A stretch of DNA of 33,446 nt from positions 1-33,446 of the forward strand of contig JALELI010000117.1 in NCBI GenBank assembly GCA_022768785.1. The letters are read 5' to 3'. The notes below the pieces were generated by a model. It was not told the DNA's origin. It did no database searches and was given only the letters and a program-made list of their open reading frames with translations. Below, one piece after another: positions 1 through 33,446 of the stretch. The position numbers and the translations under genes are program-made. The stretch's first letter is position 1; the number at the start of each line of letters is the position of its first letter. The stretch is from Arcanobacterium sp. Its GTDB lineage: Bacteria > Actinomycetota > Actinomycetes > Actinomycetales > Actinomycetaceae.

Positions 1-28
1 CCGAAAACAGCTACGATAGTGGGCGTTC

Positions 29-102
29 GCTCCTGTAGCTCAGACGGTTAGAGCAGGGAACTCATAATTCTTTGGTCGCGGGTTCGAGTCCTGCCGGGAG
101 CA
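29..102 (+). tRNA. tRNA with CAT anticodon (tRNA-Ile2 favoured, elongator tRNA-Met possible)
   Basis: A full cloverleaf can be drawn: acceptor GCTCCTG/CGGGAGC with one T-G pair, D stem GCTC/GAGC, anticodon stem GGGAA/TTCTT around loop CTCATAA, T stem GCGGG/CCTGC around TTCGAGT, discriminator A, and no encoded CCA. The anticodon is CAT. It is not an initiator, because the initiator-type GGG/CCC anticodon stem is absent. Acceptor pairs C4-G69 and C5-G68 resemble known TilS determinants of bacterial tRNA-Ile2 (lysidine-modified CAU), and the TTGGTCG variable region also resembles Ile2, so Ile2 is favoured over Met by inference. A TACGAT box at 12-17 may be its -10 element. Confidence 0.9.
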
Positions 103-111
103 CAACGAGGA

Positions 112-146
112 GATTTTTGATCCGAGCTTGCTCGAGATCAAAAATC
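112..146 (+). terminator. hairpin just after the tRNA
   Basis: Arms GATTTTTGATC (112-122) and GATCAAAAATC (136-146) form an 11-bp perfect stem 10 nt past the tRNA, with a smaller GAGC/GCTC pairing in the loop. Outer bases ACAAC/GTTGT may extend it. It probably ends the tRNA transcript. The right arm is the module repeated three more times downstream. Confidence 0.55.
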
Positions 147-547
147 GACGAAGTTGTGCGCAACCGCGGAGCGGTTGCTGGCACACGAGGTGTGTGGGCT
201 TGTACTTGCTCGAGATCAAAAATCGACGAAGTTGTGCGCAACCGCGGAGCGGTTGCTGGCACACGAGGTGTGTGGGCTTGTGCTTGCTCGAGATCAAAAA
301 TCGACGAAGTTGTATCGGGAGCGGTGCTCCCTTTATCTCTGCCTCTTCGCGAGCCATGAGTGCATGCATTCTGGCTTGCTCTTCGTTGAGTTGTGCAATC
401 GCGGAGCGGTTGCTGGCACACGAGGTGTGTGGGTTTGTGTTTGCTCGAGATCAAAAATCGACGAAGTTGTATCGGGAGCGGTGCTCCCTCTATCTCTGCC
501 TCTTCGCGAGCCATGAGTGCACGCATTCTGGCTTGCTCATCGTTGAG
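128..547. repeat. mosaic direct-repeat array with internal palindromes
   Basis: A 30-bp module (TTGCTCGAGATCAAAAATCG...) begins at 128, 206, 284 and 441. The first two copies are each followed by a 48-bp module carrying two hairpins, GCAACCGC-GGA-GCGGTTGC and CACAC-GAGGT-GTGTG, giving a 78-bp tandem period. A third module (314-390 and 471-547) carries GGGAGC-GGT-GCTCCC and an imperfect palindrome around TGCATGCA. The 107-bp block 284-390 recurs at 441-547 with few changes. All ORFs called here are repeat translations and are not counted as genes. This stretch explains the gene-free interval 103-552. Confidence 0.9.
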
Positions 548-552
548 ATGCG

Positions 553-942
553 CTAGCGGTGCCTTAGTGCAGCGGCCACAAGATCTAGGGTTTGCTCCGG
601 CGTGAGGCCTGTGCGCCGGGCGGCTGCAACGAATTGTTCAACGAGCGCAGCTGGGGAAGTGCTGGTTGTGGAGTCGGTGGTGCCCGGTGGCGTCATAAAG
701 GTGCCGCGCCGGCCATGAGTGGCCACAATGCCGGAGTGTTCGAGATCTTTGTAAGCGCGAGCTACTGTGCCTGGAGCAATCCCGAGTTCTAGAGCGAGGC
801 GGCGCACGGGCGGGAGGCGGCGTACGGGAGCGTCGCTAGCGGGCTCAGGGAGGGTGGAGTTCACAGTTGCTCGCGCTGCGATAATCTGCTCTTTGAGCTG
901 TTCGTATGGCGGAATAGGGAGGTGTGGATCGATTGTGATCAT
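553..942 (-). CDS. GntR-family (YtrA-like) transcriptional regulator
   Basis: A 129-residue winged-helix DNA-binding protein. The N-terminal half matches the GntR winged helix: PPYEQLKEQI opening, then LPPVRRLALELGIAPGTV recognition-helix region and RAYKDLEHSGIV, followed by the GRRGTF wing. The C-terminal part (about 45 residues) is far too short for a FadR/HutC/MocR effector domain, which is typical of the small YtrA subfamily that controls ABC or membrane-protein operons. The ORF track begins at 987, but ATG at 942 is preferred because it overlaps the stop of the upstream gene in ATGA and gives the canonical MITIDPHLPIPPYEQ start. It is the second gene of a minus-strand operon with the membrane protein and most likely represses its own operon through the double palindrome at 1861-1895. 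Confidence 0.85.
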   Translation of the reverse strand: MITIDPHLPIPPYEQLKEQIIAARATVNSTLPEPASDAPVRRLPPVRRLALELGIAPGTVARAYKDLEHSGIVATHGRRGTFMTPPGTTDSTTSTSPAALVEQFVAAARRTGLTPEQTLDLVAAALRHR

Positions 943-1808
943 GGGTGCGTGCCACTCGCTGTGCTGAGGTACTCTGGATCGGGCCATAAGTGGCGTGCGG
1001 CATGGCGGGCAGCAGCTAGAGTGATGGCGGTCTGCGCTAGCATTGCCGTGCCCGCGGGAAGCAAGAAAGGCCAGACGTTCTTCGATACAATTTCTGGATC
1101 GAGGCTTGTGAGCAGGGTGAGAGTTGAAGCGTGAAAAGCGTAGAGGGGAAGGAACTGCACGTCGTTGGCAATGAGTTTATCTTCCCACCGCAGGTCAGCT
1201 TCGGAGTTAGCGTACACAGGTTGCCGTGCGATCCACATGGATACGAGCCAGGTGAGCGCACAGAGAATGGGCATCAGTATCAGTGCGGTGATTTGTATTG
1301 CGTTGCTGAGTGCGTAGGCGCGGTTGAGCGATAGATATTCGCTTTCAAATAGGATGAGAACAGCCCAGAAAGCGACGGCATATTTCGCTGCGAAATAATC
1401 TGTGAGTGAGGTGTAGCGGCTACGCGAATAGCGCACCTCGGAGCGTGAAGCTTGGCGGATTTCACGGTGGCGATCGATCACATTAGCAATCGCCTGAGAG
1501 CTCAATACCAGCATTAATGCGAAAGGAATGAGGAATGGGACGGTGTGGAAACCGTTAAAAGTGCCGATTGCAATCACGCTAAAGAGTACGAGTGAGAGTG
1601 CAACGGCGCGATTTTCAGTGCGGGTGCGGCGCTGAAAACGCTGCGTGAATTCTGGGGTGATCACAGGCAAGGGGAGTGCTCCCCGAGGAACGATTTCATC
1701 GCGTAGCCGATTGAGCTTTGTTGTGCCGTGATCGAGGGCGAATCCGGCGTAGATGATCACGGTAACTAATACTATGACGCCGATAAAAGCCCAGGTGGTG
1801 TGATGCAT
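939..1808 (-). CDS. multi-pass membrane protein of unknown function
   Basis: 289 residues, not assigned to a named family. An N-terminal hydrophobic segment (about 6-25) is followed by a basic cytoplasmic-looking stretch, then paired hydrophobic segments around 68-105, 145-195 and 225-275, giving about six membrane spans. No catalytic or ATPase motif is visible. The start is ATG with GGGAG six nucleotides upstream. It is first in the operon, and its stop overlaps the ATG of the GntR regulator. YtrA-type regulators commonly sit with membrane transporters or stress-responsive membrane proteins, so an envelope role sensed through the regulator is a reasonable inference, but no substrate can be named. 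Confidence 0.75.
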   Translation of the reverse strand: MHHTTWAFIGVIVLVTVIIYAGFALDHGTTKLNRLRDEIVPRGALPLPVITPEFTQRFQRRTRTENRAVALSLVLFSVIAIGTFNGFHTVPFLIPFALMLVLSSQAIANVIDRHREIRQASRSEVRYSRSRYTSLTDYFAAKYAVAFWAVLILFESEYLSLNRAYALSNAIQITALILMPILCALTWLVSMWIARQPVYANSEADLRWEDKLIANDVQFLPLYAFHASTLTLLTSLDPEIVSKNVWPFLLPAGTAMLAQTAITLAAARHAARHLWPDPEYLSTASGTHP

Positions 1809-1860
1809 AAGTTCTCCCTACTGGCCAACACACAATTCGTGTACTACCAAAGGAACAGTG

Positions 1861-1895
1861 ATTTGTATCAATACAAAAATTGTATTGATACAAAT
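1861..1895 (-). promoter_or_regulatory. perfect double-palindrome operator for the GntR operon
   Basis: Two 16-bp arms, ATTTGTATCAATACAA and its exact reverse complement, are separated by AAA. Each arm is itself a near-palindrome, TTGTAT-NN-ATACAA, so two adjacent operator copies are present. It overlaps the -10 region and probable start of the promoter driving the membrane-protein/GntR operon, which is the expected arrangement for autorepression by a YtrA-like protein. The binding assignment is inferred. Confidence 0.8.
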
Positions 1896-1908
1896 GTGTA
1901 GGTGTCAA
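1879..1908 (-). promoter_or_regulatory. sigma70-type promoter of the membrane-protein/GntR operon
   Basis: On the minus strand there is a consensus -35 TTGACA (plus 1903-1908), an 18-nt spacer and TACAAT as -10 (plus 1879-1884). The -10 lies inside the double operator. The start codon follows about 70 nt downstream with a GGGAG ribosome-binding site. Confidence 0.75.
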
Positions 1909-2164
1909 GATGTTGAGGGCGGGGGAGTGGGAGCACCGGTATGGGTGATTGCGGTGGTGCTTCGCAGATACTCTTGCGTTGTTTATACGGCGATATCTGG
2001 GAGCGCGTAGGAACAATGATGGAAGTGCGCTAGAACGTGATGGTGTGAAGGCACACTTCCGATGTGGGCTCCCGCAAATATCTTAAGGGTTCGGCAATCG
2101 GGAAGAAGTGTGTATGTGGTAGCTGCGCGCGCGAATAGCTACAAGCAGGAGAGGCGTAGCTATG
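1909..2164. other. intergenic stretch without a recognisable gene
   Basis: This lies between the GntR-operon promoter and the end of the rclA-like gene. Only short inverted repeats are visible, for example GTAGCT...AGCTAC around 2118-2141 and GGAAGTG...CACTTCC around 2022-2059. No convincing ORF or RNA gene was found. Confidence 0.5.
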
Positions 2165-2194
2165 CTTGGAGCGCAATGAGTATTGCGCTCCAAG
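2165..2194 (-). terminator. 12-bp hairpin downstream of the rclA-like gene
   Basis: CTTGGAGCGCAA (2165-2176), loop TGAGTA, TTGCGCTCCAAG (2183-2194): a perfect 12-bp stem 11 nt past the stop codon on the minus strand. There is no T-tract on either side, as for other hairpins in this window. Confidence 0.65.
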
Positions 2195-2205
2195 CGGGCA
2201 CTCAC

Positions 2206-3579
2206 TCAGAGCACTCCATTGAACACTTCGGTGCTGGCAGGGTGGGTCCAGATGCCATCGCGCAGCATAGCGGCTGGTGCGCCAAGGCGCATAGCCAGAG
2301 CTACGGTGTTAATGAGCTCTTGGGAATCTACGCAGTAGAGCACAGCGCCAAGGATCTCATCGGTATCCGCATCGAGCACGAACTTCGCTAAGCCAGCTGG
2401 ATTGCCCACAATCTTGGGGCGGGGCATAACGGCAATATCGGCGATCTTAGCTTGCTTTACAGCCACGGCGCGCCCAGCTGCGCGCGCTTCGGCTTCGCTC
2501 ATGCCTACGCTCGCTAGTGGTGGATTGAGGAAGATCGTGTGTGGTACGGCCACCCGGTCAGTGGTGGTGCGCTTTCCTTCGCCGAGCAGCTCATCGGCTA
2601 GAATTCTGTGGTCATCGAAAGAAATGTAGGTGAACTGTGGCCCCCCGTTCACATCGCCCACGGCATACACTCCCGCAACGTTAGTGCGTAGATGTTCGTC
2701 TACCTGAATAAAGCCGCGCTCGGTGACGGCGATACCTGCGGCATCAAGGCCAAGCCCAGCAGTGGCAGGAGCGCGGCCAACCGCTACTAATACGGCGTCG
2801 GCGTCAATCGTTCCTTGGTCGGTGTGCACCTGCAGTGATCCCTCAGCGCTCTGCGTGATCTCCTGAACTTTCGAGTTCAGCGCGAATTTCACGCCTTGAG
2901 CTTCGAGATTAGCGTGTGCCTCACTAGCTATATCAGGTGCAAACATGCGCAGTAGACGTTCGCCCGGATCGATCACTGTTACGTTTGATCCGAAGCCGCT
3001 AAACATAGTGGCGAACTCCAGCCCAATCATGCCCCCGCCAATAATGGCCAAACGCTGAGGGAATGGATTGGCATGCTGGATCGTGGTGGAATTGTAGACG
3101 CCGGGAAGATCGGCACCTGGAACCTTTAAAGTGGCTGGAACTGTGCCAGTGTTGATAATGATTGTGGGGGCGTGCAGGGTGATTTCTTCATGGGCATCAC
3201 CCACCGGGGCGCTCTTGCCAGCCGTGGGAGTGATACGCACCTCATGTGCTCCTGTGAAACGTGCCTCGCCGTCGATGAGCAGAGCTTTGCCGTCGAGCAT
3301 TGAATAGTTTACGGCGTTGAGCTTGGAGATGAAGGCATCACGCTCATTCACAGATTTCATGAAATATTGTGCTGGATCATCGTGCTCGCTACGGCGTTCA
3401 GCGAGCGTGATTAGCTTCTTAGTGGGCACGCAGGCAATGTTGATGCAGGTGCCACCATACATCGTGGTAGAGCGCTCCACGAGCGCAACTTTTTTCCCAG
3501 CTGCTATCAGTTTGCTGGCGATTGATTTTCCGGCCTTGCCCCAGCCAATGATCAACACATCGAGATTGAGAGAATCCAT
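2206..3579 (-). CDS. rclA: RclA-like FAD-dependent disulfide oxidoreductase (probable hypothiocyanous acid reductase)
   Basis: 457 residues, group I flavoprotein disulfide reductase. An N-terminal FAD Rossmann motif (IIGWGKAGKS, residues 10-19) is followed by the redox-active pair C45-INIA-C50 in GGTCINIACVPTKK. A second Rossmann fold (IIGGGMIGLEFA) binds NAD(P)H, the AVGDVNGGPQFTYIS segment follows, and the dimerisation domain ends in the catalytic-type HPASTE (H446, E451). The GKAGK start, MYGGTCINI and GPQFTYIS with a following DDHRI are characteristic of RclA/Har rather than Lpd, Gor or MerA, and no mercury-binding cysteines are present. RclA homologues reduce HOSCN and protect against reactive chlorine species and copper. 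It is cytoplasmic and probably monocistronic, with GAGGA upstream of ATG and a hairpin after the stop. No RclR-like regulator or RclB/RclC partner adjoins it. Confidence 0.85.
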   Translation of the reverse strand: MDSLNLDVLIIGWGKAGKSIASKLIAAGKKVALVERSTTMYGGTCINIACVPTKKLITLAERRSEHDDPAQYFMKSVNERDAFISKLNAVNYSMLDGKALLIDGEARFTGAHEVRITPTAGKSAPVGDAHEEITLHAPTIIINTGTVPATLKVPGADLPGVYNSTTIQHANPFPQRLAIIGGGMIGLEFATMFSGFGSNVTVIDPGERLLRMFAPDIASEAHANLEAQGVKFALNSKVQEITQSAEGSLQVHTDQGTIDADAVLVAVGRAPATAGLGLDAAGIAVTERGFIQVDEHLRTNVAGVYAVGDVNGGPQFTYISFDDHRILADELLGEGKRTTTDRVAVPHTIFLNPPLASVGMSEAEARAAGRAVAVKQAKIADIAVMPRPKIVGNPAGLAKFVLDADTDEILGAVLYCVDSQELINTVALAMRLGAPAAMLRDGIWTHPASTEVFNGVL

Positions 3580-4188
3580 TTTATTTTATCCTCACTGTAG
3601 TGATATTTCCGCGCTCTTGAGCAGGCGCTCGCGTGCAGCTAGCTAGCAGTACGCTGAGCTTCTGCAGCAGTGGTACGTTCATACGCTGAAGGTGTATAAC
3701 GTGCACGTAACCGCATTAATTCTCTTTCATTGTGTGAGGTGCGCCGCTCGAATGATGGTTTGGGCATGGCTGGGTGTACTTAGTTGCGCTTGGGTTGGGT
3801 GTGTGCCGATTGAGTATGGGGGGCATGGCGCTGAAGTTATTTGCGATTTTGTGTGTTGCTCGGCGTGTTGTGGAGGCTGCTGCTTTGCTGTGCAATGGCT
3901 CAGGCTACCTATCTGCAATCTCAATGGTCGCTGCGAGTGCTAATAATTAAAGTTAGAGTTTAAAAAACTAATGTAAAACTTTAATTTTGCTATTAGGATA
4001 TGGGTCAAAGAGGCTAACGGTGTGCTGTGGCGCACGCTGGCAGCCAACGGAATGCAATAGGGGAAAGGCCCACGGCAGAGTGCGGCTTAGCAGGGAGTGG
4101 CCGGCGGAGCTCGGGCACACTGCATACGCAGAGTGGTTTGTTGCTCGGCTGCCAGCTTTGTAGCTATCAGCGAGGATTGGAGTATGTG
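3580..4188. other. long intergenic region between divergent rclA-like gene and DUF2975 operon
   Basis: About 600 bp with no convincing gene. It contains a 10-bp palindrome ACGTGCACGT (3699-3708), a possible minus-strand TATACA box just inside it, and an AT-rich nested inverted repeat at 3945-3986. The 83-residue Cys/Trp-rich ORF at 3692-3943 lacks a ribosome-binding site and any family resemblance and is not annotated. Promoters for both flanking transcripts should lie here. Confidence 0.5.
3945..3986. repeat. AT-rich nested inverted repeat
   Basis: Outer arms AATTAAAGTT and AACTTTAATT are perfectly complementary. Inner arms AGTTT and AAACT surround AAA. This 42-bp AT-only island stands out from the surrounding GC-richer DNA and may be a regulator or nucleoid-protein site upstream of the DUF2975 operon. 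Confidence 0.6.
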
Positions 4189-4542
4189 ATGCAGAAAGAC
4201 CCCCAGAACAATATGGAAGAGCGCACAACTTTCAAAGCAGAGCACCCAGCTCTCAAATCGGCTTCCAACGCGGTTTTTGATGTAGCTCCGATCTCGCAGC
4301 GGCAGGCTCTCGAAAATCTCAAATGGCGCACGCGCACTGACATCTGGGTGTGTGCAGGATTGGCCGCTTTTCTCGCAATATTGGGAATCGTGCAAGTTAC
4401 ACAGTTTTTCATTGACCCGAGTTCCCGAGGAGATCTTGTGGAAGTTGGCAGCGCGTACCTATTTGGGGCGCTAGCATTGGCCGTTATGTTCGCGCTCTTT
4501 CGTGAAGCTGTGCGCACGGGGAAACCTTTTCCACATCAGTGA
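4189..4542 (+). CDS. DUF2975 membrane protein, N-terminal part
   Basis: 117 residues from ATG 4189, chosen because GGAG lies six nucleotides upstream; the longer ORF from 4027 has no support and begins in non-coding-looking sequence. A charged N-terminus precedes two hydrophobic segments (about 60-80 and 88-108 of this product) and the family motif FREAVRTGKPF. DUF2975 proteins normally run on through a motif like GxPFspenvrrLR into two more helices. Here the frame ends in a stop three residues after GKPF, while the continuation VIRKLRVIGF lies in the -1 frame, beginning at a GTG that overlaps the stop (GTGA). Either the gene is broken, it is frameshifted during translation, or it has become two coupled half-proteins. 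Function is unknown; the family is usually paired with a YozG-type regulator, as here. Confidence 0.65.
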   Translation: MQKDPQNNMEERTTFKAEHPALKSASNAVFDVAPISQRQALENLKWRTRTDIWVCAGLAAFLAILGIVQVTQFFIDPSSRGDLVEVGSAYLFGALALAVMFALFREAVRTGKPFPHQ

Positions 4543-4760
4543 TCCGCAAGCTCCGTGTGATCGGTTTTATTGTGGCAATGGCGTGTGTGATTCCACCCAA
4601 TCTGAGGCTGCTTGCTGATATGGCTCGTTTTGGTGAAGGAAATGCGCAGTTCCCTCCCATCACGGCAGTGCTTTTGGCTCTTGGAGTGGCTGTGATGATG
4701 ATCGGTGAAGTGTTTTGCTATGGGCAAGCGCTGCAAGACGACGTTGATTACATCGCGTGA
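4539..4760 (+). CDS. DUF2975 membrane protein, C-terminal part
   Basis: 73 residues in the -1 frame relative to the preceding ORF. It starts with the conserved IRKLRVIGF segment, then a hydrophobic helix, an exposed loop (NLRLLADMARFGEGN), a final helix and the family-typical end GEVFCYGQALQDDVDYIA. Joined to the upstream product without a gap, spacing across the PF...RKLR motif matches intact DUF2975 proteins. The GTG at 4539 overlaps the upstream stop by four bases, so re-initiation is possible, but no independent ribosome-binding site is apparent. It overlaps the next gene by another GTGA. Confidence 0.6.
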   Translation: MIRKLRVIGFIVAMACVIPPNLRLLADMARFGEGNAQFPPITAVLLALGVAVMMIGEVFCYGQALQDDVDYIA

Positions 4761-4984
4761 AAGGCTCGAAAGTGATTGTGGTGCATTTAGACCGCGTGAT
4801 GCTAGATAGGAAACTTTCACTCGGAGAACTCGCAGAGCGAATCGGCATGAGCAGCGTGAATCTCTCCAACCTCAAGACCGGGAAAATGAAAGGTATCCGA
4901 TTTTCCACGCTAGCTGCACTGTGCCGTGAGCTGGAGTGCCAGCCGGGAGATTTGCTTGGATATGTGCGCGAGGCCGCTGAGTAG
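4757..4984 (+). CDS. YozG-type small HTH (Cro/C1) transcriptional regulator
   Basis: 75 residues, nearly all one helix-turn-helix domain: LSLGELAERIGMSSVNLSNLKTGK is the HTH and IRFSTLAALCRELECQPGDLL is the conserved rest of the Xre/YozG fold. The GTG start overlaps the DUF2975 stop in GTGA, so the two are translationally coupled. DUF2975-YozG gene pairs are common in Firmicutes and Actinobacteria, and the regulator is thought to control its membrane partner. The target here is not known. Confidence 0.85.
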   Translation: MKGSKVIVVHLDRVMLDRKLSLGELAERIGMSSVNLSNLKTGKMKGIRFSTLAALCRELECQPGDLLGYVREAAE

Positions 4985-5214
4985 GCCACTCAGGAAACTG
5001 CGGTGTCTGAAGCCTGGATATCAATGAGTGGTGCTGCAGTGAAGCGGTGCGCTGAAGGGGCACGTTGAAGCTAACTCGCGTGATCAGTCGATATGTGCAG
5101 AACTCCGGTGCCGCCTCATATTGATCAGCTTGGGCAAAACGTATGGCGTTAAGCGATGCGCAGCTGCGGTAGCTGCTGTAGTTTGCCCGGGGAAATCGCT
5201 GCTAGGCTGGAATC

Positions 5215-6498
5215 ATGATGAAATGCGCTAGCACGGCCGATTCGGCTCTCGTTTTTGCCCAACAATACTGCGATTTTATCGCTGCTTCCCCCACGGCCTA
5301 TCATGCTGCTGATCAGATCGCTCAAGCGTTGGGGCGCAGCGGGTTTGTGGAGCAGATAGAAGGCGAACCGTGGGCAGGAGAGCGCAAGGGGTATGCTGTA
5401 CGTGATGGGGCTGTGATAGCTTGGCGAGTACCAGAGCAGATTGATCATGGCGCTGGCGTGCGCATTGTGGGCACCCACACCGATTCGCCGAGCTTCCATC
5501 TCAAACCGGTGCCAGATACTGAAAGTTTTGGCTATGAACAGGTAAACGTGGAAGTCTATGGTGGCCCGCTGCTCAATTCATGGCTCAACCGCGATCTTGG
5601 GCTTGCGGGCAGAATTGTGCTACTTGACGGTGCAGAGCTCTTAGTGCGCACCGAGGCGGTGATGGTGATCCCCCAAGTGGCACCGCACCTAGACCGCTCT
5701 ATGAACAAAGAGCTCGCGCTTTCTGCGCAGCATGATTATCACCCAATCTGGAGCGTGAGCGGGGGCAGTATCGTGGATTATCTCGCCCGCACTGCGGCGG
5801 TGTCAGCCGAGCGGATCGCAGCGATGGACGTTTTTGCCTACGATGCCCAGCCTCCGCAGATTTTTGGCGGGCGTGCAGGCACAGATTTTATTGCGAGTGG
5901 GCGCCAAGATAACCTCTCGAGCGTATTTCCGGCGCTCGCGGCCTTTGTGGGAGCAGAGCCAAGCGGCGATATCCAAGTGTTCGCGGCGCTCAACAATGAA
6001 GAAATTGGATCACGTACTTATGCGGGAGCCGCTGGTGGATTCCTCGAGTCGATTTTACGCCGGCTCATTGAGCACACCTGTGGAGCTGGCAATGAAATCT
6101 TCGAGCGCGTGATTGCAAATTCGAGTTGTGTGAGCGCAGACGCCGGGCACGCCGTCAATCCTAACCGTGCTGAGCTGCACGATCCGGCTCATCGGCCGTT
6201 GCTGGGAGCTGGCCCATTGCTCAAAATTCACGCCAGTGGTGCCTATTCCTCAAATGCGCTCACGCAGGCGCTGCTGATCCGTGCTGCAGCCAGCGCTGAT
6301 GTGGCGATTCAAGAATTTGTGTCGAATAACGATGTGCCATGCGGCTCCACTATCGGCCCAATCACAGCCACTCGCCTCGGGATTGCCACGGTAGATTGCG
6401 GAATCCCGCTGCTCTCTATGCACTCTGTACGAGAACTGTCTGCTCCGAGCGACCTCAAAGATTTTGCCGCGCTACTCGCAGCCTACTGGGAGATGTAA
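5215..6498 (+). CDS. M18-family aminopeptidase (aspartyl aminopeptidase-like)
   Basis: 427 residues, normal length for bacterial M18 peptidases. The metal-binding and catalytic landmarks are present: GTHTDSPSF (H88, D90) near the N-terminus, SGRQDNLSS in the middle, NNEEIGS for the catalytic Glu pair, and LLSMHSVRE near the C-terminus. These are dinuclear zinc aminopeptidases acting in the cytoplasm on N-terminal acidic or other residues of peptides, forming large oligomers. Two ATGs at 5215 and 5218 are possible. No ribosome-binding site is obvious, and TAGGCT lies about 10 nt upstream, so a leaderless transcript is possible. It stands alone on the plus strand and converges on the RNA methyltransferase gene. 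Confidence 0.9.
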   Translation: MMKCASTADSALVFAQQYCDFIAASPTAYHAADQIAQALGRSGFVEQIEGEPWAGERKGYAVRDGAVIAWRVPEQIDHGAGVRIVGTHTDSPSFHLKPVPDTESFGYEQVNVEVYGGPLLNSWLNRDLGLAGRIVLLDGAELLVRTEAVMVIPQVAPHLDRSMNKELALSAQHDYHPIWSVSGGSIVDYLARTAAVSAERIAAMDVFAYDAQPPQIFGGRAGTDFIASGRQDNLSSVFPALAAFVGAEPSGDIQVFAALNNEEIGSRTYAGAAGGFLESILRRLIEHTCGAGNEIFERVIANSSCVSADAGHAVNPNRAELHDPAHRPLLGAGPLLKIHASGAYSSNALTQALLIRAAASADVAIQEFVSNNDVPCGSTIGPITATRLGIATVDCGIPLLSMHSVRELSAPSDLKDFAALLAAYWEM

Positions 6499-6737
6499 AT
6501 ATCACAGAGGGAGCAAATACTCTCCGCTGGCGCAGCTCTCTCAGGTTTATCACTTGCTCAGTGAGAGGCTTCACTGCACTCCAAAACGGCCAAACGAGTG
6601 CGTGGAAAGCCACTGCCATTCAGATATAGGCCGGGCAGCATAGGGGATACGAATATACTGCTACTGAGTGTATTGAGTGGCAGTGAACCCAGCGAAGACG
6701 CGAAAAGCCTCAAAACTTCAGGCAACTTGAGCGCGGA
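6499..6737. other. convergent intergenic region, weak hairpin
   Basis: This lies between the ends of the M18 peptidase and RNA methyltransferase genes. CACTGCCA near 6610 can pair with TGGCAGTG near 6695 with flanking partial matches, forming a long-looped hairpin. It is a weak bidirectional terminator candidate. No gene seen. Confidence 0.3.
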
Positions 6738-7571
6738 TTAACGCCGACGCAGAGCCCAGAACGTGACGGCGGCAGCAGCGGCCACATTGAGTGAATCCAC
6801 GTGATGGAGCATAGGGATTCGCACCACGTAGTCGGCGCTCGCAATTGTGCGGTGGCTCAATCCATCTCCCTCGGTGCCCATAATGATTGCGAGCCGAGAA
6901 TCGGGGGAACGCACTAATTCAGATTGTTCTAAGCTATCGAGGCTGACGGCGTCTGGTGCCAGCGCGAGCGCAAGCGTGGTGAAACCGAGCTCGTGGAGTA
7001 CATCGGTGGCGGGCCAGGTGGAGAGACGAGTCCACGGCACCATAAAGACGTTGCCCATAGATACTCGCACTGCTCGTCGATAGAGTGGGTCGGCGCAGCG
7101 CGGTGTTACGATCACAGCGTCGATACCAAGAGCTGCAGCCGAGCGGAACGCTGCACCAACGTTTGTGTGATCCACTAAATCTTCGAGTACGCACACACGG
7201 TGGGCATTGGCTAACAGCTGTGCGGGGTCTGGCAGAGGCGGGCGTTCCATAGCTGCGAGTGCTCCCCGGTGCACTCGAAATCCGGTGAGCTTCTCGAGAT
7301 CGGCTTCACTCCCCACATAAATGGGGATAACGCCGTCAATGCCAAAGCCAAGATGTTCATGAAAGAGCGTGTTGAGCTCTGGTAGCCAGCGGCGTTCTGT
7401 GAGCACCGAGCGAGGGCGGTGGCCGGCCATCAATGCGCGTTCGATCACGTTGCGGGATTCGGCAAGGTAAATTCCATGCTCGGGTTCGAGCGCGCGGCGC
7501 AACGCTACATCTTTCAAACTGGTGTATTCGATAAGCCGCTGATCTGCCAGGCTAGAAATCTCGATGAGCAC
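6738..7571 (-). CDS. SpoU/TrmH-family RNA 2'-O-methyltransferase
   Basis: 277 residues. An N-terminal substrate-binding domain (about 1-100, with YLAESRNVIERAL typical of the SpoU_sub_bind region) is followed by the SPOUT knotted domain with its three motifs: NVGAAFRSAAALG, IIMGTEGDGLS and IPMLHHVDSLNVAAAAAV. The enzyme transfers a methyl group from S-adenosylmethionine to a ribose 2'-OH in tRNA or rRNA; the exact target cannot be read from sequence. The start is GTG at 7571. No Shine-Dalgarno sequence is present and an AT-rich CAATAT lies a few bases upstream, suggesting a leaderless message. It is divergent from the P/Q-rich membrane protein. Confidence 0.9.
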   Translation of the reverse strand: MLIEISSLADQRLIEYTSLKDVALRRALEPEHGIYLAESRNVIERALMAGHRPRSVLTERRWLPELNTLFHEHLGFGIDGVIPIYVGSEADLEKLTGFRVHRGALAAMERPPLPDPAQLLANAHRVCVLEDLVDHTNVGAAFRSAAALGIDAVIVTPRCADPLYRRAVRVSMGNVFMVPWTRLSTWPATDVLHELGFTTLALALAPDAVSLDSLEQSELVRSPDSRLAIIMGTEGDGLSHRTIASADYVVRIPMLHHVDSLNVAAAAAVTFWALRRR

Positions 7572-7599
7572 AGAGATATTGTGCGCTGCTAATTGTGGG

Positions 7600-7634
7600 C
7601 ATTTCCAATTTAAATGGCGTAAACATTTCCAATT
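7600..7634. repeat. direct repeat in a divergent promoter region
   Basis: CATTTCCAATT occurs at 7600-7610 and 7624-7634, a 24-bp period, between the divergent RNA methyltransferase and membrane-protein genes. A regulatory role is possible but unproven. Confidence 0.4.
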
Positions 7635-7731
7635 CGGGGAATCTTCCTCTAACGTGGATAGTAGCTCATTAAAGAGTGTGGCGTTGAGCAGAAGCTAAGC
7701 GATGTACGCCTACAGATATTGAGGTGGATAA

Positions 7732-8655
7732 ATGAGTGTGAATCCTGCAGCGAGCGGCCAGCCTCGCCCTAAAAAGAGCAAAGTTCCGATTATTCTTGTG
7801 ATCGTTGGTGCGGTGATTGGCCTAATTTCATTGGTGGCCATTATCGTCTCTTTCACTGGTGCTGCAGGAGGGATAGCTCACTATGCGCAGCGTATGAATG
7901 CCGGCAATGGCAGTGCCACTGTGCGCGTAGATGCCGGGGATAAAGTGGTGGTGTTTGCCGATGCCAATCACGAAATTGATCTTGGCACTTGCCGAATCTC
8001 TGGTGTGAGTGGGCCTGATGCCGCGAATCAGATTACGGAATCCGCTGTGCCAGATATCCACTTCAATACTGGTGAAAACGCTTGGGTGGCCGTGGGGGCT
8101 TTTGAGACAATTCGGGGCGATACTTATTCTCTGAAATGCGAGGATAAAAACCCGGTGGCTCTCGTGCCTATGCCAGATCCTAAAGAAATGGTAGGGATTG
8201 GAGCCGGCTTTGGATTTGGGTTTCTGGGCGGTTTCGTGGGATTCGTGATTTTCCTTGTGGGCGTGATTTGGTTGATCGTTCGCCACGTGCGAGGAAAACA
8301 GCGCGCTAGCGCAGCGGCGGCGCAGGGATATGGTGCGTGGCAGCAGGCTGGGCCACAGCAATGGGCCCAGCAGCAGAACGCGCCACAGCAGCCTATGGCG
8401 TGGCAACAGTCGGGAGCTCCGCAAGGCCACACTATGCAGCAAGGAGCGTGGCAACAACCAACAGCGAATGCCCAACCGCAGCCGGCTCAGCCAGCTCAAT
8501 CGGCTCAGCCACAGCAGCCAGCTCGGCAGCCGTGGGCGCCGCCGCAGCCCAGCTCAATGGCTCAGCCAGGCATGGCTGCTCAGCCATACGTTCCGCCCTT
8601 TGGGCAGCCAGAGAAGCCCGCGGAGCCAGAACCTCCAGCACAGCCTCAGCAGTAA
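7732..8655 (+). CDS. two-span membrane protein with Pro/Gln-rich tail
   Basis: 307 residues, not assigned to a named family. A short basic N-terminus (RPKKSK) precedes a first membrane helix (about 18-42). A soluble region of about 110 residues, predicted outside, has two cysteines (in GTCRIS and LKCEDK) that could form a disulfide. A Gly/Phe-rich second helix (about 158-186) follows, and then about 120 residues of low complexity built from PQQW, QQP, QPAQ and similar. By the positive-inside rule the tail is cytoplasmic. ATG has GAGG about seven bases upstream. The tail resembles disordered regions of actinobacterial envelope or division-associated proteins, but no function can be assigned. 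It is monocistronic, closed by a 17-bp hairpin. Confidence 0.75.
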   Translation: MSVNPAASGQPRPKKSKVPIILVIVGAVIGLISLVAIIVSFTGAAGGIAHYAQRMNAGNGSATVRVDAGDKVVVFADANHEIDLGTCRISGVSGPDAANQITESAVPDIHFNTGENAWVAVGAFETIRGDTYSLKCEDKNPVALVPMPDPKEMVGIGAGFGFGFLGGFVGFVIFLVGVIWLIVRHVRGKQRASAAAAQGYGAWQQAGPQQWAQQQNAPQQPMAWQQSGAPQGHTMQQGAWQQPTANAQPQPAQPAQSAQPQQPARQPWAPPQPSSMAQPGMAAQPYVPPFGQPEKPAEPEPPAQPQQ

Positions 8656-8665
8656 GAGAAGGGGA

Positions 8666-8707
8666 AGTGGCGGGTGCCTAGCATGAAATAGCTAGGCACC
8701 CGCCACT
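8666..8707. terminator. 17-bp perfect hairpin, bidirectional terminator
   Basis: Arms AGTGGCGGGTGCCTAGC and its exact reverse complement flank an 8-nt loop, between the stop of the plus-strand membrane protein and the minus-strand NifX-like gene. No T-tract. A second, weaker hairpin (GCCTTAA...TTAAGGC, 8716-8750) follows. Confidence 0.75.
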
Positions 8708-8795
8708 CCGTACGAGCCTTAAGATCTGCCGTAAAGGCAAATTTTAAGGCAGCTGTGCGCAGCTAGACGCCACTTATTAGCTGCCAAAACCGCTG

Positions 8796-9212
8796 TTAGC
8801 GCTGCTGCTCCAGCCAGATTTGCGCCCCTGCGAGCGCGGCATCGCGGGCAGGGCCAGCTGCTCCAAGCAGTGGGAGCACACCGAGCTTACTCATAGTGTT
8901 CACCATTGGTGGCCCTGCATGGCCAGTGATGACGGCATTCACTCCGTGTTCACGCAGGAAGCGTACGATGCGCCCGTGGTGAGTGCCTTCAGGGCCAGTA
9001 TCGTGCAGAGTATCCCAGTTCACTTCATATTCTTTCCATTCTGAGATAGCGCCATCTGCCACGGTGGCTACGGCCATCGAGTGAGCGCGGCCAAGGCCCG
9101 CTCCCACTGAATCTCCAATGACATTGATCGCCACGACCACTGGGGTGGAAGGAGCGGTGCGGGGCGCAGCTGTGCTCTGCGAATCTGATGTGGGGGTATG
9201 TTGTTCATTCAT
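8796..9212 (-). CDS. NifX/NafY-like (dinitrogenase Fe-Mo cofactor biosynthesis fold) protein
   Basis: 138 residues from ATG 9212 (MNEQHTP). The ORF-track start at 9260 is unsupported, and TAGAAT lies seven bases before this ATG, suggesting a leaderless transcript. After a Ser/Thr/Pro-rich disordered N-terminus (about 1-25), the domain runs from VVVAINVIGDSVGAGLGRAHSMAVATV through TLHDTGPEGTHHGRIVRFLREHGVNAVITGHAGPPM to the C-terminus. This ribonuclease-H-like fold is shared by NifX, NafY, the NifB C-terminus and archaeal MTH1175-type proteins. No nitrogenase genes are nearby, so this is one of the orphan members of unknown role, perhaps metal-cluster binding; cysteine ligands are absent. Confidence 0.8.
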   Translation of the reverse strand: MNEQHTPTSDSQSTAAPRTAPSTPVVVAINVIGDSVGAGLGRAHSMAVATVADGAISEWKEYEVNWDTLHDTGPEGTHHGRIVRFLREHGVNAVITGHAGPPMVNTMSKLGVLPLLGAAGPARDAALAGAQIWLEQQR

Positions 9213-9316
9213 AATAGCTATTCTAGGACGGGAATACTCGATGTGCTCGTTGAGGTGCAATGAGCCATGTTAGAAGGCCGATGAGACTTTAGAAAGCTTG
9301 GACTAGAGTGCTCAAA

Positions 9317-9337
9317 CATGAGTTTGTTTAACTCAAC
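9317..9337 (+). promoter_or_regulatory. HAIR-like HspR operator upstream of hsp20
   Basis: CATGAGT-N7-ACTCAAC matches the HspR-associated inverted repeat CTTGAGT-N7-ACTCAAG at 12 of 14 positions with exact 7-nt spacing. Further CTCAA boxes lie at 9311 and 9357, and CTCAACTATT is directly repeated at 9333-9342 and 9357-9366. Position, about 110 nt before the Hsp20 ATG, fits heat-shock repression by HspR. Confidence 0.6.
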
Positions 9338-9447
9338 TATTATTGTGGAATAAAAGCTCAACTATTGCGTTCTATTTAACGGATCGGGAAACCGATGAAG
9401 TGCGGTGCTTCGTCTCCCCGAAACTGTGTATGAATGGAGTGATTATC

Positions 9448-9918
9448 ATGGCAATGTTTACAAATGATCCTTTCCGTGGAATTGAACGTATGATGAACCA
9501 AGCGATGCGCACTGCTGCCACCGGCTCTGCAATGGGTATGGATCTCTACCGCTCGGGAGATAACTTTGTGGCGAAATTCGATATGCCAGGGGTAGATCCT
9601 GAATCTATTGATATCGATGTTGATCAGAACGCGCTCACAGTGCGCGCCTCCCGTAAAGGAGATATGGGAGACGACATCAAATGGCTCTCTCGGGAGCGCT
9701 TTGTTGGCACGTTTGCCCGCCAGCTCAGCCTTGGATATGGGCTAGATACCACTAATATCACAGCCGACTATACCGATGGGGTGCTCACCCTCACGATTCC
9801 GGTGGCTGAGGAATCGAAGCCGCGTAAAGTGGCTGTTTCGCACGCTGGAGCGCAAAAAGTGATCAATAGTAGCTCTGCTGAAAGCGAATCCCACAGCGAT
9901 CATTCAGAGCAAAACTGA
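9448..9918 (+). CDS. Hsp20/alpha-crystallin small heat-shock protein
   Basis: 156 residues from ATG 9448, chosen because GGAG lies eight bases upstream and the family begins near DPFRGIERMM; the track start at 9343 is inside the regulatory region. The N-terminal flexible segment is followed by the alpha-crystallin domain (about residues 30-125: DNFVAKFDMPGVDPESIDIDV ... ERFVGTFARQLSLG ... TADYTDGVLTLTIPVAE) with the signature GVLTLTIP. A Ser/Glu-rich tail follows. Small heat-shock proteins are ATP-independent holdases that bind unfolding proteins in the cytoplasm. The gene is monocistronic, probably under HspR control, and closed by a 14-bp hairpin. Confidence 0.92.
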   Translation: MAMFTNDPFRGIERMMNQAMRTAATGSAMGMDLYRSGDNFVAKFDMPGVDPESIDIDVDQNALTVRASRKGDMGDDIKWLSRERFVGTFARQLSLGYGLDTTNITADYTDGVLTLTIPVAEESKPRKVAVSHAGAQKVINSSSAESESHSDHSEQN

Positions 9919-9981
9919 TAGCTCAGAACAAAACTGATCGCAACACACTATTGGTCTTGTTGTAGTTACTGTGCTGCAATG

Positions 9982-10016
9982 AAGGAGCTCGGCACTTCAT
10001 ACGTGCCGAGCTCCTT
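9982..10016 (+). terminator. 14-bp perfect hairpin after hsp20
   Basis: AAGGAGCTCGGCAC, 7-nt loop, GTGCCGAGCTCCTT about 60 nt beyond the Hsp20 stop. Only two T residues end the stem. Confidence 0.75.
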
Positions 10017-10340
10017 TGATCCCAGCACAGGATTCCACGTGATAGCGAGTGGGTTAAAGGCTAGGCGCGTCAGAGGCGCCTTTACAGGGCGCTTCTATCA
10101 CAGAGAACTAGAGAGCCCAAAGAGCCAGGGGCAGGAAAAGACAGCGAAAGATGTAAAAGACGCGGCTCTAAAAAGATGTAAAAGGCGCGGCTAAATTAGA
10201 CACGCCCAAGCAGAACAGCCGCCTGAACCCAGAATAACTGCCTAGGCCCCAAATATCCGCCTGAACCCAGAATAGCCGCCCAGGCTCAGATAGCCGCCCA
10301 GCCAGGATCTTGCGCGATAGATTTTTCCTACCCCAGATTC
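10017..10340. other. intergenic region with short degenerate repeats
   Basis: Two families of short direct repeats are present. AAAGATGTAAAAGRCGCGGCT occurs at 10147-10167 and 10172-10192. CCGCCTGAACCCAGAATA occurs at 10219-10236 and 10257-10274, with degenerate further copies to about 10300. No convincing gene; the ORF at 9979-10194 starts inside the terminator and is rejected. Confidence 0.6.
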
Positions 10341-11135
10341 CTAAATTCCAAGCACATCAGCCAAAAATGCGAGGGTATCTGCTTTTACGTCGTGGAAGTA
10401 TGCCTTGGCGTGGCGAGTGCCAGGCACTAAGCGCACCCATACGGGGAGCTGATGAGCGATGAAAGCTTCTTGTATTGCTAGTACTTCACTCACCGGAGTG
10501 ATCTCGTAATATGAGTTTGTGAACAGCATAGGGCCAGTTTTTCCATTCACGCGGTATACCGGTGAAGAATCGGTGGCCTTGGCTGAATCTCCATTGAAAT
10601 AGTTCAACAAAAACCACTTGTAGAACTGATCTACTGGCCCGATTGGGCCGGTAGGCCCCATAATTTCTGGGTGCTCTTTCACAACCTCTGCTAGTGGTTT
10701 GGCCTCTAGATCGGGGTGCGCGGCCAGCCACACATCATTTTGGAATGTGCCAGAGAGCGACACTCCTGGAATACCAAATCGAATAGCCATTTCAGCGGCT
10801 ATCGTGCCACCCACCGAATAGCCCACCACAGCCAAGCGGGTTCGATCGAAGGGGTATGTGCTAGCTGTGAACCATTCGATAGCATGCGCAATATCTTCAA
10901 TGGGCTGCGGGAAATAAGCATCGGGTGTGAGCGAATAGTTTGGAATGAGGGTGAGATATCCTGCTTCGGCGTAGAAAATGCCCAAATCTTCATCGGCTGA
11001 TTTATCGCCGCCCGCATAGCCTCCTCCGTGAATCACCACCAGCGCCGCTCCGTTTGGCTCACTTGGTTCATAGATATCGGCGGCTAAGCTGCGCTCTGAA
11101 TCAAACACCACATCTTTTGTTGTGCTCACAGGCAT
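10341..11135 (-). CDS. alpha/beta hydrolase (HSL-type esterase/carboxylesterase)
   Basis: 264 residues from ATG 11135, preferred over 11171 because GAGGAG lies five bases upstream. The fold shows the hormone-sensitive-lipase-like oxyanion motif HGGGYAGG (36-43) and the nucleophile elbow GYSVGG with Ser107. The C-terminal GTRHAKAYF supplies the likely catalytic His. Such enzymes hydrolyse short-chain esters or act as acetylesterases or peptidase-like hydrolases; the substrate is not readable. No signal peptide, so cytoplasmic. It lies on the minus strand after an intergenic spacer from the second hydrolase. Confidence 0.85.
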   Translation of the reverse strand: MPVSTTKDVVFDSERSLAADIYEPSEPNGAALVVIHGGGYAGGDKSADEDLGIFYAEAGYLTLIPNYSLTPDAYFPQPIEDIAHAIEWFTASTYPFDRTRLAVVGYSVGGTIAAEMAIRFGIPGVSLSGTFQNDVWLAAHPDLEAKPLAEVVKEHPEIMGPTGPIGPVDQFYKWFLLNYFNGDSAKATDSSPVYRVNGKTGPMLFTNSYYEITPVSEVLAIQEAFIAHQLPVWVRLVPGTRHAKAYFHDVKADTLAFLADVLGI

Positions 11136-11508
11136 ATGAACTCCTCTATTTCCTCGATGTGCCGTTAGCATTTGCCTAAGCAGTGGCCTGCGAAGCAGAA
11201 CAACTCCTACGCAGATAGGTTATGGTTGCTGCATAAGGCAGTGCAATAGCGCTAGTGTGCAGACGTGATACATGCCGCGAGAGGGATAGTCTCTCCCACA
11301 GCGAGAGAAGTGGCTAGAGTGCAGATTCGCGTTCGAAGTGCGCCCCTTGATTTCTGCTGTATCACGTCTATTTTATACCGCACTAGTTCTAGTGAGTTAA
11401 GCATGAAAACTAGTGCAGCAGAGTATCACGGCTGTTCCAGGAACAAATTAGCTGCTATAAAATACCAGTTGGTGCATAATCTGCTCAGCACACACACTCA
11501 GCACACAA
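11136..11508. other. intergenic region with 12-bp inverted repeat
   Basis: AGACGTGATACA (11261-11272) and its reverse complement TGTATCACGTCT (11358-11369) bracket about 85 bp, and the GTATCACG string recurs near 11427. CACTAG-TT-CTAGTG (11381-11394) is a further palindrome. This could be a decayed mobile fragment or promoter elements. No gene supported. Confidence 0.45.
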
Positions 11509-11517
11509 TCAACTGGT
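11464..11517 (-). terminator. weak long-looped hairpin at the end of the lipase gene
   Basis: ACCAGTTG (11464-11471) and CAACTGGT (11510-11517) pair across a 38-nt loop and overlap the stop codon of the minus-strand hydrolase. A terminator role is possible but weak. Confidence 0.3.
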
Positions 11518-12441
11518 GAGAGTGGCAAGCCAGGCAGAGAAATCACTCCACACCTGAGCTTTATCCGTTTCATTGAAAATTTCATGTCGATCAGCGGGAT
11601 AGATATGAGACGTAATCTGCTTGCTGCCTGCATGCTGATATTGCTGCGCAATGGCGCGCACGGCTCGCGCGCCTCCCACAGGATCGAGCTCCCCAGATGC
11701 GATATAGAGCGGCAGCTGCGCTGGCACAGCAAAGGCGGCTGGCTCATTCACAGCACGAATTCCGCTCAGTAGATGGAAAAAGAACGCATTGCTCGCCACA
11801 AACCCACACAGCGGATCGGCAATATAAGAATCCACATTGCTGCGATCGCGCGAGAGCCAATCGAAGAGAGTGCGGTGTTCAAACGGCTTGTTGTAGGGCC
11901 CAAAGGCGAGCGCATTGAGCAACATAGCCTGCTTGCGGGGGCGAATAGTGCTGAGCATACGTGCCAGAGACAGCCCTACGGTGCCTAATGCTCCAGGCCA
12001 GATTCCAGTGCCAACAATAGCTGCTCCCGCTAGCCCGGCCGCATAGCGAGTGAGATAACTACGCACTAAAAAGGAGCCCATCGAGTGCCCAAACAGCACA
12101 TATGGAACGCCGGGATAGCGCTCAGTTGCATAGGTGCGCACCGCGTGCAGATCGTCCACTATGTCATTCCAAGTGACGCCGTTTCCAAAATAGCCGAGGG
12201 GGTTGCGGCTATTGGCGCTGAGGCCATGGCCGCGATGGTCAGCTCCAACAACGGTGTAGCCTTGCTGCGTGAGATATTCAGCGAGTGGGGCATAGCGCCC
12301 GAGATGTTCCACCATGCCGTGCGCTAGCTGTACGACGGCGAGTGGTACAGGAGCTGAGCCGTCGTCTGCAGGCGCTGGCGTCCACTCGTAGTAACGCAGC
12401 GTGGTGGGGTGTGCCCCGGAAATTGTGAGTTCGTTGTGCAT
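11509..12441 (-). CDS. alpha/beta hydrolase, monoacylglycerol lipase-like (serine aminopeptidase S33 fold)
   Basis: 310 residues from ATG 12441, chosen for the GGGAGGA sequence just upstream; the track start at 12486 has none. Landmarks are LAHGMVEHLGRY (oxyanion region, 40-50), GADHRGHGLS (67-75), the nucleophile elbow FGHSMGS with Ser120, the acid region SGELDPVGG and the catalytic His in DRHEIFNE. The HGMxEHxxRY and DHRGHG signatures are those of Hydrolase_4 monoacylglycerol lipases or lysophospholipases, which release fatty acids from membrane-derived or host lipids. No signal peptide is seen, so it acts inside the cell. Divergent from threonine synthase. Confidence 0.88.
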   Translation of the reverse strand: MHNELTISGAHPTTLRYYEWTPAPADDGSAPVPLAVVQLAHGMVEHLGRYAPLAEYLTQQGYTVVGADHRGHGLSANSRNPLGYFGNGVTWNDIVDDLHAVRTYATERYPGVPYVLFGHSMGSFLVRSYLTRYAAGLAGAAIVGTGIWPGALGTVGLSLARMLSTIRPRKQAMLLNALAFGPYNKPFEHRTLFDWLSRDRSNVDSYIADPLCGFVASNAFFFHLLSGIRAVNEPAAFAVPAQLPLYIASGELDPVGGARAVRAIAQQYQHAGSKQITSHIYPADRHEIFNETDKAQVWSDFSAWLATLTS

Positions 12442-12647
12442 TGTTCCTCCCGATGAGCGGCATATTTGAGGCTCTGCAGTGAGCACCGTTGCCTAGCACT
12501 ACCTCCTACCGCTTGGATAGTTTGCTACTAGATATTTTACGCGCCAATGGCGCTAGCATGTGGAAAAAAAGGGGAGCCATCACTCGGCGCTACATCGCTG
12601 TGTGGCGCGGTGTGTATCGAGGGGAGCTGGTGTGCGAGAATGGCGCC

Positions 12648-14096
12648 ATGCGATACGTTTCCACTCGTTCAACTTACGGCGCATCGAGCGCATTTTCAGA
12701 TATCTTGCTTGAAGGGTTGGCGGCAGATGGAGGGCTCTATGTGCCAGAAGCATATCCCCAGCTCACCGATGCGGCACTCACACAACTGCGCTCTGCGTTT
12801 TATGAGCGCGGGTATGCGGGCCTTGCGGCCGAGGTGATGGCGTTTTTTGTGAATGATATCCCGCGCGGAGATTTAGAAGCGCTAGCTGCTCGGGCATACA
12901 CAGCAGAAAAATTTGGTTCGAGCAGCGTAGTAACGGCCACTCGTGTGGGGGAGAGCTCGCTCTGGATTGGGCACGTATCTAACGGCCCCACAGCTGCGTT
13001 CAAAGACATGGCCATGCAGCTGCTCGGTGAGCTCTTTGAATACGAATTAGAGCGCTGCGGTGCCACTCTGAATATCCTGGGAGCCACAAGTGGAGACACC
13101 GGATCTGCAGCAGAGTATGCGCTGCGTGGGCGGAACGGGATTGCCGTGTTTATGCTCACGCCAGCCGGGAGAATGACTCCATTCCAGCGCGCACAGATGT
13201 TTTCGCTGATGGATCCCAATATTGTGAATGTGGCTGTTGATGGAGTGTTCGACGATTGCCAAGAGATCGTGAAAGCGGTGAACGCCGATGCGGAGTTCAA
13301 AATGCGCCACCACATTGGGGCGGTGAATTCGATTAACTGGGCTCGGCTTATGGCACAGGTGGTGTACTACGTGGCGCTGTGGATCCAGCTCACTGAGCGT
13401 AACAGCGAGCTAGTGAGCTTCGCGGTGCCGAGCGGTAATTTCGGCAATATCTGTGCGGGGCATATTGCCCGCTCAATGGGGATACCGATCGATAAGCTGA
13501 TCGTGGCCACCAATGAAAACGATGTGCTCGATCAATTTTTCCGCACGGGGTGCTATCGGGTGCGCGCCGCAAGCGAGGTGGCGAAAACTTCGAGCCCATC
13601 AATGGATATTGCAAAAGCCTCAAATTTTGAGCGCTTTGTGTTCGATCTTCTTGGGCGTGACGGCGCTCGGGTGCGCGAGCTCTTTGGGGTAGCACTTGCA
13701 CGGAACGGAGAGTTTTCACTCGCGGGCACGCCGGAGTTTGCGGCAATTGAGCATGATTATGGATTCATATCTGGGGCCTCAACCCACGCTGATCGGATCG
13801 CGCATATCCGAGAACTATGGGAAGAGTATGGGGTTCTGATCGATCCGCACACGGCAGATGGTGTGCACGTGGCAAGCCAGTTTGCTAATTCCGTAGATAC
13901 CCCGATTGTGGTGCTAGAAACGGCATTGCCAGTGAAGTTTGAACAGACGATCCGTGAAGCTATCGGCTCAGTGCCGCCAACGCCGGCGCTTTTTGCCGGT
14001 ATTGAGCAGGGGGAACGGCGAGTGCTGGAGCTGCCCAATAGCGTGGCTGCCGTGAAAGAGCTGATTGCGAAGTTCGATGCCGCCACCGAGCGCTAA
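12648..14096 (+). CDS. thrC: threonine synthase
   Basis: 482 residues from ATG 12648, where the conserved MRYVSTRSTYGASSAFSDILLEGLAADGGLYVP start lies; the longer ORF from 12489 has no family similarity. This is the long ThrC class (about 430-500 residues), a fold-type II PLP enzyme converting O-phospho-L-homoserine to L-threonine. The PLP lysine is K119 in SNGPTAAFKDM, with GATSGDTGSAA binding phosphate and AVPSGNFGN binding the cofactor. No thrA, thrB or hom gene is next to it, so threonine genes are dispersed. The Shine-Dalgarno sequence is weak. A perfect 19-bp hairpin follows the stop. Confidence 0.95.
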   Translation: MRYVSTRSTYGASSAFSDILLEGLAADGGLYVPEAYPQLTDAALTQLRSAFYERGYAGLAAEVMAFFVNDIPRGDLEALAARAYTAEKFGSSSVVTATRVGESSLWIGHVSNGPTAAFKDMAMQLLGELFEYELERCGATLNILGATSGDTGSAAEYALRGRNGIAVFMLTPAGRMTPFQRAQMFSLMDPNIVNVAVDGVFDDCQEIVKAVNADAEFKMRHHIGAVNSINWARLMAQVVYYVALWIQLTERNSELVSFAVPSGNFGNICAGHIARSMGIPIDKLIVATNENDVLDQFFRTGCYRVRAASEVAKTSSPSMDIAKASNFERFVFDLLGRDGARVRELFGVALARNGEFSLAGTPEFAAIEHDYGFISGASTHADRIAHIRELWEEYGVLIDPHTADGVHVASQFANSVDTPIVVLETALPVKFEQTIREAIGSVPPTPALFAGIEQGERRVLELPNSVAAVKELIAKFDAATER

Positions 14097-14151
14097 TATG
14101 CGCGGCTGCCATAAGCTCCTGCTCTGGTGCTGGCGCTGTGCATACTGATAT

Positions 14152-14190
14152 GGGTGTGGGAGAAATCCTCAGAGGATTTCTCCCACACCC
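14152..14190. terminator. 19-bp perfect hairpin between thrC and the OPT transporter
   Basis: GGGTGTGGGAGAAATCCTC (14152-14170) is followed after one base by its exact reverse complement (14172-14190). It lies between the convergent stops of thrC and the OPT gene, so it can serve both. No T-tract. Confidence 0.8.
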
Positions 14191-14217
14191 ACGCATTATC
14201 AGCTATAAAGCTGTCGC

Positions 14218-16227
14218 TCACTGATGAGCAGCCAGCTCCGAGGGGAGAGGCTGATTCGACTTCTGTTTCACCCAGCGGTAGCTCACCACTACTACAGCGA
14301 TGAAGAGAATCAAACCGATCACTTTGCCAGCGCTGCCGAAGGAATCTGGTATCACGCCAAGGAAATCAGGATTACCACTCGCGCCGATCAAAGCAGCATT
14401 CAAGATACCAAAGAGCGAATCGCCCACAATCAAGCCAGTAGCCAGCAGCACGCCGTAGCGCTTAGAGCGCTCTGGATTAGCCTGTTTAGCTGCCCAGCGA
14501 TCATAGGCAAAGCCGGTGAATGCGCCGATAGCTACCATCAACGTGGTGGAGATATTCAGATACATACCCATGCCCACAGCGAGAGGAGCTAAATGATACT
14601 TGGTGGTTTTGCCGAGAATCTCATCAACGATTACCACAACCACGCCGATAATGGCTCCGATACCGAAGAGGTTCCACTGCATAGAACCGCCGAAGATACC
14701 GCTCGAAATAGCCGAGAGCAAAGTAGCTTGTGGAGCCTGGAGGGCGTTTGCCACATCGCCACCAGCTGGGCCAATGAGTTCGCCTTTAACGCTGAGGAAA
14801 CCGAAGCTATTCATCAAGAGCTGCAGTACTGGTGGGATCACGATTGACCCGAACACCACGCCAATAATCAGAGCCACCTGCTGCTTCCACGGGGTAGCGC
14901 CAACCAGTTGGCCAGTCTTGAGATCCTGCAAGTTGTCGTTAGAAATCGTGGCAATGCCAAAGACAATTGCTGTAGTAAACAGCGTATATGCCGTGAGCTC
15001 AGTGGGGTGCGTCTGGGCCTCGTTGCCAGTGACGAACAAGATCAACAGTGCTGCAGCCACCACCACGATGATGCCCACACCGGAAATCGGTGAGTTAGAA
15101 GCGCCGATCAATCCAGCCATATAGCCGCAGATCGAGGCTACGATCAGGCCGATAAGCAGCACGAAGATAATGCTCAGCATAATGAGTGCGCCGGTGTGGT
15201 GTGAAATGGGTGAGCCCTGCAAGAAGAGCCAGAGCAAAATTCCGATCGGAATCATCGAAACAAGCGTGATGAGAGCTACATACTTGAAGGGGATATCCTG
15301 CTCGGTGATCGGCAAGGTTTCTCCGGCCTCACGTTTCTTCGATGAAGCGAGAGACTCTTTAATGCCCTTAATGATGGGGCCGATAATCTTGAGAAGCGTC
15401 CACACGGCAGCCACTGCCATGGCGCCAGCGCCGATCATACGCACATCGGAGCTGAATACTTTACCAACGATATCTGCGAGATCGCCGCCCTGTGCCATAG
15501 CAGGAACTGTGAGCACTGGAAGCAGAATTCCATAGGCGAGCACAAACCCTACAGCCATTGCCAAGCCTACAGCTGGCCCCACCAAATGCCCCACGCCCAT
15601 CAGAGCGAGAGAGAGTGAGCCACCTACCATCGTGGCGCCAGCGCCCACTCGGAACGGTACTGATATTGAGCCAGCCACAGCTTTCATAGCCGCGAGCAAA
15701 CCGTATCCGGCAGAGGCGATGCCTCCCCAAATAATGATGAGTAGGCCGCGGTGATTTTCTTCAGCAGATCCATTCGTATCGCCCACCTTGAGCACTTCAG
15801 CGGCGGCTACGCCCTCCGGGTATGGAAGATCAGAACCAGTCACCAGTGCGCGGCGTAGTGGGATTGAATAGGTGACGCCGAGAATGCCACCTACGAGCGT
15901 GACGGCGGTGGTCTCCCAGAATGGGAAGCCACTCCAATAGCCCACCATCACCAAACCTGGTAATACGAAAATGATTGCCGAGAGCGTGCCAGCTGCAGAA
16001 GCAATCGTCTGCACAATGTTGTTTTCCACCACAGTGTGGTCTGCAAACTTGCGCAAAGCAGCCATAGAGATCACAGCTGCTGGAATAGAGGTAGCAAACG
16101 TGAGGCCCACCTTCAGGCCAAGATATGCATTAGCTGCAGTGAATACTAAGGTGATTAAGCCACCGATGATCACTGCTCGAATCGTCAATTCCTTAACGGA
16201 ACTGCGAGGTTTCGTTTGTTGCGTCAT
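14218..16227 (-). CDS. OPT-family oligopeptide transporter
   Basis: 669 residues from ATG 16227 (MTQQTKPRSSVKELT), with GGAAAG upstream; an alternative ATG at 16275 would add 16 residues without family support. About 14-16 hydrophobic segments are spread across the protein. The N-terminus ELTIRAVIIGGLITLVFTAANAYLGLK is the classic start of bacterial OPT proteins, and a DLPYPEGVAAAEVLK segment is the family hallmark around residue 130. Bacterial OPTs are proton-coupled importers of tri- to hexapeptides and sometimes metal-siderophore complexes; the substrate cannot be told. Monocistronic, downstream of the glpFK terminator in the same direction. Confidence 0.9.
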   Translation of the reverse strand: MTQQTKPRSSVKELTIRAVIIGGLITLVFTAANAYLGLKVGLTFATSIPAAVISMAALRKFADHTVVENNIVQTIASAAGTLSAIIFVLPGLVMVGYWSGFPFWETTAVTLVGGILGVTYSIPLRRALVTGSDLPYPEGVAAAEVLKVGDTNGSAEENHRGLLIIIWGGIASAGYGLLAAMKAVAGSISVPFRVGAGATMVGGSLSLALMGVGHLVGPAVGLAMAVGFVLAYGILLPVLTVPAMAQGGDLADIVGKVFSSDVRMIGAGAMAVAAVWTLLKIIGPIIKGIKESLASSKKREAGETLPITEQDIPFKYVALITLVSMIPIGILLWLFLQGSPISHHTGALIMLSIIFVLLIGLIVASICGYMAGLIGASNSPISGVGIIVVVAAALLILFVTGNEAQTHPTELTAYTLFTTAIVFGIATISNDNLQDLKTGQLVGATPWKQQVALIIGVVFGSIVIPPVLQLLMNSFGFLSVKGELIGPAGGDVANALQAPQATLLSAISSGIFGGSMQWNLFGIGAIIGVVVVIVDEILGKTTKYHLAPLAVGMGMYLNISTTLMVAIGAFTGFAYDRWAAKQANPERSKRYGVLLATGLIVGDSLFGILNAALIGASGNPDFLGVIPDSFGSAGKVIGLILFIAVVVVSYRWVKQKSNQPLPSELAAHQ

Positions 16228-16546
16228 ACGTTTTGTTCTTTCCAGTGAATGCGGTACAGCAGTGAAATCTTTCATCTCAACGCAGAAAACCGCTAACGAA
16301 CGGCACTATTATGCCTCTCAGGCGAGGAAACTTTGAAATTTTGCAGCGCTAAAATCAGAAATAAGGCCCTCTAAAGGCTGCTTGTTTTCCCTCAAACTAC
16401 ACGTCAGACGCTGGGAAAAGTGCGTGGGCAAGCCGCTGATTGAAAAGGTGGGATCGGTGAGAATCTCAGCTATCTGCACTGCGCGTGGATAACTCAGCTC
16501 ACCGATCCCACTTGTTAGCTGCCGCCACTACAGCGGCAATTTGGTA
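16228..16546. other. intergenic region between glpK end and OPT start
   Basis: Holds the glpFK terminator hairpin (16448-16511) and the OPT leader. On the minus strand CATAAT (plus 16308-16313) is a possible -10 box for the OPT gene, without a good -35. No gene is supported. Confidence 0.5.
16448..16511 (-). terminator. hairpin terminator downstream of glpFK
   Basis: GTGGGATCGGTGAG (16448-16461) pairs perfectly with CTCACCGATCCCAC (16498-16511) across a 36-nt loop, about 35 nt past the glpK stop on the minus strand. It insulates the OPT gene from glp transcription. Confidence 0.65.
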
Positions 16547-18055
16547 TCACTCCACCCAGTCAAGCGTGCGATCCACGGCCTTCCTCCATTGGTGAATTTG
16601 GTGATCGCGTTGAGCGTCGTCCATTGCGGGCTCCCATCGCCGTGCTTCTTGCCAGTTGGCGATTACATCTGCTTCTCCGCTCCAGAATCCCACCGCAATT
16701 CCAGCCGCATATGCGGCTCCCAAAGCCGTTGTTTCAGCCACTTTAGGGAGCACAACGGTGGTATCCAAAATGTCACTCTGGAATTGCATCAACAAATTGT
16801 TCGCCGTCATGCCGCCATCTACGCGAAGCTCGCCAAGTTTCACGCCGGAATCCGCTTCCATCGCGTCGAGAACTTCGCGCGTTTGGAATGCGGTGGCTTC
16901 CAGAGCGGCGCGGGCGATATGTGCTTTCGTATTGTAGCGGGTCATACCCACGATCACGCCGCGGGCATCGCCGCGCCAGTAGGGAGCAAAGAGCCCTGAG
17001 AACGCTGGCACAAAATACACTCCGCCGTTGTCGGCTACCGATCTGGCAAGTGCCTCGACTTCTCCAGAGCTCTTGATGATCTGCAGGTTGTCGCGTAGCC
17101 ACTGAATGAGAGATCCGGTGACGGCGATAGATCCTTCTAGTGCGTAAACAGGCTTGCGATCTCCAATCTGATAGCAGACTGTGGTGATGAGGCCATTATT
17201 GGAGAACTGCGGCTCTTCCCCGGTGTTCATAAGCATGAAGCAGCCAGTTCCATAAGTGTTTTTCGCCATACCAGGATCAAAGCATGCCTGGCCAAACGTG
17301 GCTGCTTGCTGATCGCCGAGATCTCCGGCCACCGGCACACCAGGTAGCAAGCCGCTCTGGCGCCCATATCCGTACACCTCCGCTGAACTCTTGATCTCAG
17401 GAAGCATACTCATGGGGATTCCTGCAATTTCGCAAATATCTTCGCGCCAGCTGAGAGTGCGCAAATCCATCAGCATTGTGCGAGAAGCGTTCGTCACATC
17501 TGTCACATGGATACCGCCATTAGGGCCACCAGTGAGATTCCAAATCACCCAGGTGTCTGGATTGCCGAAGAGAAGATCACCCGCTTCAGCTTTCTCCCGG
17601 GCCCCTGGCACATTTTCCAAAATCCACATGAGCTTCGTGATTGAGGCATAGGTAGAGAGAGTTTCGCCCACAATAAAGCGGAAGCGATCTTCCCCACCGT
17701 CACGAGCCAAACGATCTACGATATCCTGCGAGCGGGTATCCTGCCAGACGATTGCGTTGTAAATTGGTTTGCCAGTGAGCCGATCCCATACGATCGTGGT
17801 TTCGCGCTGATTCGTGATTCCAACAGCAACAATCTCGTGATGGTTGGTTTCTGCTGTGGAGAGCGCTTCGCCAACCACTTTTCGGGTGTTCTCCCAGATT
17901 TCAGAAGGGTCATGCTCCACCCAACCGGCATGTGGGAAGATCTGCTGATGCTCAAGCTGCCCCACAGATACAATCTCTCCAGCGTGATTGAAGAGAATAG
18001 CACGGGTGGAGGTGGTGCCTTGGTCGATAGCCAACACGTATTTCTTTTCTAACAT
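16547..18055 (-). CDS. glpK: glycerol kinase
   Basis: 502 residues from ATG 18055 ([20 protein letters not shown]), with AAAGGA seven bases upstream; the track ORF to 18169 is an upstream extension overlapping glpF. FGGY-family landmarks include [11 protein letters not shown] (phosphate-1 motif), [10 protein letters not shown] and NAIVWQDTR (glycerol contact region), [34 protein letters not shown] (phosphate-2) and [10 protein letters not shown] with QFQSDIL. The length equals the normal family size. The enzyme makes sn-glycerol-3-phosphate from glycerol and ATP, trapping glycerol brought in by GlpF and feeding the GlpABC dehydrogenase encoded upstream. Second gene of glpF-glpK, 55 bp after glpF, with a candidate regulatory motif in the gap. 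Confidence 0.97.
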
Positions 18056-18070
18056 TATTAAATCCTTTTG

Positions 18071-18082
18071 CACGTCGTTGTG
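18071..18082 (-). promoter_or_regulatory. candidate glp operator before glpK
   Basis: CACGTCGTTGTG on the plus strand differs by one base from CACATCGTTGTG before glpF and lies 16-27 nt upstream of the glpK ATG. It may be a second operator for the glp regulator or an mRNA leader element. Confidence 0.45.
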
Positions 18083-18110
18083 AACATTAGATATCTGAAT
18101 AGTATGTGCT

Positions 18111-18854
18111 TTAGCTGGCGAGCACTCCGAAAGCGGGGCCAAAAATAGCTCCCGCGAGCACTCCGCCAACGATCGGGCCTACGATAGGCACCCATGCATA
18201 GCCCCAATCGGAGCCGCCCTTGCCTTTGATGGGGAGTATAGCGTGAGCAATGCGCGGGCCAAGATCACGAACTGGGTTGATTGCATATCCTGTGGGGCCG
18301 CCGAGTGATGCGCCGATAGAGACGATCACCAGAGCAACTCCGAGAGGCCCGAGGCCAGATTGGGTATAGCCAGAGAGCATCACCCATGCAACGAGCACAA
18401 ATGTGGCGATCGCTTCGGTAAGCACATTCCAGCCATAAGAGCGGATAGCTGGGCTCGTGGCGAAAGTGCCGAGCTTATCAGCTGGCCCTTCATGCTCGTC
18501 ATAGAGTTGCTTAAACGCTAGCCACGCTGCGATTGCCCCCACGATGGCGCCGAGGAGCTGAGCCACAATATAAGTGGTTGTGGTGGCAGCGGTGATCGGG
18601 ATACCCGGCATAAATTCAGATTTCCCGGATACTACGAATCCCAGTGTGACGGCGGGATTGAGATGAGCTCCGGTGGCGTAGGCCACGTAGACGCCCACGA
18701 ATACGGCGAGCCCCCACCCGAAGTTGATCAGGAGCCAGCCGCCGCCCACTGCTTTAGATTTGCGCAGCGTGACGTTTGCGCAAACGCCCACGCCGAGGAG
18801 GAGCAAAAAAGCTGTTCCAATAAACTCGGAGAGGAAAATTTGAGGAAGAGACAT
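18111..18854 (-). CDS. glpF: glycerol uptake facilitator (aquaglyceroporin)
   Basis: 247 residues from ATG 18854, with AAAGGGG four bases upstream; the track start at 18893 falls inside the candidate operator. Six membrane helices and two half-helix motifs mark the MIP channel: [11 protein letters not shown] (first NPA) and [13 protein letters not shown] (second, here NPV followed by RD). The Asp after the second motif's Arg, as in GlpF, indicates the wider glycerol-conducting pore rather than a water-only channel. It passes glycerol across the cytoplasmic membrane by facilitated diffusion. First gene of the glpF-glpK operon. Confidence 0.95.
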
Positions 18855-18873
18855 ATGTCCCCTTTCTAAAAAG

Positions 18874-18895
18874 GGATACACATCGTTGTGCATCC
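18874..18895 (-). promoter_or_regulatory. candidate glp operator/leader hairpin before glpF
   Basis: GGATACACA-TCGT-TGTGCATCC is a near-perfect palindrome (one mismatch, a G-U pair if transcribed) 20-41 nt upstream of the glpF ATG. It adjoins a TAATAT -10 box (plus 18896-18901), so it would cover the start site. Its core CACATCGTTGTG recurs before glpK and, weaker, before glpA. Confidence 0.55.
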
Positions 18896-18928
18896 ATATT
18901 AATTTTTTGGGCTTATGCTGCTAGGGAA

Positions 18929-19021
18929 TGGGGGATTCGCACGGTGTACTCGGGCACGCCAGTCGTTTTGGCTGGTTGTGCCTTGCTGGTGGGGGATTCG
19001 CACGGTGTACTCGGGCACGCC
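18929..19021. repeat. 32-bp perfect direct repeat upstream of glpF
   Basis: A 32-bp sequence beginning TGGGGGATTCGCACGGTG is present at 18929-18960 and 18990-19021, a 61-bp period, 28 bp beyond the presumed glpF -10 box. It could be an upstream activator site pair or a local duplication. The rest of the 18855-19179 interval carries no convincing gene. Confidence 0.85.
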
Positions 19022-19102
19022 TGTAAAACGCTCCTGTGCTTTTTGCGCGCGTCTAAGCCTTTTGCGCACAGCGCGAACCACATTTCGCAGCTGCATATAG
19101 CC

Positions 19103-19127
19103 TCGGAGTGTGGTGAAACTACTCCGA
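19103..19127 (-). terminator. weak hairpin downstream of glpABC
   Basis: TCGGAGT and ACTCCGA form a 7-bp stem around an 11-nt loop, about 55 nt after the glpC stop on the minus strand. Confidence 0.4.
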
Positions 19128-19150
19128 CGATTGAGAATATTTAGAGTTTT

Positions 19151-19166
19151 CTAGCTAGAAAGCTAG
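19151..19166 (-). terminator. small hairpin just after glpC
   Basis: CTAGCT-AGAA-AGCTAG lies 14 nt past the glpC stop. With the next hairpin (19103-19127) it may end glpABC transcription. Weak alone. Confidence 0.35.
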
Positions 19167-19179
19167 TGTGTATGATGAG

Positions 19180-20529
19180 CTATTTCCGCCTATGATGTTC
19201 TCCTTTTTCAGGAAGTTCGTTCCACGCTATACCGCGCAACTCACCAGTGCCGGCGAGCCCGAGTGCATGGTGAATGAGTTGTACTGGGTGAATCACCTCA
19301 GCGCCAGCGCCTTTGCGAATTTGCCAGCGGCAGGTTTCCGTTTCACAGGCAGCGAGCTGCGGATTTGTGCGGCGAACCATCTCAAAGAGTGGTGCGCCAA
19401 CCTGCTGAGCTACTTCGTATTTTTCTTTTTTCAGCCCATAAGTGCCAGCGATCCCGCAGCATGCTTGTTCGGATTCCACCACTTTCACGCCTGGAATCAT
19501 TTCCATCATGCGAATGGCAGGCTTGCCGATTCCCTGGGATTTCACCTGGCAAGGTTGGTGGTAGGGGATTGTGAGATCGCGCCGCTGCAGATCACTAATG
19601 GGGAAATTTCCGCTATCCATCAGCTCTAGCAAGAACTCTGACGTCTCTACCATGCGGGAGCCCACATCGATGAGTTCTGGATCGTTGATGCCCATAATCT
19701 CATGTGCTTCGTGGCGGAGCATTCCCGCGCAAGAGCCACTGGAGCTCACAATAGTGAGTTCTTTTCCTGCAGCCCGCAGCTGGTTGCAGAGCTCGCGCAC
19801 TTTGCGGGTGGCCTGTTTGAACAGTCCGTTCGACTGCTGAGCAAGGCCACAGCAGCCCTGCTGCGGTACGATTACCTCGTATCCGAGATATTCAAGCACC
19901 TCTACTGTGGCAATAGAGGTGGCTACTTCAAAATAGCCGCCTGCACAGCCGTGGAAAAACACCAGTGGGCCGCGTTCGCCTGCTGTGGAGCCAGCACGCA
20001 CGTGTTTTCCAGCCACTCCAAGCTGCTGATGTTTCTTCCACCAGGCAGGGAAAGAATACTTTTGCACAGTGGGCATAGGAGCATCTTTGTGCACGCCCAC
20101 CACTGCTTGCACGGCGGCGCGAATCGGCTTTGCCGAGAGCGCGGCATTAGCGATAGGGGCAAATGGGGTGAGCAGTTTCCCCTCGAGCTCGGTTTGAGTG
20201 ATGAGCCGATCTCGCAATGGCATGTGCTCGGCTTTCATCACGGCTCGCGCCTGGGCATTAATTTCAGCGATTTTGACACCCTGGGGGCAGGTGGTGGTGC
20301 AGATTGAGCAACCCGAGCAATAATCGAGCGAATGATCTACAGAAGCTCCGTGGCGAAATCGCTCTGCCTGGGGGCCCACATATTTCGGCCCTGAGAAAAG
20401 CGGAGTTACTCTCATCACTGGGCATTGGCTCTCACAAATCGTGCACTTCACGCACGAATCTAGAGAAGCTCGTGCGAGTGATGCTTTGGCGAAATCAATT
20501 GCCTGAGGTGCTTTAGATTGAACAGCCAT
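19180..20529 (-). CDS. glpC: anaerobic glycerol-3-phosphate dehydrogenase subunit C
   Basis: 449 residues. Two ferredoxin-type [4Fe-4S] motifs lie near the N-terminus, C26-C29-C32-C36-P (CVKCTICESQCP) and C71-C74-C77-C81-P (CSGCSICTTTCP). Two CCG domains follow (HGCAGGY with PQQGCCG, then HQPCQ with QACCGIAGTYG) that hold a further cluster, as in heterodisulfide-reductase and LutA/GlpC proteins. GlpC anchors the GlpAB catalytic dimer at the membrane and passes electrons to the quinone pool. The ATG shares one base with the glpB stop (TGATG) and AAGGAG precedes it. Last gene of glpABC. About 50 residues longer than the E. coli protein, mainly at the ends. Confidence 0.95.
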   Translation of the reverse strand: MAVQSKAPQAIDFAKASLARASLDSCVKCTICESQCPVMRVTPLFSGPKYVGPQAERFRHGASVDHSLDYCSGCSICTTTCPQGVKIAEINAQARAVMKAEHMPLRDRLITQTELEGKLLTPFAPIANAALSAKPIRAAVQAVVGVHKDAPMPTVQKYSFPAWWKKHQQLGVAGKHVRAGSTAGERGPLVFFHGCAGGYFEVATSIATVEVLEYLGYEVIVPQQGCCGLAQQSNGLFKQATRKVRELCNQLRAAGKELTIVSSSGSCAGMLRHEAHEIMGINDPELIDVGSRMVETSEFLLELMDSGNFPISDLQRRDLTIPYHQPCQVKSQGIGKPAIRMMEMIPGVKVVESEQACCGIAGTYGLKKEKYEVAQQVGAPLFEMVRRTNPQLAACETETCRWQIRKGAGAEVIHPVQLIHHALGLAGTGELRGIAWNELPEKGEHHRRK

Positions 20530-21917
20530 CAGTGGTTCTCCTTCGTGCTAGCCGCTGGCTGCTGCGCTGAGGTGCTTTGGCGGGCGGCGATAAAAGAATC
20601 GAGTGCCTCCACAGCGGCGGCGGCACTTCCGAGCGCAATTCCCTCACCAGAGCCTTCATTCCAGGGCAACGCACCGCCGATAATGGAGCCAGCGCAGTAG
20701 AGATTGGAGAAAATGGGTGCTCCTGGAACGCCGTCAGCAGTATTCCCGAGTGGTCGCATCGCACTATCCACGCGCACGCCGGAGCCAAAGATTTCTCCCT
20801 CGGGGCTCCATACCGGTATGTCGCACAGAAGCTCTCGAATAGTGCCAAATGAATCGCGTTCCAGCGCTCCAGCATCAAAGCTGCCACCGGCGTAGATGAC
20901 GGCGTCTACTGGCAGTTGTTTCACCGCTCCGGCCACGCGAACGGCCACTGCCGTCACCAGCTGTGGGGTGGCCTCGTCCGTGGCTGGTGCACCTTGCGTA
21001 TGTGCGGCGGGAGAGCTATCAGTTGTGACCCCCACAGCTCCGGCGTTGAGCATAATATCTACCCGCATCTCGCGGCAGGCATGTACGAGGAAATCGTTGA
21101 TCCTCCGGCCCGGCACTGATGGCGGGGGCAGTGGAATTTCTCCCACGGGAGTGCCGAGCTGTTCCCTGAGCGCTGTGAAAGTATCTGGTTTGAGCCCGAG
21201 CACGCCGGGCAGCAACACGGTTTCTCCCTCATGGGCCAGGCCTTTTAGCTGATCGAGCAGGGCGTCAAAATCGGCGGTGCCCCACTCTTTATCTAGGCAG
21301 CGAGCGATTGTGGTGCCAGTGGTGTCTGTTTCGGCATGGCGCAGCGGCAATTTAATATGTGCTGCCCGAGCATGCACCTGCACATATGGCGATGCATTGA
21401 GATTATCTGCCACGAGCTGTGGATAGAAATCTTTGAGATTGTCGATTCCAACCACGAGATAGCGCTTTCCATTGGCAAGCACGCTCGCCGTCATCGATGT
21501 GGGCACGCATGCTGAGGGTTGCACTGCTCCGATTGCAGTGGGAAGTAGCTTGTTGGCCAGAGCAGTTCGCTCTTCCCGCTCGGCTACAACTGTTAGCTCC
21601 TGCGGCGAGAAGAAGGGGAGTTTGTGCACCAGCCACTGCACACCTGCGAGCACGTGATGAGCTCCAATGTGCGCATAAGGGTGGTCTGGGTGAGTGTTCA
21701 CAAATTCCGTGAATGCCGGCAAGATTTCTGTGGCAGGGGCACGAGTTGGCAGGTGCTCACGTTGTGTATTCCACCCGAGCACATCAACTGTGCCTTTGCT
21801 GAGCAGTAATCCTCCCCAGCCGTAAGTGACGATACGTACCTGATGTCCCCGTTCGGCGAGCATCAATGCACTGGTGAGCCCGGCAAGGCCAGCTCCAATC
21901 ACCACGATTCTGCTCAT
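20529..21917 (-). CDS. glpB: anaerobic glycerol-3-phosphate dehydrogenase subunit B
   Basis: 462 residues from ATG 21917 (MSRIVVIGAGLAGLTSALM), which overlaps the glpA stop in ATGA; the track extension to 22070 lies within glpA. The N-terminal Rossmann motif VVIGAGLAGL and TYGWGGLLLSKGTVDVLG are typical of GlpB, as is the C-terminal YCAGSIIGGALPWNEGSGEGIALGSA FAD-binding end. An Ala/Thr-rich insertion around SSPAAHTQGAPATDEATP makes it somewhat longer than the about 420-residue enterobacterial protein. GlpB is an FMN/FAD-containing subunit that relays electrons from GlpA to GlpC. Translationally coupled on both sides. Confidence 0.93.
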   Translation of the reverse strand: MSRIVVIGAGLAGLTSALMLAERGHQVRIVTYGWGGLLLSKGTVDVLGWNTQREHLPTRAPATEILPAFTEFVNTHPDHPYAHIGAHHVLAGVQWLVHKLPFFSPQELTVVAEREERTALANKLLPTAIGAVQPSACVPTSMTASVLANGKRYLVVGIDNLKDFYPQLVADNLNASPYVQVHARAAHIKLPLRHAETDTTGTTIARCLDKEWGTADFDALLDQLKGLAHEGETVLLPGVLGLKPDTFTALREQLGTPVGEIPLPPPSVPGRRINDFLVHACREMRVDIMLNAGAVGVTTDSSPAAHTQGAPATDEATPQLVTAVAVRVAGAVKQLPVDAVIYAGGSFDAGALERDSFGTIRELLCDIPVWSPEGEIFGSGVRVDSAMRPLGNTADGVPGAPIFSNLYCAGSIIGGALPWNEGSGEGIALGSAAAAVEALDSFIAARQSTSAQQPAASTKENH

Positions 21918-23731
21918 TGGTGCAGCTCCTTCCACTCGGCGGCGTTGGCATCTAAAGCTGGCGGCGCCGAGTGAGTGCCGTGCAGCAGAGCGAGATCGCC
22001 GGTTGCCGCGATTGCTTCTTGGCTCGGTTGCGGTAGCTGATCTATGCCGAGCGTGCAGTGAGTAACCCACTGATTGAGTGCGGTTTCGCGCAGTTGCTGA
22101 GTGAACAGCAACGGAGCAATTCCGTGGAATCTGTTGTGCATAAAGAGCCGGAGTTGGGCGTTTGTGAGAGCCACAGCGGCGTTGGCGTCAGAGGCGGCAG
22201 GGCGTGCCGGTGAATCTGCAGCCGTGCCGGAGTTCTCTGCCACGGCTGCACTCGTGTCACAAGCCGTCTCGAGGTGAGCCGCTTCGTGGTGAGAATCAGG
22301 CTCAGTTGCTGCGCAGCTCGTTTGCAGCTGCTGGGAGCGCCAGGTGTGAACCACTCCAGCGAGCCGTGCCCCGCAGAATGTGCCCTGGCATGGCCCCATG
22401 CCAATGCGCAGTTGGCGGCGCAGATCATCGAAATTGGCAGTGGGCTGTTCGGTGAGAGCCTGCTCAATCATCGAGCGGGTGACGAGCTCGCATTCACAGA
22501 TAATCTGCTCACTGCCGCGCACGTGCTCGGCATGATTGAGACGATCTGTGATGGTGTGATTATGCGCGCTAGCTCCGGGAGTGTTTTCATCTGCTGTGCG
22601 GCAGGGGCGGTCTTCACCCAGCTGCTCACAGAGGGTATCAACCACGTTTTTAGCCATGAGCCGATAGGTGGTGAGTTTGCCGCCAGCGATCGAGAAAAAG
22701 CCAGATATGCCGTCGCGTTCTTGATGATCGATAATACTCATGCCACGGCTCATATGCCGAGTGTCGGATTTAGATACTCGGCGGTCGCGTACGAGTGGCC
22801 GCGCTCCGGCCCACACGTGCACAGCGCGTGCCGCGCGGAATCCAGGGATAAGTGCCTCTCCAGAATCGAGCATGTGCTGCACTTCTTCAGGCTTGATCTC
22901 CAAGAAATCTGGATCTGCTGCCTCTTGATCTGTGGTGCCGATAATGCACACCGTGTGATCGGGCACCAGGATGTCGCCATCGGCGGGGTAGACGCAGCGG
23001 TTGATCACGGTATTCACTAGGCGGTGGTTCATCGCCACCATGATTCCGCGCCCTGGCACCACATCTACATCGTAGGCTCCTGCGAGAGCGGCAATTTGGC
23101 CCGCCCACGGCCCGCCGGCATTGATGACGGCGCGGCAGCTCACGTGCACAGTTTCGCCAGTTTTCTCGTTGGTGGCGCTCACTGCGGTGACGCCATGTGC
23201 ATCTGTATGAATAGCAGTGACGCGATGATATGTGAGCACCTGCGCGCCGTATTCTTTAGCGGAGGCTACCGTGCCCCACACCATTCGCCACCCGTCTACC
23301 ACGGCGTCGCGCACCTCAAAAGCGCGCTTGATTCCTGGGTTGAGGCGCGGTTCGCGGCGCAGTGCCTCTGCCAGTGAGATCTCAGCGGCGGGCACGTGCG
23401 TAGCGGCGGCGGCGGCGAGGAATTTATCGGCGTGATCTTCCTCATCGAAAGGCGTCACCACAAACAGCCCGCCGGTTTCTTCAACGGCATCGGAGTGGAT
23501 TCGGCGCACGATTTCATTTTCTTGGGCACATTCGGTGGCGGATTCTGGATCGGAGACCACGTATCGGCCGCCAGAGTGGAGGAGCCCGTGGAAACGCCCC
23601 GTGGTGCCTTGGGCAAGATCTGCTCGTTCGAGGAGAATAGCATTGAATCCGCGCATCGCTAGATCGCGCAGCACGCCGGTGCCGGTGGCTCCTCCGCCTA
23701 TCACTACGACGTCTGTTTCTAATGAGATCAT
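21914..23731 (-). CDS. glpA: anaerobic glycerol-3-phosphate dehydrogenase subunit A
   Basis: 605 residues from ATG 23731 (MISLETDVVVIGGGATGTGV); the 77-residue upstream extension in the track runs into promoter sequence. The DAO-type FAD domain has GGGATGTG, RADLAQGTTGRFHGLLHSGGRY and a C-terminal SIAGGKLTTYRLMA. A Bfd-like [2Fe-2S] domain follows with CECELVTRSMIEQAL and GPCQGTFCG (four Cys). A low-complexity Ala/Thr/Asp linker of about 50 residues (around TSAAVAENSGTAADSPARPA) then separates a final helical segment. GlpA oxidises sn-glycerol-3-phosphate to dihydroxyacetone phosphate when oxygen is absent. First gene of glpABC. A TATAAC box lies about 20 nt upstream. Confidence 0.95.
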   Translation of the reverse strand: MISLETDVVVIGGGATGTGVLRDLAMRGFNAILLERADLAQGTTGRFHGLLHSGGRYVVSDPESATECAQENEIVRRIHSDAVEETGGLFVVTPFDEEDHADKFLAAAAATHVPAAEISLAEALRREPRLNPGIKRAFEVRDAVVDGWRMVWGTVASAKEYGAQVLTYHRVTAIHTDAHGVTAVSATNEKTGETVHVSCRAVINAGGPWAGQIAALAGAYDVDVVPGRGIMVAMNHRLVNTVINRCVYPADGDILVPDHTVCIIGTTDQEAADPDFLEIKPEEVQHMLDSGEALIPGFRAARAVHVWAGARPLVRDRRVSKSDTRHMSRGMSIIDHQERDGISGFFSIAGGKLTTYRLMAKNVVDTLCEQLGEDRPCRTADENTPGASAHNHTITDRLNHAEHVRGSEQIICECELVTRSMIEQALTEQPTANFDDLRRQLRIGMGPCQGTFCGARLAGVVHTWRSQQLQTSCAATEPDSHHEAAHLETACDTSAAVAENSGTAADSPARPAASDANAAVALTNAQLRLFMHNRFHGIAPLLFTQQLRETALNQWVTHCTLGIDQLPQPSQEAIAATGDLALLHGTHSAPPALDANAAEWKELHQ

Positions 23732-24110
23732 GCTTGCCTGCTTTGCTGAGTTATATCGATGTGATTCGCCATCGGCGGTGCAGCTTCTTTGCCGGTGCCG
23801 GTGGCACATAGATGTTCGCGCGGGTGCGGTATCACTCTGCTTGAAATCCTTTCGGAAAGAAACGGTAGCGCTTTCTGCAGAAGCGGGTGGCAAACATCGA
23901 GAGGAAAAGTAGATTTTAAGAAACCGTGCACGATTGCTTTGGGGTTTTGAACAAACGTGCATATCCTGGAGTAGTTGGTGCGGCGAGGCAGTTGGGGTGT
24001 GCGCTGAACGCAGGCTCCGAACACTGTATACAGCCAGCGGCTGCTATACGCCGTTGCATAGCGCGGCAGCTGGGCATAGGGCCGTGCTGTGTGAACAGAA
24101 AGGGCAGAGT
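23732..24110. other. divergent regulatory region between glpABC and the SorC-type regulator
   Basis: Contains TATAAC (plus 23750-23755), a possible glpA -10 box overlapping a 9/12 match to the glp motif. CGCTT-TCTGCAG-AAGCG (23869-23885), a near-palindrome centred on CTGCAG, is a second operator candidate. TGTGAACA just before the regulator gene matches the bases at the glpK site. No gene is supported here. Confidence 0.55.
23752..23763 (-). promoter_or_regulatory. weak glp-motif match before glpA
   Basis: TATATCGATGTG matches CAC[AG]TCGTTGTG at 9 of 12 positions and lies 21-32 nt upstream of the glpA ATG, the same spacing range as the sites before glpF and glpK. It overlaps the possible -10 TATAAC. 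Confidence 0.3.
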
Positions 24111-25070
24111 ATGGCTCAAGAAACCGACTTTTTGTACGACATATCTGTGATGCATTACATCGAGGGTCTCACGATGGAAGCGATTGCACGCAAAGTTGGA
24201 GTGTCTCGCTCTACGGTGTCTCGTTCCCTTAAAGAGGCGCGCGAGCATGGGTATGTGCATATCACAGTGCGCTCCATCGATGCGCAGTCTTCAGAACTTG
24301 TGCAGTGGTGTGCGGCTACATTTGGCATAACAGCCACAATCGTGCCTGTGGCATTCGACGTCAGTGAAGTGCGGCGGCTCGATATCGTCACGGCGATGGC
24401 GGCGTCGCTCTTTACTGAAATGGTGCACCCTGGTGATGTGATCGGTGTGGCGTGGGGAAATACAATATCGAAACTCTCTGAGCATTTGCAGCCGCGGGCA
24501 GTAGATGGTGTGACGGTGGTGCAGCTCAACGGGGCTGCGAGCGTACCTGGCCAGGGCGTTCCGTATGCCGGTGCGCTCATTCAATCAATCGCAGCAGCTT
24601 TTGGTGCCCAGATGGTTACCTTCCCGGTGCCGGCCTTCTTCGATCATGCACAGACGCGAGAAGTGCTGTGGGAAGAGACGTCCGTGCGCTCAATTCGGGA
24701 GCTGCAGCTGCGGGCCAGTATTGCGATATTCGGGGTGGGCTCACTCAGCTCGGCGATTCCTTCGATGGTGTACTCGGGCGGTTATCTGAAACCAGGCGAT
24801 ATGGAAACGATCCGCCAAGAGGGTGTGGTGGGCGATGTGTGCACAGTGCTGCTACGAGGAGATGGCACGTGGAGAGACCTGGCTCTCAACGATCGTGCTT
24901 CGGGGCCGACCCCCGATATGCTGCGGAAAATCCCTAATCGTGTGGCCGTGGTGGCTGGAGCGGGGAGGGTGCCGGCTTTGCTGGCAGCGCTGCGCGCTGG
25001 GGTGATCACTCATCTAGTGATCGACCGCGATACGGCGATTCGGCTCCAGCAGCTTGTGAGCCGGCACTGA
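24111..25070 (+). CDS. SorC-family sugar-binding transcriptional regulator, probable glp regulator
   Basis: 319 residues from ATG 24111, with AAAGGG six bases upstream; the track start at 23934 lies in the promoter region. An N-terminal HTH (residues about 20-42, LTMEAIARKVGVSRSTVSRSLKEAREHGYV) is followed by the SorC/DeoR-type effector domain with GDVIGVAWGNTISKL, VQLNGAAS, FPVPAFF, IAIFGVGSL and a C-terminal VVAGAGRVPALLAALRAGVITHLVID. SorC proteins are tetrameric regulators that bind phosphorylated sugars or polyols. Divergent position next to glpABC makes glycerol-3-phosphate or a related triose phosphate the probable ligand and the two glp operons the probable targets (inference). It converges with the YhgE gene downstream. 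Confidence 0.88.
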   Translation: MAQETDFLYDISVMHYIEGLTMEAIARKVGVSRSTVSRSLKEAREHGYVHITVRSIDAQSSELVQWCAATFGITATIVPVAFDVSEVRRLDIVTAMAASLFTEMVHPGDVIGVAWGNTISKLSEHLQPRAVDGVTVVQLNGAASVPGQGVPYAGALIQSIAAAFGAQMVTFPVPAFFDHAQTREVLWEETSVRSIRELQLRASIAIFGVGSLSSAIPSMVYSGGYLKPGDMETIRQEGVVGDVCTVLLRGDGTWRDLALNDRASGPTPDMLRKIPNRVAVVAGAGRVPALLAALRAGVITHLVIDRDTAIRLQQLVSRH

Positions 25071-25201
25071 TTAAGTGCTGGCCTGTGTGCATCGGCATTA
25101 GGACGGCTCTCAGCGGCGATAATGTGGCGGGCCAGGCTCATGATAGGCAGCCAGCGGAGAATCGTCGTCACCTTTGGTGCGCTGCTAGCAAAGCTTCTGA
25201 T

Positions 25202-25256
25202 ACGCCGCTGGCGTAAAGCTACGGCTCTGGCGTAAGGCTACGGCGCTCAGCGGCGT
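25202..25256. terminator. hairpin enclosing a 19-bp tandem repeat, between convergent genes
   Basis: ACGCCGCTG (25202-25210) and CAGCGGCGT (25248-25256) can pair. Most of the interval between them is two tandem copies of CTGGCGTAARGCTACGGCK (25208-25226, 25227-25245). It lies between the regulator and the YhgE gene and overlaps the last codons of the latter. Bidirectional terminator candidate. Confidence 0.45.
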
Positions 25257-27574
25257 GCTAACGGAATGTAGCGAGTGGCAAAGGTGCGCAGCGAAGCTAC
25301 GTCTAGTGTGCGCCGTTTTGCCACAGCTGCTACTGCAGAGAAAAGCGATGCCAGGAACCAGAAAATGAGAATCCAGACAGCCACTGAGCTAGATCCGATC
25401 CCGGTGATCGCACTCATGAGCGCATCTTGGGCCTGTGGCATCGGGAGGAAAGAATGCAGCGCATTCACTAATGCTGAATCAGAGGCAGCTGGGAGCAGCC
25501 CGTTGAGTGCCACGATTTGCAGACCCAAGAATATGAGCGAGAGGATCGATCCACCTTTCATACCCAGTGTTGCAGTGAAAGCCACATGCAGAGCCATCAT
25601 AGTAAATGATGTAAAAAGCAGCAGCGCAATGAGCGAGAAGAGGTGTTCGATGGGTACTTTGCTCACGGCGAGCCCAATGAGCACTAAGAGGCTCTGCGCA
25701 GCTCCGATTCCAATTGCCGAGATAAGCGAACGCACGGTGAGCGCCAATGGAGTGAGTGGCTCATTGAGTTTTTTGCTGGCCATTGAGCTGCGATAGATAA
25801 TCGTGCCTAAAGCGCCGAGCCAGAGTGCGAGCGCTGCGAGGCCAGGGGTGAGCGCGGAACGTGGATCAACGAGTGCCCCTGGGGCGGCAATGCGCACTGG
25901 GGCGCCGAGAGCGCTGGCAGTGTGCTCAGCTTCGGCGCGAGTGTAGCTCGGAATCTGATCTGCCGCTTTAGTGAGCTGCTTGGCCAATGTGCGTGAACCG
26001 TCGGTGAGCTGGTTTTGGCCACTGGCTAGTGCCTGTGCGCCGTCAGCCAGCTGTGCGGTGCCATCAGCCGTTTGAGCGGCTCCGTCAGCCAGCTGTGCGG
26101 CTCCGTCAGCCAGCTGCGGAGTGCCACTCGCTAAGCGGTTTGCGCCGTCAGCCAGCTGCTGGGCTCCCGCCGTGAGCTGTGGACCATTGCGCTTCAATTG
26201 CTGCAACCCATCAGCTAATTGCCCAGTGCCATCGGCGAGCTGTGTGGCTCCTTTCGTGAAAGCAGCCCCCTGCGTGCCGAGCATCTGGGAGTTAATCTGC
26301 TCGGCAAGTGTGCCCAGTCCATCGGCTAGTGAGCGTGCTCCCTCTGCCAATTGATCTGCTGGATTAGTAATTTTTGTGAGCTCTTCGAGAGTGATTTCAC
26401 CCCGGGCGGCAGCGTCAGCGGCTTTCTGAAGCTGCTCTGCAAGAGTGGCGAGCCCCTGCGCTGTTTGGGCGGTGCCGGTGGCGGCCTGTGTGCAGGCAGT
26501 TTGATTTCCGGCACTGCACTGATCAATAAGATTGGTGAGTTTGCTGAAGCCATCGGAGAGCAGCTGGGCGCTGTGTGATGCCCCGGTAAGCCCTCCGGGA
26601 AGCTGTTTCACGAGTTCATCGGCCACAGTGTGAATGCCAGTAGCCACTTTCGTGAGTGCGTCAGCGAGCTGCTGGGCTCCGCCGAGCATTGATGTGCTCT
26701 GGCCCGGCTGCGGAGTGGTAATGCCATCGTAAATGCGTTGCACCCCGCCCACATAACCCTGAACTCCCTGCGAGAGCTCGCGAGCACCACTCGCGAGAGG
26801 AACTGCGCCATCGGCGGCGCGATTGACGCCCGCCATATATCGATTGAGCCCTTGCGCGAGCCCCGCAGCTCCAGATGCAAGTGGCTGTGCTCCAGTGTTG
26901 AGCTGCGTAACGCCGGAAGCTAGCTGTTGTGCACCACTGGATAGTTGAGTAGTTCCATCGGCAAGCGCTGCAGATCCCGCCGCGAGTGAGGTGGCTCCAT
27001 CAGCTGCTTGAGCGACGCCATCTGCGAGTTGGGTGGCGCCACTTGCTGCCTGCGAAAAACCGCTTTTAATCTTGCTCGTGGCTGCCAGTGATTCGGTGAT
27101 ATAAGACACAGTGAACGACGTGCTCAGATCTTTGCCGGCAGCGTTCACAATTTCGCGGGAAATATCTGCGAGCAGCGCAGAGCGGCCGTTGGTGCGCACA
27201 GTGATGACGCCCGGATCCGTGGCCGTATTCTGGAGCACTGCCGCCACGGCGGCTGAGAAGTTGTGAGGGATTTCCACCACTGCTTCATAGGTGCCATCGC
27301 GCAACCCTTTACTCGCTGAGGTGGCACTCACCACTGCCCATTGAAAATGCGAGCTGTGCTGCGGGTTGGTGAGCGTGGCAATCATCTGGCGCCCCGCGGG
27401 CAAAATTTGGCCTGTGGAAAGTGTGACGGGCGCATCAGAGTTCACGATTGCTGCGTGCGGAGAGCCGTAGTTGGCCAGTTGGTCAGTGTTTGCTCCGAGC
27501 AGTGCAATAAAAAGAAAAACCGGGAGTGCTATCACCACACTCAGCATTAGCCGGTGGTGCTTGCGCCGTCTCAT
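25247..27574 (-). CDS. YhgE/Pip-family membrane protein with heptad X-repeats
   Basis: 775 residues. An N-terminal membrane helix (about 9-28) is followed by the YhgE N-domain, AIVNSDAPVTL and SATSASKGLRDGTYEAVVEIPHNFSAAV. A long extracellular ladder (about 170-560) is built of seven-residue repeats of type QLADGAA/QLASGVT, predicted to be an extended coiled or helical stalk. The C-terminus has five or six membrane helices of ABC-2 permease type (about 605-765). The family includes phage-infection protein Pip and is related to EsaA; transport or envelope-scaffold roles are proposed but unsettled. The ATG overlaps the MMPL stop in ATGA, so the two are made together. The ladder is encoded by near-identical 21-bp DNA repeats, for example 26078-26119. 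Confidence 0.88.
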   Translation of the reverse strand: MRRRKHHRLMLSVVIALPVFLFIALLGANTDQLANYGSPHAAIVNSDAPVTLSTGQILPAGRQMIATLTNPQHSSHFQWAVVSATSASKGLRDGTYEAVVEIPHNFSAAVAAVLQNTATDPGVITVRTNGRSALLADISREIVNAAGKDLSTSFTVSYITESLAATSKIKSGFSQAASGATQLADGVAQAADGATSLAAGSAALADGTTQLSSGAQQLASGVTQLNTGAQPLASGAAGLAQGLNRYMAGVNRAADGAVPLASGARELSQGVQGYVGGVQRIYDGITTPQPGQSTSMLGGAQQLADALTKVATGIHTVADELVKQLPGGLTGASHSAQLLSDGFSKLTNLIDQCSAGNQTACTQAATGTAQTAQGLATLAEQLQKAADAAARGEITLEELTKITNPADQLAEGARSLADGLGTLAEQINSQMLGTQGAAFTKGATQLADGTGQLADGLQQLKRNGPQLTAGAQQLADGANRLASGTPQLADGAAQLADGAAQTADGTAQLADGAQALASGQNQLTDGSRTLAKQLTKAADQIPSYTRAEAEHTASALGAPVRIAAPGALVDPRSALTPGLAALALWLGALGTIIYRSSMASKKLNEPLTPLALTVRSLISAIGIGAAQSLLVLIGLAVSKVPIEHLFSLIALLLFTSFTMMALHVAFTATLGMKGGSILSLIFLGLQIVALNGLLPAASDSALVNALHSFLPMPQAQDALMSAITGIGSSSVAVWILIFWFLASLFSAVAAVAKRRTLDVASLRTFATRYIPLARR
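26078..26119. repeat. 21-bp tandem repeat inside the YhgE ladder
   Basis: GGCTCCGTCAGCCAGCTGTGC (26078-26098) is followed by a copy differing at two or three bases (26099-26119). Each unit encodes one QLADGAA heptad, with more diverged units either side. The sequence is open to length change by replication slippage without loss of frame. Confidence 0.8.
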
Positions 27575-30351
27575 TTATCGCTCCTTTCCCGAGGGGCAGG
27601 TGCATGGAATGAAGGGGTATGTGCGGCCACAGCCCGGCGAATCCGGTGGCCTGTGGAGTGCGGCTGCTGGGTAGGGAGTGTGCTAGCAGTCTCAGGCACA
27701 TCGACGATGGCCGCAATGCTTTGTGCCTGTGCCTCGCCGTCAATAGCGATTGCGCGCACAGAAGTGGGGAGCTCTAGTTCAGGAGCCACAATTGCCAGCA
27801 CAGTGAGCCGCCGTGAATGAGCGCGTAGCAGGAATTCCCAATCCTGTGGGCCGGGATCTACACAGAGCACGAGTTTGGTGGCCGGAGGAATGAGAGTGGT
27901 ATCGGGGGCGCGCAACAGATAACTCGAAGCTTGAATTGCGGAGATCCCATCGGGCATGGTGTGCCCAGAAATTACGGCGATGCCATCGTTGGCGTGAATT
28001 CGCCCAGCGAGCAGTGCAGCGAGAGCTGAGCGGGCCAGTGCAGTCTGCAATCGCACCACAGCAAACTGGTGCGGGCGCACCACGAGTGACAGGTGCGAGA
28101 AAGCTAGCTCATGAGCATCATGTACGGCCACGTCTGAGAGGCGTACAGCTGCCTCACCGTGGTTCGCCACCCAATCGGAATGTTCTAGTGCGCGAGCTAG
28201 CCCCTCGCCCTCCACATCTACCACAGGCAAGCGTCTATCCAGCCACGCTGGTAGCCACCAGGCGTGTTTGCCGAGCAGAGCCATCACCGCTGGAATAAAC
28301 GTCATGCGCACTAAGAATGCATCGGCAAAAATTCCCACTGTGAGCGCCACAGCAATTGGTTTGATGTACTTATTCCCATCGGGGATAAAGAAAGCGAACA
28401 CAGAGGTCATAATCAGTGCTGCGGCGCTCACCACTTTAGCGGATCCAATGAATCCCTCTCGAACGGCTCGCTGGGCGTTGCCCGTGTGAATCCATACTTC
28501 ACGCATTCGCGAAACGAGAAACACTTCATAATCCATGGCGAGGCCGAAGAGAATTCCCATCACAATCACTGGCAGGAATGAGATCACCGATCCCACTTTG
28601 GTGACATTAAAGAAATCAGCGAGCCAACCCCACCCGAAAATTGCTCCCACGGCTCCTAGCCCAGAGCCTAGTGAGAGGATATAGCCTATTGTGGCAGTGA
28701 TGGGCACAGCAATGGAGCGGAACACCAGCATGAGGAGCACAATCGAGAGGCCCACAACCACAATTCCGAAAGGGAGTAGAGCGGAATTGAGCACACTCGC
28801 AATATCGACAGCCACTGCTGTGATTCCAGTGACCATCACATTGGAAATGCCATAGCGGTGTTCGAGCGCGGGGGCATTAGCACGAATCTCATGCACAATG
28901 CGCATCGTGGCTGGATTAGCTTGGCCAGTGGCGGGGATTAATTCGATGAAGGCGAGCGAAGCATCACCGTTCGGTGTGCCGAGAGCCACTTTTTCCACGC
29001 CGTCTATTGAAGCTAAATCTTTGGAGAGGTTGTTCACCAAACCGAGTGGATCTGTGCTCTGCACGATGTCTGCGATCACGATAATAGGGGAGTTGTATCC
29101 CTCGCCGAACGCTCGAGAAATTTCATCGTACGTCTCTCGCATCTGGGTGCCAGGCCGCTCATATCCGTTATCCACTAGCGAGAGGGAGAGGCCCGCGAGC
29201 GGCACAGCGCCCGCACCGAGCACCGCTATCACTAAGACGGCGAAGAGTGCGGGTTTGCGCATGATCAGGCCAATCCAGCCAGCGCCTAGCCGAGAGTGCG
29301 CAGGCGAAGTGACCGAAGCCTTTTTCGGCGCGAACCGCTTGCCGAGCAGCCCCAAAAAAGCGGGAATCGCCGTCAGCGCCACGAGCACAGCTATTGCCAC
29401 CATACCTGCGGCAGACACTCCCATCGCAGTGAGAAAGGGGATCCGGCACACGGCTAAACCGCACAGTGCGATCATCACGGTCACTCCGGCAAACACCACT
29501 GCGGAGCCGGCAGTGGCCACAGCTCTGCCAGCTGCCTCAATCGGGGAAATGCCGTGCATAAGATACTCTCGGGCGCGGCTCATAATGAAGAGGGCATAGT
29601 CAATTCCCACTGCTAGCCCAATCATGACGGCGAGTACGGGAGTGATAGCGTTGATAGTGGTGAAGTTGGCCGCCACGAGAATGCCGAGCATTCCCACGCC
29701 CACGCCCACAACGGCGGAGATTATAGGGGTGCCGGCTGCGAGTAAGCTCCCGAAAGTGGCGAACAAAACGAGTGCTGCCACCAGCACCCCGATAGCTTCC
29801 GTAATTGAGAGCTCCACGCCAGCCGTTTGCCCGATATTACCGCCGAGTAACACAGATAATTGGGGGTGCTCTGCCTCGAGCTGTTGGGCATATTGGGCTA
29901 ATTGGGCTTTCACCACGCTCGCTTTGCCGTCGGCATTTGCCGAGTAGGCTGCCACGGTGGAATCCGTTTGCACTTGTACAAGCGCGTGTTTGCCGTCTTG
30001 AGAGATAGTGCGCGTGCGTTCGGCAAACGGGTCGGTGGCCATGGAGATACCTGAAATTTTGCTGGTATCGCGCACAAACTTTTCAATTGCAGGCTGATAG
30101 CTGCTGATGTTTCCGTGCCGCGCAGAGATGAGCACCGGCTCAGATACCCCGCTTGCTTGGGGTAAGCGCTCGCGCAGTATAGAGATCCCCGTGATCGATT
30201 CAGTGGCAGAGATGTCAAAAGAGTTAGAAAGTTGCATTCCCACTGAATGAGCTCCGGCGCCGAGGGCCGCCAGCAGAAGCAACCATGCGATGAGCACTCT
30301 CCTAGAATGGCTCGCACACCAGCGGCCAAGTTTGAGAAGAAACGCGCTCAT
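27571..30351 (-). CDS. MMPL/RND-family exporter with a C-terminal degenerate ABC-ATPase-like domain
   Basis: 926 residues. Two RND-type halves: helix 1 (about 18-38), extracellular domain to about 175, helices 2-6 with GLAVGIDYALFIMSRARE, a cytoplasmic link (KRFAPKKAS), then the second half ending with GLAMDYEVFLVSRMREV and helices to about 700. The Asp-Tyr pairs are the proton-relay region of MMPL transporters, which export lipids or other hydrophobic compounds. The last 220 residues are unusual: residues about 734-802 follow the layout of an ABC nucleotide-binding domain start (VRLSDVAVHD ... FSHLSLVVRP ... LAALLAGRIHANDGIAVISGH), but the Walker A sequence is replaced by RLQTALARSAL, so ATP binding is unlikely. 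GGAG precedes the ATG. Operon with the YhgE gene. Confidence 0.9.
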   Translation of the reverse strand: MSAFLLKLGRWCASHSRRVLIAWLLLLAALGAGAHSVGMQLSNSFDISATESITGISILRERLPQASGVSEPVLISARHGNISSYQPAIEKFVRDTSKISGISMATDPFAERTRTISQDGKHALVQVQTDSTVAAYSANADGKASVVKAQLAQYAQQLEAEHPQLSVLLGGNIGQTAGVELSITEAIGVLVAALVLFATFGSLLAAGTPIISAVVGVGVGMLGILVAANFTTINAITPVLAVMIGLAVGIDYALFIMSRAREYLMHGISPIEAAGRAVATAGSAVVFAGVTVMIALCGLAVCRIPFLTAMGVSAAGMVAIAVLVALTAIPAFLGLLGKRFAPKKASVTSPAHSRLGAGWIGLIMRKPALFAVLVIAVLGAGAVPLAGLSLSLVDNGYERPGTQMRETYDEISRAFGEGYNSPIIVIADIVQSTDPLGLVNNLSKDLASIDGVEKVALGTPNGDASLAFIELIPATGQANPATMRIVHEIRANAPALEHRYGISNVMVTGITAVAVDIASVLNSALLPFGIVVVGLSIVLLMLVFRSIAVPITATIGYILSLGSGLGAVGAIFGWGWLADFFNVTKVGSVISFLPVIVMGILFGLAMDYEVFLVSRMREVWIHTGNAQRAVREGFIGSAKVVSAAALIMTSVFAFFIPDGNKYIKPIAVALTVGIFADAFLVRMTFIPAVMALLGKHAWWLPAWLDRRLPVVDVEGEGLARALEHSDWVANHGEAAVRLSDVAVHDAHELAFSHLSLVVRPHQFAVVRLQTALARSALAALLAGRIHANDGIAVISGHTMPDGISAIQASSYLLRAPDTTLIPPATKLVLCVDPGPQDWEFLLRAHSRRLTVLAIVAPELELPTSVRAIAIDGEAQAQSIAAIVDVPETASTLPTQQPHSTGHRIRRAVAAHTPSFHAPAPRERSDK

Positions 30352-30376
30352 CGCACTCCTTTCCTACCATGGGTTC

Positions 30377-30382
30377 ATTTTA
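30377..30382 (-). promoter_or_regulatory. possible -10 box of the MMPL-YhgE operon
   Basis: TAAAAT on the minus strand, 25 nt upstream of the MMPL start codon. No consensus -35 is present at 16-18 nt, so an activator may be needed. Tentative. Confidence 0.35.
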
Positions 30383-30608
30383 GCGGAAAAACCTTAAGAG
30401 CCACTGGGAAAGCGCCTCACTGCTTCTAAAAGCAGCGCCCGAGAGCAAAAACTAGTAGCTTGAAAGCGCCAAACACAGCCTGAAATTTCTCAAGCCTGAA
30501 ATTTCTCAGCGCAGCCCATGCCGCAAGGCACAAGCATAGTAGGCACCGATCTGTGTGCTGCCCACACTATGCCTAATGCGAATTGGTACTACGCGAAATT
30601 AATTGGCG

Positions 30609-31820
30609 CTAGGCGAAGCTGTGAATAAAGAGCCCGGAAGCTAACTTTGGCTCAAACCACGTGCTCTTAGGGGGCATGATTGCTGCGGCGTCACTCACGG
30701 CCATCACATCGGCCACAGATGTGGGAAACAAACTGAACGCCACCCCGGTATCTCCAGCTTCGCGCTCTAGCTTTTCGATTCCTGCAGCTCCTCCCACGAA
30801 GCTAATGCGCTTATCAGTGCGTAAATCGTGGATTCCAAGAATTGGCTGGAGTACGGCGTTTGTGAGAATTGAGGTGTCGAGATCGGCAATCACATCTCCA
30901 GAGAGTGGTCTTGTGTAGCGTGCTCGATACCAGCGCCCGCCCACAAATACTCCAAAGTGCCCGCGCTGCTGCGGCTGCGCTGCGCCGGCTGCTGCTGGTT
31001 CCACATCAAAATGTGGGGCGAGTGCTGCGAGAAACTCCTCAGGGGTGTGCCCAGCCAGATCCGCCACCACGCGGTTGTATGCAAGCACTTTCAGATCGCT
31101 GGCGGGGAAAATCACGGCCATGATAGAAGCCCGCGGATCATCGGCAGCCAGGCCACGCTCTCCGGCCACTTTCACAGCTGACGCAGAGCGGTGGTGCCCA
31201 TCGGCAATATAGAGAGTTTCCACAGCAGTGAAGGCCTCCACTAATGCGGCGCTGATGTTCTCGCCCAACGGCCACAGCTGGTGGTGTACGCCGTCATCAG
31301 AGATGAAATCGTAGTGCGGAGGAGTGGCGGCTATCGCCTGTTGCACCAGCAGATCGATCTGCTGACGGCGGCGGTACATTAAGAACACCGGCTCGGTTTG
31401 CGCATTCGTGGCTTCAAAGTGGTGAATTCGGTTGAGCTCTTTGGCCACTAGTGTGCGTTCATGCTGTTTAATCACGCCGGAGCGATAATCAGCCACTCGT
31501 ACACAGGCCACCACTCCGGTTTGCACATGGGCAAATCCCTCTTGGCGGTAGGCGTAGAGCTGCGGTGCAGGATCTTGGATCAGCACACCAGAGCTCTTGA
31601 ATTTGTCTAACGTGGTGCGCGCGAGCTGGTGAGCTTGTTCGGCATCTTCGGTGACGCTGGCTGGAAGCTCCGCCTCGGGCCGGATCACTGTGAGAAAGCG
31701 GTGCGTGGGAGCTAGCTTCGCAGCTTCAGCTCGAGAGAGCACATCGTAGGGTGGGCATGCAAACGTGGCGGCTTCAGCAGCTGCAGGGCGCCATGCGGCG
31801 AAGGGGATAATCTGCACCAT
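30609..31820 (-). CDS. DUF1015-family protein
   Basis: 403 residues, full family length. Conserved features include the N-terminal PFAAWRP and CPPYDVLSRAEAAKLA, YAYRQEG, GVIKQHERTLVAKELNRIHHFEATNAQTEPVFLMY and YIADGHHRSASAVKVAGE, with a C-terminal part containing FAGG-type and PTSVADVMAVSDAAAIMPPKSTWFEPKLASGLF segments. The last resembles the conserved PPKST(T/W)F(E/Y)PK(L/P)xSGL end of the family. The family is widespread but its reaction is not settled from sequence; the His/Asp-rich ADGHHR motif suggests a nucleotide- or metal-dependent active site. ATG has AAAGGA six bases upstream. It is monocistronic and divergent from the Dyp peroxidase. Confidence 0.88.
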   Translation of the reverse strand: MVQIIPFAAWRPAAAEAATFACPPYDVLSRAEAAKLAPTHRFLTVIRPEAELPASVTEDAEQAHQLARTTLDKFKSSGVLIQDPAPQLYAYRQEGFAHVQTGVVACVRVADYRSGVIKQHERTLVAKELNRIHHFEATNAQTEPVFLMYRRRQQIDLLVQQAIAATPPHYDFISDDGVHHQLWPLGENISAALVEAFTAVETLYIADGHHRSASAVKVAGERGLAADDPRASIMAVIFPASDLKVLAYNRVVADLAGHTPEEFLAALAPHFDVEPAAAGAAQPQQRGHFGVFVGGRWYRARYTRPLSGDVIADLDTSILTNAVLQPILGIHDLRTDKRISFVGGAAGIEKLEREAGDTGVAFSLFPTSVADVMAVSDAAAIMPPKSTWFEPKLASGLFIHSFA

Positions 31821-32113
31821 AACGATCCTTTTCGTGGTAGCGGGTGGGTGAAGCTGTGCAATTTCTTCTATTCTACCGAGGGAGGGTGGGTGAGGGCCTC
31901 ACGGAGCGCTCTTTGGAATATGCGCTTGGGGGGGAGGCGTTGTGCTTGTCCGGGCTGTGCATATTGCGAGAAATTGTGTGCGCTTTTGAAAATTCGTGGT
32001 TCTCTGGGCGCCAAGATGCGGCGTGAAGTGCGAAATTCATGAGTTCTTTCAGATAACTGACATAAAATTAAACTATTAGCATTTTATCTTTACAGGATTA
32101 GGAAGGAATTTTC
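31821..32113. other. divergent intergenic region between DUF1015 and Dyp peroxidase genes
   Basis: A minus-strand TAGAAT near 31873-31878 may serve DUF1015. On the plus side the AT-rich stretch after 32055 has CTGACA (32057-32062) as a possible -35, and the inverted repeat TAAAAT-N12-ATTTTA (32063-32086) covers the presumed -10 region of the peroxidase gene. Two 60-residue ORFs here lack support. Confidence 0.45.
32063..32086 (+). promoter_or_regulatory. AT-rich inverted repeat before the Dyp peroxidase gene
   Basis: TAAAAT (32063-32068) and ATTTTA (32081-32086) flank 12 bp, 28 nt before the ATG and just after a CTGACA box. It may be an operator for an iron- or peroxide-responsive repressor, but it does not match the IdeR consensus. 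Confidence 0.35.
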
Positions 32114-33235
32114 ATGAATGCTGCGGAGAAACTCCCGTTAGTGAACGCGATCCAGCCGTTTGACGGCGCCGTGCAGAGTGGCATTGTACAACCCGGCCCA
32201 GCGCACCTAGAGGTGTTGGCTTTTGATCTGAACGAAGGAGTGGGGAAAGAGCAACTCATCAAGCTGATGAAAGAGTGGACGCCGCTTGCTCGATATCTCA
32301 CTCAGGGGCGGGCTGCCGAGGTGCCGAACTTTTACTCGCCAGAAATGGTGGAGGCTGTGGCCAACTTAACCATCACCGTGGGGTTTGGCGAACGTGTATT
32401 CGATCTCATTGGTAAGAGTGAGCTCAAGCCCGAGGGGCTGCACGATATCCCGGCTTTTACCCATGATCGTTTACAAGAACAGTGGGGGCAGAGCGATTTG
32501 ATGCTTCAAATCTGCACCGATGATCCGGTGACGCTCTTTATGGCTGCCCGTATGATGATTAAAACAGCGCTGCCTGTGGCTCACGTGAAATGGCTACAGA
32601 AAGGTTTCGGCCATGCGTTTGGTGCAGCTCCTATGGGGGCTACGCCGCGAAATCCGATGGGCTCTATTGACGGCACCGTGAATCCTAGATCTGATGAAGA
32701 CTGGGCTGAGCAGGTGTGGATCGATTCAGACCAGGCCTATTTGAAGAATTCTTCTATTATGGTAGTGCGGCGGATCGCGCTAGACCTCGATGCCTGGGAG
32801 AAGCTTGATGATCTCGGGCGGGGCAAGGTGATCGGCCGCGATCATCACACTGGCGCACCGCTCTCTGGCGGAAGTTCCGAGTTTGATGAAGAGGATATGG
32901 ACGCCACAGATACCGATGGCAACTATTTAATCGACCGCAACTCCCATCTGGCGCTCTCGCGTGAGCAAGATGGATTGCCCAACGATGCGCTCCGGCGCCG
33001 TGCGTATGCGTACGACGACGCACTCAACCCACATGTGAAAACTTCCACGAATTCGGGCTTGGTGTGGATCGCTTTCCAAAAGAATCCAGATAAGCAGTTT
33101 ACGGCGATTCAGAAACGGTTGGATAAATCGGATCTGCTCAACGAGTTTGTAGCGCATATTGGCTCGGCCGTCTATTGGATCGTGCCGGGCACGCGGCCAG
33201 ATAGCTACTGGGGGCAGGCCTTGCTCGAAGCCTGA
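32114..33235 (+). CDS. Dyp-type heme peroxidase without Tat signal
   Basis: 373 residues with AGGAAGGA upstream of ATG. Two ferredoxin-like halves carry the Dyp signature GxxDG (G183-SI-D186-G187, followed by TVNP), the likely proximal heme ligand H278 in NSHLALSR, and distal Arg in LRRRAYAYDD (294-296). GLVWIAFQKNPDKQFTAIQKRL and YWIVPGT near the end resemble the EfeB (class A) branch. EfeB enzymes are normally exported through Tat after heme loading, but this protein begins directly in the domain with no twin-arginine signal or hydrophobic segment, so it is predicted cytoplasmic. No efeU or efeO gene is seen on this side. It would use hydrogen peroxide to oxidise dyes, phenolics or porphyrins. 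Confidence 0.92.
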   Translation: MNAAEKLPLVNAIQPFDGAVQSGIVQPGPAHLEVLAFDLNEGVGKEQLIKLMKEWTPLARYLTQGRAAEVPNFYSPEMVEAVANLTITVGFGERVFDLIGKSELKPEGLHDIPAFTHDRLQEQWGQSDLMLQICTDDPVTLFMAARMMIKTALPVAHVKWLQKGFGHAFGAAPMGATPRNPMGSIDGTVNPRSDEDWAEQVWIDSDQAYLKNSSIMVVRRIALDLDAWEKLDDLGRGKVIGRDHHTGAPLSGGSSEFDEEDMDATDTDGNYLIDRNSHLALSREQDGLPNDALRRRAYAYDDALNPHVKTSTNSGLVWIAFQKNPDKQFTAIQKRLDKSDLLNEFVAHIGSAVYWIVPGTRPDSYWGQALLEA

Positions 33236-33418
33236 GTGTGTTGGCGAAAGCTGATTGGCTGCGCGGAATATGCGTGAAATAGGGTAGCCGTTTTTCAGCG
33301 GGCAAGGCTCTTGTTTGCTGTAGGCAGGGTTTTTAGCAGCCTTGATCGAGAATTCGCTTCTAGCTCTCTTCGTGTGGGAGGTGCGCTGAATGGAGGTGCA
33401 CTGAATAAAGACTGGTGG

Positions 33419-33446
33419 GGTGGCAGCACAAAATTGTGCTGCCACC
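33419..33446. terminator. 13-bp hairpin at the window edge
   Basis: GGTGGCAGCACAA, AA, TTGTGCTGCCACC: a perfect 13-bp palindrome ending at the last base, about 185 nt past the peroxidase stop. It may be longer than seen and may serve the peroxidase or a convergent gene outside the window. Confidence 0.55.

Follow-up and report, generated by a model that had tools for sequence, protein, structure and literature searches.

The question raised by this locus is whether the flavoprotein disulfide reductase gene near one end of the window (the whole stretch of Arcanobacterium sp. DNA analysed here, 33,446 nucleotides) encodes an enzyme of the RclA/Har type, members of which destroy hypothiocyanous acid (HOSCN) in other bacteria (PMC11107202), or one of the related enzymes that a generic annotation would name. 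Inspection of the open reading frame placed the gene exactly where the earlier note had put it, with the minus strand as a detail not given there. The gene is intact, with an ATG start, 457 codons and 0 internal stops, and the same interval read on the plus strand contains many stops. Pfam analysis of the 457-residue protein identified Pyr_redox_2, Pyr_redox and Pyr_redox_dim, the usual layout of a class-I flavoprotein disulfide reductase, and no heavy-metal-associated (HMA) domain, so that there is no N-terminal metal-binding domain of the kind present in mercuric reductase (Hg-MerA). Pfam, the AlphaFold2 model and the PDB matches described below all gave a class-I unit of FAD, NAD(P)H and interface domains without an added metal-binding domain. 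The gene and its functional codons are as follows.

2206-3579, minus strand: coding sequence of an RclA/Har-type flavoprotein disulfide reductase, 457 amino acids (open reading frame, HMM, Pyr_redox_2 and Pyr_redox_dim domains, tree, structure match)
3526-3537, minus strand: codons of K15-A-G-K18, active-site lysine pair equivalent to Har K13/K16 (alignment; residues named in PMC11107202)
3430-3447, minus strand: codons of C45-INIA-C50, redox-active CXXXXC equivalent to Har C43/C48 (alignment)
3022-3039, minus strand: codons of GGGMIG (residues 181-186), a GXGXXG nucleotide-binding motif, with the acidic D204 after it (sequence; rule from PMC11107202)
2605-2643, minus strand: codons of GPQFTYISFDDHR (residues 313-325), clade signature (56-row comparison)
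2227-2244, minus strand: codons of H446-PAST-E451, HXXXXE acid/base pair equivalent to Har H425/E430; in the dimer it is provided by the partner subunit (alignment; PMC11107202)

The determinants of HOSCN reduction in Har are K13 and K16, together with C43/C48 and H425/E430, and the lysine pair is said to occur only in Har, MerA and RclA (PMC11107202). All six of these residues align in the window protein (K15, K18, C45, C50, H446 and E451) and are kept in 29/29 rows of its own branch in a 56-row comparison, in which the lysine pair was present in 0/18 rows representing Lpd (dihydrolipoamide dehydrogenase), GR (glutathione reductase), Hg-MerA and similar enzymes. The cleanest markers of the RclA/Har clade against nearly all other rows were M40, N91, Y318, I319, D322, P354 and N424, of which Y318, I319 and D322 distinguish the clade from the sister group as well as from Lpd, GR and Hg-MerA. 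The motifs quoted earlier as specific to RclA were all found, at residues 14-18 (GKAGK), 40-48 (MYGGTCINI), 313-320 (GPQFTYIS) and 322-326 (DDHRI); the claim of specificity needed correction in two places. The GKxGK lysine pair also occurs in the uncharacterised group that is sister to the RclA/Har clade, and the lysine pair alone is therefore no proof of a HOSCN reductase, while the GP that precedes QFTYIS marks the actinobacterial branch (27/29 rows) and is GL in RclA, Har and Staphylococcus aureus MerA.

Variation in the lysine pair was also observed elsewhere. Four loci of the sister group (L031, L032, L034 and L123) have GKAGK and CINVAC, lack MYGG and FTYIS, and carry FTHAS or FTHVS instead; other matches scoring 340-370 bits probably belong to the same uncharacterised group. 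On the Har/MerA side, the gene at L047:5001-6305 (Pseudogracilibacillus auburnensis) lacks the lysine pair (GSGTAGAK) and keeps FTYIS and DD.R. Tandem pairs of RclA-type genes occur at L116-L128 (genomes G439, G584, G492 and G524 of family f29), each with one canonical copy (GKGGK, MYGGTCINVAC; L116, L117, L119 and L120) and one copy without the lysine pair (GTAGR or GAAGK, MYGGACVN.AC; L125-L128). The copies without the lysines fall together in a single supported clade (100/98) within the RclA clade and offer a naturally occurring test of the lysine hypothesis.

In order to place the protein, a main tree of 56 rows was built in IQ-TREE under LG+C20, together with a second tree of 64 rows containing more members of the phylum; Har and S. 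aureus MerA were represented in both by the aligned parts of their sequences only. The RclA/Har/MerA group and an actinobacterial group formed one clade with support of 100/99 in the 56-row tree, outside which fell a small uncharacterised group with the lysine pair, followed by Lpd, GR and Hg-MerA. The 64-row tree agreed with this, with support of 100/98 for the RclA/Har clade. The window protein lies on a separate, mostly Actinomycetaceae branch that is sister to the group holding RclA, Har and MerA, all three of which have been assayed; to our knowledge, no member of the actinobacterial branch itself has been assayed. Forcing the window protein into the Lpd clade was rejected by the AU test (p 8.0e-6), as was forcing it into the Hg-MerA clade (p 5.2e-112). 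The phylogeny proposed as a check thus favoured the original assignment, as the contrary outcome, placement in the Lpd or MerA clade, did not occur in either the trees or the AU tests.

Structural comparison gave the same assignment. The best PDB sequence matches were RclA (6kgy, 357 bits), Har (8uub, 328 bits) and S. aureus MerA (8ajj, 302 bits), with Lpd and others following at no more than 192 bits. An AlphaFold2 model computed for the window protein with the aid of 17 relatives (pLDDT 92.4, pTM 0.89) had as its top 13 PDB matches only Har, RclA or S. aureus MerA chains (TM 0.79-0.91), with E-values mostly between 1e-51 and 1e-55, and the first other enzyme, an Lpd, followed at 6e-46. Har from Streptococcus pneumoniae was the best fold match (TM 0.91; 42.9% identity) and shares the K/K pair, CXXXXC and HXXXXE, but belongs to the other branch, has GLQFTYIS where the window protein has GPQFTYIS, and has Gly at the position of A49 ahead of the resolving Cys. 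S. aureus MerA, likewise of the other branch, shares the fold and the catalytic residues at 40.4% identity. Escherichia coli RclA shares all catalytic residues, fold and clade (42.6% identity over 434 columns), whereas the window protein exceeds it by approximately 16 residues, has insertions near 60-75 and 118-132, falls in the actinobacterial sister branch, and is encoded outside any rclABC/rclR locus.

The three best NCBIfam models for the window protein were NF005572 (431.8 bits), NF041853 (hypothiocyanous acid reductase MerA, 430 bits) and NF040477 (RclA, 429 bits), all of them below their curated cut-offs of 537, 650 and 740, respectively; in the same search E. coli RclA scored 870 bits against its own model, NF040477. 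The protein therefore fails the thresholds both for RclA sensu stricto and for the S. aureus-type HOSCN reductase MerA, the scores themselves being far beyond chance. No NCBIfam model was over cut-off for it, including TIGR01350 (dihydrolipoyl dehydrogenase, 313 bits) and TIGR02053 (mercury(II) reductase, 272 bits). With every NCBIfam score under its threshold, the protein could well be given a generic name, and the warning that such annotation would miss the gene was borne out in that no HOSCN or RclA model tested attains its cut-off.

A generic annotation would make the protein a dihydrolipoamide dehydrogenase or a mercuric reductase, and membership of the same superfamily and the TIGR01350 and TIGR02053 scores lend this some colour. 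However, these scores are lower than those of the RclA/Har models, the HMA domain is absent, a separate Lpd-type gene is present at G000:C86, and both identities are ruled out on placement by the AU tests, leaving this annotation with practically no probability. Another reading makes the enzyme a general reductase that acts on some low-molecular-weight disulfide or other electrophile and substitutes for a missing glutathione or mycothione reductase. The genome contained no mycothione reductase above cut-off in a single search and no clear MshC, and C45/C50 and H446/E451 are common to low-molecular-weight disulfide reductases. Against this stand K15/K18 and the clade residues, which are absent from GR, Lpd and Hg-MerA, and the firm grouping with HOSCN reductases in both trees, so that such a role appears improbable.

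Still less probable is that the enzyme is mainly a Cu(II) reductase protecting the cell from copper and oxidant, the role originally put forward for E. coli RclA. E. coli RclA does reduce Cu(II) in vitro, with HOCl sensitivity altered by copper (PMC7527725), and the top fold matches to the window protein include structures of RclA with bound Cu(II); but RclA turns over copper slowly, at about 4.4 per min (PMC7527725), compared with HOSCN reduction near the diffusion limit for RclA and Har (PMC11107202), and no recognised copper genes adjoin the window gene. The motifs, the supported tree, the AU tests and the structure comparison together identify the protein as RclA/Har-type, and not as an Lpd, Hg(II) reductase or glutathione reductase. 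It is very probable, by homology, that the product is a HOSCN reductase like RclA, Har and S. aureus MerA, encoded by a stand-alone gene and protecting the cell from hypothiocyanous acid. In favour of this reading, the window gene and the Lpd-type gene were the only clear CXXXXC class-I reductases found in the genome, which is 96.5% complete, and no mycothione reductase reached its cut-off.

As a HOSCN reductase of this class, the enzyme would be a cytoplasmic, homodimeric, FAD-containing disulfide reductase. Its FAD would be reduced by NADH, probably in preference to NADPH, as suggested by the GXGXXG motif and the acidic residue ending the second strand under a rule based on GXGXXG and a missing Arg pair (PMC11107202), and the reduced FAD would in turn reduce the C45-C50 disulfide. 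K15 and K18 would draw in OSCN-, with protonation aided by H446/E451 of the other subunit; C45 would then react with OSCN- to form a sulfenyl thiocyanate, which C50 would resolve with release of SCN- and re-formation of the disulfide. The predicted result is a cell shielded from hypothiocyanous acid of lactoperoxidase or myeloperoxidase origin by a gene acting alone, without adjoining rclB, rclC or rclR.

The gene neighbourhood is consistent with a stand-alone gene. There is no same-strand gene upstream for several hundred bases, and an inverted-repeat search located a feature just beyond the stop codon.

2164-2195, no strand assigned: perfect 14-bp inverted repeat with a 4-base loop, approximately 11 bases beyond the stop codon, a probable transcript end (function predicted from the repeat)

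Given this stem-loop after the stop codon and the lack of an upstream same-strand gene, the window gene is probably transcribed alone. Promoter-like sites around it were no commoner than in shuffled sequence. Downstream of the stem-loop lie an unassigned protein gene and then a GntR-type regulator (together 553-1808), and divergent from the window gene lie a small membrane-protein ORF and then an HTH_26 regulator (together 4027-4985). None of rclB, rclC and rclR, which accompany rclA in E. coli, lies beside the window gene, its neighbours being the GntR-type regulator, membrane protein and HTH_26 genes; an RclR query, run without a positive control, had no match in the genome, and no known redox- or HOSCN-responsive regulator was found adjoining the gene. 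Across 13 other loci there was no conserved neighbourhood, bar an aldo/keto reductase-like gene at the two nearest relatives (both of genus g25) that is absent here.

Several other features of the window were recorded. A perfect 16-bp inverted repeat, ATTTGTATCAATACAA/TTGTATTGATACAAAT, at 1861-1895 lies over a promoter-like site (1908-1879, minus strand) upstream of the 553-1808 genes and is likely the operator of the GntR-type regulator. The membrane-protein ORF appears to be interrupted near 4530, where a shift by one base carries the reading into another frame, due to either a frameshift or a sequence error. At the contig edge, 29-594 contains a tRNA-Met (29-103) and, after it, tandem repeats of 78 bp and 157 bp that are nearly perfect, and 32114-33235 contains a Dyp-type peroxidase gene.

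Within the genus, an RclA-type gene was found in 3/10 genomes. The two congener copies are only 50-55% identical to the window protein and group elsewhere in the tree, its nearest relative (71% identity) belongs to another genus, and a single genus clade was rejected by the AU test (p 1.6e-5), which together indicate repeated gain, loss or exchange. The gene is probably both stand-alone and mobile. An empty-site comparison with congeners found the neighbouring M18 aminopeptidase gene conserved and its surroundings not, so that the insertion point cannot be shown. It is unlikely, although less so than the rival functions weighed above, that the actinobacterial branch prefers a substrate other than the HOSCN of the assayed sister branch (such as a different oxidant of peroxidase origin, or a low-molecular-weight disulfide of actinobacteria) and has spread between genera as a single-gene cassette. 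A relative at L036:4995-6377 (Mobiluncus porci) has an in-frame TGA (L036:5025) at the W13 codon, just before GKSGK, with the other 449 codons open; this is a recent nonsense change or a sequence error, and recoding is unlikely because the gene's own stop is also TGA.

A count based on the list of matches and on the tree put the RclA type in approximately 25/200 sampled genomes of the family Actinomycetaceae and approximately 10/396 elsewhere in the phylum, an enrichment for which the Fisher p of 3e-6 is rough because the family and phylum searches used different queries and limits. Carriers of the full RclA signature outside the family include actinobacterial genomes of 6-9.4 Mb, and the type therefore extends beyond the small genomes typical of host adaptation. 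The proposal that the gene reflects adaptation to host secretions is thus in keeping with the family enrichment, but is weakened by the full-signature genes in these large genomes. A host association among the named loci looked strong and was set aside together with its Fisher value, as hosts had been coded by the analyst and short patterns had determined the sample.

RclA has been reported in 284 species, including Actinobacteria, nearly always colonisers of epithelia (Derke et al. 2020, PMC7527725). As published family surveys already include Actinobacteria (PMC7527725), the finding is expected and the conceptual gain small: the RclA/Har assignment is sound, and the gene is a correct but ordinary member of a known family. 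What is gained is the correction of a likely generic annotation, and the recognition that curated models overlook an entire Actinomycetaceae branch of probable HOSCN reductases, with 0 above the NF041853 cut-off in the sampled family genomes. Pneumococcal colonisation of mice requires Har (PMC11107202), and if the predicted HOSCN activity is true, these bacteria would have in common with the pneumococcus a defence that is known to be important when it colonises.
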